Positions 1-64,000 of a stretch of DNA of 64,000 nt are shown one piece after another (positions within the stretch are counted from its first letter, which is position 1; each line of letters opens with the position of its first letter). The notes beneath the pieces were generated by a model. That model saw nothing but the letters and a program-made list of their open reading frames with translations. It searched no databases and was not told the DNA's origin. The stretch comes from Candidatus Goldiibacteriota bacterium HGW-Goldbacteria-1 (GTDB lineage: Bacteria; Oederibacteriota; PGYV01). The position numbers and the translations under genes were made by a program. The stretch is from the NCBI GenBank assembly GCA_002839855.1, contig PGYV01000005.1:143824-207823 (forward strand). Direction: 5' to 3'.

Positions 1-89
1 ATCTTTGCGATGTCCAGCCCGCGAAAAACAAAATACAAACATACAAGCGTGACAATTATGCCAATCCAAAACCTTTTCTTTTTAACCAT
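1..89 (-). CDS. N-terminus of flippase-like (LPG synthase TM region, UPF0104-type) protein, truncated by window edge
   Basis: Only the first 29 codons are present; the gene runs off the left edge. The start ATG at 89 overlaps the stop of the upstream glycosyltransferase by 8 bp, so the two are translationally coupled. The visible residues are a short basic start followed by a hydrophobic helix ending in FRGLDIAK. That layout (KKK, one TM helix, then a RGxD motif) is typical of the lysylphosphatidylglycerol-synthase-like / flippase-like membrane family, which is often encoded next to GT2 polyprenyl-phosphate sugar transferases. The assignment rests on this short match plus context and is tentative. 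Confidence 0.55.
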   Translation of the reverse strand, partial: MVKKKRFWIGIIVTLVCLYFVFRGLDIAK

Positions 90-924
90 TTTTTTTGCCT
101 TTTTTTCTTTGTGCTTTCTGTATCTCTTTAACATAAAACGGCGATATGACATCAAAAAGTTTCTTATTAAACTTGGGATACTTCTTTATCCCCCATTTAT
201 TGAAGAGAAACTGAAACATTATGGAAAGAGTCTGCAGCCCGTATACCGTGCTTCTTGCAAGATTAATGGAAGACGCTTCTTTAAAATACCTTGTGGGCAC
301 CGGTATTTCCGTCGTGGGAAACTTTCTGGTTTCAATCTGCGCCAGCACTTCGGTATCAAAAACAAAATCGTCGGAATTTAAAGTAAACGGTATTTCCAGA
401 AGCGCCCTTCTGCTGTAAGCCCTGAAACCCGTGTGCAGTTCCGAATAATGTTTGCCAAAGCATAAGTTTTCAAAAAAGGTCAGAAGCTTATTGGCAATGT
501 ATTTATACAAAGGCATTCCGCCCTTTAACGCGCCTTCGCCAAGCATTCTGGAACCAAGGACAAAATCAGCGTGCCCGTTAATAATGGGCGCAATCATTTC
601 GGGTACAAGCCGCGCGTCATACTGATAATCGGGGTGCAGCATAACAATTACATCCGCGCCGTCTTTTAACGCCTCTATGTAACAGGTCTTCTGGTTTCCG
701 CCGTATCCCCTGTTCTGTATGTGCACAAGCACCTTAATGCCAAGCTTTTTTGCCACTTCAACAGTTTCATCCTTGCTGACGTCATCAACAAGTATCACTT
801 CATCAACATAATCCTTTGGAAGGTCTTTATATGTTTTTTCAAGGGTCTTTGCCGCGTTGTACGCCGGCATTATGACCATTACTTTTTCTTTTATCTTTTT
901 CTTAGTCCGGGATAAGGACTTCAC
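82..924 (-). CDS. GT2 family glycosyltransferase (polyprenyl-phosphate sugar transferase-like)
   Basis: A 280-residue GT-A fold enzyme. The nucleotide-sugar binding start MPAYNAAKTLE, the VDDVSKDET segment, the LHPDYQYD acceptor region and VLGSRMLGEG match dolichol/undecaprenyl-phosphate mannosyltransferase-like GT2 proteins. There is no C-terminal membrane domain, so it is probably a cytoplasmic, membrane-associated enzyme that charges a lipid carrier, which fits the polytopic lipid-sugar-using glycosyltransferases upstream and the flippase-like gene downstream. The likely start is GTG at 924 with GGAGG nine bases upstream, inside the end of the preceding gene (23 bp overlap). The sugar is unknown. 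Confidence 0.85.
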   Translation of the reverse strand: MKSLSRTKKKIKEKVMVIMPAYNAAKTLEKTYKDLPKDYVDEVILVDDVSKDETVEVAKKLGIKVLVHIQNRGYGGNQKTCYIEALKDGADVIVMLHPDYQYDARLVPEMIAPIINGHADFVLGSRMLGEGALKGGMPLYKYIANKLLTFFENLCFGKHYSELHTGFRAYSRRALLEIPFTLNSDDFVFDTEVLAQIETRKFPTTEIPVPTRYFKEASSINLARSTVYGLQTLSIMFQFLFNKWGIKKYPKFNKKLFDVISPFYVKEIQKAQRKKGKKNG

Positions 925-3244
925 TTGGCACCACCTCCATGGATTCTTCGCCCGGCTGCCGCCAGAAGAACTGCATTTTGGAGTAATTCACGCTTTCATA
1001 ATAACGCACCATTATGCTGTGCCTTCCCGCGGATAAATTTACCGTGCCGGATGCGCCTGTAATTCCCCCGCCGCCGCCTGGATTTTCCACAATCTTCTTC
1101 CCGTCAATATAAACATCAGAGTAATCATTTGATACAGTCTGAAATTCATATTTGCCGGCTTTTTTTATGTTTATAGCGCCTGTCCACTTAACCGAAAACG
1201 GACCCATGATTGGGTCAACTGTCCAGTTAAACAGAATGAACGGGTCAAGCCTTGAAAATACAGGCTGCCCTTTCCAGTGATTTTCCATTAATTTCAGATT
1301 TTTCTTGTGATCATCCCTGTAATAACGGCCGGTAAGCCCGCTTTTTACAGCCCTGTCCTGATATTTTTTAACCTCTGCATACGGGACTTCGTAGGTAAAG
1401 TAAAGAATCCTGTTGCCGTACTTGTGCCTGAAGTCCGTGTACTTTCCGCCGGGATACATGCCTTCAAAAACAGATTTAAGCGGAAGGTACGAAACATCAA
1501 GTATATAGACGTAATTTTTCTGTATTTTGGATTTAATTGGTATCCATTCCGCAGGGTCAAACTTTTCAAAGTTCTGATTGGGATAAGTTGCAAAATTGAA
1601 AGTATAACTGTCGTACCACGACGGCAGCACCAGCCCCACCCAGTCCGGCCCAAGTTCTTTTAAATATTTGCCCATGTTATATTCATCCGTGGAAAATTCC
1701 GCCCACGCGCCGGAATCCTTTGCCCAGCCATTAAAGTAATTGTCATAATTCTTAACCCCGATAAATGCCAGAAGAATAACAAGCGCTATAGTAAATATTT
1801 TACTGTTTTGTTTTCCGTACTGTTCCATCCACATTGAACGCAGCCTTGCAAAAACTATAGCCACTGCAATTACCACAAGCGGGATTACCCCTATCGTTCT
1901 GTAAGCCTGGGGAGATTCAATTGACAGAAGGCCCGCCTGCAGCAGGACAAAGAACATGGTAATATATAAGAAGTAATACGGGTTAAAAAACCGCGTCAAT
2001 ATGTATCCGAATCCCAGCACAAAAAATATTCCCGTGGCAAAATCAAGCATGGGTGCCGTATTGTAATTATGCCTTGGGTTTCCGTCACCGATATAATTAA
2101 ACATTAACAGTGTGTTCTTTAAATTATGCGCGTACATCTTTGACCAGTGTTTTACATTCCCGTCCTTTTCTATGTATGGCCCGCCTATTGCCTTTAACAT
2201 TCCGTCATTAAAAATCGAAACCGTGGATGTCCTGCTCATAAAAGCGCCAAAATTTTTGGCGACATAAATACCCAGAGGCGCGATAACTATCATAAAAGCC
2301 AGCACTGCCGCAGCCATCTTTTTTAAATTCTTTTTAAAGAAACCCTTTTCTTTTAATATAAGATATACAAAGAAAACCACAAGCCCAACCGGGATAAGCC
2401 TTGCCGCAATGTACGAATAAAGCGACCACGCGGTAACCGCGCCTAACATAATAAAATCAGGAAGCTTTCGGTGCCTGTACGCCCTGTAAGCAAAATATAA
2501 AGCGGCTATAAATAAAAGCACCGTGAAAATACCAAGAAAACCTATCCTGCTGAAATTTACGTGCCAGCGCATTACCGCCAGTATAAAGGTGCCTGCCAGC
2601 GCCATCCGCCAGCCCATTAAAAACCTTAAAAGAAAGAAAATAGCGGCCACGGACAAAGAACCCAATATAACAGAGACAAACCGTTCCTGTAACACACCTA
2701 TTCCGAATATTTTAAACATCCCGGCGATAAAATACATAAACATCGCCGCATTCTGCGTCCACCGTTCAATATAAACAGGAAGTTTTGTCCCGTCCATTTC
2801 TATTTCATTCATTATATTTAGGGCTTCATTAGCGTTCTGCCCTTCGTCCCGGTAACAGCCGGTCGGTGTTTCAGTTATCATATAAACACGGTAAAATATG
2901 GCCAGCAGCACTATTAAAACAAAGGCGGCATATTCAACTTTTTTCCAGTCAAACCCTTTCTTTTTCCCTTTTACAGCGGGCTGCTGAATTTCATCGGCAG
3001 GCGGCCCTGAAAGAGGGTCTTTTTTATCCTTTGAAACTTTATTGGCAATCAGGAAAACTATCAGCGCCGCGGCAAAAAACAGCAGCCCCGGTACAAGCAT
3101 TCTTCTTGTATAAAGAAAGTACTGCCCTACAAAACCAAGCCCAAGCGAAACCGCCGCGATATTAAAAGGCCCGAATGAATTTAAAATTTTAAAGATTCCT
3201 GACGCCGGCTTTCTGCTTTTAACTTTTTTCTTTTTTTTGGCCAT
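902..3244 (-). CDS. Polytopic PMT/ArnT-like glycosyltransferase with C-terminal PA14 domain
   Basis: A 780-residue protein with a Lys-rich cytoplasmic start, two TM helices, then a multi-TM GT-C core. The first extracytoplasmic loop carries CYRDEGQNANEA (Asp133/Glu134), the acidic catalytic motif of PMT/ArnT enzymes that transfer sugars from polyprenyl phosphate. Residues about 636-780 form a soluble beta-rich domain with GRYY, NWT, KWTGAI, DYSDVYIDGK and a Gly-rich loop, closely matching PA14 carbohydrate-binding domains. The domain would sit outside the cytoplasmic membrane. SD AAGGTGAG precedes ATG 3244. It lies 5 bp after another GT-C-like gene. Acceptor (glycan or protein) is unknown; the PA14 fusion argues for glycan contact. 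Confidence 0.82.
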   Translation of the reverse strand: MAKKKKKVKSRKPASGIFKILNSFGPFNIAAVSLGLGFVGQYFLYTRRMLVPGLLFFAAALIVFLIANKVSKDKKDPLSGPPADEIQQPAVKGKKKGFDWKKVEYAAFVLIVLLAIFYRVYMITETPTGCYRDEGQNANEALNIMNEIEMDGTKLPVYIERWTQNAAMFMYFIAGMFKIFGIGVLQERFVSVILGSLSVAAIFFLLRFLMGWRMALAGTFILAVMRWHVNFSRIGFLGIFTVLLFIAALYFAYRAYRHRKLPDFIMLGAVTAWSLYSYIAARLIPVGLVVFFVYLILKEKGFFKKNLKKMAAAVLAFMIVIAPLGIYVAKNFGAFMSRTSTVSIFNDGMLKAIGGPYIEKDGNVKHWSKMYAHNLKNTLLMFNYIGDGNPRHNYNTAPMLDFATGIFFVLGFGYILTRFFNPYYFLYITMFFVLLQAGLLSIESPQAYRTIGVIPLVVIAVAIVFARLRSMWMEQYGKQNSKIFTIALVILLAFIGVKNYDNYFNGWAKDSGAWAEFSTDEYNMGKYLKELGPDWVGLVLPSWYDSYTFNFATYPNQNFEKFDPAEWIPIKSKIQKNYVYILDVSYLPLKSVFEGMYPGGKYTDFRHKYGNRILYFTYEVPYAEVKKYQDRAVKSGLTGRYYRDDHKKNLKLMENHWKGQPVFSRLDPFILFNWTVDPIMGPFSVKWTGAINIKKAGKYEFQTVSNDYSDVYIDGKKIVENPGGGGGITGASGTVNLSAGRHSIMVRYYESVNYSKMQFFWRQPGEESMEVVPSEVLIPD

Positions 3245-3249
3245 TTATC

Positions 3250-4464
3250 TCACCTTTCAACAAAGTTTTGTACTGTCCTGTCATACGCAATGAACTTTAT
3301 TTTATTGTTATTTTCAACAGTCCTGCTGAAATATAACATAAAATTAAACAGTATTATAAAAGCAATTACGCTGTAAAAAACAGCGTTTTTCATATTTTTA
3401 TTATTACCCGCTAAAAGTTCTGAAATTTCCGCCGCGCCTGAAAGCCCCGCTATGCCTAACACAATAAAAAACGGCGCCATGTATAGGTGCGTGACTGTAA
3501 CATCGGAAAATACCGCCGTCATTTCAACGGACAACGCGGCCGCTGTTATCATTGCCGCGTAGGAATAAAACCCGGCTTTTTTATCCGACATTTCTTTTGA
3601 AGTACCTGTAAACACAGCAAAAAAGAAAAACAATGCCAGTAAAGGGCATACCGCTTTTGACCATAAAAAACCGTCCTTAAAAAAGGTATCTACCATGAAA
3701 GTTCTTGTATTAAGAATGCCCTTTTCCTGCAGGCTTTCTATCGCAAATTTATCAATAAACGTAAACGCACTGAAAACAAGCATAAGAATGAAAGAAACCC
3801 CCAGCAGAATATAAAACATGCGCGGTGCGTCTTTTTTAAAACTTTTTTCCATATATTTATAACCTGTAAACAATAACGCCGCGGCGCCAAAAGCCATGCC
3901 TATCCTGGTTGTCAGCAGCAATAAAACTGCCGTGACTACAGCGCCTGTATAACTGCCGTTCTTAAGCCCAAAAACAGAATAATATAAATTCAGAGAAAGT
4001 AATAAAAGTACAAGCATCCCGTCGCCGCCGCTGTACGCGCCAAGAATTATATAAGGCATAGTGGAAAAAACAAGAAGCACCGGCCATAAACCCGCTTGGG
4101 GCAGAACCTCCCTGCTGACTTTATAAAAAGCCGCAGCTGATATAAAGAAAACCGCAAACGCGAATATGTAGGCAAACGTTATAACCGACGCTTTTCCGGC
4201 CAGTTTATACACCGCCGATATGATAACCGGGTAAATAATTCCCTGTGTTTCTTTGGCGTCCCCTGTTGCCGCAAATGATTTAAAACCCGAATCCGCGAAT
4301 TTTGCCGCTTTTTCAAAAGACCTGAATGTTTCAATATTGGGAAAGGTAAGGCTGAAGTTGTTATAATAAAGGACTAAAAGCACCTGCAGAAAAAAAACAG
4401 CAATAGCCGCTGCTGCCAGTGAATTTATGGGAAGTGAATCAAAAAAGCCTTTTTGTTTTTTCAT
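3250..4464 (-). CDS. Polytopic membrane protein, probable GT-C glycosyltransferase
   Basis: About 404 residues with roughly ten hydrophobic helices. I chose ATG 4464, which overlaps the preceding stop as TAATG and has AAGGAGAAGG just upstream; an in-frame codon at 4491 gives a longer form deep inside the neighbouring gene and is unlikely. No clear DE or DD catalytic pair is visible in the first loop (TFPNIETFRSFEKAAK), so it may be a divergent GT39/GT87-like enzyme or a non-catalytic partner of its two neighbours. It shares their operon and hydrophobic pattern. Function is inferred from context. Confidence 0.65.
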   Translation of the reverse strand: MKKQKGFFDSLPINSLAAAAIAVFFLQVLLVLYYNNFSLTFPNIETFRSFEKAAKFADSGFKSFAATGDAKETQGIIYPVIISAVYKLAGKASVITFAYIFAFAVFFISAAAFYKVSREVLPQAGLWPVLLVFSTMPYIILGAYSGGDGMLVLLLLSLNLYYSVFGLKNGSYTGAVVTAVLLLLTTRIGMAFGAAALLFTGYKYMEKSFKKDAPRMFYILLGVSFILMLVFSAFTFIDKFAIESLQEKGILNTRTFMVDTFFKDGFLWSKAVCPLLALFFFFAVFTGTSKEMSDKKAGFYSYAAMITAAALSVEMTAVFSDVTVTHLYMAPFFIVLGIAGLSGAAEISELLAGNNKNMKNAVFYSVIAFIILFNFMLYFSRTVENNNKIKFIAYDRTVQNFVER

Positions 4465-6497
4465 TAACCCTTCTCCTTCTGCAGAAACCAATAATAAAAA
4501 GCATTATACCTGTTTTGCGTTGCGGCTTCAATACGTACTTTGACTTTATCGCCTTTGATAAAATCACCCGGTATGTCTATATAGAATTCATTAAATCCCT
4601 TTTTTTCTTCTGTTTGCCATTCAACCGCTTTTACGCCGTTTACAGTGACTATAAGATGATTTAAAGCCGGGGAATGCGCGCGCCTGGCAATCCTTAAATC
4701 AGTGCCGGGGGTCAAGCCGGTCACGGTAAATTCCTCTCCGCCGCTGGTTATTCTTCCGGCATCAAGTACAGTATCCCCCGGTGTACCCTGTTCTGTCGGG
4801 CCTTCTTCAAGAAGGTTACCCGGGTATTCAGACACAAATTTCGTCCATATTTTATAGCCGTGCTTCTTTTCTGAACGCATATCACATACATCAATTGAAT
4901 CCTTTGTTACATAGCCCGCCTTAAAAGCTTCTTTTGTTTTCATTGTATCACCGCTGCCTAACAGGGAAAAATCTGTTGCCACGCAGACTTCAGGCGACCC
5001 CACCACAAAATACGGCGGCTCTCTTTTTATATTAAACTCTTTCAGCCTTGGTTTTTTAAAAAGCGTATATGGTTCGTAATTAAACCAGCCCACATGTACC
5101 ATAAAATAATCCGGCCTTACGTGTTCTATTTCCTCAAAAACACCGGCTTTGCCGTTCTGAAATATTTTTGCCTGCCCGTTTGTGACAAGGCCCACAAGGT
5201 CAAATACCCTCTTTTCAGAGTAAAACGCTATTGCTCCCGCGTCATTAATAGCGATCTTTGCGTCTTCAGGAATATTATTTTTTATCCACAACCCCGCGGA
5301 TATTGACTGAGCCTTAATATCCCTGCAGTCCCTGCCAAAATTAACAGCATTGGCGCCAAGCGTAAATACAGTAAAGAGAATCATAAGAGAAGCGGAGGCC
5401 GTGAAAAAAACTTTCTTCTGCCCCGCATTTTTAAATTTCATCGCTTCAATTATGACGAATATCCCGTAAACAAAAAATATCGAGTATATTACGGTAAACG
5501 GCATTGTGTACCTGTAATTATGCACCGTGGCAAAACTTGAAAAGACGGTTAATAAAACTCCCGCAAAAAACAGCATGATTCCGTTTAAAAACGGGCCGGA
5601 ATTCCTGTTCTTTATCTCCGCATAAGCTCCCGGCAGTATGCCTAAAAGGAATACAAAAAAAGCGTATTTGGGAAAATAATGCTCTGCCCCGCCGTTAAAG
5701 ATGATGTCAATAAACCTGTTAAAAAGGGCCAGCCCCTGGGCCACAATATCAGTATGATAAAAATAGAAAAGCGAAAAGTTGGACTTTGCCCGCATTGTGT
5801 TAGGCATGTAGTCGCCGGTAAAAATATAATTCAAAATAAAATGAACCGCCCCGGCAGCCAGCGGTATTATATACAGAAGAAGGTTTTCTTTCCTGCCTGA
5901 TATTATCCTGTTTACAATCCTTGAAAAAATAATCAGCATTGAAAGCGCGAAACCTTCCGGCCTGATTACGGCCAGCAGCGATAAAGCAATGGCGGATTTT
6001 ACAGTACCGGGCTGTGTCATAAAATAATAGAAAACAGCCGCCAAAAAGGCGCCGAACATTCCTATTTCCATCCCGGAAAAATAGCCCCACAACACGTTCC
6101 CGTTTACCGCGCATACAAATGCCGCAAGATAAGCGTATTCTTTTTTTGAAGTGAGTTTAAGAACTGACAGAAAAATAAAATACGCCGTAAAAAAAAGCGA
6201 AGCCGCGCCTATGGCATATGTGACTATTATTATGGAGCCGCCTTTAAAAATAAGCGCGAAAGGAGTAAGCAGTAAAGCGTAAAAAAGGCTGGTAGCGCCT
6301 GAAGAATAACCTTCCCCCCTGACGTATTCCATAAAATGGCCGGCGGCAGTATTTTTCGCGTACTGAAAATAAATGAACGCGTCATCAAGAGGGGCTGAAA
6401 TACCGCGGGAATAAACAAACATTATTAGAACGAACGCAGCTGCCGCAATTGCCGAATATATTAAAAATATTTTTTTTGCGGCCGCCGCATCTTTCAT
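4464..6497 (-). CDS. Polytopic GT-C glycosyltransferase with C-terminal soluble domain
   Basis: A 677-residue membrane protein. After the first TM helix comes APLDDAFIYFQYAKN (Asp38/Asp39), the acidic first-loop motif of bacterial GT-C arabinosyl/mannosyltransferase-like enzymes. Further TM helices run to about residue 390. The remaining ~290 residues are hydrophilic and end in a beta-rich segment with a final aromatic patch (YYWFLQKEKG), likely an extracytoplasmic sugar- or partner-binding domain. The ATG overlaps the stop of the preceding trkA-like gene (ATGA), and the stop overlaps the next start (TAATG), so all are one transcription unit. Substrate unknown. Confidence 0.75.
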   Translation of the reverse strand: MKDAAAAKKIFLIYSAIAAAAFVLIMFVYSRGISAPLDDAFIYFQYAKNTAAGHFMEYVRGEGYSSGATSLFYALLLTPFALIFKGGSIIIVTYAIGAASLFFTAYFIFLSVLKLTSKKEYAYLAAFVCAVNGNVLWGYFSGMEIGMFGAFLAAVFYYFMTQPGTVKSAIALSLLAVIRPEGFALSMLIIFSRIVNRIISGRKENLLLYIIPLAAGAVHFILNYIFTGDYMPNTMRAKSNFSLFYFYHTDIVAQGLALFNRFIDIIFNGGAEHYFPKYAFFVFLLGILPGAYAEIKNRNSGPFLNGIMLFFAGVLLTVFSSFATVHNYRYTMPFTVIYSIFFVYGIFVIIEAMKFKNAGQKKVFFTASASLMILFTVFTLGANAVNFGRDCRDIKAQSISAGLWIKNNIPEDAKIAINDAGAIAFYSEKRVFDLVGLVTNGQAKIFQNGKAGVFEEIEHVRPDYFMVHVGWFNYEPYTLFKKPRLKEFNIKREPPYFVVGSPEVCVATDFSLLGSGDTMKTKEAFKAGYVTKDSIDVCDMRSEKKHGYKIWTKFVSEYPGNLLEEGPTEQGTPGDTVLDAGRITSGGEEFTVTGLTPGTDLRIARRAHSPALNHLIVTVNGVKAVEWQTEEKKGFNEFYIDIPGDFIKGDKVKVRIEAATQNRYNAFYYWFLQKEKG

Positions 6498-7183
6498 GAA
6501 ATAATTGTCCTTAACTCCGCCTTTCTCTGTTTAGAGATCATGACCATAAGGGAATCACCTTTTTGAATTACGGTATTTCCGTGGGGAAATACCACTTCCC
6601 CTTCCCTTATTATGGAGATAATGAGGCAGTCTTCGGGCAGTTTTATATCTTTTATCTGTTTATTGATAAGTTTGGAATCTGAATCCACTTCTGTTTCCAG
6701 CACTTCAACTTTTCCGCCCTTCATTTCAAGGACAGGTACAAGCATTCCTGAATCAACCTCTTTTTCTATAAGAGAATTTACTATTTTTGTTGTGTTGACC
6801 ACCGCATCCACACCCAGCGTGGAAAAAATATCTTCATTGCGCGGGTTGGATATTCTGGCTATGGTACGCGGAATCATATACATTATCTTTGCCATCTGAC
6901 AGATAACAAGGTTTGTGGCGTCGTCACCGGTTACAGCCACCATTACATTGGCGCGGTTTGTACCTATTGCTTTTAAAGTTTCCGACTCTGCGGCGTCGCC
7001 CATGTATATGTGTTCGCCAAGTTCCGGGTCAAGTTCTGAATACCTTGACCTGTCTTTTTCCACAAGCAGCACTTCGTGGCCTTCTTTTATTAAAAGCCTT
7101 GTCAGGTTATATCCCATCTTGCCGCCGCCGACTACTATTACAAAAAGCTGTTCTTCCCGGGGTGATTCCTGTTCATTCTTCAT
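6494..7183 (-). CDS. trkA: TrkA-type RCK protein (RCK-N plus RCK-C), K+ transport regulator
   Basis: A 229-residue cytoplasmic protein. RCK-N with the Rossmann motif VVGGGKMGYNL and acidic strand end VEKDRSRY is followed by RCK-C (about residues 150-229, VLETEVDSDSKL to GDSLMVMIS). Such proteins gate potassium channels or transporters in response to nucleotides. I prefer ATG 7183 (GGAGG eight bases upstream, 11 bp overlap with the preceding gene) over a longer in-frame start at 7222. No TrkH/KtrB pore is present in the window; the nearest transporter is the APC permease two genes upstream, so the pair of RCK proteins may regulate that permease. Confidence 0.85.
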   Translation of the reverse strand: MKNEQESPREEQLFVIVVGGGKMGYNLTRLLIKEGHEVLLVEKDRSRYSELDPELGEHIYMGDAAESETLKAIGTNRANVMVAVTGDDATNLVICQMAKIMYMIPRTIARISNPRNEDIFSTLGVDAVVNTTKIVNSLIEKEVDSGMLVPVLEMKGGKVEVLETEVDSDSKLINKQIKDIKLPEDCLIISIIREGEVVFPHGNTVIQKGDSLMVMISKQRKAELRTIIS

Positions 7184-7610
7184 CAGGGGCCTCCGTTTCT
7201 TTCTTACGCGAATCTTCCACAATTTTTGCTATTTTCTTTTCACCCAAAGTGGTCGGGCAGAAAGTAAGTATTCCAAGTTCTTCAAAAGCTTTTGCCCTTA
7301 TCGGGTCGTCCACCCTTGCTATCGCCGTTTCCGCTTTAAATTTCTGTTTTGCTATTTCAGCAGCCATTATATTTGTATTATCGCTGCTTGTTATAGCTAT
7401 AAATAAATCTGTCTTTTCTTTCATTACTTCCGTATATGCCTGCATATCCGTGCCGTCCGCCTGTATTACCTGACCGGAAAAATCCTTACCAAGTTTGTTA
7501 AGAGCGTTCGCATTCTTATCCATTACAATAACAGAATTAGCTTTATCTTTTTCCATCTTTTTAGCCACGCGTTCCCCAAGCCTTCCGCAGCCAAGAATAA
7601 CTATTTTCAT
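7173..7610 (-). CDS. TrkA-N (RCK-N) domain protein
   Basis: A 145-residue single RCK-N domain: MKIVILGCGRLGERV gives the dinucleotide-binding glycines, VMDKNANAL the acidic strand end, and FIAITSSDNTN the typical mid-domain segment. There is no RCK-C or pore domain. The ATG at 7610 has a full AGGAGG six bases away; the longer in-frame start at 7628 would lie upstream of that SD. It overlaps the next RCK gene by 11 bp, so the two are coupled and could form a hetero-oligomeric gating ring. Located 42 bp after the APC-USP permease gene. Confidence 0.85.
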   Translation of the reverse strand: MKIVILGCGRLGERVAKKMEKDKANSVIVMDKNANALNKLGKDFSGQVIQADGTDMQAYTEVMKEKTDLFIAITSSDNTNIMAAEIAKQKFKAETAIARVDDPIRAKAFEELGILTFCPTTLGEKKIAKIVEDSRKKETEAPDEE

Positions 7611-7652
7611 TTTTCCTCCTGATTTCAACTTTAAAACAAGTTATATGTAAGC

Positions 7653-9638
7653 TTAAAGTTCAGCGTCTTTTTCTATTGATATTTCGGCTTCGCGCATTTC
7701 TGCCACGTCCACCCATACCCTGCAAGGCGCGTTTTTTGCCACATAATTTATTGTCCTGCCTGACAGAATATCCGAAACTTTTGTTTTATGCGGATGCCCC
7801 AGCAGTATTAAGTCCGCCTTTCTTTTTGCCGCTTCTTCCACTATGGCCTTGCCTGCGGAGCGTGCCTGTACAAGTTTGGTATCAACTTCCACACCATACT
7901 CTTTGCCTATCATTTCCGCCTGGTCAAGCGCGCGTTCTCCCTTTTCCTTTTCCGCCGGTATTACAGCATCAATAGGAAGGGTCATGGGCACTTCAATCAC
8001 GTATATCGCAAGTATTCTTGACTTATCCCTCTGCGCTATTTTACACGCGGCCTGTATCATTTCCGCGTCAAGATCTCCTACTGTGGGGACTATTATATCA
8101 TAAAAATCCACGGGCTGATAAGCCGCCTCTACCACCCTTTCTATTGTAACCTCGTCATGCACGGGAAGTTTATGTTTCTTCCTGTAAATCACATAAAGCG
8201 CGAATCCGCCCACTATCCATAGAATACCCACATTGCCTGTCCACTTATCCCCGGTTGCTATTATTACCCATACAAACATATTTACAATAATACTTATCAC
8301 GGCAGTTATGGGAATCTGTTTTCCCGCAATTGTTAAATTGAATTTGGTTTTATAAGGCCTTTCCATATCAGGAAATTTAATCCTAAGCGCTATTATGGAA
8401 ACGTGCGCCATTGTAAATATAAGCATCGCGGAATACGCGTAAAGGCTTGCCAGTTTTATAAAAATATCTTTGTAAAGCACGCCGACACAAAGCAGAGCGA
8501 CCGCGCAGAGGCTGAAAAATATTACCGATATGTATGGCGTATTAAATTTTCTGTGCAGTTTAAATATGGGCGTGGGAAGCTGCCTGTGCTGCCCCATAGA
8601 ATAAGCAAGGCGCGATGCGCCCATTATGCCCGCGTTTGTTGCCATAAAAAGAATTGATACCGCAAGTATGGCAACCCATGGCCCTAAAATGGCGCTTAAA
8701 TCTAAATTCAAACCAAAAACCGCGATATCCGGCATATAGTGAGCTATTCCCGCAATTGGGTCTTCCGCCCATGTCGTGGCAAGTTCCTTTGGATCCATAA
8801 CGCTTCCCGCTATTACAGGAAGGCCGACAGACATTACAAGCACTACAATGATTAACAGAAAATATGACTTTGGAACGGTCTTTTTATAATCATATGCCTC
8901 TTCGGACATCTGGGAAATGGTGTCTATTCCGGTGTAGGAAATCATGGCTATGGCAAACCCCTGAACAAAACCCCTTAATGTCGGCCAGTATTCAGGCCCA
9001 AGATACGGGTAAGTTAATATTTTGCCGATATTTAAAACCAGCACAGCACCAAGAATAATTAAAAGCGCCTGCGTGGCAATATCCAAAATAGCAAAGAAGA
9101 TATTAAAGGAAGTGGCTTCTTTTACCCCCCTTACATTCAGAGCCATTAGCCCAAGCACAACAACAACCGCGGCCATTATACTGAAAAAATGCGGGCTTGT
9201 CTGAAAAGCAAAATCACCTATGGTAACAGGTATGGGGGTTTTTAAAACCGGCATAAAATACGCCATGTATTTTACCGCGGTATAGGAAGATATGGCAATG
9301 GTTACCACATAGCATAAAAGGTCAACCCATCCGGTAAAGAAACTCACCGATTCGTTGAAACCTTTTCTGGAAAAATACGAAGCCCCTCCTGCATAAGGCA
9401 TCATAGATGTGCCTTCAGAGAAACTCCATACTGTAAAGACGAAGAAAATTCCCGCCAGTGCTATGGCAAGAGGGGATGCGCCAAGCGCGAATACAGCAGT
9501 CGCGCCAAGCGCGTAATATATTGAAGAACCGACGTTTCCATAGCCCGCGCTGAAAAGCGCGGCCGTGCCGATTTCCCTCTTAAGTTTTTCCTTCTCTACT
9601 ATTACCTTTCTTCGGATAGAGCGTAATTGCTCAGCCAT
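7653..9638 (-). CDS. APC-family permease with C-terminal universal stress domain
   Basis: A 661-residue protein. Residues ~20-470 form a 12-TM APC permease (GNVGSSIYYALGATA in TM1, PYAGGASYF, ISYTGIDTISQMSEEAYD). Residues ~510-645 are a universal-stress fold (DIIVPTVGDLDAEMIQ, LLGHPHKTKVSDILSG, NYVAKNAPCRVWV) resembling USP nucleotide-binding domains. APC-USP fusions are usually annotated as amino-acid permeases, but the KimA/YdaO K+ importers have a similar layout (APC core with a USP-like cytoplasmic tail). With two RCK genes directly downstream, a K+ or cation role is plausible but unproven. No strong SD is visible before ATG 9638. Confidence 0.8.
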   Translation of the reverse strand: MAEQLRSIRRKVIVEKEKLKREIGTAALFSAGYGNVGSSIYYALGATAVFALGASPLAIALAGIFFVFTVWSFSEGTSMMPYAGGASYFSRKGFNESVSFFTGWVDLLCYVVTIAISSYTAVKYMAYFMPVLKTPIPVTIGDFAFQTSPHFFSIMAAVVVVLGLMALNVRGVKEATSFNIFFAILDIATQALLIILGAVLVLNIGKILTYPYLGPEYWPTLRGFVQGFAIAMISYTGIDTISQMSEEAYDYKKTVPKSYFLLIIVVLVMSVGLPVIAGSVMDPKELATTWAEDPIAGIAHYMPDIAVFGLNLDLSAILGPWVAILAVSILFMATNAGIMGASRLAYSMGQHRQLPTPIFKLHRKFNTPYISVIFFSLCAVALLCVGVLYKDIFIKLASLYAYSAMLIFTMAHVSIIALRIKFPDMERPYKTKFNLTIAGKQIPITAVISIIVNMFVWVIIATGDKWTGNVGILWIVGGFALYVIYRKKHKLPVHDEVTIERVVEAAYQPVDFYDIIVPTVGDLDAEMIQAACKIAQRDKSRILAIYVIEVPMTLPIDAVIPAEKEKGERALDQAEMIGKEYGVEVDTKLVQARSAGKAIVEEAAKRKADLILLGHPHKTKVSDILSGRTINYVAKNAPCRVWVDVAEMREAEISIEKDAEL

Positions 9639-9685
9639 TTTTGGCCACTTAAACCTTTAACTGCCCTTTATCCAGCCGCATGATA

Positions 9686-10069
9686 TTATTTAGCCACGGC
9701 TTTATCTTTTGCAGCTGCAACCGCTTCAAGAGCGATTTTTGCAAGCTTTGTAAATGCCGCCGGATCCGCGATTGCCAATTCTGAAAGCTGTTTGCGGTCA
9801 AGCATAATTTCGGACTTCTTAAGCCCGTCTATGAACCTGCTGTAGGATATTGCATTTTCCCTGCAGGCAGCGTTGATTCTGGCAATCCAAAGGGTCCTGA
9901 AGTCCCTTTTCTTGTACTTTCTTCCTTTATAAGCCTGAACCATTCCCTTTTCAACCTGCTGCTTGGCTTTTGTCCATAAATTCTTCTTTCTTCCGTAAAA
10001 ACCTTTGGCAAGCTTTAATATTTTTTTATGTCTTGCTTTTGATGTTACTCCTCGTTTGACGCGCGGCAT
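9686..10069 (-). CDS. rplT: Ribosomal protein bL20
   Basis: A 127-residue basic protein with the L20 signature: [44 protein letters not shown]. It binds 23S rRNA early in 50S assembly and in many bacteria represses the infC-rpmI-rplT operon through the leader mRNA. The C-terminus has an Ala/Lys-rich extension slightly beyond the usual ~118 residues. AGGAGG lies seven bases before the ATG. Last of the three translation genes, with the APC permease 47 bp further on. Confidence 0.97.
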
Positions 10070-10125
10070 ATCTGTTCCTCCTGATAATATTGTTTATTTT
10101 TTATCCGTTTTTAATGGCACTTCTG

Positions 10126-10326
10126 TTACGAGTAAGGCATCATGCTTTTAATGGCTTTAGCCTGATTTTCCGGCACATATCCTTTTTTTCTTTTAGGCCT
10201 TTTAAGGCTGCTTGGTTCCTGATGAAGAAGGTGGCGAAGCCCCGGCTTTTTGTACTTAATCTTTCCGTTTGCCGTAAGCTTGAACCTTTTTTTCGCGCAT
10301 GAATTTGTTTTTAATTTCTGTTTCAT
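10126..10326 (-). CDS. rpmI: Ribosomal protein bL35
   Basis: A 66-residue basic protein. The KQKLKTNSCAKKRFKLTANG start, KYKKPGLRHLL and PENQAKAIKSMMPY end match bL35, a 50S subunit protein. AAGGAG lies eight bases before the ATG. Standard infC-rpmI-rplT order with 21 bp and 56 bp gaps. Confidence 0.96.
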   Translation of the reverse strand: MKQKLKTNSCAKKRFKLTANGKIKYKKPGLRHLLHQEPSSLKRPKRKKGYVPENQAKAIKSMMPYS

Positions 10327-10347
10327 TTAAGAGTCTCCTTTATTTTG

Positions 10348-10866
10348 TTATTTTTTTCTTGGCTGCATCTGAAAAATTATCGTCCTGTCTTCTGTTGCGG
10401 GAGGACTTTCAATTTCCCCTATGTCAGAAAGCGCCTTCATTGTTTCATCAATAAGAACTTTGCTCTTTATTTCCTTATATTCAAGCTCCCTGCCCCTGAA
10501 CTTAATGGCAAACCTTACCTTAAACCCTTTTTCAAGGAATTCACGGGCGTGGTTAAGCTTAATTCCAAGGTCATGTTTATCAATGTTCGGCCTGAACTGC
10601 ACTTCTTTTACAACAATTATTATCTGATTTTTTCTTGCCTGTTTGTCTTTTTTAAGCTGCTCGTATTTAAATTTTCCGTAATCCAGCAGTTTGCAGACCG
10701 GCGGTTTTGCGTTAGGGCTTATTTCCACCAGATCCAGGTTACGTGAGTCCGCAAGTTTCAGCGCTTCGTCTTTCTTGAGAATGCCAAGTGAATTGCCATT
10801 TTCCTCAATTACCCTCATTTCAAAAGCTCTGATCTGCTCGTTAACCTTTAATTCTGCGAATGAAAT
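10348..10866 (-). CDS. infC: Translation initiation factor IF-3, ATT start
   Basis: Encodes IF-3 (172 residues from the proposed start): N-domain with NEQIRAFEMRVI and PNAKPPVCKLLDYGKFKYEQ, a basic linker, then the C-domain with IKFRGRELEYKEI. IF-3 checks the start codon on the 30S subunit and keeps subunits apart. The ORF can be extended to an ATG at 10899, but the only SD (AGGAGG, 10873-10878) lies downstream of that ATG and six bases before an in-frame ATT at 10866. infC genes classically use ATT/AUU so that IF-3 limits its own synthesis; the sequence here fits that exactly. Confidence 0.93.
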   Translation of the reverse strand: MSFAELKVNEQIRAFEMRVIEENGNSLGILKKDEALKLADSRNLDLVEISPNAKPPVCKLLDYGKFKYEQLKKDKQARKNQIIIVVKEVQFRPNIDKHDLGIKLNHAREFLEKGFKVRFAIKFRGRELEYKEIKSKVLIDETMKALSDIGEIESPPATEDRTIIFQMQPRKK

Positions 10867-10878
10867 ATTGCACCTCCT
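10864..10878 (-). promoter_or_regulatory. infC SD and AUU start codon
   Basis: On the minus strand AGGAGG (10873-10878) is followed by six bases and ATT (10866-10864). This placement decides the infC start and implies IF-3 autoregulation through start-codon discrimination, as known for E. coli infC. Confidence 0.8.
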
Positions 10879-10887
10879 AAAATGATA

Positions 10888-10911
10888 AAAGGATGACAAA
10901 TGCCATCCTTT
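10888..10911 (-). promoter_or_regulatory. Hairpin just upstream of infC SD, candidate L20-leader attenuator
   Basis: The stem AAAGGATG/CATCCTTT (8 bp) has an 8-base loop and is followed on the minus strand by a short T-rich run, directly upstream of the infC SD. Together with a second dyad (ATGATAA, 2 bases, TTATCAT at 10916-10931) and a ~110-base G/C-rich leader it resembles infC leaders controlled by L20. Whether it ends transcription is not certain because the T tract is short. Confidence 0.5.
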
Positions 10912-11026
10912 AAATATGATAAACTTATCATTTTTAAACCCGGGCGCCTGCGGCCCCCAAGGGTGAGAAGCGATGGCTTCTTCTTCCTATTTTTATGCCC
11001 TAAAGGTTTCCCCTTAAGGTTTGATA

Positions 11027-11056
11027 ATATTACAATACGAAACACTTCAAGTCAAG
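11027..11056 (-). promoter_or_regulatory. Sigma-70-type promoter of infC-rpmI-rplT
   Basis: Minus-strand TTGACT (11051-11056), 18 bp spacer, TAATAT (11027-11032). It would give an mRNA leader of about 150 bases before the ATT start, long enough for an L20-type regulatory leader. Confidence 0.7.
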
Positions 11057-11154
11057 GAAAAAAACCGTATTATTCCCTTAAGGCAGCTCGGCGGCTCGGT
11101 TATAACAAGCCTGCGAAGCGGAAATATCAGGACCGCAGTGTAATAATTGCCTTG

Positions 11155-11180
11155 GTAGACGCGGGTCTTCAGCCCGCGGC
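11155..11180 (+). repeat. GTAG-type REP element, family A
   Basis: GTAG followed by the stem CGCGGG/CCCGCG with a 7-base loop. It sits between the infC promoter and the stop of the oxidoreductase gene. The family recurs at 24630, 31094, 31233, 42421 and 56319. Confidence 0.75.
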
Positions 11181-11283
11181 AGTTATTCCGGTTTCAAAAA
11201 AACTAGTTAATCTTATCCTTGCCCCTTTTTAACGGCCAATCGTCACGTAATAACAAAGTTTTAACCACCGCTTTTGCATACTT

Positions 11284-12219
11284 TTATTCAACAACCTTTA
11301 TTACCACACTGCCCTTTTTACGGCCGGCTTCCACATATCTGTGGGCTTCCCTTATTTGCTGCAGCGTAAATGACCTGTCAATTACAGCCTTGTACCTGCC
11401 CTCTTCTATTATATCTTTAACTAAAGACAGGTCCTTTCTTTTATCACTTTGTTTTCTAAGGCCCGCGGCAATAAACTTCACCCGTTTGTTAAACAGCATA
11501 TCAACAACAGGAATTGTTGTAAGAAAAACCCCTTTTGAATTCAGAATATTCTTACAACGTGAAAAAGATGACTTGCCTGCAACATCAAAGACAATATCAT
11601 ATTTTTCGTCAGTCTTAGTAAAATCAGCCGCAGTATAATCAACAACTTTATCCGCGCCAAGATTCTTTACTGTTTCAAGATTACCCGTGCTGCATACACC
11701 TGTAACTGTTGCGCCATAGTATTTGGAAACCTGCACCGCGGCAGAACCAACCCCGCCTGACGCGCCGTTAATAAGTATATTCATCCCGGCTTTTATTTTA
11801 CCCGCGTCACGCAGAAAAGGAATTGCGGTTATTGCGCCGTCTGTAACCGACGCCGCCTGTTCAAATGTCATATTTGACGGCTTTAATACCACTGCCCCGT
11901 CCGCGGGAACACAAAGATACTCCGCGTAAGCGCCCATACTCATACCCATATTGCCAAATACTTCGTCTGCGATTTTCAAACCGCTTACATCCCTGCCAAC
12001 CGCTTCAACAATACCTGAAAATTCAAGCCCAAGCACAGGTTGTTTTGGTTTAAAAATGCCGTTAAGCCCCGGCATTTTTCGCATTAAAGGGTCGTCTTTT
12101 TCAACTGTTGTTGCGTAAATCTTTACAAGCACTTCATTATCTTTTGGCGAAGGCTTTTCACTATCCGTAATGTGAAGAACCTCCGGAGCGCCAAACTTAG
12201 TACATACTGCCGCTATCAT
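11284..12219 (-). CDS. Zinc-free MDR / quinone-oxidoreductase-like NAD(P)H oxidoreductase
   Basis: A 311-residue medium-chain dehydrogenase/reductase. N-terminal GroES-like domain (GLEFSGIVEAVGRDV, MGAYAEYL) and a Rossmann domain with INGASGGVGSAAVQ. The catalytic-zinc Cys/His ligands and the structural-zinc Cys cluster of alcohol dehydrogenases are missing, as in quinone reductases (QOR family). The preferred start is ATG 12219, overlapping the preceding stop as ATGA, with GGAG eight bases upstream; an in-frame GTG at 12225 is too close to that SD. Last gene of a five-gene unit. Natural substrate unknown. Confidence 0.85.
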   Translation of the reverse strand: MIAAVCTKFGAPEVLHITDSEKPSPKDNEVLVKIYATTVEKDDPLMRKMPGLNGIFKPKQPVLGLEFSGIVEAVGRDVSGLKIADEVFGNMGMSMGAYAEYLCVPADGAVVLKPSNMTFEQAASVTDGAITAIPFLRDAGKIKAGMNILINGASGGVGSAAVQVSKYYGATVTGVCSTGNLETVKNLGADKVVDYTAADFTKTDEKYDIVFDVAGKSSFSRCKNILNSKGVFLTTIPVVDMLFNKRVKFIAAGLRKQSDKRKDLSLVKDIIEEGRYKAVIDRSFTLQQIREAHRYVEAGRKKGSVVIKVVE

Positions 12220-12641
12220 ATCCACTGCTCCTTTTTGTTATGCGTCCACGCGTACCACGCAATGAAAATACAGCATGATATTTCAATTACAGAAAAGAAG
12301 ATGTAGTAATTTGAAGGCCCTGACCCCACAAATAACGAACCAATCTGAACAAGCGTCATTAATAACGCAGCCGATATGTTTGCCCATCTGTTTGCTCCAT
12401 ATGAAAGCAGCCTGGACAGCAATATCATTACAATCGGTATTTCCATAAGCACAGCTGCCGCCATAAGCTTGCCCGAATCCATCTGAACCGCCCCGTCACC
12501 TGAGACGATTCCTTTTAGAATCACAGGGTCAAACAGCCCCAGAACATCGCAGTAAAGATAATTCATCATAAGAAATATCCACAGCGTAAACAGAATTGAT
12601 TTTGGCTTTTCAAATAAACTTAATCCGTTTGAATTTTCCAT
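12216..12641 (-). CDS. DUF6326-like four-helix membrane protein
   Basis: About 141 residues with four predicted TM helices. FTLWIFLMMNYLYCDVLGLFDP followed by ILKGI fits my memory of the DUF6326 family of small inner-membrane proteins, whose function is not known. I favour ATG 12641, six bases after GGAG. Located 11 bp after a small membrane-protein gene and overlapping the oxidoreductase start by 4 bp. Unusual residues: conserved Cys pair CC near the C-terminus (EISCCIF). Confidence 0.6.
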   Translation of the reverse strand: MENSNGLSLFEKPKSILFTLWIFLMMNYLYCDVLGLFDPVILKGIVSGDGAVQMDSGKLMAAAVLMEIPIVMILLSRLLSYGANRWANISAALLMTLVQIGSLFVGSGPSNYYIFFSVIEISCCIFIAWYAWTHNKKEQWI

Positions 12642-12652
12642 ATTCATCTCCT

Positions 12653-12940
12653 TTATATTCCCGTCATAACAAGCCATTTATAAATAAGCAGTGCCGGCCA
12701 GACTATCGCCTTAAGGACGCCAAGCACACCCATCCAGAAACTATCGGCATACTGGATAAAATAAATAACCGCTCCTATAAAACCCAAACCATAAACCGCA
12801 TTGCCGCCGCCTTTATACACAGTTTTCCTGTTATCACAACATCCGCCTTTTTCCCTTTCTTTGTCTATTTCCGCGCCGATTGTCTCCCCTATTTTCCTGC
12901 CCACTTCTTTTGCCGATTTTTTCGCCTTTGCTTTTGCCAT
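12653..12940 (-). CDS. Small conserved two-helix membrane protein
   Basis: A 95-residue protein. A Lys/Ala-rich amphipathic start is followed by GCCDNRKTVYKGG and two TM helices (NAVYGLGFIGAVIYFIQYA and FWMGVLGVLKAIVWPALLIYK). I recognise the C-terminal pattern as widespread among small uncharacterised membrane proteins but cannot name a family. AGGAGG precedes the ATG. It is 16 bp after the HTH regulator gene, so probably part of the regulated unit. Confidence 0.7.
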   Translation of the reverse strand: MAKAKAKKSAKEVGRKIGETIGAEIDKEREKGGCCDNRKTVYKGGGNAVYGLGFIGAVIYFIQYADSFWMGVLGVLKAIVWPALLIYKWLVMTGI

Positions 12941-12956
12941 GATAATCCCTCCTGTT

Positions 12957-13169
12957 TTATTTTTCTTCCTGATTATATTCCATTATATCGCCCGGCTGAC
13001 AGTTAAGTTCCCTGCAGATGGCGTTAAGCGTTTCCATGCGCACCGCTTTTGCCTTTCCTGTCTTTAAAATAGAAAGATTTGAATCTGTAAGGTCTATCCT
13101 TTTGGCAAGTTCGCCCAGTGATATTTTCCTGTCTGCCATTACACGGTCCAGCCTGAATACAATACTCAT
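12957..13169 (-). CDS. Xre-family (YozG-like) HTH transcriptional regulator
   Basis: A 70-residue single HTH domain: MADRKISLGELAKRIDLTDSN then LSILKTGKAKAVRMETLNAICRELNCQPGDI. This short Cro/CI-type regulator is commonly found paired with a DUF2975 membrane protein, as here. ATG 13169 has GAGGTG six bases upstream; an in-frame GTG at 13178 overlaps that SD. The palindrome at 13743-13769 in front of the operon is a natural candidate for its operator (inference). Confidence 0.88.
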   Translation of the reverse strand: MSIVFRLDRVMADRKISLGELAKRIDLTDSNLSILKTGKAKAVRMETLNAICRELNCQPGDIMEYNQEEK

Positions 13170-13179
13170 ATATGCCACC

Positions 13180-13680
13180 TCATACCGTTAAGTCATGTTC
13201 TTCCTGAAGCGCGGAAGCATTTTTAAATATTTCGCCCAGCATTAGAAGAAGCACACACGTGAAAAGCCCGCTGAAATTAAATGTAATAATAGAAAACACA
13301 ATAAGCAGTTTGTTTGCGGCGGAAATTATCTGCACATTGCCGGCATTGAAAACCACATCATTCCTGAAATTTTCGAACAGGCTGCGTGACTTGCGGATGA
13401 TTAAAAGAAGAAACGTGACTACCGCTATGCCATAAGGAAAGATAAGCATCTTGACGAAAAGAGGAACTGACATGAATTCATTCCACTCCGCTAAGTCTTT
13501 GGCATTCTTAACTGCATCCTTTGCCATTTCTGAAGAGATGAAGTTCTGAATCTGAGGCGAGAAGATAATTGCGCTTATTGCTATAACCCCCACTACTGCC
13601 ATTACAAGAACCAGATACCATGAAACATTTAAAATAACACTGATAACCGAAGACACCGACTTTTTACCGAAGTACTTCAT
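13180..13680 (-). CDS. DUF2975 four-helix membrane protein
   Basis: About 166 residues with four TM helices in two pairs separated by an extracytoplasmic segment (residues ~45-80) and a mid-protein IRKSRSLFENFRN loop, the pattern of DUF2975 proteins. These are typically encoded next to a YozG-like HTH protein, as here (10 bp gap). ATG 13680 follows AGGAGG by eight bases; a longer in-frame start at 13740 would fall inside the promoter. Function unknown; the pair may form a membrane-coupled regulatory unit. Confidence 0.82.
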   Translation of the reverse strand: MKYFGKKSVSSVISVILNVSWYLVLVMAVVGVIAISAIIFSPQIQNFISSEMAKDAVKNAKDLAEWNEFMSVPLFVKMLIFPYGIAVVTFLLLIIRKSRSLFENFRNDVVFNAGNVQIISAANKLLIVFSIITFNFSGLFTCVLLLMLGEIFKNASALQEEHDLTV

Positions 13681-13711
13681 TGCACAATCCTCCTTTTGTT
13701 TTATTGATGCA

Positions 13712-13740
13712 AATATAGCGGAGAATTGGTTGTTTGTCAA
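13712..13740 (-). promoter_or_regulatory. Strong sigma-70-type promoter of the DUF2975-HTH operon
   Basis: Minus-strand TTGACA (13735-13740), 17 bp spacer, TATATT (13712-13717). Near-consensus, 32 bases from -10 to the start codon. Confidence 0.8.
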
Positions 13741-13742
13741 GT

Positions 13743-13769
13743 ATTATTTATTGATATTCAATAAATAAT
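13743..13769. promoter_or_regulatory. Perfect 12-bp-arm palindrome, candidate operator
   Basis: ATTATTTATTGA, 3 bases, TCAATAAATAAT: a perfect inverted repeat beginning 3 bp upstream of the -35 box. The position suits an activator or a repressor/activator acting at the promoter; the HTH protein two genes downstream is the obvious candidate. Confidence 0.6.
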
Positions 13770-13812
13770 TAGTAAATAGCAGTAAAATATATGCATTTTT
13801 CAATAAAAAAAC

Positions 13813-14751
13813 TTAAAAAATTGGTTTACCTTTATTTATAAGTTCATTAACTTTTACAGCCACAGGTGTCGCGACATTATATTCCAAACCCAGCCTGATT
13901 ACCGTTCCGCCAAATAAATCCCTTTCGTCAGATTTATTGCTTATTTCATAATCCCTCTGAAAAGAGGTCTTTGTGGTAGGCGGAAACCCTGATGCTTTTT
14001 TGAATGCTTCTTCTATTATATACGGCTTCATATTAATACCCTTTGACTTTGCAATAGCTTCTATCTCACTCATTATCCCGCGGGTAATCGTGCTTAGTTC
14101 CCCGGATTCCGTTACTTCACCAAGGGTTTTATTGTATGCGGCAGTCACCATTCCAAATGCAGCTATAAAAATATACTTGCCCCATATTTCAGTATACTGG
14201 TCCTCAAGCCATTTGTAATCTATTCCGGCGGGCGGGAAAACATTTTTAAAAGGATCTGACGTATCCGGATGTAACGGGTCTTTGCCTGTCATGATAACCG
14301 CAGCGCCGCCCTTTTGGGCAATTACTCCCGGGCTTTCTATGTGCGTGCCAATATAGACACACGATGGCAGTACAATTCCGGTTTTAATTACACCGCGCAC
14401 CCTTTCATATATATCTATGCCGTTAAGCAGCGGAAGAATTACTGTCTTATCTTTAACTTTGTCTTTTAACCCTGCCAGCACTTCATTTAAACTGTAACTT
14501 TTTACGCACAGTAAAAGAATATCCGGCTGCGGCATTTCATTCATATTATCAGTTGCAAGGTGCGGCATGCAGACAGCACTTGTATCTGCAGTTTTTAAGA
14601 GCAGTCCGTTTTGCTTTATTGCCGCCAAGTGCTGCCCACGCGCGAAAAAACTTACCTTTACATCCGGATTTATTTTCTGCAGCGCGCATAGCCTGCCGCC
14701 AAAATATCCACCCACCCCGCCTGTGCCGATTATTGATATGTTCATTTTCAT
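13813..14751 (-). CDS. panE: 2-dehydropantoate 2-reductase-like (PanE/ApbA) protein
   Basis: A 312-residue ketopantoate reductase-type enzyme. N-terminal NADP-binding motif GTGGVGGYFGGRL, CVKSYSL region, and C-terminal KTSFQRDYE with ERDLFGG match ApbA/PanE. The usual reaction is NADPH reduction of 2-dehydropantoate to pantoate for CoA synthesis, but paralogues with other 2-oxoacid substrates are common and no other pan gene is nearby. SD AAGGTGGG fits either ATG 14751 or 14745. Confidence 0.85.
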   Translation of the reverse strand: MKMNISIIGTGGVGGYFGGRLCALQKINPDVKVSFFARGQHLAAIKQNGLLLKTADTSAVCMPHLATDNMNEMPQPDILLLCVKSYSLNEVLAGLKDKVKDKTVILPLLNGIDIYERVRGVIKTGIVLPSCVYIGTHIESPGVIAQKGGAAVIMTGKDPLHPDTSDPFKNVFPPAGIDYKWLEDQYTEIWGKYIFIAAFGMVTAAYNKTLGEVTESGELSTITRGIMSEIEAIAKSKGINMKPYIIEEAFKKASGFPPTTKTSFQRDYEISNKSDERDLFGGTVIRLGLEYNVATPVAVKVNELINKGKPIF

Positions 14752-14940
14752 CCCACCTTCATATAATTATCGGGTTCATTAGATTGTAATACCCGAAAAA
14801 TATCACCGCACAAGATATGATTCTTTCATTTTGACATCCTGTAACTTTCCTGCACCCCGCCCTACTCCGGCTTAAAAGTGCGCATATTCATATTTTATAT
14901 TTATGCCTTTATAATTGTTTTTTTCTTAAATAGTTTTATA

Positions 14941-16134
14941 TTATAACTTAGTAGTTTGAAATTTTTTCTTGCTTTCTTTCCATATGTCCTGTTCCCCATA
15001 TTTAGCTGCCTCTTCTTTCAGTAAAAAATCCTCTTTTTCCCTCTCCAGTTCGTGCAGCAGCTCCCTTTCTGACGGCAGAAATACTTTATACTTGGAAACA
15101 AACATCTTATTATCAAGCCCGTTTGTGGAATATCTTACTTTTGCCTTATCCTTATACGTACACAGTATAATCCCTACCGGAGGGTTGTCTCCCGGTTTCA
15201 TTATGTTTTCCCTGAAGTAGTTTATATAGAAGTTCATTTGACCCGCATCGGCGTGTGAAAACTCTCTTATTTTAAGGTCTATAAGCACATGGCATTTGAG
15301 GATTCTGTGATAAAAAACAAGGTCTATCCTGTCATGTTCTCCCCCGGAAGATATCCTGTACTGCCTGCCTTCAAAACAGAATCCGCTGCCAAGTTCCATC
15401 AGAAATTCCTGTATATGATTAATCAGCGCGTTTTCAAGGTCATTTTCGGAATATTCCGGTTTTTCCCGCAAGCCTGCAAATTCAAGAATGTACGGGTCTT
15501 TGATTGTATCTTCAATATTAAACTTTTCCGATACAGATTCCGTTTTTTTTAACAGTCCTCTTTTGCGCTTTGAAAGTGCTGCTCTTTCATATAAAAGTGA
15601 ACCCATCTGCCTTTTCAACTGCCTTACCGACCAATTGCCCAAAATAGCTTCGTTCTCATAAAACATGCGTTTTGGCAGAGCATCAGCTTTAAGCAATTCT
15701 ACAAAATGCGTATATGAAAATACCGATAGCAGTTTTTTAATTCTTAATATGCCTGTTTTGTTATTTTTTGACAATGCGGTCAATTCTTCAGTCAGTGACT
15801 GAAGAATGTTATTTCCGGAATCTACAATAAGTTTTGAGTGTTTTTCATTAATAATCCGTCCAATTTCAGGGTATGCCAAATAAAACTGCCTGAAAATATT
15901 CAAATTAGTAAAAGACATACCTTTCATATTTTTAGTTTTTAATCTGTCTGCCAGTTCCTGCATAAGGCGATTTCCATATTTTGCCCTGTCTTCACCTTTT
16001 TGTTCATACCTGACGATGTGATATCCTATCAGCCAATTTCGAAGCGTAAGGGAAACATTAACCGCCGTAAGCGCGTTTTTCTTTAGAGTTCTCTGTGTGA
16101 TATTAATTAATTCAATCAGATTATTTATTTTCAT
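14941..16134 (-). CDS. YhcG/DUF1016-type PDDEXK nuclease-like protein
   Basis: A 397-residue protein with the two-part YhcG layout: an N-terminal helical DUF1016 domain (LRNWLIGYHIVRYEQKGEDR, YGNRLMQELADRL) and a C-terminal PDDEXK-like domain (residues ~220-360) with FCFEGRQY, DRIDLVFYHR and VLIDLKI, the Asp and Asp-X-Lys expected of the active site. YhcG proteins occur as accessory genes, often near restriction or mobile loci, and are proposed nucleases; the role here is unknown. No partner restriction gene is adjacent. Single gene, flanked downstream by panE after a 189 bp gap. Confidence 0.85.
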   Translation of the reverse strand: MKINNLIELINITQRTLKKNALTAVNVSLTLRNWLIGYHIVRYEQKGEDRAKYGNRLMQELADRLKTKNMKGMSFTNLNIFRQFYLAYPEIGRIINEKHSKLIVDSGNNILQSLTEELTALSKNNKTGILRIKKLLSVFSYTHFVELLKADALPKRMFYENEAILGNWSVRQLKRQMGSLLYERAALSKRKRGLLKKTESVSEKFNIEDTIKDPYILEFAGLREKPEYSENDLENALINHIQEFLMELGSGFCFEGRQYRISSGGEHDRIDLVFYHRILKCHVLIDLKIREFSHADAGQMNFYINYFRENIMKPGDNPPVGIILCTYKDKAKVRYSTNGLDNKMFVSKYKVFLPSERELLHELEREKEDFLLKEEAAKYGEQDIWKESKKKFQTTKL

Positions 16135-16253
16135 ACATAAGCTCCATGATTTTTATGGGAGATTTTATGATTTCAGGTAATAAATTCAAAATATAAGCAA
16201 AGAATAATCCCAAAACCCCAAATCCACAAACACCAAGAATAAAATCTAAACAA

Positions 16254-16276
16254 CGCACCCTAAAGGGTGCGGCTAC
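16254..16276 (-). repeat. GTAG-type REP element, family B
   Basis: Stem GCACCC/GGGTGC around TAAA, with CTAC (GTAG on the minus strand) at 16273-16276. Lies in the 253 bp gap between the nuclease and the 1101-residue glycosyltransferase. Confidence 0.75.
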
Positions 16277-16322
16277 AAGAACATAAAACATTACACATTA
16301 AATACCAGGTTTTAAAAGAACC

Positions 16323-16346
16323 AGGCGTAATGTATTACGCCTCTAC
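16323..16346 (-). repeat. GTAG-type REP element, family D
   Basis: Perfect stem AGGCGTAAT/ATTACGCCT with a 2-base loop followed by CTAC at 16343-16346. Located 47 bp after the family B copy and 42 bp from the stop of the following gene. Confidence 0.75.
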
Positions 16347-16387
16347 GATAAAGGAAAAACATAAAATAACTAATTAAACAACCCCTG

Positions 16388-19300
16388 CTACTTCATTGGT
16401 TCTGCGGGGAGTTCTACTTTAGCTATTTCTTTGGTCCTTGGGTCAAGGACATATATATTCCCGTTCACATCAACATCCATGGATGAAGGGTTAACAAAAG
16501 ACATGTTATCCCCTCTCATCTCCACTGTCCTTGCTTTCTTTCCATCAAGCGTGATAAAAAGTATGTTCTTCGTGGACTGGATGGATATTGCCATAAACGG
16601 CTCCGGAGTGTTTTCAAATATCTCTATCTGCGGCCCGTGAATTGTGGAAGCAGTTCCAATTTCAAAAGACCTTATATATTTCATATCAGGGCTGAATACC
16701 TGTACCCTTCTGTTTATGGTATCCAGAACATACCTGTTTCCCTTTGAATCAAAGGTTACATAACACGGCTGCGACATCTGCCCGCACGACCCGCCTGTGG
16801 ATGTGGCGTAATAGCCCATTGGCTGCCCATTACTGCCAAAGAACACCAGCAGGTTCTTTCCCGGAGAAGACACAGCAAACGTGCTGTTATCTTTTGAAAG
16901 GGCTATGCTTCTTGCGCCGTGAACAAAAGAATTAAATACTATAGTCTTTTTCTCGTTACCGTCAAAATCAAACTGCCTTATGGTGTCTTTATTGACATCC
17001 ATAACATACAGCATGCCCGCCTGCTGATCCAGTTCCATATAAGCATGCTCTTTAAGGTCCTGCGGCCTGTCATCCACATCCCCAAAAACACCTTTTTTTG
17101 TCGCCATAGATATGGTTTTTTTAAGTTTGTAAATATCCGCCTGCTTCTCAAGAATATAAACCTTGTATGCCATTCCGTCCGCTATGAACATCCTATTGCC
17201 GTCCAAAGAAACAGCAATATCGCTTGGCGTGTCAAATTCCGCTTCACATTTTATTTTTGTAACCTTAGCCTCTCTAAGAGGTATTGGCGCTTTGTAATCT
17301 GTGTTTTTGCAGATACCAGAAAAATTATCTATAGGCTTGTATTCAAAACCGGGTGATACCTGCTGATCCCCGCTTTGAACGCTTACCTGAGCGAAAGCTG
17401 AAAAAATATTTGATTTTTTGCCGTCTGCCGCTGCAATTTTTGCCGCCGTTTTTCTTCTTGGTTCATGCCGCGCAAATGAAGGCGAGTAAAGTTTTCCCCT
17501 GACAACAGGTGTTTTTACGGGGCCGCGTTCAACCGCATACTGTGTGCTTCCTGTATTCCAGTATTCCCTGAATGCGGCGTAATACTGTTCATCAGAGAAA
17601 TCATAGACAAATAATATCTGCCTGTGCATCTCGTTGTATAGTATCTTGCCGTCTTTTACAAGGTTGTCTATTCCCGGTTTCATGGCCGCTGTGGACGCAG
17701 ATAAAATAACCGCCTTGCCTTTAAGTTCATCCCTGTTTAAAACAGCTTCAAACACTTCAGGGTCCATCCTTTCAAACCTTGCTCTAAAGCCATACAGTTC
17801 CGAAAGCAGGTTTAACATATGAAATTCCTTTGAGACAAGGACAATACTCTTCTTTTTACCGTCTTCAAGTATGTACCTTACCGCAACCGCTTCCGCGGTG
17901 TAAGGAAATACTTTCGGCATGTAAATGTAAAATTTATACGCGCTGGAAGCTATTATCCCTGCCATCACCGTAATAAGAATACCTTTATAAATCTTCGCCC
18001 CATTTTTGCCCTTTGACACGGCAGCTGCCAGCCTTGTAATACCTACCGCCGCAAGAATAGCAAGCATAGGCGAAAGGAAAATAAGCCTTGTATTCGGCGG
18101 ATAGCTGTACTGCACAATAGCCCCGATAAAAAATACAAGCACTGCGTAACCTACAAGCAAAAACCTTGCGCGCCAGTCCCTGAAAAAAGCCACTACTGCC
18201 CAAGTAAGCCCGGCAAAGATTCCAAAAGCGCTTACCAAATCGGCCGTCCTGCCTGGAACATAATGAGACATTAACTCCCTGTATATAAACGCAAAGAACG
18301 CATGAAAGTAATTCATTATAAGGAACAACGGCCTGTCCGCAGGGTTTGAAATTTCGCTTCCTGTGACAAACGACTGCATGGTTAGATGGTCAACAAACTT
18401 CGGATTGATTACAATAAATATTATCGTCCCAAGAAACAAAAGAATTCCGGGTATTATTCTGTTCCACGAATACTGCCTTCTTAAAGGATGAAAGAACCAG
18501 TAAATGACCCCTAACACCGGTACAAGCCTGCCCGAATAAAAAGAATAACATCCCATACCTATTACCGCTGCAGCCACAAATGTCCAGAAATGTGAATTTC
18601 TGCGTATGGCAAGTTCAAGAAATAATATCCCCGCCACAAGGGGCATAATTGAATGGATGTTATTATGCGACAAATGCGCGAAAGCAAGAATCGGCAGTGC
18701 AAAAGCAAAAGCCACTGATGCCACCGCGGCTGTAGATTTATTAAAAACCATCCTTGTCCACAGATAAAGCGGAATAATACTGACGGCCGGTATTAACGCA
18801 GTGCTTAGCTTCCATCCAAAAAAAGGATTGATATGCATAAATAAAGACTGATACACCGAACTCCATACCGGATGATAGCCGTAAACCCCGTCTTCATAAA
18901 GCATTTTAGGCAGCGTGGAACCTTTTATCATTCCCTTTGCGTATTCATAAAACGCGTATTCATCGCCGATAAAAGAGTATCTCCATGATTTCCAGTCAAA
19001 CATATATACCACAAGCATTACAGCGGCAAAAATTAAAAGCCTGCCGAATTCTTTTGCGTCAGGAAAAGCGTTCGCGTCGCTGACCGGTTCGTTTTTCAGG
19101 TCAAGCGCGGCAAAATATAAACCGCTGATAATAAGAAGCGCGAAGAACAGGATATTCTGCGCCATATAATGCTTATTATTAAGGAACAGCCATACAAGTA
19201 TTCCGTATCCCACAAGCACCAGAGGTATTGTTATTCCAATTTTAAAACCTGCCTGCTTTTCCGCTGTACGTTTTTCATCTGCGGGAAGCTGTTTAAGAAA

Positions 19301-19693
19301 CCATGCAGCGCACAGAATAAAAATTAAAAAATTAACAGTAAAATACGGCGGAAGCGCAAGGTCAAAACGCGCCACACGTACATATTCAAACGGCAGTAAA
19401 ATAAATGCATAAAAAGCCGCAAGCGGCTGGGTTATCCAGGAAAAACCAGCCATCGCCATAAATACGGCCGCGCCGATTAATGCCAGCAATACCATTTTTG
19501 TCTTTTTTCCAAGTTTTGCCGCAGCTTTAAAAGGAAAAGAAATAACGGCAAAGAGGAATTTAAACAGCTTTATAAATAAATTCGTTTTTTTGGGCGGTTC
19601 AGAAATTGCGATAACCGGTTCTATAACAGGTTTGACTTTCTTTTTACGTTTAACCGAAACAGGCTTACCCGTTTTAGTTGCCTTTTTTTTCAT
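16388..19693 (-). CDS. Giant polytopic GT-C glycosyltransferase fused to a C-terminal beta-propeller
   Basis: An 1101-residue protein. A Lys/Pro-rich cytoplasmic tail (1-65) precedes about a dozen TM helices. The catalytic-type first-loop motif FIGDEYAFYEYAKG (Asp244/Glu245) matches PMT/ArnT-like enzymes. Residues ~600-720 form a soluble domain, and ~820-1101 contain repeated blades such as PSDIAVSLDGNRMFIAD, GMLYVMDVNKDTIRQFD and NGNIYVLDPRTKEIAKV, typical of an NHL/six-bladed propeller. The propeller would be extracytoplasmic. GGAGG precedes ATG 19693, and it is a single-gene unit. Substrate and acceptor are unknown. Confidence 0.8.
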   Translation of the reverse strand: MKKKATKTGKPVSVKRKKKVKPVIEPVIAISEPPKKTNLFIKLFKFLFAVISFPFKAAAKLGKKTKMVLLALIGAAVFMAMAGFSWITQPLAAFYAFILLPFEYVRVARFDLALPPYFTVNFLIFILCAAWFLKQLPADEKRTAEKQAGFKIGITIPLVLVGYGILVWLFLNNKHYMAQNILFFALLIISGLYFAALDLKNEPVSDANAFPDAKEFGRLLIFAAVMLVVYMFDWKSWRYSFIGDEYAFYEYAKGMIKGSTLPKMLYEDGVYGYHPVWSSVYQSLFMHINPFFGWKLSTALIPAVSIIPLYLWTRMVFNKSTAAVASVAFAFALPILAFAHLSHNNIHSIMPLVAGILFLELAIRRNSHFWTFVAAAVIGMGCYSFYSGRLVPVLGVIYWFFHPLRRQYSWNRIIPGILLFLGTIIFIVINPKFVDHLTMQSFVTGSEISNPADRPLFLIMNYFHAFFAFIYRELMSHYVPGRTADLVSAFGIFAGLTWAVVAFFRDWRARFLLVGYAVLVFFIGAIVQYSYPPNTRLIFLSPMLAILAAVGITRLAAAVSKGKNGAKIYKGILITVMAGIIASSAYKFYIYMPKVFPYTAEAVAVRYILEDGKKKSIVLVSKEFHMLNLLSELYGFRARFERMDPEVFEAVLNRDELKGKAVILSASTAAMKPGIDNLVKDGKILYNEMHRQILFVYDFSDEQYYAAFREYWNTGSTQYAVERGPVKTPVVRGKLYSPSFARHEPRRKTAAKIAAADGKKSNIFSAFAQVSVQSGDQQVSPGFEYKPIDNFSGICKNTDYKAPIPLREAKVTKIKCEAEFDTPSDIAVSLDGNRMFIADGMAYKVYILEKQADIYKLKKTISMATKKGVFGDVDDRPQDLKEHAYMELDQQAGMLYVMDVNKDTIRQFDFDGNEKKTIVFNSFVHGARSIALSKDNSTFAVSSPGKNLLVFFGSNGQPMGYYATSTGGSCGQMSQPCYVTFDSKGNRYVLDTINRRVQVFSPDMKYIRSFEIGTASTIHGPQIEIFENTPEPFMAISIQSTKNILFITLDGKKARTVEMRGDNMSFVNPSSMDVDVNGNIYVLDPRTKEIAKVELPAEPMK

Positions 19694-19737
19694 TTTTTCC
19701 CTCCGGAATATTAAAAATCTTCCCTTAAACTGCTGAA

Positions 19738-19743
19738 ATTATA
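19738..19743 (-). promoter_or_regulatory. Probable -10 box for the 1101-residue glycosyltransferase gene
   Basis: Minus-strand TATAAT preceded by TGT, 45 bases from the ATG. No good -35 box is visible at the expected distance, so the promoter may be of weak or extended type. Confidence 0.4.
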
Positions 19744-19838
19744 ACAAAAAAACACTATGTTATAAAGGAATATCTGTCCTATGACTTATATTTTAAAAAA
19801 CAAGAGCCCGGCATAACCTGTTATATTTGTGATGTGAA

Positions 19839-20543
19839 TTAAATCTTGCCCGGTATATATTCCAGAAGTTCCATTGTATATGTTTCCGTATCCGAATACA
19901 TAAGCCCCACACCTTCGCCATACCAGGTTTCCTCTTTGAATATCTTGCCGTCCCCCCTGTCAATTTCGCTCTTTATGATATATACATGTACAGGCTTGCC
20001 CGCCAATAAAACGTCCGCCTGTGAATCAACCATAAATTTAGTTTTGCTCTGTACTTTTATGGGAAAAAGCCCCAGCAGTTTTACGACACCGGTGGATATT
20101 TCCGTCCACGCCTCCCCTATCTTTGGCGGGAACTTAAGGTAATGAATTTCAGGCTGAAGTTCAACATCAAGAAATATAAAACTGAAAACCGGAAATTTTA
20201 AATTCTTTATATACGCGCCATCCTTGTCAAACCTTACAAGATTGCCTTTATTTTCCAGCGGCACGCCATAAAAATAATAGTTTTTGCCGTTTTCAGCTTT
20301 GGTATATTCAATCAAGCCCGTTACATTTAACACCTGCGACGGATTATCCTTATGCATTATTCTGAACTGCCATCTATCTTTCTGGCTTAACGGAGACAAA
20401 CACTGCCAGTCTTTCGCGCCGGCGGAAGTGTGCGCGCAGCCTGTAAGCATGGTTGTCTTTAAATACCCAAAAGCGGGGTCTGCCGCATTAACGGCGGAGC
20501 ATGCAGAAAACACAATTAAAATAAAAACAATTATTTTTTTCAT
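19839..20543 (-). CDS. Exported protein of unknown function in the ior operon
   Basis: About 234 residues. Start ATG 20543 overlaps the iorA stop as ATGA. The first ~20 residues are a signal peptide (KKIIVFILIVFSACSAVNAA); a Cys lies inside the hydrophobic part but the context is not a clean lipobox. The mature part is beta-rich with no family I recognise (YYFYGVPLENKGNLVRF, KFPPKIGEAWTEI, ETWYGEGVGLMYSDTETY). The last motif resembles repeats of secreted proteins that report unit-like values (GEGVGL), known in several uncharacterised periplasmic proteins. Coupling to iorA may be just operon read-through. Confidence 0.7.
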   Translation of the reverse strand: MKKIIVFILIVFSACSAVNAADPAFGYLKTTMLTGCAHTSAGAKDWQCLSPLSQKDRWQFRIMHKDNPSQVLNVTGLIEYTKAENGKNYYFYGVPLENKGNLVRFDKDGAYIKNLKFPVFSFIFLDVELQPEIHYLKFPPKIGEAWTEISTGVVKLLGLFPIKVQSKTKFMVDSQADVLLAGKPVHVYIIKSEIDRGDGKIFKEETWYGEGVGLMYSDTETYTMELLEYIPGKI

Positions 20544-22078
20544 TTTATAAGCGCGCACGGGCGCCTTGCGATAATTACTTTCACGCCTTTCCTTTTGATA
20601 AAATCATTAATCAGCACCCGAAGGTCTGCCACTTTAAGAGGGTCAATGACCGCAATATGTTCAACGCCTATTGCCGATAAAAGTTTTTCAAAATCAACAG
20701 CATAACTGTCCGCGCCTTTTATTGTCTTCCCCGTTCCCGGATGCGGCTGCCTTCCTGTCATCGCTGTCGTGCGGTTATCCAGAATTATGTTCAGCGTATC
20801 AGCGCCGTTATAGACCTGGTTAATTACAGCGGTCACTCCGGAATGCATAAATGTGGAATCGCCGATTACCGCCACAACTTTTTCCGGCGATTCGCCGGCT
20901 TTCTGCGCGCCATAAGCGTGGCTTAACCCGCTGCCCATATCTATGCATGTATGAAGCGACGAAAAAGGCGGAAGCGCGCCAAGTGTATAACACCCTATAT
21001 CGCCCATTACTATAAGGTTCATCTCGTTTAACACTTTAAACACACCTCTGTGGCCGCAGTCCGCGCATAAAGACGGAGGCCTTGGCGGAACAGCAGAAGC
21101 TGTTTTAGGGTGTTCTTTTTTGTAAAAACTGTCTCTTATTATATCCGGATCAAGTTCGCCTATTAAAGGGAAGATACTTTTGCCTTCCAGATTTATACCC
21201 TGTGCTTTTAAATAATCCTCTATATAGGGCTCCAGTTCTTCAAGCACATATACCTTTTTAACTTTTGACACAAAATCTTTTATCCGTTCTATTGGCAGCG
21301 GGTTTAATAATCCGATTTTAAAGAGTGACTTGCCCGGAAAAACCTCTTTAGCATATTCATAACACACGCCCGAAGTTATAAAACCGATATCCGTATCGCC
21401 CATTTCCACCTTATTTAAGTCCGTCGTTTCGGCAAACTGTTTCATCTTATTATAGCGGTCTATTAAAACCACCCTGCGTTTTTTTGCATTCAACGGCATC
21501 ATCACGTATTTATCCCACGGGACAGATATGGGTTTCTTTTTCTTTTCAGGTTTTAAACTTTCATCAATTTCCACAACTCCCCTTGCGTGGGCTATCCTTG
21601 TGGTAAAACGGAACAGCACCGGCACGTCAAATTCCTCGCTTAAATCATACGCTTTAATCATAAAATCCCTGGCTTCCTCTGATGATGAAGGCTCTATAAC
21701 CGGCGCGTACGCGAATTTACCAAGAATCCTGTTGTCCTGTTCGTTCTGCGAACTGTGCATGCCCGGGTCGTCGGCGTTTGCAATTACAAGGCCGCCGTTT
21801 ATGCCGGTATAAGCAAGGGTCATAAAAGCGTCAAGCGCGACATTAAGCCCCACGTGTTTCATTGTGACAAGCGCCCTTACGCCGCCTAACGAAGCGCCGG
21901 TTGCGGCTTCAAGCGCCACTTTTTCATTTATTGACCATTCCGCGTAAACGTCATATTCCGAAAATGCTTCCATTATTTCCGTGGACGGCGTTCCCGGATA
22001 TCCAAAACCGCACGAAACGCCCGCTTCAAAAGCGCCGCGCGCTATTGCTTCATCGCCTGACATAAGTAACTTTTTCAA
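20540..22078 (-). CDS. iorA: Indolepyruvate:ferredoxin oxidoreductase alpha subunit, lacking the ferredoxin domain
   Basis: About 512 residues. Oxidatively decarboxylates aryl pyruvates (from Trp, Phe, Tyr) to aryl-acetyl-CoA with TPP and ferredoxin. Seen: pyruvate-ferredoxin domain (GYPGTPSTEIMEAF, DDPGMHSSQNEQDNR), CADCGHRG, and a TPP domain (GDSTFMHSGVTAVINQ, TTAMTGRQPHPGTG). It ends at IIARRPCALIK; family members normally continue with a C-terminal two-[4Fe-4S] domain (total ~590-620), which is absent here. Start: TTG 22078 with AGGAG five bases upstream, giving the usual KKLLMSGDEAIARGA beginning. Electron exit must use another carrier or subunit. Confidence 0.9.
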   Translation of the reverse strand: MKKLLMSGDEAIARGAFEAGVSCGFGYPGTPSTEIMEAFSEYDVYAEWSINEKVALEAATGASLGGVRALVTMKHVGLNVALDAFMTLAYTGINGGLVIANADDPGMHSSQNEQDNRILGKFAYAPVIEPSSSEEARDFMIKAYDLSEEFDVPVLFRFTTRIAHARGVVEIDESLKPEKKKKPISVPWDKYVMMPLNAKKRRVVLIDRYNKMKQFAETTDLNKVEMGDTDIGFITSGVCYEYAKEVFPGKSLFKIGLLNPLPIERIKDFVSKVKKVYVLEELEPYIEDYLKAQGINLEGKSIFPLIGELDPDIIRDSFYKKEHPKTASAVPPRPPSLCADCGHRGVFKVLNEMNLIVMGDIGCYTLGALPPFSSLHTCIDMGSGLSHAYGAQKAGESPEKVVAVIGDSTFMHSGVTAVINQVYNGADTLNIILDNRTTAMTGRQPHPGTGKTIKGADSYAVDFEKLLSAIGVEHIAVIDPLKVADLRVLINDFIKRKGVKVIIARRPCALIK

Positions 22079-22147
22079 TTTTTCTCCTGAATTTATAATC
22101 ACCTGACAGCTTTAGTTTAGCCTTAAGCCGCCAAAACACCTTTATGA

Positions 22148-22579
22148 TTAAATATTTTTTATCTCTTTTCCCTGTAAAATCTTAATTTTTTTATCTGTAA
22201 GCGCTTCAATTCCAAGGTCTATATTATCCACCCTGAAAACCATTAAAGCGTTATTGCCCTTTTTTTCCACAAAAGCGTACATGTATTCTATATTAACCCC
22301 GGACTCTTTAAATACCGCAAGCACGCCGGCAAGTCCGCCCGGCCGGTCAGGCACTTCCACAGCTATTATTTCCGTGGTCTTAACCACAATGTTATTCTTT
22401 TTAAGGGCGTCCATCGCTTTTTCATTATCATTAACAATCATCCTTAACACGCCAAAATCCGCGGTTTCCGCAAGTGACAGCGCGCGTATGTTTATCTTCG
22501 CGTCTGCCAGTGTATCCATCACGTCAAAAAGCCTGCCTTTTTCATTGGAAAGAAAAACGGAAAGCTGAACTATTTTCAT
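22148..22579 (-). CDS. Tandem ACT-domain protein
   Basis: A 143-residue protein made of two ACT domains (residues ~1-65 and ~70-140; second begins IIAVEVPDRPGGLAGVL). ACT domains bind amino acids and this type is routinely encoded between paaK and iorA in amino-acid-fermenting bacteria, where it probably senses an aromatic amino acid; the effector is not known here. GGGAGG precedes the ATG. Confidence 0.88.
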   Translation of the reverse strand: MKIVQLSVFLSNEKGRLFDVMDTLADAKINIRALSLAETADFGVLRMIVNDNEKAMDALKKNNIVVKTTEIIAVEVPDRPGGLAGVLAVFKESGVNIEYMYAFVEKKGNNALMVFRVDNIDLGIEALTDKKIKILQGKEIKNI

Positions 22580-22592
22580 GATAACCTCCCCA

Positions 22593-23900
22593 TTATAGGT
22601 TCCTCTTATCTATTATGCGTTTTGCCTTGCCTTCGCTTCTGGCAATTGTCTTTGGCTCCATCAGTTTCACTTTCACGCTGACGCCAAGGACAGAATGAAT
22701 TTCGTGCGCGATATCTTTTTCAGTCTGTTCAAGGACCTTTATTTCATCGCTGAACATGCTTTCATTTACTTCCACCTGAACTTCCAGCCTGTCCATACCG
22801 TGCTCCGGCCTGTCCACAATAATCTGATAGTGCGGTTCCACGCCTTTAAACTTCATTATTACCATCTCTATTTCTGACGGGAACACGTTAACGCCCCTTA
22901 TTATAAGCATGTCATCAGTCCTGCCGCTTACCCTTTCCATCCTTATAAGTCCGCGCCCGCATTTGCATGGTTCGGGAATTAATCTTGTTATATCCCGCGT
23001 GCGGTATCTTAAAAGCGGAATCGCTTCTTTTGTGATGGTGGTAAAAACAAGTTCGCCTTTCTCGCCCGGCTTTACCGGTTCGCCGGTTTCCGGATTTATT
23101 ATCTCCGGTATAAAATGATCTTCATAAACGTGAAGCCCGTGTTTTTGCAGGCATTCATTTGCAACGCCCGGCCCTATTATTTCGCTTAAACCATAAATAT
23201 CAACAGCGTCAATTCCCCACGCTTCTTCTATTTCTTTTCTCATATTTTCCGACCACGGCTCCGCGCCGAATATGCCGGCTTTTAATTTTATGTCTTTTCT
23301 TGATATTTCCGGCGTTTCTTTTAATGTCTCGGCAAGGTTTAAAGCGTAAGAAGGAGTGCAGGTAAGAATTGTGGAGCCAAAGTCCTTCATTATCTTTAAC
23401 TGCCTCTGCGAGTTTCCTCCGGAAACAGGAATCACGGTCGCGCCAAGTTTTTCCGCGCCATAATGAACGCCAAGGCCGCCTGTAAAAAGCCCGTAGCCAT
23501 AAGCGTTATGTATCATATCACCGGGCGTGCCGCCTGCCATGGCAATTGACCTTGCCATCACGGTTGCCCAGACATCTATATCGTTTTTTGTGTAGCCGAC
23601 AACGGTCATTTTACCCGTGGTGCCGGAAGACGCGTGTATTCTTACCACGTCTTTTTGCGGCGCGGAAAACATGCCATAAGGATAGTCGTTATCCCGCAGG
23701 TCATTCTTATAAGTAAAAGGCAGCCTTACTATGTCATCAACGCTTTTTATATCCGAAGGTTTTACCCCAAGGTCATCCATTTTTTTCTTATAAAATTTGT
23801 TATTATTGTAAACCCGCTCTACAGTCTTAATAAGCCTTTCAGACTGAAGCGCTTTAAGCTGGTCTCTTGAATATGACTCTTCCGCGGAATAATAGTTCAT
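22593..23900 (-). CDS. paaK: Phenylacetate-CoA ligase (AMP-forming)
   Basis: A 435-residue adenylate-forming enzyme: [16 protein letters not shown] (P-loop), [31 protein letters not shown] and the C-terminal KAKRIIDKR match PaaK. It joins phenylacetate (or another aryl acetate) to CoA, or with ior genes may run in the direction that captures energy as ATP from aryl-acetyl-CoA. Start ATG 23900 overlaps the iorB stop (ATGA). Between iorB and the ACT gene, in the standard aromatic amino-acid fermentation arrangement. Confidence 0.93.
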
Positions 23901-24466
23901 TTAACTGACTCCTTTCCTTTTAAAAACGCCTTTACATTTTCATCCGTATATTTGCCGACGCGTTTTGTAAACGCCTCCCTGAAATCATTTTCGTTAAAAT
24001 CCAGATAAGCACATAAAGCTCCCGTCATGACGGAACTTACAAATTTTATATTTCCTTCTTCTTTGGCCGCGGCAATCGCGTCAATGTATTTTACATGCTG
24101 ATGTTTAAAAGCGCCCTTAACGTCCGGGTATTCCTGTTTTGTAAACGCGAAGGAAGCGGGTTTAATCTGCTGGGTGTTTACAATTACTTTTGTTTTTGGG
24201 TTGATATAATCCTGCCAGCGCAATATTTCCATCTCTTCAAAAGACGCAATAAAATCAACTTCTTCCTTAAGCGGAAGCGGCGAATAGACCTTTTCACCGT
24301 AACGGACAAAACTGTAAACCACGCCGCCGCGCTGGCTCATTCCGTGGATTTCTGATTTTTTTACATCATGGCCCTTTGCAAGCGCCATATCGGAAATAAT
24401 GTCAGAACTGCTTACAATTCCCTGCCCTCCAACACCGACAAGGAGAATATTCGTTATTTTAGCCAA
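23897..24466 (-). CDS. iorB: Indolepyruvate:ferredoxin oxidoreductase beta subunit
   Basis: A 189-residue gamma-type pyruvate-ferredoxin domain protein: [31 protein letters not shown] and [12 protein letters not shown]-like C-terminus match IorB. It partners iorA. Start is TTG 24466 (GGAGG six bases away). First gene of the iorB-paaK-ACT-iorA unit. Confidence 0.93.
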
Positions 24467-24498
24467 ATCCTGCCTCCAATAAATTAATAAATGTGATT

Positions 24499-24527
24499 AT
24501 TTTACAACAGGAAAAATGAAATGTAAA
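24499..24527 (-). promoter_or_regulatory. Sigma-70-type promoter of the ior operon
   Basis: Minus-strand TTTACA (24522-24527), 17 bp spacer, TAAAAT (24499-24504), 33 bases before the iorB TTG. Confidence 0.65.
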
Positions 24528-24629
24528 CAATATATGGTGCGGCATCCATTACAAAATCTGTATCCCATAAATAAGAGCAGACGCTTAGAAGCTTGGATGG
24601 TTAGATGCCTGATAAAACCAACTGCAACT

Positions 24630-24656
24630 GCCGCGGGCTAAAGACCCGCGTCTACC
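24630..24656 (-). repeat. GTAG-type REP element, family A
   Basis: Stem CGCGGG/CCCGCG around a 7-base loop, with CTAC at 24652-24655. Confidence 0.75.
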
Positions 24657-24689
24657 ACGACATAATACTAAAATACCAAATCTAAACAA

Positions 24690-24712
24690 CGCACCTTAAA
24701 AGGCGCGGCTAC
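24690..24712 (-). repeat. GTAG-type REP element, family B
   Basis: Stem GCACCTT/AGGCGC-like (imperfect) around TAAA, with CTAC at 24709-24712. Confidence 0.7.
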
Positions 24713-24748
24713 CAAACATTTTGAAACAAAATCGATGAACACTAACGC

Positions 24749-24774
24749 GGGACGCGCAGGAGCACGTCCCCTAC
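24749..24774 (-). repeat. GTAG-type REP element, family C
   Basis: Imperfect stem GGGACGCGC/GCACGTCCC around AGGA, with CTAC at 24771-24774. Confidence 0.7.
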
Positions 24775-24785
24775 AAGATCTAAAC

Positions 24786-24821
24786 CAAGCATCCAAGCAT
24801 CTAACCCTCTAAGCATCCGTA
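24786..24821. repeat. Period-8 degenerate tandem array
   Basis: Four units AAGCATCC, AAGCATCT, AACCCTCT, AAGCATCC in register, ending within ~3 bases of the sugar-kinase stop codon. Confidence 0.65.
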
Positions 24822-24823
24822 CC

Positions 24824-25711
24824 TCAAACCGCCCCTTTTTTCATTGCCGCTTTCGCGCCTTTGGCGTTGGCGAAGGAGGCGATTTCACGCAGTTGTTTTT
24901 CATCCAGACATAACCCTTTTCCCATCTTATCAACCATATAAAGTACGCCTGCCATAAAAGCATCCCCTGCGCCGGTGGTATCAATCGCCTTAACTTTTAC
25001 CCCGGGCGAATGGAAAAACACATCCCCAAACTTAACATAACACCCATTTTTGCCCGCGCTTATAAACACAAGCTGGTTTTCCCTGAATACGCCCTTTATG
25101 CTTTTCTTATCCGGAATTCTGCCAAACAAAAATTTAAGCTCTGTATCGCTTACCTTTATAATATCCGCGTATTTAAAATACCGCTTAATGTGTTTTTTTG
25201 CGGCGTTGTGCCTGCCTTCCCAAAGGTTAAGCCGCACATTAGGGTCATAAGAAACTATTTTACCGTGCTTTTTAGCAAGCGTAATACCTTTTAATGTGGC
25301 AGCACCGCTATTTTTATACATCGTGCTGATAGAACCAAAATGCAGAATAGAACATTTTTTTATGAAACTTTCCTTAACTTCAGAAGGTATTAACATCGTA
25401 TCTGCCGAAGGATTTCCGTAAAAGGTAAAATCCCGCTCCCCTGATTTGTCAAGAAACACAAATACAAGGCCTGTTTTATACCCTTTAATTTTATATATGC
25501 AGGAAACATCCACGTTGTTTGATTTAACAAAACCGGTAAGAAAGCGGCCAAGAAAATCATCGCCCACTTTTGAAATTATCGCGGCATCAGCGCCCCACCG
25601 CGCAAGGTTAACCGCCACATTTGAAGGCGCTCCCCCGGGCCGCAGTATATGCCCTTTGCCTTCAGGGACAAAATCCCCCAGTATCTCGCCTATGCTGATT
25701 ATTTTGGACAT
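24824..25711 (-). CDS. PfkB-family sugar kinase (fructokinase-like)
   Basis: A 295-residue ribokinase-fold enzyme. GGAPSNVAVNLARWGADAA (substrate-binding start), GERDFTFYGNPSAD, and IDTTGAGDAFMAGVL with the catalytic Asp in the GAGDAF anion hole identify PfkB kinases. The GxPSNVA plus RPGGAP beginning most resembles bacterial fructokinases, but ribokinase or adenosine kinase-type specificity cannot be excluded. Single gene; the stop codon touches the octamer array. Confidence 0.88.
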   Translation of the reverse strand: MSKIISIGEILGDFVPEGKGHILRPGGAPSNVAVNLARWGADAAIISKVGDDFLGRFLTGFVKSNNVDVSCIYKIKGYKTGLVFVFLDKSGERDFTFYGNPSADTMLIPSEVKESFIKKCSILHFGSISTMYKNSGAATLKGITLAKKHGKIVSYDPNVRLNLWEGRHNAAKKHIKRYFKYADIIKVSDTELKFLFGRIPDKKSIKGVFRENQLVFISAGKNGCYVKFGDVFFHSPGVKVKAIDTTGAGDAFMAGVLYMVDKMGKGLCLDEKQLREIASFANAKGAKAAMKKGAV

Positions 25712-25824
25712 TAATTATCATCCTTTATATGATTACCGTTCGCAAATATACCAATACGGCGGTTTCTCGGCCATCAATTCCTATCCCATAAACTGTTATC
25801 CCATATCCCATAAATAAAACACGA

Positions 25825-25857
25825 GGGTCGGAAGGTCAGAAGGTCGGATGGTCGAAA
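25825..25857. repeat. Period-8 tandem array (GGTCGGAA type)
   Basis: Four octamer units GGTCGGAA, GGTCAGAA, GGTCGGAT, GGTCGAAA in register in the 258 bp gap between the sugar kinase and ackA. Just before it lie copies of a TATCCCATA word. Confidence 0.65.
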
Positions 25858-25882
25858 GTAAAAACAAATCCAAATCAACTGC

Positions 25883-25906
25883 CGCACCCTAAAGGGATGC
25901 GCCTAC
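25883..25906 (-). repeat. GTAG-type REP element, family B
   Basis: GCACCC/GGGATGC stem (one bulged base) around TAAA, with CTAC at 25903-25906. Confidence 0.65.
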
Positions 25907-25924
25907 CACTTCCAAACCAACCCG

Positions 25925-25970
25925 CCGAGCTTCTAATCCTCCAAGCGTCCAAGCGTCTAACCTTCCAGCT
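25925..25970. repeat. Period-8 degenerate array abutting ackA stop
   Basis: Units such as GAGCTTCT, AATCCTCC, AAGCGTCC, AAGCGTCT, AACCTTCC follow in eight-base register right up to the TAA of ackA. Confidence 0.65.
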
Positions 25971-27190
25971 TACCTGAACGTATGCTTTGATTCTTCTGCC
26001 ACCCATTTTGTCTTCATGGCAATCATAAGCTCTTCGTTTGTCGGTATTACCATTACTTTCACTTTGCCTTTGCTTATAACTTTTTCTTTCTCTTTTGATT
26101 CGTTTTTTAAATCGTCAATTTTTATTCCAAGGAAACCAAGTGTTTCACATACTTCTTTCCTGATTGCAACTGCGTTTTCCCCTATTCCGCCGGTAAATAC
26201 CACCGCGTCAAGGCCGCCCATGGCAGCTGCATATGCGCCGATATATTTTGTGATTCTGTAGCAGAATATATCTATGGCAAATTTCGCCCTTGCATTATCA
26301 TTTTTCGCCGCTTCCATAATTTCCCTTAAATCATTTGAAACGCCGGAGATTCCTTTAAGCCCGCTTTTTTTGTTCAGCAGGCTGTCCATTGCGTCAGCAT
26401 CAAGGTGTTCTTTTTTCATTAAAAAAGTCACAACCGCGGGATCCATATCGCCTGTCCTTGTTCCCATTACCAGCCCTTCAAGAGGGGTGAAACCCATAGA
26501 CGTATCATATGACTGGCCGCCATTAACAGCAGTTATGCTGGCGCCGTTGCCAAGATGGCAGGTGATAAGCTTTGTATTTTTAATATCCTTCTTTAAAAGC
26601 TCCGCAGCCCTTTTGGAAACGTATTCATGCGACGTACCGTGAAAACCGTACTTTCTTACGTGATAACGTTCATATAGTTCATACGGAAGCCCGTATATGT
26701 ATGCCTGTTTTGTCATTGTCTGATGGAAAGCCGTATCAAAAACAGCCACCTGCGGCACATCCTTGAATATCTTTTCGCAGGCTTCAATACCCGCCATGTT
26801 TGGCGGATTATGCAGGGGCGCTATTTCAAAACAGTCTGTAATTACTTCTTTTACACCCTTTGTGATAAGGGCGGATTTGCTGAACTTTTCCCCGCCGTGA
26901 ACAACCCTATGGCCTACGGCATCTACCTCTATTTTATCCTTAAACAGCCCTACTTTAGGGTCAATTAAAATCTTTTCAACCGCTTCAACCGCTTCTGTGT
27001 GGTTTTCAGCTTTAATCTCTTTGACCACCTTTTCATCTTTTTTCATTTTATGCGTTTTAAAATTGAACTTGGATTTTTCTTTGCCTATTTCTTCAATGAC
27101 ACCTTCAGCTAAAAGCACATTGTTCTTTTCCATGTCAAACAGCTTGAATTTCAGCGAAGAACTTCCGCAATTAATAACCATAACTTTCAT
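25970..27190 (-). CDS. ackA: Acetate kinase
   Basis: A 406-residue acetate kinase: MKVMVINCGSSSLKFKLF, GHRVVHGGEKF, YGFHGTSHEYVS, THLGNGAS-like CHLGNGASITAV and GGIGENAVAIRKE. Converts acetyl phosphate and ADP to acetate and ATP, the final energy-yielding step of acetate fermentation. GGAGG precedes the ATG. Downstream of pta by 25 bp, so the pta-ackA pair is one unit. Confidence 0.97.
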   Translation of the reverse strand: MKVMVINCGSSSLKFKLFDMEKNNVLLAEGVIEEIGKEKSKFNFKTHKMKKDEKVVKEIKAENHTEAVEAVEKILIDPKVGLFKDKIEVDAVGHRVVHGGEKFSKSALITKGVKEVITDCFEIAPLHNPPNMAGIEACEKIFKDVPQVAVFDTAFHQTMTKQAYIYGLPYELYERYHVRKYGFHGTSHEYVSKRAAELLKKDIKNTKLITCHLGNGASITAVNGGQSYDTSMGFTPLEGLVMGTRTGDMDPAVVTFLMKKEHLDADAMDSLLNKKSGLKGISGVSNDLREIMEAAKNDNARAKFAIDIFCYRITKYIGAYAAAMGGLDAVVFTGGIGENAVAIRKEVCETLGFLGIKIDDLKNESKEKEKVISKGKVKVMVIPTNEELMIAMKTKWVAEESKHTFR

Positions 27191-27215
27191 ATTATTACCT
27201 CCGGTATATTATTTT

Positions 27216-28220
27216 TTATTTGTGATTCTGAAGCCTTACAACATTGATTGCAGTTACATTAATAATATCGCTTGCCTTGCAGCCGCGCGATAAATCGCTG
27301 CACGGTTTTGCGGTCCCCTGATAAATAGGCCCGTAAGCTTCCGCCTTTGCAAGCCTTTCGGTAAGTTTATAAGCTATATTTCCGGAATCAAGGTCCGGGA
27401 ATATCAGGACATTTGCCTGCCCCGCAACCGCGGAACCGGGCGCTTTTTTCGCGCCTACAGCGGGTATTAACGCCGCGTCGCCCTGCATTTCTCCGTCTAT
27501 CATCATTGAAGGGTCTTTCTGTTTTGCAAGCTCCAGTGCTTTAATAACCTTGTCTATCCTTGCGTGTTTGGCGCTTCCTTTTGTGGAAAATGAAAGCATT
27601 GCCACTTTTGGCTCTTCTCCCATTAACTCCCTATATGTATTTCCTGTTGTTACCGCAATGTCAGAAAGCTGATTTTCATCAGGGTCTATTACAAATCCGC
27701 CGTCAGAATAAAACAGCACGCCGTCTTTGCCGAAAGATTTATCCGGAAGTATCATAACAAAGAAACTGGAAAGAGTTTTAATCCCGGGTTTCATTCCTAT
27801 AAGATAAATAGCCGCCCTTGAAACATCCGAAGTGGTGTTAACCGCGCCGGCTACAAACGTATCAACAACGCCTTTTTTTACCATCATTGCTCCGTAGTAG
27901 ACGTCTTTTTTCATGATTTCCATTGCCTGTTCCGGGGTGACGCCTTTTGCTTTTCTCATTTCATAAAATTCATTTGCGTATTCCTGAATATTCGGCAGGT
28001 TTGCAAGGTCCAATATCTTAACCCCGTCAAGTTTAAGGTTTTTATTTTTTGCAATTTCATTTATCTTATCCGGATTTCCCAGGATGGTTATATCCGCTAT
28101 CTTCATTTCCGCGCACTTCGCCGCCGCTTCAACTGTTCTTTCATCATTACCTTCCGGAAGGACTACTTTTTTGGGGTCTTTCTTTGCTTTTTCAAAAACC
28201 TGCTCCATAAATGATGCCAT
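27216..28220 (-). CDS. pta: Phosphate acetyltransferase
   Basis: A 334-residue PTA_PTB domain protein: VVLPEGNDERTVEAA start, GAVNTTSDVSRAAIYL, FSTKGSAKHARIDKV and AKPCSDLSRGCKASDI. Converts acetyl-CoA to acetyl phosphate for acetate kinase. The short form without the N-terminal P-loop/DRTGG regulatory part. AAGGAG seven bases before the ATG. Confidence 0.97.
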   Translation of the reverse strand: MASFMEQVFEKAKKDPKKVVLPEGNDERTVEAAAKCAEMKIADITILGNPDKINEIAKNKNLKLDGVKILDLANLPNIQEYANEFYEMRKAKGVTPEQAMEIMKKDVYYGAMMVKKGVVDTFVAGAVNTTSDVSRAAIYLIGMKPGIKTLSSFFVMILPDKSFGKDGVLFYSDGGFVIDPDENQLSDIAVTTGNTYRELMGEEPKVAMLSFSTKGSAKHARIDKVIKALELAKQKDPSMMIDGEMQGDAALIPAVGAKKAPGSAVAGQANVLIFPDLDSGNIAYKLTERLAKAEAYGPIYQGTAKPCSDLSRGCKASDIINVTAINVVRLQNHK

Positions 28221-28260
28221 CTTTGATTCTCCTTATTATGATTGTTATAAAAACAAATTG

Positions 28261-28289
28261 ATTATAAAACCGCAACGGGGTTTTGTAAA
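28261..28289 (-). promoter_or_regulatory. Sigma-70-type promoter of pta-ackA
   Basis: Minus-strand TTTACA (28284-28289), 17 bp spacer, TATAAT (28261-28266), 40 bases before pta. Confidence 0.72.
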
Positions 28290-28309
28290 GAGAAAACGGC
28301 ACAAAACAT

Positions 28310-28496
28310 AGCACTTTAGCAGATTAAGCAATTAAGCTATAGCGGAAACACCTAAGCATAAGCCATAAACATTAAGCAGTTAAGCTATAGCGGAAACATA
28401 ACGCCTTTGATTTCGCTAATGCTTAATTGCTTATCTGCTTTTTGCTTATGTTATCGCTTCTGCTTATCTGCTTATAGCTTAAATCGCTATGTTTCC
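28310..28496. repeat. Degenerate period-8 array region (AAGCAATT/AAGCTATA words) abutting hldD stop
   Basis: About 190 bases of loosely repeated eight-base words (AAGCAATT, AAGCTATA, TGCTTATC, TGCTTTTT) first in one orientation, then in the other, ending at the hldD stop codon. The halves are partly complementary and could fold into a long hairpin. A second, related array lies at 58095-58196. Confidence 0.6.
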
Positions 28497-29474
28497 CTAT
28501 CCTAAAAACGGATTATCCTTCATAAGGTAATTCTGAACATAATCCTTAACACCCTCTTCAAGGGTGTGTATTTTGCCGTTAAAGCCCGCCGCGCGGATTT
28601 TGTCTGTTTTCGCCTCTGTAAAATACTGGTACTTTTCCCTTATTGATTCCGGCATGTCTATGTACTCTATATTTACCGGTTTCCCCATCGCGTTAAATGT
28701 TGCTTTCGCAAGGTCTGCAAAACTTCTTGCTTTTCCGGTGCCAACATTATAGATACCGGATAATCCTTTGTCATACGCGTGCAATGTCATGGCAACCGCG
28801 TCTTTAACGTAAACAAAATCCCTTAACTGCCCGCCGTCTTCATACCCTTTTTTGTGGGATTTAAACAGCTGAATCTTGCCTGTCGCGTTTATCTGTCCAA
28901 ACGCTTTATGCACAACGCTTCTCATGTCGTCTTTGTGGTATTCATTCGGCCCAAATACATTGAAAAACTTAACGCCCGCCATTTTTGATATTATGCCGCT
29001 TTTTAAAGCCCAAAGGTCCATAAGTTGTTTGGAATAACCGTACATATTAAGCGGCCGTAAGGATTCTATTTTTTCGTGCGCGTCGTCAAACCCCTGCGCT
29101 CCGTCGCCGTAAGTGGCGGCAGAACTTGCGTAAACAAACTTCTTTCCATACTTTGCGCACCACTTGCCTGTTACCTGTGTATATTTGTAATTGTTTTCTA
29201 TCAGAAAAGACGCGTCTTTTTCCGTGGTCGCACTGCACGCACCCATATGAATCACGCCTTCCAAAGAGTCACGAAGCAGTTTATCGTCATATACCACGCG
29301 TTTAATGAAACTCTCTTTTTCTTCGTAATCCGAAAATTTAAGCCCGTTTAAGTTTTTCCATTTTTCATCCGTGCCAAGCTCATCCACCACGTGAATATCC
29401 GTAATCCCCCGCTGGTTAAGTTCCCATATTATGGCACTTCCTATAAATCCCGCTCCGCCTGTTACCGCTATCAT
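28497..29474 (-). CDS. hldD: ADP-L-glycero-D-manno-heptose 6-epimerase
   Basis: A 325-residue short-chain (extended SDR) epimerase: TGGAGFIGSAIIWELNQRG, HMGACSATTEKD, YASSAATYGDG, MYGYSKQLMD (YxxxK catalytic pair) and FFNVFGPNEYHKDDMRSV are specific to HldD/RfaD. It makes the L,D-heptose precursor of the LPS inner core, so the organism has an outer membrane with heptose-containing LPS. AGGAGG precedes the ATG. No other LPS core gene is in the window. Confidence 0.95.
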   Translation of the reverse strand: MIAVTGGAGFIGSAIIWELNQRGITDIHVVDELGTDEKWKNLNGLKFSDYEEKESFIKRVVYDDKLLRDSLEGVIHMGACSATTEKDASFLIENNYKYTQVTGKWCAKYGKKFVYASSAATYGDGAQGFDDAHEKIESLRPLNMYGYSKQLMDLWALKSGIISKMAGVKFFNVFGPNEYHKDDMRSVVHKAFGQINATGKIQLFKSHKKGYEDGGQLRDFVYVKDAVAMTLHAYDKGLSGIYNVGTGKARSFADLAKATFNAMGKPVNIEYIDMPESIREKYQYFTEAKTDKIRAAGFNGKIHTLEEGVKDYVQNYLMKDNPFLG

Positions 29475-29686
29475 AATATTCCTCCTGGTTATTTAATAAT
29501 ATTAATTATTATACAACAAAGTGTGTTTTTGTTCTATTATTTCGTGGATTGATATAAGGATCTAACCCATAAACTTTTATCCCATATCCAATAGATAAAG
29601 GCCGAGAAAGAAAAGACGCAAAAAGATATTATTAAGACGCTCTCATTTAATAACTTAAATCATTTAATTTCCCAAGCACCTAAACA

Positions 29687-30155
29687 CTATAAATTTTCCG
29701 CTCCGCTGCATTCCAATAGGAATTCTTTTACTTTTTCCGCCACCATATCTACAGAATAAATCATATCCGCAGAAATCCCTTGTCCTGATTCATCCTCTGA
29801 TGTAACTGTCGTTTCAGCTAACTTAGTTTTTGTTTTTCTATCGTATAATTTTATGCTTACTGTAAATTTTGAAGTTCTAACCATTGGATAATATCCAATA
29901 TTACTGTACCTTTTAATCTTATAAAATGTGACCGGTTCTATAATCATAAGAATTTGGCCCTTAAACGCCTCCTCATCTATAAAAACCTCTGTAAATAAAG
30001 AGTTTTTAACTATGTCCGTTTCTATCCAGTTTCTAAGCCGCAGCATTTCATCCATAGCATCTCTTACATATACACTACTGGAATTTCTAAACATAATCCC
30101 AATTGAATTGGATGAAGAAATTGAAGTGTCCGGTATTGTTTTTCTTATAATTCAT
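29687..30155 (-). pseudogene. Broken tandem copy of the exported protein at 30453-31001
   Basis: Nearly identical to the neighbouring 182-residue gene. The original start region survives with its GGAGG (30160-30164) and ATG (30155), but a 38-base deletion removed most of the signal-peptide coding part and shifted the frame: translation from that ATG stops at TAG after 22 codons. The remaining open frame (from an internal ATG at 30094, 135 residues) lacks a signal peptide and also has an 11-residue gap relative to the intact copy. Both copies share upstream flanking bases, which points to a tandem duplication. Confidence 0.8.
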
Positions 30156-30452
30156 ACATCCTCCGCCATGATTGTTGAATAAATTTATCACATATCTCCA
30201 ATCAACTCAATCCACATTTTTATCAGTACGAACAGACGGAAGTTAAACTTAATAACGTTTTTGTTCCGGCAAGCAAACCTTTAATGGTGCGGCAGTTAAC
30301 TTTATAGATTATTTTTAAATAAAAAGGACACGCGCCTTAAAAGGCGCGGCTGCGAAAATCGCTTTATTTACAAACAAATGCGAGAAACCTTATATTTTAT
30401 TAGCGTTTATTTTAATAATGTCACGCGTCAAGGCACGGTGTCAGTTTATTAG
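30156..30452. other. Intergenic region between duplicate copies
   Basis: No gene seen. The first ~60 bases are a copy of the upstream flank of the intact gene; the rest holds a family B REP-like palindrome (30331-30353, CTGC instead of CTAC) and a fragment with the sequence TTAATGGTGCGGCAGTTAAC near 30280-30301. Confidence 0.6.
30331..30353 (-). repeat. REP-like palindrome, family B variant
   Basis: Stem CGCGCC(TT)/(AA)GGCGCG and tail CTGC in place of CTAC. Confidence 0.6.
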
Positions 30453-31001
30453 TCAGTTTATTAATAAATTTTCTGCTCCGTTGCATTCCAACAGGAATTC
30501 TTTTACTTTTTCCGCAACCATATCAACAGAGTAAATCATATCCGCAGAAATCCCTTGTCCTGATTTATCCTCTGATGTAACCGTCGTTTCAGCTATCTTA
30601 GTTTTTGTTTTTCTATTGTATAATTTTACGTTTACTGTAAATCTTGAATTTCTTAACATTGTGTAAAAAAGAGGAGAAATATAAGATGCAGCTATATAAG
30701 CTCCAACATTACCTCCCTTTTCAACCTTATAAAATGTCACCGGTTCTATAATCATAAGAATTTGACCCTTAGACGCATCCTCATCTATAAAAACCTTTGT
30801 AAATAAAGCATTTTCAACTATGTCCGTTTCTATCCAGTTTCTAAGCCGCAGCATTTCATCCATAGCATCTCTTACATAAACACTACTGGAATTTCTAAAC
30901 ATAATCCCAATTGAATTGGATGAAGAAATTGAAGTGTCCGGTATTGTTTTTCTTATAAGTATTAATAAAAAGAGAGATAAAATAATTATAGTTTTCTTCA
31001 T
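30453..31001 (-). CDS. Exported protein of unknown function (intact copy)
   Basis: A 182-residue protein with an N-terminal hydrophobic signal segment (KKTIIILSLFLLILI). The mature domain has a helical start (RDAMDEMLRLRNWIETDI) and mixed strands (QILMIIEPVTFYKV, RFTVNVKLYNRKTKTKIAETTVTSED) ending in a helix, a plan reminiscent of small periplasmic lipoprotein-like/LptE- or DUF4410-like folds, but I cannot place it. GGAGG precedes the ATG by four bases. Alone in its unit, followed downstream by the broken copy. Confidence 0.75.
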   Translation of the reverse strand: MKKTIIILSLFLLILIRKTIPDTSISSSNSIGIMFRNSSSVYVRDAMDEMLRLRNWIETDIVENALFTKVFIDEDASKGQILMIIEPVTFYKVEKGGNVGAYIAASYISPLFYTMLRNSRFTVNVKLYNRKTKTKIAETTVTSEDKSGQGISADMIYSVDMVAEKVKEFLLECNGAENLLIN

Positions 31002-31093
31002 ACATCCTCCGCCATGATTATATGATTAATTTATCACATACCGCCAATTAACACAATCTGCGTTTTAATAGACATAGTGGGACAGAAGGTTTG

Positions 31094-31118
31094 GTAGACG
31101 CGGGTCTTTAGCCCGCGG
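31094..31118 (+). repeat. GTAG-type REP element, family A
   Basis: GTAG at 31094-31097 then the CGCGGG/CCCGCG stem. Confidence 0.75.
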
Positions 31119-31166
31119 TTGAAGCGAGCGTGCGAGTGGAGAAGAGACGGTTAAATCCTAAAACAA

Positions 31167-31189
31167 CGATCCTTAAAAGGCGCGGCTAC
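31167..31189 (-). repeat. GTAG-type REP element, family B
   Basis: Imperfect stem around TTAAAA; CTAC at 31186-31189. Confidence 0.65.
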
Positions 31190-31232
31190 CAAGACATCAA
31201 CGAAATGCCAGATCTTAAAATCTAAATCAACT

Positions 31233-31258
31233 GCCGCGGGCTAAAGACCCGCGTCTAC
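31233..31258 (-). repeat. GTAG-type REP element, family A
   Basis: CGCGGG/CCCGCG stem; CTAC at 31255-31258. Confidence 0.75.
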
Positions 31259-31287
31259 CACTACGCAAACCAAAAATCTAAAAACAA

Positions 31288-31310
31288 CGCACCCTGAAGG
31301 GTGCGGCTAC
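31288..31310 (-). repeat. GTAG-type REP element, family B
   Basis: GCACCC/GGGTGC stem around TGAA; CTAC at 31307-31310. Confidence 0.75.
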
Positions 31311-31348
31311 CAAGGCAAAAACAAAAACAAACCTAAACAACACACCCC

Positions 31349-32518
31349 TTAAACCTCTTTTATTACCACCAGTTTTCCCATCTTCCTTAATTTCTCCGCC
31401 AGCATGTTAACTATCACTTCCCTTGGCAGGATTCCAAGCTGGGTAAAGGCAATGTCATTATGCCCGGGGTTTAAGGCCTTTCCTATATATATGTTTATTA
31501 CATCACAAACCCTTGCAAGCACGGCTATTTCTGTCACGCACGATTCACGGTCAAGTTTTAAACTTTCCTGATCTATAATATTATACAGCTGGTTTAACAC
31601 AACCGCCCCTTCTGTGACCACTTCAATGCCCTTCATAAAATATTTTGGAGGCCTGAAAAAACCCGTATATGTTTTGCCATAGCCCACGTCTATTCCCGCT
31701 TCCCTGGAAATAATATCCGCAGTGGTGGAGCCGCATACCACTTTAATACCGTCCGCAGCCATAAATTCACTTACCGCGGCAGCGTCATTATTTTTTTCAG
31801 AAGGCGGCCCTGTAAATATATTCATTACCCTTCCTTTTCTACAGGAAAAATACGCCGCGCTTGCGTCATCGTGAAGATACCCGCCGGATACCGCGGCAGC
31901 CCTGTTTACAAGCAGCTCCGGCATTTCATTTTCCTTAAAACCCGCGGCGTGGCTTCCGCTTACAAAGTCGCGTACACCTTCTTCTGTCCAGCCAAACGGC
32001 AGGTCGCGCCCCATTCCTGCCTGTGTGATGCCGTCCGACATTACAATAAGCCCGTCGCCTTCCTTTAATCTTATATTTAATTCCCCGGCAACCTGGCCTT
32101 CTATCGTTGTATATTTCATCTCCGGAACGTACGCCTGCCTTCCCGTGATTAAAACCGGCATAGGCGCGTCATAAGTTATCACGCCGGCAGCGCCGTCATT
32201 TAATATTCTTATAACCGTGAATGCCGAATAAGCGGCTTTACCGCCTTCTTTAACCCTGCGCGCAGTTTTTATAACGCACGCCGCAGCTTCTTTCATGCTA
32301 AACCCGGCTTTTATCATTCCAATTATGGATGCGCACGCCATTCTGGATGCAACAGAGGCCTTTATGCCGGAACCAAGCCCGTCCGCCAGTACTGCCGTTA
32401 CCGCGCGCGCGTCCCTGAATACTTCAAAATAATCCCCGCACGCGGAATAACCCGTTTTAACCGCGCATAAATTGTGGCAGTCTGTGTAAAGCATCCCTGT
32501 TTTATTTTCTGTTTTCAT
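31349..32518 (-). CDS. SpoIIE-type PP2C phosphatase linked to sensory hydrogenase
   Basis: A 389-residue protein. Residues ~20-235 form a PP2C/SpoIIE phosphatase with metal-binding Asp residues in VLADGLGSG, MSDGITQAG and HDDAS. The C-terminal ~150 residues (INIFTGPPSEKNN, VVCGSTTADIISREAG, IKPLFE-like strand-helix) are not typical of SpoIIE and I cannot name the fold. Its start lies inside the end of the sensory hydrogenase gene (17 bp overlap). Sensory [FeFe] hydrogenases with PAS domains and a neighbouring Ser/Thr phosphatase are known from anaerobes; a H2-controlled dephosphorylation step is the likely role. Confidence 0.82.
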   Translation of the reverse strand: MKTENKTGMLYTDCHNLCAVKTGYSACGDYFEVFRDARAVTAVLADGLGSGIKASVASRMACASIIGMIKAGFSMKEAAACVIKTARRVKEGGKAAYSAFTVIRILNDGAAGVITYDAPMPVLITGRQAYVPEMKYTTIEGQVAGELNIRLKEGDGLIVMSDGITQAGMGRDLPFGWTEEGVRDFVSGSHAAGFKENEMPELLVNRAAAVSGGYLHDDASAAYFSCRKGRVMNIFTGPPSEKNNDAAAVSEFMAADGIKVVCGSTTADIISREAGIDVGYGKTYTGFFRPPKYFMKGIEVVTEGAVVLNQLYNIIDQESLKLDRESCVTEIAVLARVCDVINIYIGKALNPGHNDIAFTQLGILPREVIVNMLAEKLRKMGKLVVIKEV

Positions 32519-34196
32519 CTTTACCGCCCGCGGCTACAACAAGCCTGTGCAGAAGTTCTTCGCTTTTTGCGGTGTTCTCGCCAAGATAAAGCGCCATGTC
32601 CTGCGCCATTTTAAGCTGGTGTTCCAGAAGCTGTTTAGCCTGATTAATTGTTTTTTCCTTAAGTTCCGCAAGCCTTTTATCCGTATTTGTAAGCCTTGTC
32701 AAATCAACAAAAATTCCCACGTAATGGTTTTCTTCTTTCATCCTGTAGAATATCTGATGGCAGGTAATCCCCGCCCTTGGATGGGCAGCAGTTTCCTGAA
32801 TCATATCTTCTGTTTCAGACGCAAGTTTTTCAAAAGGCAGCGGGTCAATTACATCAGAAACATGCGCGCCCTGCCTGCCCGCGCACCGAAACATTGCGCC
32901 AAACGCGGCGTTCATCTTTATTATTTTCATCTCCCTGTCCACTATCACTATCCCGTTAGGGCTTGTTTCTATTATTCTGTCTGTCCTTTGTTCCGCCAGC
33001 CTGCGCATCACAGGCATGCACATTTCCGGTTCTGCCATTCCCCTTATTACGGCTATGGCTTTTTCCCTGCAGCTTTCATATCCGCAGGCGCCGCAGTTAA
33101 GCCTTTGCGCGGGATTGCCTTTGCCTGTCTTTTCAAGCATCTTTTCTATTTCCGCTTCCGTAATGTCCGCGCCTTTGGCGCTTTTAAATAAAAATTCCGC
33201 TTTCATCACCGGCTTAAAACCCGCTTCACCGTTCACAGGAGCGGATTCTATATACTCTGCAAGGCGTTTTTTTGCGACGTAAAAATTTACGTCTTTTCTT
33301 CCGCCCGGCCCTTTCACGCACCCCCCCTTACAGAAGAGAGGCTCTACAATAATACCTTCATCACTTTCAATTACAGATTCTAACGCATCTTCAATCTCCG
33401 TAAAACCTTCCGGAACGCAGGTCTTTACCGCGGAAATATCATCGCCATACGCGGTTTTTAACAGCCCGCCCCCAAGCGGATACCACCTTGCATGCCCTTT
33501 TACGCCTCCGTCAAAAAAACTTTCTTCGCAGTTTTTAAGTTCAATCCCCTTTTCTTCAAACATCTTTTCTATTTCTTCAAATGTAAGCACCGCTTCCAGA
33601 AGCTGCGGATACTTTAAAGCCTCTTTTTTCTTTGCTATACACGGGCCGATAAAAACCGGCTTCATCATCCCGGAATATTTCATGAATATTTCGTTGGCGT
33701 GCTGAATCATGGGCGAGACAACCGGCGTCAGCAGCTCCACTGCATCTTCACGGTATTTTTCCGCGAACTGCGTAAACGCGGGGCAGGCGGTGCAGATGTG
33801 TTTTCTTTTTGCATTTCCGGCTATTGTTTTCACGTTCATAGAAACGTCATACGCGTGCTCCGCGGTTTCTTCCACCAGCTTAAAGCCCAGCCTTCGTAAC
33901 GCGCCGATAAAACGCAGCCTTTCCCATTTATCATAAAACGCGGCAAAAGAAGGCGCCACCATTGCCACTGCGCTGCCGCTTTCTATCGCGCGCTTTGCGC
34001 TTTCCACGCCGCTTAGATACGCCTTTGCTTTTTGCGGGCATTCCCGCACGCAGGTGCCGCAGGCAATGCACAGGTTTGGGTCAACCTGTGCCTGCCCGTC
34101 TTTCATTTTAATGGCCTTTACAGGGCATACTTTAAGGCACCTGTAACAGTCCATGCATTTTGCTGTAAGTGTAAATACAACCTGTGTTTCGCTCAT
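32502..34196 (-). CDS. Sensory [FeFe] hydrogenase (HydS/group C-like) with PAS domain
   Basis: A 564-residue protein. Two [4Fe-4S] ferredoxin clusters (C14-C24, C43-C53), an H-cluster domain, a further [4Fe-4S] domain (C368, C371, C376, C393), a PAS domain (~405-505) and a C-terminal coiled helix. H-cluster ligands: C138 in TACP, C186 in GPCIAKK, C289 and C293 in PLFCKGGCVKGPGG. Position 137 is Ala where the catalytic paralogue (TSCCP) has the proton-relay Cys, and the L2 motif is GPC rather than MPC; these changes are typical of sensory enzymes with low activity. In the hyd operon directly upstream of a phosphatase. Confidence 0.88.
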   Translation of the reverse strand: MSETQVVFTLTAKCMDCYRCLKVCPVKAIKMKDGQAQVDPNLCIACGTCVRECPQKAKAYLSGVESAKRAIESGSAVAMVAPSFAAFYDKWERLRFIGALRRLGFKLVEETAEHAYDVSMNVKTIAGNAKRKHICTACPAFTQFAEKYREDAVELLTPVVSPMIQHANEIFMKYSGMMKPVFIGPCIAKKKEALKYPQLLEAVLTFEEIEKMFEEKGIELKNCEESFFDGGVKGHARWYPLGGGLLKTAYGDDISAVKTCVPEGFTEIEDALESVIESDEGIIVEPLFCKGGCVKGPGGRKDVNFYVAKKRLAEYIESAPVNGEAGFKPVMKAEFLFKSAKGADITEAEIEKMLEKTGKGNPAQRLNCGACGYESCREKAIAVIRGMAEPEMCMPVMRRLAEQRTDRIIETSPNGIVIVDREMKIIKMNAAFGAMFRCAGRQGAHVSDVIDPLPFEKLASETEDMIQETAAHPRAGITCHQIFYRMKEENHYVGIFVDLTRLTNTDKRLAELKEKTINQAKQLLEHQLKMAQDMALYLGENTAKSEELLHRLVVAAGGKDENRK

Positions 34197-34217
34197 ACGC
34201 CACTTCCTTTTTGCGCG

Positions 34218-36221
34218 TCAGACCGCCGCTTTCACTTTGCTGTCAATTTCTCTCAGCACGCTTTCCAAATCCCCTTTTTCAATTACTTTTCTGCCGACTC
34301 TTACTACCGGCCCCCTGTCGCACCTTTCAAAGCAGAACGTTGCCCTGACTTCTGTTTTGTCTTTAATTCCATTTTCTTCAAGATACGCTACAATCTTTTT
34401 CATCATATCCTGTGAGCCCCTTATAAAACACCCGGTTCCAAAACACACTTCAATTTTAAGTGCATCCGGGGTTTTTCCGCCGCATACAAGTATGCCGTCA
34501 GAATCCGTTCTTTTTCTGTTTTTATACCCTGTATGCAGAAGTTCATGCGCTTTCTTGTGGTCGTTAAAACCATGTTTTTCGTAAAGTTCCTTTATATACG
34601 GATTCTCCTGCGATTTGTGAAGCTGCTGCATTTTGTCATTTTCATAAATGCCTTTGGCCCTTTCCTTTTTTATATCTGTTTCCTTATAACAGGGCTGTCC
34701 GGCTCCGCCAATACAGCCGCCCGGGCAAGCCATTACTTCCACCAGGTCATAACTTTTTGTGCCGTTCTTTACGCTTTTCAGCATACGCCTTGCGTTCATA
34801 AGCCCGTGAACAACAGCCAGATTATAGGTCCTGCCGTTAAGTTCCACAGACAATTCCCTTATGCCGTCTTCCCCTCTGGCGTTTTTAAACTCGTATCCTT
34901 CAAGCGCTGTACCTGTTGCTTTCTCTGCCACATACCGCAGCACCGCTTCTGTGACCCCTCCGCTGCTTCCAAAAATTACACCGGCGCCGGTCTTATATCC
35001 CAAAGGCATATCAAAAGATTCCGGAGTAAGATTTTTAAAATCAATTCCACATTCGCCTATCATTCTGGCAAGTTCCCTTGTGGTAAGCACGTGGTCCACA
35101 TCCGCGATTTTGTCCTTTATGAATTCCGGCCTTTTGGCCTCGAATTTTTTCGCGGTACACGGCATTATAGAAACCACGCTTAAATCCTGCTGCCGAATAT
35201 TTAATGCGGCAGGCAGCATTTCTCTTGCCACGCTTCCAAACATCTGCTGGGGCGACTTACAGCTGGAAAGGTTGCCAAGGTATTCCGGGTAATACTGCTC
35301 CGCGAATTTTACCCATGCAGGGCAGCAGCTTGTAAACTGCGGCAGTTTTTCGCCTTTTCCCGCCCTTTCAATAAATTCATTGCCCTCTTCAATTACTGTC
35401 AGGTCTGCAGTGAAAGAAGTGTCATATACTTTATCAAAACCCATCATCTTAAGCGCTGCCACTATACGCCCTGTTACTGCTTCCCCTGTTTTTAAACCAA
35501 ACTCTTCACCAAGCGCCACCCTTACCGCGGGCGCAATCTGCACCACAACAGTCTTTTCCTTGTCATGAATATCTTTCCATACGCTTTCAACTTCACTTTT
35601 AATTATAAGGGCGCCCGTCGGGCATACCCTTGCGCACTGCCCGCAGTTAACGCATTCAACCTTATTTAAATCCCTGCCAAAACTTGGCACCACTTCGCAC
35701 TTGCTGCCGCGGAAAGCAAAATCAATAGCTCCTACTCCCTGAACCTCAGCGCACATCCTTACGCAGTCGCCGCACAGCACGCATTTGGAAGGGTCCCTTA
35801 CTATGCTGTATGCCGAAGCATCCACAGGTTTAGACTGCTCCCTTTTCTTAAACCTTACCTCCTGTATGCCAAGCCTTCTGGACAGTGTCTGAAGCTGGCA
35901 GTGCTCGCTTTTCCTGCAGGTCACACAGTCATGGTTGCCGTTGGCCAGAAGCAGTTCAACAATTATCTTTCTCATATTTCTTATCTCTTCGGTGTTGGTC
36001 TTTATCTTCATCCCCGCTTCCGGAATTGTGGAACACGCCGGCTGAAGCCCCCTGCCTTCCACTTCCACCATACACAGCCTGCACGCGCCGTATACGGAAA
36101 GCTCCGAATGATAGCAGAAAGTGGGCAGTTCTATGCCGGACTTTCTTATTATTTCAAGCAGATTTTTTTCGCCTTCGCACTTTACATCCCTGCCGTCAAT
36201 TAACACTTTTGTATTTTCCAT
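34218..36221 (-). CDS. hydA: [FeFe] hydrogenase catalytic subunit of trimeric HydABC type
   Basis: A 667-residue electron-bifurcating-type subunit. Order: [2Fe-2S] (C36, C47, C50, C63), His-Cys [4Fe-4S] (NHDCVTCRKSEHC), two [4Fe-4S] clusters (C147-C157, C190-C200), H-cluster domain (TSCCPAW at 297-303, MPCTAKK at 353-359, ACPGGCIGG at 498-506), then a C-terminal thioredoxin-like [2Fe-2S] domain (C593, C598, C630, C634). HydA makes or consumes H2; in HydABC it couples with NADH and ferredoxin. One base separates it from hydB; AAAGGAGG lies before the ATG. Confidence 0.95.
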   Translation of the reverse strand: MENTKVLIDGRDVKCEGEKNLLEIIRKSGIELPTFCYHSELSVYGACRLCMVEVEGRGLQPACSTIPEAGMKIKTNTEEIRNMRKIIVELLLANGNHDCVTCRKSEHCQLQTLSRRLGIQEVRFKKREQSKPVDASAYSIVRDPSKCVLCGDCVRMCAEVQGVGAIDFAFRGSKCEVVPSFGRDLNKVECVNCGQCARVCPTGALIIKSEVESVWKDIHDKEKTVVVQIAPAVRVALGEEFGLKTGEAVTGRIVAALKMMGFDKVYDTSFTADLTVIEEGNEFIERAGKGEKLPQFTSCCPAWVKFAEQYYPEYLGNLSSCKSPQQMFGSVAREMLPAALNIRQQDLSVVSIMPCTAKKFEAKRPEFIKDKIADVDHVLTTRELARMIGECGIDFKNLTPESFDMPLGYKTGAGVIFGSSGGVTEAVLRYVAEKATGTALEGYEFKNARGEDGIRELSVELNGRTYNLAVVHGLMNARRMLKSVKNGTKSYDLVEVMACPGGCIGGAGQPCYKETDIKKERAKGIYENDKMQQLHKSQENPYIKELYEKHGFNDHKKAHELLHTGYKNRKRTDSDGILVCGGKTPDALKIEVCFGTGCFIRGSQDMMKKIVAYLEENGIKDKTEVRATFCFERCDRGPVVRVGRKVIEKGDLESVLREIDSKVKAAV

Positions 36222-36222
36222 A

Positions 36223-38127
36223 TTAATTGCCTCCTTTAAAATTTATCGCTTTAAACCTGCAGGTATCAATACATACCCCGCATTTAACGCACTTGCTTTT
36301 ATTTATTACATAAGGCTCTTTAACTTTTCCTGTTATCGCCGCCGAAGGGCAAACCTTGGCGCACAGCCCGCACCCTTTGCACAGCGCTTTATCTATCACC
36401 ACGTCCATAAGCCCTTTACATTCATTGGCAGGGCACTTCTTATCCTTTACGTGCGCTTCATATTCCTGCGGAAAATAACGCATCGTGGATAACACAGGAT
36501 TCGGCGCTGTCTTTCCAAGCATGCAAAGCGAACCTTTGTTTATCGCGCCGGCAAGTTCTTTTAACACGGGTATAACGGACTCATCGGCTTTTCCTTCGCA
36601 TATGTCATTCATAAGCCACAGCATCTGCTTTGTACCTTCCCTGCAAAGCACGCACTTGCCGCAGCTTTCATTCTGCGTAAACTGCATAAAATACGCCGCT
36701 ATTTTTACCATGCAGGTGCTTTGATTCATTACCACAAGCCCGCCCGACCCGACCATTGCCCCTACGCTTTTTAAATTTTCAAAGTCCAGTTCCAGGTCAA
36801 GGTGTTCCGGGGTTAAGCACGCGCCGGAAGGGCCGCCAATCTGAACCGCTTTAAAATTACCCTCTTCCACTTTTCCGCCTTCGCCTGTAACACCGCCTGC
36901 TATCCCGAATATTATTTCCCTTAATGTGGTGCCAAATGGCACCTCTATAAGCCCGGTGTTTGCAACCTGACCTGTCACGGCAAAAGTCTTGGTCCCCGGA
37001 GATGTCTTTGTTCCCATCTTTTTATATTCCAGCGGCCCGTCCATTAATATCAAAGGGATTGTTGCCAGCGTCTCTACGTTATTTATAACTGTCGGTTTAT
37101 CCCAAAGACCTTTCTGTGCCGGAAACGGGGGTTTGGGTTTTGGCATCCCGCGCCTGCCCTCTACAGATGCCATAAGCGCAGTTTCTTCGCCGCATACAAA
37201 CGCGCCCGCGCCTTCCATCACGCTAAGGTTAAACTTCTTTTTTGTTCCAAGCAGGGTGTCGCCAATGATGCCCGATGCCTTGGCGTCAATTACGGCTTTC
37301 TTCATTCTTTTCACGGCAAGCGGATATTCAGCCCTTACATAAACAAAACCTTCGTCTGCGCCGATGGCGTGCGCCGCGATTGCCATACCTTCAATCACAC
37401 TATGCGGATTGCCTTCCATTACGCTTCTGTCCATAAACGCGCCGGGGTCGCCTTCATCCCCGTTACAGATAATGTATTTTTTATCCGAATTTTGAAGCCT
37501 TGTTAAATCCCACTTTTTTCCCGTTGGGAATCCGGCTCCGCCCCTGCCGCGAAGGCCGCTTTCAAGTATGTCAGCGCACACTTTCGCGGGATTATCCTTC
37601 AGCGCTTTTTCAAGTGACGAATACCCGCCGCAAGCTATGTATTCAGTAATATCCTCCGGATCAATGACTCCGCACTGCTTTAATACATACCTGTGCTGTT
37701 TTCTGTAAAAGTCAATCTCTGCCTTGTTAACACATACTTTTCCGTCAGCAGGATTCTTGTATAATAGCCTTTCTATAATTACGCCTTTTTCAATTGTACT
37801 TTTCACTATTTCCTCAGCATCTTCAGGTCTTACTTTTGTATAAAGAATATCTTCCGGCATAATTGTTACAAGGGGGCCCATCTGGCAAAACCCCTGACAG
37901 CCGCTTTTGCTTAAGTGGTTGCCGCCTTTGTCATCATGTTTAAGTTCAACAACAACCTTAATACCTTCTTTTTCAGCAGCCTGCTTTATAGCGTCAAATA
38001 ACTTCAGCGCCCCATTTGCAACACACGCGGTTCCGGCACATATAATAATTCTTCTTTCTTTTAATCCCGCACGTTTCTCATAATCTTCTTTAATTCTGTC
38101 CAGATTCAGTACCTCAATTGTTTGCAT
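36223..38127 (-). CDS. hydB: NuoF-like flavoprotein subunit of bifurcating hydrogenase
   Basis: A 634-residue protein. N-terminal thioredoxin-like [2Fe-2S] domain (residues ~25-115), NADH/FMN core (GRGGAGFPTGKKWD, ICNGDEGDPGAFMDR, EETALMASVEGRRG), SLBB segment, NuoF C-terminal cluster (ESCGKCVLCREG) and a C-terminal two-[4Fe-4S] ferredoxin (CKGCGLCAKVC, CVKCGVCIDTC). This subunit binds NADH and FMN and mediates electron bifurcation/confurcation. Overlaps the hydC end by 14 bp. Confidence 0.95.
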   Translation of the reverse strand: MQTIEVLNLDRIKEDYEKRAGLKERRIIICAGTACVANGALKLFDAIKQAAEKEGIKVVVELKHDDKGGNHLSKSGCQGFCQMGPLVTIMPEDILYTKVRPEDAEEIVKSTIEKGVIIERLLYKNPADGKVCVNKAEIDFYRKQHRYVLKQCGVIDPEDITEYIACGGYSSLEKALKDNPAKVCADILESGLRGRGGAGFPTGKKWDLTRLQNSDKKYIICNGDEGDPGAFMDRSVMEGNPHSVIEGMAIAAHAIGADEGFVYVRAEYPLAVKRMKKAVIDAKASGIIGDTLLGTKKKFNLSVMEGAGAFVCGEETALMASVEGRRGMPKPKPPFPAQKGLWDKPTVINNVETLATIPLILMDGPLEYKKMGTKTSPGTKTFAVTGQVANTGLIEVPFGTTLREIIFGIAGGVTGEGGKVEEGNFKAVQIGGPSGACLTPEHLDLELDFENLKSVGAMVGSGGLVVMNQSTCMVKIAAYFMQFTQNESCGKCVLCREGTKQMLWLMNDICEGKADESVIPVLKELAGAINKGSLCMLGKTAPNPVLSTMRYFPQEYEAHVKDKKCPANECKGLMDVVIDKALCKGCGLCAKVCPSAAITGKVKEPYVINKSKCVKCGVCIDTCRFKAINFKGGN

Positions 38128-38620
38128 TATTTGCCGCCTCCTTCTTTATAATTCCTTCAAGTACAGCCGTTACTTTATCCGCCGTCATCTGTCCGTAAAT
38201 ATCCTCATTTATTACAACCACCGGCGCAAGGCCGCACGCGCCAAGGCAGGATACCGTTTCCATGGTAAAAAGCATATCGTCTGTTGTGTTTTTACCGTCG
38301 CTTAGTTTTAGTTTTTTCTGAATCGCGTCTATAAGTGTTTCGGAGCGTTTAACGTGGCACGCGGTCCCGTCACACACTTTGATTATGTACTTGCCTTTGG
38401 GGGCAAGCGCAAAATGCGAATAAAAAGTGGCAACCCCATAGACCCTTGCAGGCGGAATTTTAAGGCATGTCGCGGTGAAGTCCATAATTTCTTCCGGCAG
38501 ATACCTGTATTCGTCCTGTATTTCCTGCAGTATCGGGATAAGCCTGGCGGCATTCGCGCCGTTTCTTTCTATTATTTCCATTACCTTTTCAAACTTCTTC
38601 TGCTTTTCCATGGTTTTCAT
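38114..38620 (-). CDS. hydC: NuoE-like [2Fe-2S] subunit of bifurcating hydrogenase
   Basis: A 168-residue NuoE-type subunit: helical start, GVATFYSHFA, then the thioredoxin-like [2Fe-2S] domain with CDGTACHV and CLGACGLAPV. Binds one [2Fe-2S] cluster and feeds HydB. AAGGAG six bases before ATG 38620. First hyd structural gene, 29 bp after rex. Confidence 0.95.
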   Translation of the reverse strand: MKTMEKQKKFEKVMEIIERNGANAARLIPILQEIQDEYRYLPEEIMDFTATCLKIPPARVYGVATFYSHFALAPKGKYIIKVCDGTACHVKRSETLIDAIQKKLKLSDGKNTTDDMLFTMETVSCLGACGLAPVVVINEDIYGQMTADKVTAVLEGIIKKEAANNANN

Positions 38621-38649
38621 CGTGTTCTCCTTTGCGATATGATTTCCTG

Positions 38650-39294
38650 TTATTTTTCTTTCTGCTGCTTGATTCTCTGCGATAAGACCGCAAGTGATGA
38701 TGCAAGGTTCTCATTCTGTACAACCACATCTGCCGGAACATTCAGCATTACCGGCGCGAAATTCCACAGCGCTTTAACTCCGGCTTTCACAAATAAGTCC
38801 GCCATTGCCTGGGCGCTTTCAACAGGCACCGTAATGATTCCAATTCCTATTTTATTTTCTTTAACAAGCGCGCCAATCTGGTCCGGCGAAAAAATCTTTC
38901 TGCCCGCCACTTCCTTACCCTGTTTCTTTTTATCCTCGTCAATCCCGGCAATTATATCCAGCCCGTAATTTTTAAATCCCTGATAGCTTAAAAGCGCTTT
39001 GCCAAGGTTACCAACACCTGCTATAACCGCGTTTGACATCTTATTCCATCCAAGGATGTATTCAATTGCCTCTATTAACATTTCCAGGTTGTACCCAATC
39101 TTAGGCCTTCCCGAAAGGCGGGTGTATTCAAAGTCTTTTCTGACCTGAATTGGAATCAGGTTTAAATCATTTGCCACAGCAGTTGTAGAAATGTAAACAA
39201 CCCCTTTTAATGTTAGGGACTTAAGGTAATTGCAGTACGCCGGCATCCTTCTTAATGCGGGAACCGGTATCGCCTTTCTGTCTATCTGTGTCAT
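38650..39294 (-). CDS. rex: Redox-sensing transcriptional repressor Rex
   Basis: A 214-residue regulator. N-terminal winged-helix DNA-binding domain (VPALRRMPAYCNYLKSL, IPIQVRKDFEY) and C-terminal Rossmann fold (AVIAGVGNLGKALLSY, IDEDKKKQGKEV, PVESAQAMADLFVKAGVKALWNF). Rex binds NADH/NAD+ and derepresses fermentative genes when NADH is high. Here it leads the hydCBA operon, so it likely controls its own transcript. AGGAGG precedes the ATG. Confidence 0.95.
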   Translation of the reverse strand: MTQIDRKAIPVPALRRMPAYCNYLKSLTLKGVVYISTTAVANDLNLIPIQVRKDFEYTRLSGRPKIGYNLEMLIEAIEYILGWNKMSNAVIAGVGNLGKALLSYQGFKNYGLDIIAGIDEDKKKQGKEVAGRKIFSPDQIGALVKENKIGIGIITVPVESAQAMADLFVKAGVKALWNFAPVMLNVPADVVVQNENLASSLAVLSQRIKQQKEK

Positions 39295-39323
39295 ATTAAT
39301 ACCTCCTTTATGCTGATATCTTA

Positions 39324-39341
39324 TAGATAATTTTTTATCAA
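39324..39341 (-). promoter_or_regulatory. Candidate Rex operator in the rex-hyd promoter
   Basis: On the minus strand an 18-base imperfect dyad, TTGATAAAAAATTATCTA, just downstream of the -10. Eighteen bases with TTGWxAA-type half-sites and an A/T centre match the usual size and shape of Rex sites. Confidence 0.6.
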
Positions 39342-39345
39342 TATA

Positions 39346-39374
39346 AATATATCTATTAGACCACTATTTGTCAA
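39346..39374 (-). promoter_or_regulatory. Sigma-70-type promoter of rex-hydCBA
   Basis: Minus-strand TTGACA (39369-39374), 17 bp spacer, TATATT (39346-39351). Near-consensus; the putative operator covers the start site, the right place for repression. Confidence 0.8.
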
Positions 39375-39512
39375 GTGCTTTTTTTCACAACGAATAGAAT
39401 GAACGTTAGATAATATTGATTTTAAAGGATTTTCTTGAAGTTTTTATTCTTAAATAATTATTTTTTTTGTGAGATTATATTAATTTAAAAGCCTGTCCCC
39501 TGCCGAAAGGTA

Positions 39513-39704
39513 TCAGCGTTTCTGTTTTAAGTACGCTTCCACAGACCTGTCATATGTTTTCTCGGCCTCTTTTGAAAAATAGCACGCGGGAAGTTCCCCC
39601 ATTCTTCTGTGATAACTGACGCATTCACAGCACCTGCCCTTTCTGTCGCATGGATATGTGCAGTTGCACATTTTTATATTTTTTTCAAAATTATCACAGT
39701 TCAT
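39513..39704 (-). CDS. Small Cys-rich DUF6485-like protein
   Basis: A 63-residue protein with eight Cys: [25 protein letters not shown], then [26 protein letters not shown]. The pattern matches my memory of DUF6485, a small presumed metal-binding family of unknown function widespread in anaerobes. AGGAGG six bases before the ATG. Alone between the rex promoter region and the terminator of the sensor operon. Confidence 0.75.
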
Positions 39705-39799
39705 ATAAAACCTCCTAAACCATTTATGCAGGTGTTAAGACCCTTAAATTTTCAAATATATCAGACCGCAAAATGTAATAGTAACATGGTGCACCGACA

Positions 39800-39833
39800 A
39801 AAAAAACGAGACGCAATATATTGCGTCTCTATA
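39800..39833 (-). terminator. Intrinsic terminator formed by a family D REP
   Basis: Hairpin GAGACGCAA/TTGCGTCTC with a TATA centre at 39808-39833, followed on the minus strand by a run of T (39801-39806). It is downstream of the sensor operon (last stop at 39887). It carries CTAT rather than CTAC, so the mobile signature has decayed while the terminator form is kept. Confidence 0.7.
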
Positions 39834-39886
39834 TTATAAAACAAAACATAAACACCGCGGTAAAACCGTCAGCGGCGGCCCCGATC

Positions 39887-40327
39887 TTACTTTTTCTCTG
39901 CTGCAAGTTCTGCAAAAGCCGGAATGTTCACAATCATCCATTTATAAAACGGATATATCTCATCATAAGCTTCCGGGGATAATTCTTTTTTTAGAACAGC
40001 CAGCCACCCTTCCAGTGTTGCCGAAAAATATAAGCCACCAAAACCATGGCTGCCATAAACCTTAAATACCCAGATAACCGTATCAGCAAGGACTTCAGGG
40101 TTAAAAGCGGTAAATAAGGATTCCATGAACATAGAGTGATTGTTATTATTATCCTTCATCATTTCAAGATTATTATTCCCGGTAAGTTCAAGAATATCCT
40201 TCCTTGCCGCCATCAGAATATTCATTTCCGCGGCAATTTTCGCCCTTTTTTCGGAATATTCACCCGTGCTTTTTTCTGAAGGCTGTTTTAACTTTTTTGC
40301 GCTTTCAACAAGCATGTCCCTGTTCAT
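39887..40327 (-). CDS. Helical protein of unknown function in B12-sensor operon
   Basis: A 146-residue, mostly helical, cytoplasmic protein (no signal or TM). No family recognised. The C-terminal half, VIWVFKVYGSHGFGGLYF then LEGWLAVLKKELSPEAYD and FYKWMIVNIPAF, resembles helical sensor-partner domains seen near B12-binding regulators; this is only an impression. Its ATG overlaps the kinase stop by 4 bp (ATGA), so it is probably produced in step with the kinase. Possible modulator or phosphotransfer partner. Confidence 0.7.
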   Translation of the reverse strand: MNRDMLVESAKKLKQPSEKSTGEYSEKRAKIAAEMNILMAARKDILELTGNNNLEMMKDNNNNHSMFMESLFTAFNPEVLADTVIWVFKVYGSHGFGGLYFSATLEGWLAVLKKELSPEAYDEIYPFYKWMIVNIPAFAELAAEKK

Positions 40328-41448
40328 TTTCCCACACCCCTTTTTTTTGGAAAAGCAAAAGTAAATTTTGCACCCTTCCCTGTATTATTTTCAACACTTA
40401 TATACCCGCCGTGCTGTTCCACTATCTTTTTACAGATTATAAGCCCAAGGCCTGTGCTTTTATCGCCCGAAGCTTTTACCGCTCCGGTTTTCCCAAAATA
40501 CTTAAACAAAGAATCCATTTTATTTTCCGGGATACCCGGCCCTTCATCCGTCACTTCAAAAACCACATAACCCTCATTCATAAAAACATTCAGCATTACA
40601 TTCCCGTTAGACGGCGTAAATTCAACAGCATTACCCGCTATGTTATCCAGTACCTGCTGCAGTTTCATTTTATCCGCTGAAATAACCCCGGTATCAGGGG
40701 ATATATTTATATGCAGTTTAATTTTTCTGTTTTCCGCTTTTATCCTGTTTAGGTGAAGCATCTCTTCAATTTCTTTTTCAAGGCTGATATCAGAATAAAC
40801 AAGCTCCAATGTCCCCGATTCAATGACAGAAACATCAAGAAAATCATTTACCAGCGCTTCCATGTGAACCGATGAAGATTCAATGGCGGTTATAAATTCA
40901 GACTGCCTTTTGCCAAGCTCCCCGGCAGCGCCGTTTAAAAGAAGGCTTGTGTACCCCTTAATAACCGTTATCGGTTTTCTTAAATCATGGGCAGCCATTC
41001 CAAGAAACCTGTTTTTCATGTCATTCATCTTCTTTAATTCCGCATTACTCTTATGAAGTTCACGCGACATATTGCTAAGTTCATTATTAAGGGCAATCAG
41101 TTTGGACTGAAACTCTTCTATCTCCATCACATCCATCCTTCCAAGAATCAGATATTCGCCGTTAATTTCATAAAAAGAAAAATAAAAAGCTTCAGGAATA
41201 CCCTTATGGCTGTTTATACTGAACAAGTGCTCTGATTCAGGGTTTTCTGTAAGCTGTTGGATGTTCATGCGCTCGAAAAAATCAATAAACACTTCTTTAA
41301 TAGAATTTATGGGAATTCCATTTTTGACAAAAAGAGAGGCAAATTCATTATAATCGGTGACTTTCCCGTCTTTTTGGACAACAAAATAAAAAATAAGGTT
41401 ATTTTTGTGCATGTATTCATTTATTATATTCTCTTTAGTTGTTTTCAT
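40324..41448 (-). CDS. Sensor histidine kinase
   Basis: About 374 residues from ATG 41448 (AAAGG eight bases upstream; a longer TTG start at 41463 is possible). Order: N-terminal PAS-like domain (~15-110), coiled coil, HisKA with AAHDLRKP (His154 phospho-acceptor), then HATPase with DNIAGNAVEF (N box), DEGPGIP (G1) and STGLGLIICKKI (G2). No TM helix, so soluble. No response regulator follows; the target could lie elsewhere. Coupled to the B12-binding protein (14 bp overlap), which is therefore the likely input. Confidence 0.9.
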   Translation of the reverse strand: MKTTKENIINEYMHKNNLIFYFVVQKDGKVTDYNEFASLFVKNGIPINSIKEVFIDFFERMNIQQLTENPESEHLFSINSHKGIPEAFYFSFYEINGEYLILGRMDVMEIEEFQSKLIALNNELSNMSRELHKSNAELKKMNDMKNRFLGMAAHDLRKPITVIKGYTSLLLNGAAGELGKRQSEFITAIESSSVHMEALVNDFLDVSVIESGTLELVYSDISLEKEIEEMLHLNRIKAENRKIKLHINISPDTGVISADKMKLQQVLDNIAGNAVEFTPSNGNVMLNVFMNEGYVVFEVTDEGPGIPENKMDSLFKYFGKTGAVKASGDKSTGLGLIICKKIVEQHGGYISVENNTGKGAKFTFAFPKKRGVGK

Positions 41449-42070
41449 TAATATACCTTTCAAGTTCTGAAATTGAATCTATAACAATTATCTTTTCGTA
41501 CTGACTGAATTCCCCCGCGTAACGCTTTAATCCCTGCCCGCCGGCTAATATAACAAGGTCAGCAAATTCCTGCCGTATTCGCTTTACCGTATTTATAAGC
41601 TTTGGCATATTAAAATAAATACTTATAGACAAACCTAAAACATTCGGTTTTTTGTCTTTTATAAGGGTAATAAGATTTTCAACCGGAGTATTTGCCCCAA
41701 GGAAATAACCATGCCACCCGTTCATTTCAAAAATATCAGCCACCATTTTTGCGCCTATCTGATGAAACTCATTTGCCAGGCACGATATAACAGCAGTTTT
41801 GTTTTTATGTTCCGCTCCAAATATCAGCGGATAAGACAAAGACATGCAGTATTCGGTTATTCCGGTAGCCATATGTTCAACCGCCGGTGTGATTGTATTT
41901 TCTTCCCAAAGGCTGCCGACTTCATACATTGCCCTCTGAAATAAATCCACATACAATTCTTTTAAGGTTATTCCTTTTTTGATAAGATCCGCGGTTATTT
42001 CGCTGCATGCGATACGGTTTCCGGAAATAAGATTTCCCCTGTAAGTTTCATATATCTGCTGCGTTATCAT
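41435..42070 (-). CDS. Stand-alone cobalamin-binding protein with CarH-type light-sensor motif
   Basis: About 211 residues. N-terminal four-helix B12-binding-2 domain with SLWEENTITPAVEHMA: Trp55 and Glu65-His66 are spaced exactly Wx9EH, the signature of the adenosylcobalamin photoreceptor domain of CarH/LitR. The C-terminal Rossmann-like B12-binding domain has NEFHQIGAKM (His103, the lower axial ligand, in E-x-H-x-x-G) and LGLSISIYF, AGGQG. It has no DNA-binding HTH, so the signal would pass to the kinase next to it. ATG 42070 (AAGGA eight bases upstream) is preferred to ATG 42079. Confidence 0.85.
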   Translation of the reverse strand: MITQQIYETYRGNLISGNRIACSEITADLIKKGITLKELYVDLFQRAMYEVGSLWEENTITPAVEHMATGITEYCMSLSYPLIFGAEHKNKTAVISCLANEFHQIGAKMVADIFEMNGWHGYFLGANTPVENLITLIKDKKPNVLGLSISIYFNMPKLINTVKRIRQEFADLVILAGGQGLKRYAGEFSQYEKIIVIDSISELERYINENN

Positions 42071-42334
42071 GCCGGCCATCCTTAAATTTATGTATTTATG
42101 CCATAATTTTCAGCTTAAAACATTAAAGGACTTTTCTTTGCCTTTTATACTTCCGACAGTTCAGGTTAACTTTTACCACTGTTCATTTCCCTTATAAACA
42201 AAGTTTACCACAAAGAATCCGCAAAAACACAGTGTTTTTGCCCCGATATTCTTGGAGAGGCTTTAAGGTTTGAAGGTTGGGGGTTGAAGTAAGTTTATAT
42301 ATGAAATAAGCCCGGACAGTAAAAGTCTAAACAA

Positions 42335-42357
42335 CACACCCTGAAGGGTGCGGCTAC
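42335..42357 (-). repeat. GTAG-type REP element, family B
   Basis: Stem CACCC/GGGTG around TGAA; CTAC at 42354-42357. Confidence 0.7.
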
Positions 42358-42420
42358 CAGAACAAAAACTAACGCTAAAAACTCACACCCTGCAGTCTCC
42401 GCAATAGAGTCATTATTACT

Positions 42421-42448
42421 GCGACGGCCGGTAAAGACCCGCGTCTAC
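42421..42448 (-). repeat. Degenerate GTAG-type REP, family A
   Basis: Right arm ACCCGCGT and CTAC (42445-42448) intact; left arm is mutated (GACGGCCGG), so the stem is weak. Confidence 0.55.
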
Positions 42449-42463
42449 CAAACATTTAAAAAC

Positions 42464-42496
42464 AAAAAAACGAGACGCAATATATTGCGTCTCTAC
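42464..42496 (-). terminator. Family D REP acting as probable intrinsic terminator of the mre operon
   Basis: GAGACGCAA/TTGCGTCTC hairpin (42472-42492), CTAC at 42493-42496, and on the minus strand a T tract (42465-42471). It is the first clear hairpin downstream of rng, past the heptamer array. Confidence 0.65.
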
Positions 42497-42539
42497 GTTA
42501 TAAGACAAAAAGATCTTGAAAACTAACATTAACATCCAC

Positions 42540-42882
42540 CAACTTGTTACTTGTTACTTGTTACTTGTTACTTGTTACTTGTAACTTGTAACCTGTAACC
42601 TGTAACTTGTAACTTGTAACCTGTAACTTGTAACTTGTAACCTGTAACCTGTAACCTGTAACCTGTAACCTGTAACCTGTAACCTGTAACCTGGTAACCT
42701 GTAACCTGTAACCTGTAACCTGTAACCTGTAACCTGTAACCTGTAACCTGTAACCTGTTACCTGTTACCTGTTACCTGTTACCTGTTACCTGTTACCTGT
42801 TACCTGTTACCTGTTACCTGTTACTTGTAACCTGTTACTTGTTACTTGTAACTTGTCATCTGTAACTTGTAACCTGTCAGTT
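42540..42882. repeat. Long period-7 tandem array (~48 units)
   Basis: Units of seven bases shift along the array: TTACTTG (42544-42580), TAACTTG/TAACCTG (42580-42740), TTACCTG (42750-42830), then mixed. The core ACCTG or ACTTG is constant while the first two bases vary. One eight-base step near 42691-42694 (extra G) changes the phase. It ends 4 bases before the rng stop codon. Confidence 0.9.
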
Positions 42883-42885
42883 ATA

Positions 42886-44340
42886 CTACCCTTCTGTCTT
42901 TAAAATTATATTTTTCTTATACTTAATTTCATATTCATGAAGTGTTTCTATGTATTCTGTCTGAAGTTTTTCTTTTATCTTTTCGGGGACAAGAACCGCC
43001 ACGTTTTCTTCAAGCATCTTTTTGCATTCATACTTTATCTTTCTCATGTATTTTATGCAGATATTTTCATCCGTCAGTATTCTGCCGTGGCCGTTGCATT
43101 TGGGGCATTCTTCAAAATATATGTCTTCCACCCTTCTGCTGTCACGCTTTCTTGTAAGTTCCATAAGCCCAAATTCGCTTATATTCCCCACTTTATGAAA
43201 CATCTTGCTTTTAGCAAGTTCCTGTTCCATTACCTCTTTTACTTTTTTTCTGTTCTCTTCCGACTGCATGTCAATAAAATCAATTACTATAAGCCCGCCT
43301 AAGTTACGCAGTATTATCTGGCGCGCAATTTCCCTTGCCGCGTGAAGATTTACCGCAAGCAGGCTGGCTTCCACATCTTCCGCGCCTTTAAACTTGCCGC
43401 TGTTTATATCAAAGACTGTAAGGGCTTCTGTTAAATCTATTTTTATATAACCGCCTTTTTTGAACGAAACTATATTGCTGAATATCCCTTCCACCTGCCC
43501 CTGCAGGTTATAGTATTCAAACAGCGGGTCATTGCCTTCGTAAAGGTTAAGGTCAACCGTCCTGTTGTACGCCGTTTTCAGGTATTTTTCCATCTCTTCA
43601 TATATTTCCCTTGAATCGGTGACAATTGATGATGTATTGGAATCCAAATATTCCCTGACTATTTTTACCGGCAGGTTCTGCTCACAGTAAATCTGCGAAG
43701 GCGCTCGCGATGAATCCGCGGCTTTTTTTACCGCCTTCCACTTTTCGTGAAGCCCGCGTATCTCTTCCTGCAGGGCCGCGGCATCCGCGCCTTCCGCCTG
43801 TGTGCGCGCTATAATCCCGTAATCGCCGGGGATGTTATTTTTTGCATCCGCTATTATTGTTTTCAGCCTGTCCCTTTCACCATCATCCAAAATCCTTCTG
43901 GATACTCCGGTCTGTTTAAGGTAAGGGCTGTACACCACATAATACCCCGGCAGCATAAGGTTAGTGGTAAGCCTTGCGCCTTTTGTCTGATACGGTTCTT
44001 TAATCACCTGTACCAGAATTTCCTGCCCTTTTTCAAAAATACCGGTAATACTTTCCTGCGGCTTTATCACAGCGGCTTCGCTTACATCTTCAAGCATTCC
44101 CGATTCAGCTATGTTTGAAGAGTCAAAATATTCCCTTTCCGATAAAAAAGCCGGTTTGGCGTCGCCTATGTCCACAAAAACAAAATTCATTCCCGCCACA
44201 AGCTTTTCTATTTTTCCTTTATATATATTTCCCGCTTTGGCATAAACCTTTTTTTCTATGAAAAAATTACAAAGCCTGCCGTCTTCCGCTATAGCCACCG
44301 ACGTGTCAAAATCTTCCGAATTTATAAATATTTTTTTCAT
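42886..44340 (-). CDS. rng: Ribonuclease G/E family endoribonuclease
   Basis: A 484-residue RNase G-type enzyme: S1 RNA-binding domain (AGNIYKGKIEKL), RNase H-like and catalytic domains with Asp311 (TVFDINSGKF) and Asp354 (IVIDFIDM), then the Zn-link pair Cys412/Cys415 (CPKC). Short form without the RNase E scaffold. Processes 16S rRNA and mRNAs, and the E. coli gene (cafA) also neighbours mre genes. TAATG overlap with the rodA stop; the 3' end is close to the heptamer array. Confidence 0.93.
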   Translation of the reverse strand: MKKIFINSEDFDTSVAIAEDGRLCNFFIEKKVYAKAGNIYKGKIEKLVAGMNFVFVDIGDAKPAFLSEREYFDSSNIAESGMLEDVSEAAVIKPQESITGIFEKGQEILVQVIKEPYQTKGARLTTNLMLPGYYVVYSPYLKQTGVSRRILDDGERDRLKTIIADAKNNIPGDYGIIARTQAEGADAAALQEEIRGLHEKWKAVKKAADSSRAPSQIYCEQNLPVKIVREYLDSNTSSIVTDSREIYEEMEKYLKTAYNRTVDLNLYEGNDPLFEYYNLQGQVEGIFSNIVSFKKGGYIKIDLTEALTVFDINSGKFKGAEDVEASLLAVNLHAAREIARQIILRNLGGLIVIDFIDMQSEENRKKVKEVMEQELAKSKMFHKVGNISEFGLMELTRKRDSRRVEDIYFEECPKCNGHGRILTDENICIKYMRKIKYECKKMLEENVAVLVPEKIKEKLQTEYIETLHEYEIKYKKNIILKTEG

Positions 44341-45464
44341 TATTCTTCCGCCTTTATGTATTCCCTGTATATATTCTGAAGCATACCCAGGGCTGTCATC
44401 GTCACAATAACAGATGTCCCGCCGTAACTTAAAAGCGGCAATGTTATGCCGGCAACCGGCATTATTCCCATATTCATCCCGACATTAACAAAAAACTGCG
44501 CGAATATCATTGTCACAAGGGCTCCGCCAAGCATTTTACCTCCCGTAAACCTGCACAGTTTAATAATTTTAAGGGCTTCCATAATTAAAAACAGATATAT
44601 CCCTATAATTATCAGCCCTCCCCAAAGTCCAAACTCTTCGGCAAGTACGGCAAAAATAAAATCCGTATGTTTGATGGGTATGAAATTAAGCTGGCTTTGC
44701 GTCCCTTTACCCCAGCCCTTTCCCAACACCTCACCTGAACCAACGGCAATCTGCGATTGAATTACATTATAGCCCGACCCTAAAGGGTCAAGGTGCGGGT
44801 TTACAAACGTGTGAAGCCTTTGTTTCTGGTAATCATGCAGCGTGTAATACGCGACAGGAAGTATCAGCACCCCTATTATAAGTATTACCGAAAGTTTTTT
44901 TATGGGGATATTGCCAAGGAATAAAATGGCAAGCGTCATCGGGATAAGCATAAGCGCGCTTCCAAGGTCAGGCTGTTTTAATATCAAAAAGAACGGTATG
45001 AAAACAATAACAAAAACCAAAGCCAGATTTTTAAAAGAAAACGCTTCCTTCCCTTTTATTACAAGAAACCTGACGACCGTTGCCGCCACAACCAGCTTCA
45101 TAAATTCACTGGGCTGAAACCCGTGCCCGGCAATTTTCAGCCATCTCTGCGCTCCAAGGGAAGTGTGACCTACAATAAGAACAAGAATAAGCAGAAATAT
45201 AAATATTACAAAAAGGTGATTTGCCGCCGCTATCACAAGGTTATAATTAATATTGGCAATAATTATCATCAGAATAAAACCAATTCCATACCACACTGAC
45301 TGTTTTGAAAAAAACACTTTCCCTGCATCAGGCTCTGCGCTGTATATTCCAAGCAGCCCTATTCCCATAAGCAATATTGTGGCACCCAGCATAACCGGGT
45401 TCATATTCTTTGTATACTGACGCAGCTGTTCGGTAAGCTTAAAAATTCCCCTGAACTTTCTCAT
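44340..45464 (-). CDS. rodA: Rod-shape SEDS glycosyltransferase RodA
   Basis: A 374-residue SEDS-family protein with about ten TM helices; GSQRWLKI-like GAQRWLKIAG, PSEFMKL, KQPDLGSAL and GGTSVI motifs are typical. Peptidoglycan glycan polymerase that works with PBP2 under MreBCD control. ATG is placed directly after the mrdA stop; GGAG six bases upstream. Confidence 0.95.
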   Translation of the reverse strand: MRKFRGIFKLTEQLRQYTKNMNPVMLGATILLMGIGLLGIYSAEPDAGKVFFSKQSVWYGIGFILMIIIANINYNLVIAAANHLFVIFIFLLILVLIVGHTSLGAQRWLKIAGHGFQPSEFMKLVVAATVVRFLVIKGKEAFSFKNLALVFVIVFIPFFLILKQPDLGSALMLIPMTLAILFLGNIPIKKLSVILIIGVLILPVAYYTLHDYQKQRLHTFVNPHLDPLGSGYNVIQSQIAVGSGEVLGKGWGKGTQSQLNFIPIKHTDFIFAVLAEEFGLWGGLIIIGIYLFLIMEALKIIKLCRFTGGKMLGGALVTMIFAQFFVNVGMNMGIMPVAGITLPLLSYGGTSVIVTMTALGMLQNIYREYIKAEE

Positions 45465-47270
45465 CTAAAGCTCCTTTAGTGTTCTGAAATAAAAATCAAG
45501 CAGGTCTCCCGCTATCGGCGCAGCTGCATCGCCGCCGCCGCCGCCGTGTTCCAGCAGGACATATACGGCAATTTCCGGATTTTCAAAAGGCGCGTAACAC
45601 GAAAACATAGCATGGTTATCACCGTGAACGTTCTGAACAGTACCTGTCTTTCCTGCCACTTCAATACCCCTTACCTGTGAAGCCTTTCCTGTGCCTGCCC
45701 AATTGGTTACAACGCGCTTAAGCGCTATCTGCATTACCCTTATATTTTCTTTCTTCACATCAATTTCAAAAAGTTTTTTGGGCTCCGGATTCATAAATAT
45801 GCGCCTGTTATCCATTGTCACCGCTTTTAAAAGGCGCGGCTGCATGGCATAACCGCCGTTTGCCATTGCCGCCATAATGTTAAGTATCTGCAGCGGCGTG
45901 CTTGTAATATAACCCTGTCCGATAGCCATCATAACTGTATTTCCGGGAAACCACGGCGTTCTGGATATCCTTCTTTTCCATTCCCTTGTGGGTACCAATC
46001 CTGATTTTTCTCCGGGAAGATCAATTCCTGATTTTTGCCCCAGCCCGAACATGACAGAGTATTTATATAATAACTCCACCGTCATCTTAAGGGAAACCTT
46101 ATAGAAATATATGTCACACGACTGCTCTATTGCCTTATAAAAACTTACCCATCCGTGCCCCGTCCTCTTCCAGCATTTATACGGCCAGGTTTTTATCCAG
46201 TATATTCCTTCGCAGAAAAACGCGTCATCTGTTTTTACAATATTCTCATTAAGCGCGCCGGAACCTGTTACAATTTTATAAATTGAACCCGGAGAATACA
46301 GCCCCTGTATGGCCCTGTTATTAAGCGGATTTGCTTTGTCCCTTAAAATCTTTTTCCAGTATTTCGCATTTATCCTGCCGCTGAAATTATTAAGGTCATA
46401 GTCAGGTTTTGATACCATGCACAATATATCGCCTGTTTTGGGTTCAAGCGCTATTATTACGCCGTTAAAATCCGAATTTGCCATCAGCTGTTCCGCGTAT
46501 TTCTGAAGCCTGAAATCAATTGTAAGCACCAGATTTTTTCCCTGCTGCGATTCAACTTTTTCCGCTATCTTTTTCTGCCTTCCCATAGCGTCAGTAATAA
46601 TATAAACTAGGCCGTCTTTTCCCCTTAACATTTTGTCATAATAGTTTTCTATACCCGTATGCCCTATTATGTCGCCTGGCCTGTACCCTTTATATTTTGT
46701 GTTCTTTATCTGATTCGCGGTTATTTCCCCGGTATACCCAATAACATGCGAAGCAAGGCTTCCGTAAGGGTACTGCCTTTGGGGTTCCTGTAAAACCGTG
46801 ATACCGTTTACTTCAACTGTTTTTTCGGTAAGTTCTGACAGCTGCCTTAATGTAAGCGCCCGCCTTAATATTATCGGTTCAAACACATGAACACCGCTTG
46901 CCTGAATTTTTTCCTCTATTTCTGAAGGTTCTATTTCAAGCACATCCGCAATTTCCCTTATAACCTTTTCCATTTTATTATTGGTCTTAAAATAATACGG
47001 AATTATACCGGCTGAATAAGCGGGGGAATTTGTAACTATAGCCCTGTAATTGCGGTCATATATATATCCACGCGGAGCGCTTTCCCTGACAAACGTCACG
47101 CTGTTGGATTCGGCAAGTTTAGCGTAATAACCGCCTTTAATTACCTGAAGATAAAACAACCTTCCGGCAAGTATCATTACAGCTATGGCTGCCACCCAGC
47201 CATAAAATTTAACCCTTAAAAAATTCTGATAAACTGATTTTATATTTTCGCGAATATCGTTTTTAACCAT
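45465..47270 (-). CDS. mrdA: Penicillin-binding protein 2
   Basis: A 601-residue class B PBP. One N-terminal TM helix, dimerisation domain, and a transpeptidase with SIYK (nucleophile Ser), SCD (SxN-type) and KTGT motifs. Cross-links peptidoglycan during elongation. The first ATG lies within the mreD 3' end (31 bp overlap). GC-rich Gly-repeat EHGGGGGDAAA is near the C-terminus. Partner of RodA. Confidence 0.95.
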   Translation of the reverse strand: MVKNDIRENIKSVYQNFLRVKFYGWVAAIAVMILAGRLFYLQVIKGGYYAKLAESNSVTFVRESAPRGYIYDRNYRAIVTNSPAYSAGIIPYYFKTNNKMEKVIREIADVLEIEPSEIEEKIQASGVHVFEPIILRRALTLRQLSELTEKTVEVNGITVLQEPQRQYPYGSLASHVIGYTGEITANQIKNTKYKGYRPGDIIGHTGIENYYDKMLRGKDGLVYIITDAMGRQKKIAEKVESQQGKNLVLTIDFRLQKYAEQLMANSDFNGVIIALEPKTGDILCMVSKPDYDLNNFSGRINAKYWKKILRDKANPLNNRAIQGLYSPGSIYKIVTGSGALNENIVKTDDAFFCEGIYWIKTWPYKCWKRTGHGWVSFYKAIEQSCDIYFYKVSLKMTVELLYKYSVMFGLGQKSGIDLPGEKSGLVPTREWKRRISRTPWFPGNTVMMAIGQGYITSTPLQILNIMAAMANGGYAMQPRLLKAVTMDNRRIFMNPEPKKLFEIDVKKENIRVMQIALKRVVTNWAGTGKASQVRGIEVAGKTGTVQNVHGDNHAMFSCYAPFENPEIAVYVLLEHGGGGGDAAAPIAGDLLDFYFRTLKEL

Positions 47271-47746
47271 CTTGCCCCTTCTCCGTTATAAAGTTCAGAT
47301 ATTTTCAGGACAAAAATTCCGGTTATCGCTGTTGCCATAAAAAACTTAACCGCAGAAAACGGAAACACCGCGGAACCAATTCCCCAATAAAACAAAGATG
47401 CGGACATCCACTGTAATGACACGGCAGTTGCCGCCCCGCACGCCATAATGACCGACCGGGCTATGAAATTTTCTTTATAAAAGTTGGCGTAAATAAACTT
47501 AAACACAAAAAAAGTCACAAGCCCCGCGCACAAACCGCCGCCAAAATAAGGCATAGTAAGCGCGTCCATGTACGAATACATAATTATGGCGGCAAATGCC
47601 GCAAGCGTATCCCTTTTTTGCATTACAAGGATGCTTAAGGTTATAAATGCCATATCCACGCCGTGAATTAAGCTTCCAGGAATAAAACTGTAAGCGTGCA
47701 CGGCTGCAGCGACAAACATAATAAGAATTAAATTAAAAGTTTTGAT
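47240..47746 (-). CDS. mreD: Rod shape-determining protein MreD, probable ATC start
   Basis: A polytopic MreD-like protein, 159 residues from ATG 47719 or 168 from an in-frame ATC at 47746. The ATG form starts in the middle of the first TM helix and has no SD at a normal distance. Nine codons upstream, ATC lies seven bases after GGAG and gives KTFNLILIMFVAAAVHAYSF, a normal MreD N-terminus. I prefer the ATC start, but there is no proof. Part of the mreB-C-D series. Confidence 0.7.
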   Translation of the reverse strand: MKTFNLILIMFVAAAVHAYSFIPGSLIHGVDMAFITLSILVMQKRDTLAAFAAIIMYSYMDALTMPYFGGGLCAGLVTFFVFKFIYANFYKENFIARSVIMACGAATAVSLQWMSASLFYWGIGSAVFPFSAVKFFMATAITGIFVLKISELYNGEGARWLKTIFAKI

Positions 47747-47758
47747 GTTAAAACTCCT

Positions 47759-48553
47759 TTATTTTTTACGGACTACAAGTACTTCCCTTACAGTATTTGT
47801 ATTTACATAAGGCTTTATTCGGACTACAAGAGAAAGGTTATTGCTTTTTTTATCCACCGCTATAACTTCGCCGATTTTAATACCCGCCGGAAAAGAAGCG
47901 CCAAGTTCGGAAGTTAAAATTATATCCCCAAGCTGTACATCTTCTTCTTTTGGGACGTATTTCAGTTCACAGATGTTATTTCCCGCGCCTATCAGAATTC
48001 CCGCCACACCGCTTCGTTCCACCCTTGCGCTTATGCTGCTTTTTACATCCGTTAAAAGTTGAACCATACAGGTGGAAGCGCCGACGCTTGATACCCTTCC
48101 AAGCACGCCTCCGGGCGCGAATACGCCGTCGCCCTCTTCCACACCGTCATTTGACCCTTTATCAAGTGCGTAAAACTGAATAAACCCGCTGCCTGTGCTT
48201 ATGGCATTGGCGGGTGTCCTTACCCTTTTACCGTAAGCTTCATTGTCATTTAAGGATTTTAAACGGCCAAGCCTTGCCAGTTCCGCACGAAGCGACTGGT
48301 TTTCCATATCAAGGGCCATATTTTTTTGGGTTAAATATTGAATGTTTTTTCCGGCATTGAAGAGATGTTTTATTGACTTTGCTGTGTCCGTTGTATAAAA
48401 AACAAAGTCCCCTGTTTTTTCCTGAACAGAATGGGCAGCCTTTGCAACAGGGGCGGCTGCCCCTTTTTTCCATGCAAATATCCCGGCAATTATGGTAATT
48501 ACAATAACTGCCGAGTAAAATAACTTTTGTGAGAGTTTAAGCCTTCGTTTCAT
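47759..48553 (-). CDS. mreC: Rod shape-determining protein MreC
   Basis: A 264-residue protein with one N-terminal TM helix, a coiled coil (residues ~70-105) and a beta-rich periplasmic domain with YALDKGSNDGVEEGDGV, LLTDVKSSISARVERSG and GDIILTSELGASFPAGIKIG. Links MreB to the periplasmic wall machinery. 9 bp after mreB. Confidence 0.95.
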   Translation of the reverse strand: MKRRLKLSQKLFYSAVIVITIIAGIFAWKKGAAAPVAKAAHSVQEKTGDFVFYTTDTAKSIKHLFNAGKNIQYLTQKNMALDMENQSLRAELARLGRLKSLNDNEAYGKRVRTPANAISTGSGFIQFYALDKGSNDGVEEGDGVFAPGGVLGRVSSVGASTCMVQLLTDVKSSISARVERSGVAGILIGAGNNICELKYVPKEEDVQLGDIILTSELGASFPAGIKIGEVIAVDKKSNNLSLVVRIKPYVNTNTVREVLVVRKK

Positions 48554-48562
48554 CTTCCCTTT

Positions 48563-49612
48563 TTAAGAAGCAATGTGCGTTTCTTCGCCTTCAAAAGAGA
48601 GCCTTCTTAAGACGTCAAGCTGCTCTTCAAGCATCTTGCCGGCGCCTTTTACGACGCATTCCTGGGGGGACTCGCCAATGTGAACCGGCACTCCGGTTTC
48701 CTCCCTTAACTTCTTGTCGAAATTCCTAAGCTGCGCTCCGCCGCCGGTCAGCACAATACCCTTGTCAATTATGTCGGCCGCAAGTTCCGGTTTGGTCTGT
48801 TCAAGCGTAAACTTGATGCCGTCAATTATTTTGGTTATCGGCTCTTCAATGGCTATTGCCATTTCGTCCGAATTTATTCTTATTGTCCTTGGAAGCCCTG
48901 TTGTTAAATCGCTTCCCTTTACATCCATTTCTTCTGTCTTGTCAAGTTTAATGGCGCAGCCGATCTGAATCTTTATTTTTTCGGCTGTGCGCTCCCCAAC
49001 GTGGATATTATATGCTTTTTTAAGATATGCTGTTATGGCATCATCAAACTTATCGCCGGCAGTCCTGATTGAATTAAAAACAACAAGGCCTCCCATTGAA
49101 ATTACCGCTACTTCAGTTGTTCCGCCGCCGATATCTACAACCATATGGCCCACCGGATCTTCTACAGGAAGGCCCGCGCCTATTGCCGCTGCCATTGGTT
49201 CATCAATAAGATAAACTTCCCTTGCGCCCGCCTGAATCGCGGATTCGCGTACGGCGCGCCTTTCAACCGGCGTTACGCCTTTAGGAACGGATATGGCAAT
49301 TCTTGGGCTTACAAGCGAATGCCTGTTATGTACTTTTACGATGAAATATCTTAACATCTTTTCTGTTACGTTAAAGTCAGCTATAACACCGTCTTTCATC
49401 GGCCTTATTGCCTGCACGTCTCCGGGAGTTTTGCCTACCATTTCTTTCGCGGCATTACCCACGGCAATTACTTCGCGGCCTTTGTAAAGCGCCACAATTG
49501 ACGGCTCTTTTAATACGATTCCTTTGCCTTTAAGATATACAAGCGTCGTGGCCGTTCCAAGGTCAATGGCCATGTCGTTGGAAAACATTCCAAGAAAATA
49601 ATCCAATATCAT
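48563..49612 (-). CDS. mreB: Rod shape-determining actin homologue MreB
   Basis: A 349-residue actin-fold protein: [63 protein letters not shown] and [17 protein letters not shown]. Membrane-bound filaments guide lateral wall growth. ATG directly follows the stop of the 88-residue gene. Heads mreBCD. Confidence 0.97.
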
Positions 49613-49879
49613 TTATTTTTTCCCCTTTCCCTTTACAACTTTCTTAGGCGCTGCCTTTTTAGCTGTTTTGGGGGCTGTTTTTGCGGCTGTTTTTGCCGGC
49701 TTTTTCTCTACTGACTTTTTAGTATCCGCCTTTACTGATGGTGCGGGCGCGGAAGCAGATGACCCTTTTTTATTCATAAATTTTTCAAAATCAAATCCGC
49801 CCCACTCTATCATTCCCTGAAGGACCACAAGCCCTATTAATAACAATAAAAGCAATACCCCTAAAATTACTCCAACCAT
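49613..49879 (-). CDS. Membrane-anchored small protein with basic Lys/Ala/Pro tail, before mreB
   Basis: An 88-residue protein. One N-terminal TM helix (residues ~2-24), a short acidic linker (WGGFDFEKFMNKKG), then a tail of Lys, Ala, Pro, Thr repeats (KKPAKTAAKTAPKTAKKAAPKK) like a histone-H1 or HU-tail domain. Tail would face the cytoplasm if the helix is N-out, so it could bind DNA, RNA or acidic lipid near the elongation machinery. Not a recognised Mre partner. AGGAGG precedes the ATG and no gap separates it from mreB. Confidence 0.7.
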   Translation of the reverse strand: MVGVILGVLLLLLLIGLVVLQGMIEWGGFDFEKFMNKKGSSASAPAPSVKADTKKSVEKKPAKTAAKTAPKTAKKAAPKKVVKGKGKK

Positions 49880-49939
49880 AAATAATACCTCCTGAAATAT
49901 AATTTTTTAATTAAGTGTTTTACCGTTGAAATCAGAAAA

Positions 49940-49968
49940 ATTATAACAAAATAAGGGGGTATTGGCAA
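49940..49968 (-). promoter_or_regulatory. Sigma-70-type promoter of the mre operon
   Basis: Minus-strand TTGCCA (49963-49968), 17 bp spacer, TATAAT (49940-49945), about 60 bases before the 88-residue gene. Confidence 0.75.
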
Positions 49969-49978
49969 CCACAAATAA

Positions 49979-50114
49979 AGACAGCTTACAACTTACAACT
50001 TACAGCTTACAACTTACAGCTTACAACTTACAGATTACAACTTACAGCTTACAACTTACAGCTTACAACTTGTTACTTGCAACTTGTTACTTGCAACTTG
50101 TTACTTGCAACTAC
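49979..50114. repeat. Period-7 tandem array abutting btuB stop
   Basis: Units AACTTAC, AGCTTAC, then TTGTTAC/TTGCAAC, in seven-base register, ending about 6-8 bases from the btuB stop (50120-50122). Confidence 0.8.
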
Positions 50115-50119
50115 CTACC

Positions 50120-52102
50120 CTAAAATGTGACATTCACTCCCGCGTTAATGGTTCTGCCGCGCATGGGGTGCTTATTTACCACCTGATATTCCCTGTTATC
50201 CAGCACATTATCCACGTTTGCGAATATTGACGCGTTTTCACTTATTATGTGCCTTGCGGACAGGTCGTAAATATAGTATTCTTTCATGTATTCCCCCGCA
50301 TTATCCAGCCTTGAATCAATATACCTTACGCCGGCGGAGAGTTTTGTATTAAAAGGCAGTTTGAATTCCGCCTTTGCATAAACGCTGTCTTCCGGGCTGT
50401 ATGAAAGTTTTTTGCCTGTAATAGCGTCCCTTGCGTCAAGATATGAATATGCGCCTGTTATGGTTACAAAATCAAAAAGCGTGAATTCCGCTTCTAATTC
50501 CGCTCCAAGTATAACGGCGCGGTCCAGGTTTACCGGAGATGATACATCATATGTCATATACCCATCCGTTTCTGTAACCCACCTTATCATATCCGTCACA
50601 TCACGGCGGTAAAGCACTATTTTTTCAGACATATTTCCGTCTTTTTTTGTTATTCCCGCCTCGTATGACATTGCTTTTTCCGGCTTAAGCGCCTGATTTC
50701 CCTTTGTCGTGCTGGTATAAACACCGTAAAAATCCAGCGTTTCATCCCAGAATAAATCACCAAACGTGGGTTCAGAAAATGCCTGTGATACAGAGGCAAA
50801 AACGTCTGTGCTTTCCGCCAGCGCGTATCTTGCGCCGCCGCTGAAACTTGTAACCATGCCATAAACCGAATGCACATCTTCCCTTACCGCGGCTGTTAAA
50901 ACAAGTTTTTCAAAAAGGTAAGCGGTTGCATTTGTAATCACCGCATGATTGCCTGTTGATTTATTTCCGGTCTTTAAACTTTTGGCGCTTTTATTTGAAA
51001 ACTCATACCCGCCGTATACATTTACAGGGCCTGCCGTATACGAAGACATTACACTTACCTTTCCTTCGTTTTTAATATGCCTGTCATTCACAAAGATATC
51101 GGGATTTTTAAATGCAAGGTCGCCGCCTCTGTAATAACCGCTTACCACAACCTTTGTTTCGTTAAACTTTAATGTCTCTTCCGCGCCCAGCGCGAATATT
51201 TCATCAAACTGTTTTGCCAAAGGCGACGGCCCAAACTGATTAAAAGGTATGCCTTCTTCACGCTTCATATAATAACCTGATATTTTTGAATCTATCGCGT
51301 CGCCTGAAAAAGAAAGCCTTGCCCCCGCCGAACGCTTTAAAAAACCGGAATTTTCCATATAACCGCTGCTTTTTTCTTCATTGCCTGTTATCGAATACTT
51401 AACCCCTGCTATCTTATAATCCGAAGACAGCGAATACTTCTGAAAATCATCAGAACCATAAGAAACTGACAGATCTGCAATTGTCATTTTCTTTTTTTCT
51501 TTAAGCAGGTTTACAACGCCGGCTGCCGCGTCAGCGCCGTATATGGACGACATTCCGCCTTTTATCACTTCTATTCTGCCTACCCCGGACATTTCCACCA
51601 TGTTCAAGTCCACGCCGCCGGTAAAAATATCATTAAGCGGAATCCCTTCATAAAGCACCAGCGACTGTTTGGAAGAAGCTCCGCGCATATTAAGAGAAGA
51701 TAAACCTTCATAAGGTCCGTATTTTAAAACCGACAACCCCGGAATTTCCGACAGGGCTTCTTCCAGTTTAAGGTAAGCCGCGGCTTTTATTTTTTCTTCA
51801 GTTATAATATTTATACTTCTGGTGACAAGGCCTTCGTATTCGGCCATTTTTCTTGCAGTCACCACAATTTCGCCAAGCGAATTATCCGCCGCCGGTGTTG
51901 CCGCAGCCTTGGGTTTAAAATCATACAAACCGGTATTCTTGCCCGGCTGCGGCGGAGGCACCTGCTGGATTGCATTATCGCCGGCTGCGTTTCCGCCCTG
52001 CGATTCATAAATAGACTGAATGCTGTTGTAATCGTTGGTAAAACCAATTGCCGCTGCCGAAAAAACAATAACCGCTAAAAAAACAAATAATAATCTTTTC
52101 AT
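50120..52102 (-). CDS. btuB: TonB-dependent outer-membrane receptor (BtuB-like)
   Basis: A 660-residue precursor with a signal peptide (~1-20), a linker with PPPQPGK, TonB box EIVVTARK, a plug domain (INIITEEKI, LNMRGASSKQSL, GRIEVIKGGMSSIYGADAAAGVVNLL) and a 22-strand barrel ending RGRTINAGVNVTF. The operon (riboswitch, cobO, btuFCD) points to cobalamin; sequence alone fits siderophore receptors too. GGAGG precedes ATG. Last gene of the B12 unit. Confidence 0.88.
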   Translation of the reverse strand: MKRLLFVFLAVIVFSAAAIGFTNDYNSIQSIYESQGGNAAGDNAIQQVPPPQPGKNTGLYDFKPKAAATPAADNSLGEIVVTARKMAEYEGLVTRSINIITEEKIKAAAYLKLEEALSEIPGLSVLKYGPYEGLSSLNMRGASSKQSLVLYEGIPLNDIFTGGVDLNMVEMSGVGRIEVIKGGMSSIYGADAAAGVVNLLKEKKKMTIADLSVSYGSDDFQKYSLSSDYKIAGVKYSITGNEEKSSGYMENSGFLKRSAGARLSFSGDAIDSKISGYYMKREEGIPFNQFGPSPLAKQFDEIFALGAEETLKFNETKVVVSGYYRGGDLAFKNPDIFVNDRHIKNEGKVSVMSSYTAGPVNVYGGYEFSNKSAKSLKTGNKSTGNHAVITNATAYLFEKLVLTAAVREDVHSVYGMVTSFSGGARYALAESTDVFASVSQAFSEPTFGDLFWDETLDFYGVYTSTTKGNQALKPEKAMSYEAGITKKDGNMSEKIVLYRRDVTDMIRWVTETDGYMTYDVSSPVNLDRAVILGAELEAEFTLFDFVTITGAYSYLDARDAITGKKLSYSPEDSVYAKAEFKLPFNTKLSAGVRYIDSRLDNAGEYMKEYYIYDLSARHIISENASIFANVDNVLDNREYQVVNKHPMRGRTINAGVNVTF

Positions 52103-52118
52103 CTTTCCTCCATAAAAT

Positions 52119-52895
52119 TTATATTTTTAAAAAAATATTATTTTTTCCTGTTATCTGATTCCGGGATAACCCGAACCCATTAAAGCCATAAGCTTCTTTA
52201 ATGTTATTTTCAGACAGCACAACTTCAGGCGCACCTGCAGCCATAACCTTGCCGCCGTTCATCAGTATTACGTTGTCCGCAGTTTCAAAAACCGCATTGA
52301 TGTCATGCGTAACCATTATAACGGTTCTGCCTTTGTCCCTGTACCCGCGGATTATTTCATAAACCTTTGCCTGATGCCCTATATCAAGAAAAGCAGACGG
52401 CTCGTCCAGAAGCATTGCCCCGGCATCCTGTGCCGCGGCGCGCGCCAAAAGCGCAAGCCTCTTTTCCCCGCCTGAAAGCGTCCTGAATTCACGGCTGCTT
52501 TTATCCGCCATGTCAGCTGATTCCAGCGCTTTTTCCACCGCTTTTATATCTTCCGGATTTAAAATCCCAAGCGCGCTTCCGTGCGGCCGCCTTCCCATTG
52601 ATGCTATTTCCTTAACCGTGTAGGCAAATTCCTGTTCTTCAGACTGCGGGACGTAAGAAAATATTCTGCCCTTTTCAGTATTTGATATTTTTTTCATTTC
52701 CCTGCCATCAACAGTAATAATACCTTCATGCCTGCCGGCTATTCCGGCAATAAGTTTTAAAAGCGTGGTTTTGCCCGCGCCGTTTCTGCCCGCTATGACA
52801 GTCAGAGCGCCTATTGGTATTTCAAGGGACGCAATATCAAGTGTAAAGTCACGGCCATATTTAAAGATTACGGATGAAAGTTTTATACCATTCAT
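52119..52895 (-). CDS. btuD: ABC transporter ATPase for B12 (FecE/BtuD-like)
   Basis: A 258-residue ATPase: Walker A GRNGAGKTTLL, signature LSGGEKR, Walker B AMLLDEPSA, switch VTHD. Powers BtuCD-F import. It lies 1 bp after btuC; the riboswitch operon supports cobalamin over iron. Confidence 0.9.
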   Translation of the reverse strand: MNGIKLSSVIFKYGRDFTLDIASLEIPIGALTVIAGRNGAGKTTLLKLIAGIAGRHEGIITVDGREMKKISNTEKGRIFSYVPQSEEQEFAYTVKEIASMGRRPHGSALGILNPEDIKAVEKALESADMADKSSREFRTLSGGEKRLALLARAAAQDAGAMLLDEPSAFLDIGHQAKVYEIIRGYRDKGRTVIMVTHDINAVFETADNVILMNGGKVMAAGAPEVVLSENNIKEAYGFNGFGLSRNQITGKNNIFLKI

Positions 52896-52896
52896 A

Positions 52897-53865
52897 CTAT
52901 TTCACCCTTTTTGCCAGGATTATAAATATAGGCGCGCCAATAAGCCCTGTTATAACTCCCACCGGAAGCTCGCCCGGAAGAAAAATCGTCCTTGCAAGGG
53001 TATCGCACACAAGCAGAAACAGTGCGCCAAAAACCGCGGAAGCCGGCAGAAGAAACCTTAAATCCGGGCCTGTAAACTTTCTGACAGCGTGCGGCACCAC
53101 AAGGCCTATAAACCCAATTACCCCGCTTAAAGAAACCGCGGCAGCGGTTATAATGCTTGCCAGAATAAAATAAAAAAGTTTTAAAAATTCCGGATTAACG
53201 CCAAGGGTGGAAGCGGTCTCTTCTCCCGCGGACATTATGTTAAGGTCATTGGCAAAAAACATTCCGGCAGCAAGGGCTGCTAAAAGTATTATTGCCGCAC
53301 CCTTTATCTGCTGATAATTACTTCCTGAAAGGTCGCCCATAAGCCAGTAAATAACCTTTACTATGTCACGGCTGTTTACCGCGCTTAAAAGCATAACAGC
53401 CGAAGACAGCATTGTCCCTGTCATTACACCGGTTAACAGAAGGCGTGATGAATTTACTCTGCCGTCTTTGATGGAAACTGTGTAAACAAAAAACACAGCA
53501 AGCATGGCGCCCGCAAACGCCGGCGCGATTATAAAAGTAAAACCTGATATTATGCCAATTGAAGCGCCCAATGCGGCGCCGGAAGAGATACCTGTAATAA
53601 ACGGGTCCACAAGAGAATTTCTGAAAAGCGACTGCAGCGCCGCCCCGCTTATGCCAAGCATAGCGCCTACGATAATTGCAAGAATAATTCTGGGCAGCCT
53701 TAAACCGGTTATTATCATGTAATCGGGAGTCCCCTGATTACCGCCTGCCAGTATGGATAATACCGCTGACGGTGATATCTCTGCCGAGCCGATACATAAT
53801 GACACGCCGGCAGCGATAATAAGCACGCCAAGCATTGTTATAGAAATTATAATTCCTTTTTTCAT
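52897..53865 (-). CDS. btuC: FecCD-family permease (BtuC-like)
   Basis: A 322-residue protein with about ten TM helices, GGNQGTPDYMIITGLRLPRI and GLVVPHAVRKFTGPDLRFLLP typical of BtuC/FecCD permeases. Start ATG 53865 overlaps the btuF stop (ATGA). Confidence 0.92.
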   Translation of the reverse strand: MKKGIIISITMLGVLIIAAGVSLCIGSAEISPSAVLSILAGGNQGTPDYMIITGLRLPRIILAIIVGAMLGISGAALQSLFRNSLVDPFITGISSGAALGASIGIISGFTFIIAPAFAGAMLAVFFVYTVSIKDGRVNSSRLLLTGVMTGTMLSSAVMLLSAVNSRDIVKVIYWLMGDLSGSNYQQIKGAAIILLAALAAGMFFANDLNIMSAGEETASTLGVNPEFLKLFYFILASIITAAAVSLSGVIGFIGLVVPHAVRKFTGPDLRFLLPASAVFGALFLLVCDTLARTIFLPGELPVGVITGLIGAPIFIILAKRVK

Positions 53866-54728
53866 TTTAGTGCGTCCTCTTGCAGTAGTATTTTAAGTTC
53901 TTCTATGGCTTCCACAACTCTGGGCCCCGGCCTCATTATCCGGTCAAGCGTCTCCCCCGTGACAGCCGTTATCGTCTTATTTTTTCCGGCTTTGGTCGCC
54001 AAAAAGTACGGCCTTTTTAAGTAATTTTTTTCCGGATTGTAGAAAAGCAGTATTTTTTCAGGGTTTGCTTTTATTATCTCTTCTTTTGATATTTTCGGAT
54101 ACTCGCCATTGTCAGATGCCACCACATTTTGTCCGCCGGCGGCATTTATAAGTTTTCCGGTAAAAGAATTTTCCGATACAGCCATAAGCGGCTCGCCCCA
54201 TATTTCTGCGTATACTTTTATTTTATCGCGCTTTAACGATACCGCTTTTTTAAGTTTCTTTTCAAACTCAGCTATTCTTTTTTCCGCTTTCCTGCCGCCG
54301 CCTAAAAGCATATTTAGTTTTCTCATATCAGATGCAATTTCAGATAATTCTCTGGGATAAAGGACAATTACAGCCACGCCCATTGATTCAAGCTTGTAAA
54401 TGGCGCTCTTCTGCACACCGCCGCCGGAGATCACAGCCTGCGGGCCAAGTTTTATTATCTGTTCTTCATCCGGATTCATGAAATCACCGGCTTTAGGAAG
54501 CAGCTTTGCCTGCGCCGGGTAGTCGCAGTTCTTTGATACTGCCGCAAGTTTACTTTCAAGCCCAAGGTAATAAATCATCTCTGTATGCGCGGGAGATATA
54601 CATACTATTTTATTTACCGGCCCTTTAACTTCCACTGTCCTTCCGACATCATCGGTTATTGACATTGAAAAAATTAAAACCGGAGCCGCCAGCAGGCATA
54701 TTATCAGAACACTTATTTTCTTCACCAA
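53862..54728 (-). CDS. btuF: Cobalamin-binding periplasmic protein (BtuF-like)
   Basis: A 288-residue helical-backbone binding protein of class III: signal peptide (~1-20), SPAHTEMIYYLGLESKLAAV, VSKNCDYP and IMRPGPRVVEAIEEL. The last motif is a cobalamin-type signature seen in BtuF. Delivers B12 to BtuCD. 68 bp after cobO. Confidence 0.9.
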   Translation of the reverse strand: MVKKISVLIICLLAAPVLIFSMSITDDVGRTVEVKGPVNKIVCISPAHTEMIYYLGLESKLAAVSKNCDYPAQAKLLPKAGDFMNPDEEQIIKLGPQAVISGGGVQKSAIYKLESMGVAVIVLYPRELSEIASDMRKLNMLLGGGRKAEKRIAEFEKKLKKAVSLKRDKIKVYAEIWGEPLMAVSENSFTGKLINAAGGQNVVASDNGEYPKISKEEIIKANPEKILLFYNPEKNYLKRPYFLATKAGKNKTITAVTGETLDRIMRPGPRVVEAIEELKILLQEDALK

Positions 54729-54754
54729 ATCTCCTTATTATTTTCTTTACTCTT

Positions 54755-54772
54755 TAGGAACACGTTCCCTAC
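54755..54772 (-). repeat. Small REP-like palindrome, family C variant
   Basis: GGAAC/GTTCC around AC with CTAC at 54769-54772, in the cobO-btuF gap. Confidence 0.5.
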
Positions 54773-54796
54773 AATAAAAATAACCGGCAATATAAA

Positions 54797-55324
54797 TCAG
54801 TACTCTATGCCCTTTCTTGCCTTTAATCCGGCTTTAAACGGGTGCTTTACCTCTTTCATTTCAGTCACAAGGTCTGCCGCGTTTTTTAATATCTTTCCGG
54901 CACCCCTGCCCGTTAAAATAATTTCAGTACCTGCCGGCCTTTGGTTAATTAAACGGATCAGTTCTTCCTGCTTTATCAGTTTAAGATTAATCAGATGAAC
55001 AGCCTCATCAAGCACCGCCAGCTGATACTTTCCTGAATTTATCTCTTTAAAAGTAAGTTCTAAATCCTCCGCTACCCTTTCTTCAAGGGCTTCCATATCA
55101 ATATTTTTTTCAAAAAACGGGGACATTTCATCAAACTTCATGTACTTAACATTATTCATACCCTTCAACATTTTTTCTTCACCGGACTCCAGTTTCCCAT
55201 TCTTTAGAAACTGGCAGAATAAAACCTTTAACCCACAACCGCATGCCCTGACTGCCGCGCCAACAGCTGCCGTGGTCTTGCCCTTCCCATCCCCTGTATA
55301 AATCTGAACCAACCCCTTTTTCAT
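54797..55324 (-). CDS. cobO: Cob(I)yrinic acid a,c-diamide adenosyltransferase (CobO/BtuR)
   Basis: A 175-residue P-loop enzyme: VQIYTGDGKGKTTAAVGAAVRACG, VLFCQFLKNGK, AVLDEAVHLI, ILTGRGAGKILKNAADLVTEM. Adds 5'-deoxyadenosyl to cobalt, giving coenzyme B12, and is also needed for salvage. ATG 55324 has AGGAGG four bases away. After the phosphatase gene by 103 bp, which holds a heptamer array. Confidence 0.93.
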   Translation of the reverse strand: MKKGLVQIYTGDGKGKTTAAVGAAVRACGCGLKVLFCQFLKNGKLESGEEKMLKGMNNVKYMKFDEMSPFFEKNIDMEALEERVAEDLELTFKEINSGKYQLAVLDEAVHLINLKLIKQEELIRLINQRPAGTEIILTGRGAGKILKNAADLVTEMKEVKHPFKAGLKARKGIEY

Positions 55325-55331
55325 ATACCCT

Positions 55332-55427
55332 CCTATCAAGTAACAGCTATCAGCTGACAAGTTACAGCTGATAACCTGCCACCTGTCAACTGCAACTTGT
55401 TACTTGTTACTTGTCACCTGTCTTTAA
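55332..55427. repeat. Period-7 array inside the B12 operon, abutting phosphatase stop
   Basis: Seven-base units such as CAGCTGA, CAAGTTA, TAACCTG, CCACCTG, TTACTTG, TCACCTG run from the cobO SD region to the stop of the upstream phosphatase gene. Confidence 0.7.
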
Positions 55428-56036
55428 CTAAATTCCCTTCAAATGCTCCCTTATTTCTTCCCTGTCCTGTTTTGATAAATGAGAGATGCTGTTAAAAAGA
55501 GTTACAAAATAGGCGTTTCTTTTCTCATTAAGATGAACCTCGGAAATTGACGCGTTATACATCCTTAACCTTTTATAATTTTTCAGTTCCAGAACAAGCG
55601 CAAGTATCCCTCTTACCACACCGCCATGACATACAATTATGATATTAGCCTCTGCTTTGTTTTCCTTAATTACCTTTAAAAATCCCTTTTTTATCCTTTT
55701 AAAGAAACTGTAGTCAATTTCCACACCGTAATCTTCATCCCTTAAACCGGATTCATATTTTTTTCCTTCCAGCTGCCCATAATTGCGTTCACGGAATAGC
55801 CTGTCTTTCTGAATCCTGCCTTTGAATCCCAACACGGATTTTATCTGTTCTGCTGTCTGAACGGCACGCATAAGGTCACTTGAAATAATAGCGTCTATCT
55901 TTTTACCGCAGAATTCTTTTCCTATGCGCTTTGCCTGTGACAGCCCTTTTTTGTTAAGCGGTATATCTGTATGTCCCTGAAATAAAAGCCGCCTGTTCCA
56001 GTCGGTCTCGCCGTGCCTTACAAGGTATATATTCAT
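55428..56036 (-). CDS. cobC: Histidine phosphatase, probable alpha-ribazole phosphatase (CobC-like)
   Basis: A 202-residue phosphoglycerate-mutase-like enzyme: YLVRHGETDWN (catalytic His), SSDLMRAVQTAEQI, RERNYGQLEGKKYESG, IIIVCHGGVVRG (second His). First gene after the cobalamin riboswitch, so it is probably CobC, which removes phosphate from alpha-ribazole phosphate in the lower-loop pathway. The fold alone cannot exclude a general phosphatase. Start ATG 56036 with GGAG six bases away; a longer form at 56090 would be riboswitch sequence. Confidence 0.85.
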   Translation of the reverse strand: MNIYLVRHGETDWNRRLLFQGHTDIPLNKKGLSQAKRIGKEFCGKKIDAIISSDLMRAVQTAEQIKSVLGFKGRIQKDRLFRERNYGQLEGKKYESGLRDEDYGVEIDYSFFKRIKKGFLKVIKENKAEANIIIVCHGGVVRGILALVLELKNYKRLRMYNASISEVHLNEKRNAYFVTLFNSISHLSKQDREEIREHLKGI

Positions 56037-56053
56037 AATTTTCTCCGTATAAA

Positions 56054-56080
56054 ATAAAAAAACCCGGCATCGCGCCGGGT
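56054..56080 (-). terminator. Intrinsic terminator (riboswitch expression platform)
   Basis: Hairpin ACCCGGC/GCCGGGT (56062-56080) then T7 on the minus strand, between the aptamer and the first gene. In the B12-bound state the operon is likely stopped here. Confidence 0.85.
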
Positions 56081-56094
56081 GAAATTTCATAATA

Positions 56095-56205
56095 TCTTCT
56101 TCCTTTTGCGCGAAAGTACTTCCCGTTATGGCAGTGGACCGGGCTCGCCTTTTGGGCTTTACCGTTGCGCGACAGCGCCCCGAATCTAACGGGGACTTCC
56201 TCTGC
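56095..56205 (-). ncRNA. Cobalamin riboswitch
   Basis: Recognisable conserved blocks in order on the minus strand: AGAGGAAGTCCCC, then CGCTGTCGCGCAACGGTAA (56159-56178, the CGCAACxGTAA core), GAGCCCGG, CCACTG (56132-56137) and AACGGGAAG (56119-56127). This matches the cobalamin family core, and the operon downstream is for B12 salvage, closing the argument. Followed by a terminator, so transcriptional control. Confidence 0.88.
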
Positions 56206-56224
56206 TAAAACGTCTTGTGTATAA

Positions 56225-56253
56225 AAGTTATCACATATAAACGCCGGTGTCAA
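56225..56253 (-). promoter_or_regulatory. Sigma-70-type promoter of the B12 operon
   Basis: Minus-strand TTGACA (56248-56253), 17 bp spacer, TAACTT (56225-56230); the predicted start is a few bases upstream of the aptamer. Confidence 0.75.
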
Positions 56254-56261
56254 CCCGGGCT

Positions 56262-56302
56262 TTTTTAGATGCTTGGACGCTTGGAGGATTAGATGCTTGG
56301 TC
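56262..56302. repeat. Period-8 degenerate array
   Basis: Octamers AGATGCTT, GGACGCTT, GGAGGATT, AGATGCTT follow in register upstream of the B12 promoter, reverse complement of the AAGCATCC type. Confidence 0.65.
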
Positions 56303-56318
56303 AAATTCTAAATCAACT

Positions 56319-56344
56319 GCCGCGGGCTGAAGACCCTCGTCTAC
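56319..56344 (-). repeat. GTAG-type REP element, family A
   Basis: CGCGGG stem with one mismatch (CCCTCG) and CTAC at 56341-56344. Confidence 0.7.
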
Positions 56345-56364
56345 CTATGTCAAAACTATAATCA

Positions 56365-56391
56365 CGGGATGCGCAGGAGCACGTCCCCTAC
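56365..56391 (-). repeat. GTAG-type REP element, family C
   Basis: GGGATGCGC/GCACGTCCC imperfect stem around AGGA; CTAC at 56388-56391. Confidence 0.7.
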
Positions 56392-56403
56392 AAAAACAAA
56401 ACA

Positions 56404-56428
56404 GAGGCGTAATATATTGCGCCTCTAC
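56404..56428 (-). repeat. GTAG-type REP element, family D
   Basis: GAGGCG stem pairing with CGCCTC around a TAATATATTG centre; CTAC at 56425-56428. Confidence 0.7.
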
Positions 56429-56460
56429 AATTAAGAACAAAACATAACTTCCTCTACAAA

Positions 56461-56490
56461 TAAAAAAGCCCCGGATTTCTCCGGGGCTTT
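56461..56490 (-). terminator. Intrinsic terminator after ferredoxin gene
   Basis: Stem AAAGCCCCGG/CCGGGGCTTT with a 6-base loop followed by T-run on the minus strand (56462-56467), 20 bp past the ferredoxin stop. Confidence 0.9.
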
Positions 56491-56510
56491 GGATACTTTA
56501 AAATTAAAAA

Positions 56511-56741
56511 TTAGTTTCCGTCGTCGCCAATTGCCGATGACGGGCAGGAATCCATTGCTTCTTTGCATGCCGCTTCCTGGTCAGCTGTCGGCTGGGCGCT
56601 TACAAATGCATATGAGCCGTCATCTTTTAATTTGAAATTATCCGGAGCCATTCCTTCGCATATCCCGCAGGATGTGCACTGATCATCAACGTAATACTTG
56701 CCCGCGACGTTGTCCGCGTTCTTTGCTGCTTTGTTTGCCAT
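56511..56741 (-). CDS. [4Fe-4S] ferredoxin
   Basis: A 76-residue acidic protein with one [4Fe-4S] site: CTSCGIC (C22, C25, C28) and C65 in SCPSSAI. A single-cluster type. Low-potential electron carrier for the hydrogenase or ior enzyme. 30 bp after tsaC; ends with a clear terminator. Confidence 0.92.
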   Translation of the reverse strand: MANKAAKNADNVAGKYYVDDQCTSCGICEGMAPDNFKLKDDGSYAFVSAQPTADQEAACKEAMDSCPSSAIGDDGN

Positions 56742-56771
56742 TTCTTCTTCCTCCTTGAAATTTAAAATATG

Positions 56772-57356
56772 TTAATGCCTTATTATTTTTTTACCGTCTG
56801 TCATATCTATGACAGTTGACGCTTTTCCTCTGACTATCTTATCAAATTGAATACAAATATCAACATTTTTTAAAAATTCTTTATCGATGTCCCTGAATTT
56901 ATCCGGAGTTGCCGCGCCGGAAAAATTGGCAGAAGTGGCCGCAAGCGGGCCATTTAAACCATTTATTATTGTGTTTATTATATCCAATTCAACAAGCCTT
57001 ATCCCTATTGTTTTATCAATAAAATCCATTTTTTTTACACCTTCGGGTTTTGCTTTAAATATAAGCGTATAAGGGCCTGGAAGTTTTTCTTTAAGAAAAC
57101 GTTTTTGACTATTGCCAATGCCGGCAAGTTCACGCATCTGTTTCAGCGAAGAGACAAATACCTGAAGGGGCTTTGAAAAGTCCCGCCCTTTTAAATCATA
57201 TATTTTTTTTACGGCTTTCTTATTTTCCGCAGAACAAAAAACCCCATAAACTGTATCCGTGGGGATAACCGCAATTCCGCCTTCTTTAAAAACATTTATT
57301 ACCTGTTGAAGCTGTTTATCGGACAAAGAACCTTTTATTACCTTTACTATTTTCAC
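56772..57356 (-). CDS. tsaC: L-threonylcarbamoyladenylate synthase (YrdC/Sua5 type)
   Basis: A 194-residue YrdC-fold protein: IPTDTVYGVFCSAENKKAV, KIYDLKGRDFSKPLQVFV, KLPGPYTLIFKA, IGIRLVE, ATSANFSGAATP. Makes threonylcarbamoyl-AMP for t6A37 of ANN-decoding tRNAs. Starts with GTG 57356, GGAG five bases upstream. Short YrdC form without the Sua5 C-domain. Confidence 0.93.
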   Translation of the reverse strand: MKIVKVIKGSLSDKQLQQVINVFKEGGIAVIPTDTVYGVFCSAENKKAVKKIYDLKGRDFSKPLQVFVSSLKQMRELAGIGNSQKRFLKEKLPGPYTLIFKAKPEGVKKMDFIDKTIGIRLVELDIINTIINGLNGPLAATSANFSGAATPDKFRDIDKEFLKNVDICIQFDKIVRGKASTVIDMTDGKKIIRH

Positions 57357-57389
57357 TTATTCTCCGGATTGATTGTTATATTAACTTCC

Positions 57390-57415
57390 GGACAGCGCAG
57401 GAGCGCTGTCCCTAC
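57390..57415 (-). repeat. GTAG-type REP element, family C
   Basis: Perfect stem GGACAGCGC/GCGCTGTCC around AGGA; CTAC at 57412-57415. Confidence 0.75.
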
Positions 57416-57431
57416 AAAAACATCTGTTTTC

Positions 57432-57459
57432 GCAGGGGACGTGCTACTGAGCGTCCCGC
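57432..57459 (+). repeat. Degenerate inverted REP element, family C
   Basis: GCAG in place of GTAG, then GGGGACGTGC/GCGTCCC stem. It lies opposite in orientation to the copy 17 bp away, forming an REP pair. Confidence 0.6.
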
Positions 57460-57539
57460 AAAACAGTTTTCTGACAATCTAAATATAAACTTTTTTTACC
57501 CGTCTATTTTTATTTTATATATACGCCATGCCTGCAGAT

Positions 57540-58058
57540 TTACTTTTTACCCTTCAAATATCCTTTAATCCCAGACTTCTGAAGTTTTTCATCTTTTTCT
57601 TCAACAGATTTAGCAAGTTTCTTTTTGTAATCGGCCAGTTTCTTCTTCAACTCCGGGTATTTAACCGCAAGTATCTGCGCTGCAAACACACCCGCATTAA
57701 CCGCGCCCGCTTTTCCTATTGCCATGCATCCCACAGGAACACCCTGCGGCATCTGCACCATTGAATATAAAGCGTCAAGCCCGTTTAACGAACCGCCCGC
57801 CATAGGTACGGTTATTACAGGTTTTATAGTCTCTGCCGCCATTACACCGCCAAGATGCGCTGCAAGACCTGCCGCAGCAATTATTACTTCGCACCCCTTC
57901 TTATCCGCTTCCGCCAAAAACGCTTTTACCTTTGCCGGCGTCCTGTGCGCGGAAGTTATGCTTACAAACGATTCTATGCCAAACTGTTCTAAAGTATCAA
58001 CCGTTTCATTCATTGTTGTTAAATCACTGTCACTTCCCATTACTATAGCCACTTTCAT
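57540..58058 (-). CDS. purE: N5-carboxyaminoimidazole ribonucleotide mutase
   Basis: A 172-residue class I PurE: MKVAIVMGSDSDLTTM, SAHRTPAKV, AAGLAAHLGGVMAA, PMAGGSLNGLDALYSMVQMPQGVPV. Moves the carboxyl group from N5 to C4 in de novo purine synthesis. ATG 58058 has AGGAGG seven bases upstream; a longer start at 58112 is rejected. Ends with a Lys-rich tail. Confidence 0.95.
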   Translation of the reverse strand: MKVAIVMGSDSDLTTMNETVDTLEQFGIESFVSITSAHRTPAKVKAFLAEADKKGCEVIIAAAGLAAHLGGVMAAETIKPVITVPMAGGSLNGLDALYSMVQMPQGVPVGCMAIGKAGAVNAGVFAAQILAVKYPELKKKLADYKKKLAKSVEEKDEKLQKSGIKGYLKGKK

Positions 58059-58094
58059 ATCATTACCTCCTGATTTCTTTAACAAAATATAGCG

Positions 58095-58196
58095 CCTTAG
58101 CGCCGTAAGCAATTAAGCTATAGCGAAAATCGTAAACATAGAGGCGTTCGCTTCTGCTTATCTGCTTTTTGCTTAATTGCTTAAGTTCTTTAGTCT
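58095..58196. repeat. Period-8 array abutting purD stop
   Basis: Words AAGCAATT/AAGCTATA, then TGCTTATC/TGCTTTTT, much as at 28310-28496, ending 1-3 bases from the purD stop (58197). Confidence 0.6.
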
Positions 58197-59471
58197 TTAG
58201 TACTTCCCCGCTCTTTTCCCTATATCCCGCCTGAACTGCGCGCCTTCAAAATTTACTTTTCCAATTTCATCATAAACCTTTTTAATCGCGCCATTGATAC
58301 TTGTATCCATCGCGGTTACGGCAAGCACCCTGCCCCCGCTTGTCACTGTTTTATTACCGTCCTGCTTTGTACCGGCGTGATAAATTGCCATATCATTACG
58401 GCCGTCAAAAGAATCCAGCCCTTTAATCTCTTTGCCTTTTTCATATATGCCCGGATAACCTTTAGCGGCCATTACCACGCATATTGCAGCTTCATTATGA
58501 ATTTCAAGCTCTATCTCATTTAACTTGCCTTCCACGCACGCCAGGAAAACGTCCACAATATCGCTCTTTACAAGCGGCAGCACCACCTGGGTTTCAGGGT
58601 CGCCAAAACGCACATTGTACTCCAGCACTTTTGGGCCGTCTTTTGTTATCATAAGCCCGGCGTACAGGATGCCTTTGTACGTAATGCCTTCGCGCTTAAG
58701 CCCGTTCACCGTAGCGGCAAGAATTTCCCTTTCAATCTTTTCAAGCATGTCCGGTTTTATAAGCGGAGTGGGCGCGTAAGCCCCCATACCGCCGGTATTT
58801 GGCCCTTCGTCGTTGTCAAAAATTCTCTTGTGGTCCTGCGACGGCGGAAGCGGTATTATGGTCTGCCCGTCAGTAAACGCCAGTATGCTGGCCTCTTCGC
58901 CTTCAAGAAATTCTTCAACTACCAGCCGCGAACCCGCTTCACCAAATTCTTTTTTTACCATTATGTCATTTACCGCGGCTATTGCTTCCTGTTCATTTTT
59001 GCATATCAGTACGCCTTTACCCGCCGCAAGGCCGTCAGCTTTTATCACTAACGGATATTTTTTATTATTATCTATGTATTTAAGGGCGGGTTCCACTGAA
59101 TCAAACTCGCCAAATTCCGCTGTGGGTATATTATTTTTTTTAAGCAGGTTTTTGGTGAATATTTTGCTTCCTTCCATCTGCGCCGCGTCTTCACACGGCC
59201 CAAAAATCTTAAGTTCATTTTCCGTGAACAGGTCAACAATCCCCGCCACCAAAGGGGCTTCCGGCCCCACTACGGTTAAGTCAACCGCGTTATCTATGGC
59301 AAAGTTCATGAGCCCGTTTAAATCATCCGACAAAATATCCACATTCTGCGCCACCCTTGCGGTGCCCGCGTTGCCCGGCGCGCAGAATATTTTTGTAACC
59401 TTTTTGCTTTTGGAAATACTGGTGCAAATGGCGTGTTCCCTGCCGCCGCTTCCTATTACAAGTACTTTCAT
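58197..59471 (-). CDS. purD: Phosphoribosylamine-glycine ligase
   Basis: A 424-residue GARS: MKVLVIGSGGREHAICTSISKS, VVGPEAPLVAGIVD, IKADGLAAGKGV, GPNTGGMGAYAPTPL, RFGDPETQVVLP. ATP-grasp ligase joining glycine to phosphoribosylamine. ATG 59471 with GGAGG five bases upstream; a TTG at 59483 is in-frame but overlaps the SD. 138 bp upstream of purE. Confidence 0.96.
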   Translation of the reverse strand: MKVLVIGSGGREHAICTSISKSKKVTKIFCAPGNAGTARVAQNVDILSDDLNGLMNFAIDNAVDLTVVGPEAPLVAGIVDLFTENELKIFGPCEDAAQMEGSKIFTKNLLKKNNIPTAEFGEFDSVEPALKYIDNNKKYPLVIKADGLAAGKGVLICKNEQEAIAAVNDIMVKKEFGEAGSRLVVEEFLEGEEASILAFTDGQTIIPLPPSQDHKRIFDNDEGPNTGGMGAYAPTPLIKPDMLEKIEREILAATVNGLKREGITYKGILYAGLMITKDGPKVLEYNVRFGDPETQVVLPLVKSDIVDVFLACVEGKLNEIELEIHNEAAICVVMAAKGYPGIYEKGKEIKGLDSFDGRNDMAIYHAGTKQDGNKTVTSGGRVLAVTAMDTSINGAIKKVYDEIGKVNFEGAQFRRDIGKRAGKY

Positions 59472-59498
59472 TTTTTCCTCCAAATTATCATATCTGAA

Positions 59499-61640
59499 TT
59501 ATACCTTCCAGTTATACATTTCAAACTGCCTGTCAGGAACGTGTATTATGGCAGAACCCTTTTCAGGTATGCGTTCAAGTTCCGCGCCATCCTTATAAAT
59601 CACAGCTGTAAACTTTATTTCACCCGGGTATTTTATCCCCCTGAAATTTTTGTAAGGTACAGCAGCTTCAAAAATTCCGTCAGCCGCGCACCTTACGCCT
59701 TCGCTTTCCACATTTATGGATTCAAACACGCGGCCGCGGGTGTTAAATTTAATCCGCGAGGAATTCTCGCCTTCAGTAAATTTTACGTCTATTTCAAGCC
59801 CGCTGTCTTTTTTTATTCCTTCATCGGCGTCCATGCGCAGATAAAGTTCATCGTTATTAAAGCCGTAAGAGAGCCGTTTAATAAACTTCTCAATTTTATG
59901 CATGGCGCCGCCTTCTTTTGAAAGGTCAAAATACCCCGCGCCTTTCCATTCAAAAAAGTGAGATACCCTGCCGTTGATTTCGGGATAAATAAACCTTGTA
60001 GGCGTAACGTGAAAAGCCGCGTCCACTTTTGATATCGGGACAAACAGTTCATCCGGTATTACCATGCCGGTAATGTTATATATATTCATCAGGTGAAGCC
60101 TGTAAAGATTATCAAATTCGGAGTCATTTTTGGAAGAATGGTCGTCTCCGTACCACCAGTTCCAGTCGCTTCCTTCTGCTATGTAAAGCGCTTCCCACGC
60201 CCTTTTTAATTTATCGCTTTCCCCGGGATGTTCTTTTTCCCAGTTTACAAGCGCTTCCCTTGACCGCTTTAAAAGCTTCCATGACTTTCTGTCATCTTCG
60301 TGGCCAATCCAGATATGAAAATCATGGTTTATCCAGGAACCCGGCCATAATTTTTTTATTTCGGGCGCGTCTTTCCATCCCGCTATCATATCGCCAATGG
60401 TTGAAGTGATTATGTCTTCGGTTTCGGAGAGTTTTGTATACAGCGCGTTTAAAAAGTCTTTTCCGTCGTTATTGTAATATTCCCAGCAGTTTTCTCCGTC
60501 CAGAATTATATTGATGCAGTTGGGTTCCTCCGGAAGCGATTCTTTAATTTTCTTCAGTTCATTTATAAAGTGATCCGCGGCTTCCTGCGGATTCCACAAC
60601 GCGTATGAAAAACCTATAAGATCGGAAAGTTTTAAACTTCTGAAAACCATATCCACACGGCCGCTGTCAGTATTAAAATAATGCGGTTTGTATATCGTTT
60701 CCTGTTTGAAATCCTCTCCGGAAATCCATCGAGATTTGTAAAGAATTTCCTGATCGGTGGCGCCCCATTTAATTCCGTTTTTTGCCAGAAGGTTAAGGAC
60801 ATCTTTGCTTACAGAACCTTCAGACGGCCACATTCCTACAGGACGTCTGCCGAATTTTTCGCCGATGTATTCAAGCCCTTTTTTTATCTGCGCGTCTGCG
60901 TCTTCCGGATGCGAGAATTCAAAATCCAGCGGAAGCCCTTCCATGCAGGTTTTTGCCGTTTTCACATCATAGACCAAAGGAAGAATGGGATGGTAAAAAG
61001 GCGTCGTGGAAACTTCTATCCTGTTTTCATTCCACGCCTGCGCGTATTTTGGTATTATCAATTTTAAGATATCTATATGCCTGTCAAGGACGTGATTCTT
61101 TTCTTCTTCCGTAAAATTCTCGCCCTTCTGTTTAATCACGTTAAGCTCCGGAAAAATTTCCATAAAAACAGGGTCAATCCAGGTCAGGTTAAACCACGTC
61201 TGAACATCGCGCATTTCCTGTTCCGTAAAGTTTTTATGGGTTTTTTTAAGCTCATCAGGGTGGGAATTTTCACCCCTTTTTTTTAGCAGGTACTTATACC
61301 GCGGATAAGGAAATATCATTGTATCCCAGTTGGCCATAAAAAAATTAAACAGTATGAATATCCTTTCGTCGTCGTTTAATTCAGAAGGTTTTTTTCTGGT
61401 CATGTCCATAAATATATCGGTTGTCCCGCCTATGTATTCCTCTATCTGCAGTATCAGCGAAGGCACAAGGTTAAAATTCTGCCTTATTTTAGGATACTTA
61501 TCAAGTATGGAAACCATGTCGTAATAATCCTTGACCCCGTGCATTCTGACCCACGGCAGTATAAACTTGTCGGTTTCAACGTTTTTATAATATGGCTGGT
61601 GCATGTGCCATAAAAATGTAAGAAAAAGCGGCTGTTTCAA
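59499..61640 (-). CDS. Glycoside hydrolase family 57 alpha-glucanase
   Basis: A 713-residue GH57 protein. LFLTFLWHMHQPYYKN beginning, GMWPSEGSVSKDVL with the nucleophile Glu, and ILDGENCWEYY with the acid Asp, then a C-terminal beta domain (~550-713) typical of family amylopullulanases/amylases. Likely acts on internal glycogen or alpha-glucan, as no signal peptide is present. Start: TTG 61640 with GGAGG eight bases upstream; a longer frame to 61703 begins inside the promoter. Confidence 0.88.
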   Translation of the reverse strand: MKQPLFLTFLWHMHQPYYKNVETDKFILPWVRMHGVKDYYDMVSILDKYPKIRQNFNLVPSLILQIEEYIGGTTDIFMDMTRKKPSELNDDERIFILFNFFMANWDTMIFPYPRYKYLLKKRGENSHPDELKKTHKNFTEQEMRDVQTWFNLTWIDPVFMEIFPELNVIKQKGENFTEEEKNHVLDRHIDILKLIIPKYAQAWNENRIEVSTTPFYHPILPLVYDVKTAKTCMEGLPLDFEFSHPEDADAQIKKGLEYIGEKFGRRPVGMWPSEGSVSKDVLNLLAKNGIKWGATDQEILYKSRWISGEDFKQETIYKPHYFNTDSGRVDMVFRSLKLSDLIGFSYALWNPQEAADHFINELKKIKESLPEEPNCINIILDGENCWEYYNNDGKDFLNALYTKLSETEDIITSTIGDMIAGWKDAPEIKKLWPGSWINHDFHIWIGHEDDRKSWKLLKRSREALVNWEKEHPGESDKLKRAWEALYIAEGSDWNWWYGDDHSSKNDSEFDNLYRLHLMNIYNITGMVIPDELFVPISKVDAAFHVTPTRFIYPEINGRVSHFFEWKGAGYFDLSKEGGAMHKIEKFIKRLSYGFNNDELYLRMDADEGIKKDSGLEIDVKFTEGENSSRIKFNTRGRVFESINVESEGVRCAADGIFEAAVPYKNFRGIKYPGEIKFTAVIYKDGAELERIPEKGSAIIHVPDRQFEMYNWKV

Positions 61641-61674
61641 GCTTATTACCTCCAAGCATTTTAAGAACCTGTTA

Positions 61675-61703
61675 ATTATAATATATATATAATATAAAGA
61701 CAA
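61675..61703 (-). promoter_or_regulatory. Sigma-70-type promoter of the GH57 gene
   Basis: Minus-strand TTGTCT (61698-61703), 17 bp spacer, TATAAT (61675-61680). Confidence 0.7.
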
Positions 61704-61745
61704 TTATTATCCCAAGCGATATTCAGTGATAGTTTTCATTTGTTT

Positions 61746-63275
61746 TTATGGGCTTATTTTTTTATAAATTACCACCCTGTCTTCCTCTTTATCAGTCCAG
61801 AACAGGTGGCGCGACGGGAATTCGGAATTCTCATCGTAATTATCCGGATAATCAATGGTTATCATCTGATACTTATTCCTGTCCATCTTCTGCCGTATAT
61901 ATTCCGCTGTCTTTTTATCCTTCTCTTCCATTACATGTTTTCTTATAATCACCCAGTCTGCTTTATCCGGCAGAATCTCCCCTGTCAGTCCGCCTTTTAC
62001 AGACATCTTTGTATAAAGTTTAAGCGGAAGGTCGCCATAAGTTATAAGGACAGTATCATCTTCGCTGCCGTTTTCATTTAAGTACTTTACCATGCCTTCA
62101 ACCGGGCCGTCATAATCATGGGTAATTTCATAAAAATACTTAGGCAGGCTTCCCGTCCCTAAAAAAATAAGGGTCAAAAAAACGCCTATATAAAACTTTA
62201 TGTGAAATGCCGGCGCCAGAATTAAAGCCGCTATTATTGCCATAACCGGTACCGCTGCCGCAAGATTCCTGTAAAACGGGGTGTGCCCCGCCACAGACAT
62301 AAATAAAATACTGAAAAACACAAAGGTTATAAGCAGAATTAAGCCGCTTAAGTATTTTTTACCTTCAGTACCCAGTCCGTTTTTTACCTTTTTACGAATA
62401 AAAAAATAAATGACAACAAGAGCCAGAAGCCACCACGGCAGAAGCTCGCCGTCAATATACGCGGAATACATTCGCGCCGATTCTATTATATGCGGCAGTT
62501 TTAAAAGACCGGGATGTGCCCCGCCTATGTTTAAGCTGTATATGGTTAAAAGAAACGGTATATTCAGAATCATTGCCGCTATGGACGTTATATAAAGCAT
62601 CATCGCCTTTTTTTTATCAAAGAAAGAAACATGCGACAGGCATACTGCGATAACCACAAAAAAGTATACGTATAAAGTATGAAAAATACAGGTCAAAGAA
62701 ATAAAATAAAGAATTAATGACATTTTTTTGCCTTCAAGATAACGGGCGTAGGCAAAGAGCGCCAGCAGGCAGAAAAACATCTCCGGCGAGTAATAGCGGG
62801 ACATTCTGCCCATTATCAGAAACGGGACATATAACGCAAGTATAAACGAGGCTAATGCCGCTTTTCTATTACTGTTAAAAAGCTCTTTTGCCAGAAAATA
62901 AGAAAGCAATACTGAAGCCAACGCGAAGAGAGCAAACGGAAGCCTTGCCGTAAAATTACTGAATCCAAATATTTTAATAAACGGCGCCGTAACATAGAAC
63001 TGCATCCACGGATGCCATTTCCAAAGGTAATTGTCCCCATATTCCACCCCGTCAGACTGCGAATAGAAGTTTTTCCCGTCCGTACCGTAAGGCAGCCCTT
63101 TTTCCACTACAGTCTGCGCGATTAAAACTGTCTGCGCTTCATCCTGCCACATGTACCGGTTGCCAAGATTGGAAAAAAGCATAAAAGAGGCCAACAATGT
63201 GAGTAATATTAAAAAAACAGGTTCATTGAATTTTATATCGGGCAGTTTAATTTCCGCGTTCAGGTTAAGCTTCAA
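61746..63275 (-). CDS. Polytopic GT-C glycosyltransferase (ArnT/PMT-like)
   Basis: A 509-residue protein with about eleven TM helices. The first loop carries RYMWQDEAQTV (Asp45/Glu46) and KWHPWMQFYVTAPF, the acidic pair and aromatic stretch of PMT/ArnT enzymes. The C-terminal ~110 residues are soluble (VLITYGDLPLKLYTKM). The TTG start at 63275 overlaps the ligA stop (TTGA), so it is translated after ligA. Sugar and acceptor unknown. Confidence 0.78.
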   Translation of the reverse strand: MKLNLNAEIKLPDIKFNEPVFLILLTLLASFMLFSNLGNRYMWQDEAQTVLIAQTVVEKGLPYGTDGKNFYSQSDGVEYGDNYLWKWHPWMQFYVTAPFIKIFGFSNFTARLPFALFALASVLLSYFLAKELFNSNRKAALASFILALYVPFLIMGRMSRYYSPEMFFCLLALFAYARYLEGKKMSLILYFISLTCIFHTLYVYFFVVIAVCLSHVSFFDKKKAMMLYITSIAAMILNIPFLLTIYSLNIGGAHPGLLKLPHIIESARMYSAYIDGELLPWWLLALVVIYFFIRKKVKNGLGTEGKKYLSGLILLITFVFFSILFMSVAGHTPFYRNLAAAVPVMAIIAALILAPAFHIKFYIGVFLTLIFLGTGSLPKYFYEITHDYDGPVEGMVKYLNENGSEDDTVLITYGDLPLKLYTKMSVKGGLTGEILPDKADWVIIRKHVMEEKDKKTAEYIRQKMDRNKYQMITIDYPDNYDENSEFPSRHLFWTDKEEDRVVIYKKISP

Positions 63276-64000
63276 AATAACTCTCCCTGTGTTTTATCCT
63301 TACTTTTATTTTTTGCGGTTTTGGGTTTAACTGATTTTACCGCATTCTTCTTATCCTGTTTTATCATTTCAAGAAATTCCATTTCATCAACAACCTTAAC
63401 CCCAAGCTTTTTTGCCTTATCAAGTTTAGACCCTGCCTGCGGGCCCGCCACCAGGTAATTTGTATCTTTGCTTACCGAAGAACTGACCCTGCCGCCAAGT
63501 GATTTCACTATATTACCCGCTTCTGTGCGGGAATATTTTACAAGTTCCCCAGTAAACACAAATACCGCGCCATTTAAAACATTATCCGTGATACGCTCTT
63601 TAAGGCGTGTAGTGTTAACGCCGGCTTTTTCAAGTTTCTTAATCACTTCCTTAGTCTCCCTGCGCTTAAAAAAATCAGCTATACAGCCTGCGACAACAGG
63701 CCCTATTTCATGTATCTGCGACAATTCATCGGCAGAAGCGCCGGATAGTTTATCCAGCGTGTCATAATTATCAGATAATATTTCCGCAGTGCGGGTTCCC
63801 ACGTTGCGGATACCAAGCGAGTATATAAGCCTGTCCAGTTCCCTGCCCTTAGACGCTTCAATTGCCTTAACCGCGTTTTCAGCCGACTTTTGGCCCATGC
63901 GTTCCAGGCTTGCAAGGTCAAATATGGTTAATTTATAAAGGTCAGCATAGTCGGAAATCATCTTTACTTTTAAAAGCTGCTGAATGATTGCAGGGCCCAT
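63272..64000 (-). CDS. ligA: NAD-dependent DNA ligase, C-terminal part (5' end outside window)
   Basis: The last 242 residues: GPAIIQQLLKVKMISDYADLYKLT, LERMGQKSAENAVKAIEASK, LGIRNVGTRTAEIL (helix-hairpin-helix repeats) and a BRCT domain (GAVFVFTGELVKYSRTEAGN, LGGRVSSSVSKDTNYLVAG). The adenylation domain lies beyond the right edge. Ends with a Lys-rich tail after BRCT. Seals nicks with NAD+. Overlaps the next gene by 4 bp. Confidence 0.95.
   Translation of the reverse strand: MGPAIIQQLLKVKMISDYADLYKLTIFDLASLERMGQKSAENAVKAIEASKGRELDRLIYSLGIRNVGTRTAEILSDNYDTLDKLSGASADELSQIHEIGPVVAGCIADFFKRRETKEVIKKLEKAGVNTTRLKERITDNVLNGAVFVFTGELVKYSRTEAGNIVKSLGGRVSSSVSKDTNYLVAGPQAGSKLDKAKKLGVKVVDEMEFLEMIKQDKKNAVKSVKPKTAKNKSKDKTQGELF

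Follow-up and report, generated by a model that had tools for sequence, protein, structure and literature searches.

Three genes lie together on the minus strand of the window, the 64-kb stretch of DNA analyzed here, and encode in order a cobalamin-binding protein, a soluble histidine kinase and a 146-residue protein (Table 1). The 3' end of the cobalamin-binding gene (41435) overlaps the start of the kinase gene at either candidate start codon (41463 or 41448), and the kinase gene in turn overlaps the ATG of the third gene by 4 bp, the overlapping arrangement that an earlier sequence-only reading had described. The unit is flanked by a perfect 22-bp palindrome, GAGACGCAATATATTGCGTCTC, that is terminator-like on the minus strand, and the upstream copy probably ends the preceding transcription unit. 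Because identical terminator-like palindromes stand on both sides, as consensus matches only, the three genes probably form an operon of their own. The palindrome occurs in 19 copies genome-wide (at most one mismatch), several of them paired 2.7–4.4 kb apart, and is absent near the unit in two loci of the same genus over the stretch compared. Upstream of the operon, the intergenic DNA also contains a short tandem repeat of the ACTTGTT type (∼42540–42600). There is no response regulator gene among the neighboring ORFs, so the partner of the kinase must be encoded elsewhere. No Rfam family reached threshold anywhere in the window and thus no known cobalamin riboswitch was found, and PADLOC gave no defence relation for the unit. 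Just beyond the operon, a Rex-like redox repressor gene lies beside genes for an apparent NADH-dependent [FeFe] hydrogenase (34218–39294, minus strand).

Table 1. Coordinates of the three genes, the flanking palindromes and a cobalamin adenosyltransferase gene in the window.
Feature	Position	Strand	Remarks
Cobalamin-binding protein, stand-alone, CarH-like	41435..42079	minus	214 aa, or 211 aa from ATG 42070
Soluble histidine kinase	40324..41463	minus	379 aa from TTG 41463, 374 aa from ATG 41448
Predicted globin, photoglobin/phycobiliprotein type, stand-alone	39887..40327	minus	146 aa, ATG 40327
Terminator-like palindrome and T run, directly after third gene	39808..39829	minus	terminator scan, consensus match only
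Identical terminator-like palindrome, upstream of operon	42472..42493	minus	consensus match only
CobA/BtuR-type cob(I)alamin adenosyltransferase	54797..55360	minus	PF02572 at G000:C5:198623-199144, E 3.8e-56; outside operon

The cobalamin-binding protein matches Pfam B12-binding_2 (8.7e-12) and B12-binding (1.9e-15) and is made up of a helical cap and a Rossmann domain, with the motifs Wx9EH, ExHxxG and GxxxP. With the ATG at 42070 as residue 1, the motifs fall at Trp55 and Glu65-His66, in exact agreement with the first numbering, and at E101-x-H103-x-x-G106, and Trp55, Glu65, His66, Glu101, His103 and Gly106 are invariant in an alignment of 19 members. Loss of the Trp, Glu and His in orthologues, which the sequence-only reading had named as the finding that would speak against it, was looked for and the motif is kept throughout; in the 32-member tree set G..W-x9-EH is present in every row except the HTH-bearing outgroup (L005). 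The SignatureFinder signature of light-responsive B12 domains has four elements, GxxW, EH, GxxxP and GxxH (PMC11796333). The window protein carries the first three as GSLW, EH and GANTP, and the fourth reads NEFH, with Asn in most relatives and Gly in some. Wx9EH together with GxxxP is the arrangement that has been tied to light-responsive B12 domains (PMC11796333). The protein thus has the B12 architecture of the CarH/LitR transcriptional photoreceptors, Wx9EH with ExH, but lacks their MerR-type HTH: Pfam finds just the two B12 domains, as had been proposed, so that output would go through the kinase and not through direct DNA binding.

The kinase has the HisKA (2.7e-16) and HATPase_c (6e-26) domains of a two-component kinase, preceded by a PAS-like N-terminal domain and a coiled coil. 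Relatives aligned with the kinase, rather than the window protein by itself, supply the PAS assignment, with PAS_9 matches down to 1.1e-6 and PAS_8 matches in 11 of 21. Some relatives of the unit carry a PAS-diguanylate cyclase (GGDEF) in place of the PAS-kinase. At one locus (L059, 805–1413) we observed a PAS-like relative of the kinase N-terminus with a short Cys/His-rich tail (ICMHCHKIRD...ICPEC) and neither a kinase nor a GGDEF domain.

Photoglobins and photocobilins are described as sensors that combine a bilin with B12. Searches with the third protein as a single sequence, and with a first profile, returned nothing meaningful in Pfam, NCBIfam or the PDB. Its AlphaFold2 model (16 homologues) is all-helical with a mean pLDDT of 95.3, and Foldseek against the PDB returned mostly allophycocyanins and other globins with a probability of ∼1.0 and TM of ∼0.6–0.65 at weak E-values of at least 0.06, while a viral fold library held no match for the fold. 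With fused relatives included in the profile, the best PDB match was the globin domain of the photocobilin SasPcob at E = 0.016, a value that is marginal taken alone; SasPcob had been named as the hypothesis ahead of this search. A bridging profile that includes relatives from Azospirillum, Skermanella and Ilyobacter matched allophycocyanin beta at 4e-4 and SasPcob at 5e-4. The domain of the fused Azospirillum relative matches Pfam Phycobilisome above cut-off (5.7e-10) and is matched by the third-protein profile at 40 bits, and one aligned member of the third-protein set matches Pfam Globin (1e-4). An hhalign comparison between the third-protein alignment (A1) and the single Azospirillum sequence gave just 10% probability, so the case for globin homology is carried by the HMM and fold results. 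The SasPcob chain is absent from the best 50 fold matches of a fused relative's model, and the fused relatives have the globin and B12 domains in reversed order compared with SasPcob. From these profile matches and the predicted fold, we assign the third protein to the phycobiliprotein/photoglobin superfamily as a stand-alone globin, which replaces the earlier suggestion of a new adaptor of unknown family. It shares with the photoglobins of the BBAG-2 type a sequence and fold relation to bilin-binding globins and the encoding with a B12-binding protein. The nearest known system is therefore the photocobilin and not CarH alone. The nearest solved structures to the B12 protein are photocobilins, followed by the light-responsive domain of CtMerR, and in the model of a fused relative (pLDDT 85.9) the B12 part is closest to the light-responsive domains of CtMerR and CarH.

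A genome scan identified 20 relatives of the B12 protein (33–49% identity) in Bacteroidota, Ignavibacteria, Desulfobacterota, a spirochaete, Paenibacillus and Oscillochloris, and relatives of the kinase and third protein adjoin the B12 gene in most of these loci. As the sequence-only reading had proposed to check, the three-gene unit is conserved in other genomes: it recurs in about 20 other loci and in three gene orders (B12-HK-third, B12-third-HK and third-B12-HK) in Bacteroidota, Desulfobacterota and others. Where the locus is long enough to judge, the genes are kept together with few exceptions: one locus has the B12 gene alone (L047), one has no third gene within 1.2 kb after the kinase (L034), and in one the reading frames of both the kinase gene and the third gene are broken (L037). 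The third-protein profile matched 5 of 396 Bacteroidota genomes and 13 of 297 Desulfobacterota genomes, the two weakest matches being spurious. These two (L068, L069) were discarded, one being a membrane kinase and the other a short protein that resembles a coiled coil. In most of the remaining loci the third-protein gene has neighbors for B12 binding and PAS-type signalling. Within the window's own phylum (44 genomes), a close relative of the B12 protein occurs in just the two genomes of its genus; the other genomes have weak B12 matches, many of them in long enzyme-like frames, or none. On a midpoint-rooted tree the 20 stand-alone B12 proteins form one clade (100/99), and the window's genus joins an Ignavibacteria protein (95/94). 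This tree is consistent with horizontal transfer and a single fission or fusion event, whose direction under midpoint rooting could be either.

In five Desulfobacterota loci (L060, L061, L062, L064, L066) the B12 protein carries the third protein at its N-terminus as a fused domain, and the same globin-B12 fusion is found in Ilyobacter polytropus (L075) and Paenibacillus abyssi (L048). The next gene at most fusion loci encodes a protein that begins with the PAS-like domain of the window kinase and continues with either GGDEF or a kinase. The fusions and their PAS-GGDEF or PAS-kinase neighbors thus show a physical tie between the first and third gene products and an output domain that can be exchanged. 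The three proteins have correlated distance matrices (r 0.61–0.87), a correlation to which shared descent also contributes. The best NCBIfam model for the B12 protein is the methyltransferase corrinoid protein MtgC, at 2.3e-11 and far under its cut-off, which would fit an ordinary corrinoid methyl-carrier of a methyltransferase system lying beside a kinase by chance. This is very improbable given that the unit has no methyltransferase, Wx9EH is invariant, the nearest solved relatives are photoreceptors and the B12 gene is kept with the globin and a PAS-HK or GGDEF gene across several phyla.

Residue Asp270 of SasPcob holds the pyrroles of biliverdin, and Trp296 touches both the bilin and the corrin (PMC10979010). 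The numbering of the PDB chain is that of the paper minus six (checked on four residues), and the alignment places Asp270 at Asn60 and Trp296 at Trp86 of the window globin. The corrin-contacting Trp of the photocobilins is therefore present on a phycobiliprotein-type globin, but the Asp that holds biliverdin is not. In an alignment with allophycocyanin, the Asp of CXRD likewise falls on Asn60 and the Cys on Met57. Trp86 is invariant among the 29 globins examined, of which 25 have Asn at position 60 and four have Asp (G002, Paenibacillus, Azospirillum and Skermanella). AbPcob is likewise without the Asp; it has His at this site and binds biliverdin weakly (PMC10979010). Two plasmid genes annotated as 'cobalamin-dependent protein' (Azospirillum, L076 3081–4142; Skermanella, L077 3099–4151) encode fusions of a globin and a B12 domain in which the CXRD site of phycobiliproteins reads CVED, and judging from this motif their globins might hold a bilin through the Cys.

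We searched for pigment supply in the 33 genomes behind the loci collected for either the B12 protein or the globin, a few of which carry just part of the unit. Heme oxygenase of the known families covered by PF01126 was found in 0 of the 33 genomes, with three control genomes positive. The BBAG-2 genomes, in contrast, are reported with heme oxygenase, some of them also with a bilin reductase (PMC10151467). HutW was above cut-off in none of the 33, with a model that matches every genome and control through generic radical-SAM relatives, and HugZ gave one sub-threshold match and nothing above a cut-off that the controls also failed to reach, leaving this search with no positive control. Ferrochelatase is present in 13 of 33 genomes and was not found in the window's own genome, which is rated 100% complete. 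Cobalamin adenosyltransferase (PF01923 or PF02572) is present in all 33. In the carrier genomes the supply of AdoCbl is general and a supply of biliverdin is not evident; an unknown biliverdin route, or uptake from outside, is possible. Because heme oxygenase genes were not found and the Asp is changed to Asn, we favor a globin that is free of bilin. A complete split photocobilin, whose globin would bind a bilin obtained through an unrecognised enzyme or uptake and which would sense red and green light, is improbable. It agrees with the retained globin fold and Trp86, Asn could still hydrogen-bond a pyrrole, and BBAG-2 globins encoded next to B12 proteins do bind biliverdin if heme oxygenase is co-expressed (PMC10151467); it is opposed by the heme oxygenase, HugZ and HutW results, the missing ferrochelatase match in the window's own genome, the Asn in 25 of 29 globins and the weak biliverdin binding of AbPcob.

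The window also contains an apparent B12 uptake and activation cluster (50120–55360, minus strand) that, judged from sequence, encodes a BtuB-like TonB receptor, a BtuDCF-like ABC ATPase, permease and binding protein, and CobA/BtuR. This adenosyltransferase is likely the source of AdoCbl. The same proteins could respond to cobalamin state (AdoCbl versus other cobalamins, or Co redox/oxygen) in mostly dark anaerobes, with the globin sensing or gating a second small molecule. Such a non-light cue is unlikely, though less so than a bilin-loaded globin: the adjoining Rex and hydrogenase genes suggest an anaerobe, B12 uptake genes share the window, no heme oxygenase was found in the 33 genomes and some carriers are by title sediment or deep-water MAGs, but Wx9EH and GxxxP, linked to light-responsive domains (PMC11796333), are never lost. 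Carriers such as Lutibacter and Azospirillum, moreover, are generally not confined to the dark.

The best explanation, to which we assign a probability of roughly 0.55, is that the operon encodes a split photocobilin-type sensor wired to a PAS-histidine kinase, with AdoCbl as the sole chromophore and a globin most likely free of biliverdin. We infer AdoCbl binding, a light response, complex formation and kinase control as follows. The CarH-like subunit would bind AdoCbl with His103 as the lower cobalt ligand and Trp55, Glu65 and His66 around the adenosyl group. The globin would pack on the corrin edge through the invariant Trp86, as does the fused globin domain of SasPcob, and in the window's lineage would most likely act without biliverdin as a cap or hold another ligand. 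On illumination the Co-C bond would break, the Trp/Glu-His helix would rearrange and assembly would change, as in SasPcob, together with kinase output. The pair of B12 protein and globin would in this way set the state of the soluble PAS-histidine kinase, or of the PAS-diguanylate cyclase in relatives. The natural cue may be either light or cobalamin/redox state.

The photocobilins SasPcob (PDB 8j2w, 8j2x) and AbDPcob (8j2y) likewise join a CarH-like B12 domain to a phycobiliprotein-like globin (PMC10979010), and as in some relatives of the window unit they can be coupled to a diguanylate cyclase. They are single polypeptides, whereas in the window's clade the B12 protein and globin are two proteins, fused in the relatives at the seven loci given above, and the window unit is coupled to a separate PAS-histidine kinase. 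The BBAG-2/photoglobin lineage also has a stand-alone globin gene adjoining a stand-alone B12-binding gene and no CXRD cysteine (PMC10151467); unlike it, the window unit includes a kinase or cyclase gene. Photocobilins (PMC10979010), BBAG-2 globins with neighboring B12 genes (PMC10151467) and a signature for light-responsive B12 domains (PMC11796333) had thus been described before. New relative to these three reports are the split, kinase-coupled form, the altered bilin site and the lack of a known heme oxygenase, part of which a 2022 photoglobin survey (Schneider et al.) may contain.

More broadly, and with somewhat less than even confidence, we propose that a lineage of B12-globin sensors has spread by gene transfer among bacteria that make no biliverdin, where a phycobiliprotein-type globin that is bilin-free, or has a new ligand, would form a detachable subunit, tuning an AdoCbl photoswitch and relaying its signal to PAS-kinase or PAS-cyclase outputs that can replace one another. 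Bilin-binding globins have been argued to be older than phycobilisomes (PMC10151467). Related globins that lack the bilin Asp, in genomes that lack heme oxygenase, make it possible to test what such globins do in a bilin-free state, and whether bilin binding is an acquired trait or one that has disappeared. As two-piece B12 switches coupled to a kinase by nature, the units are useful for optogenetics, and they suggest that anaerobes sense light or cobalamin state.
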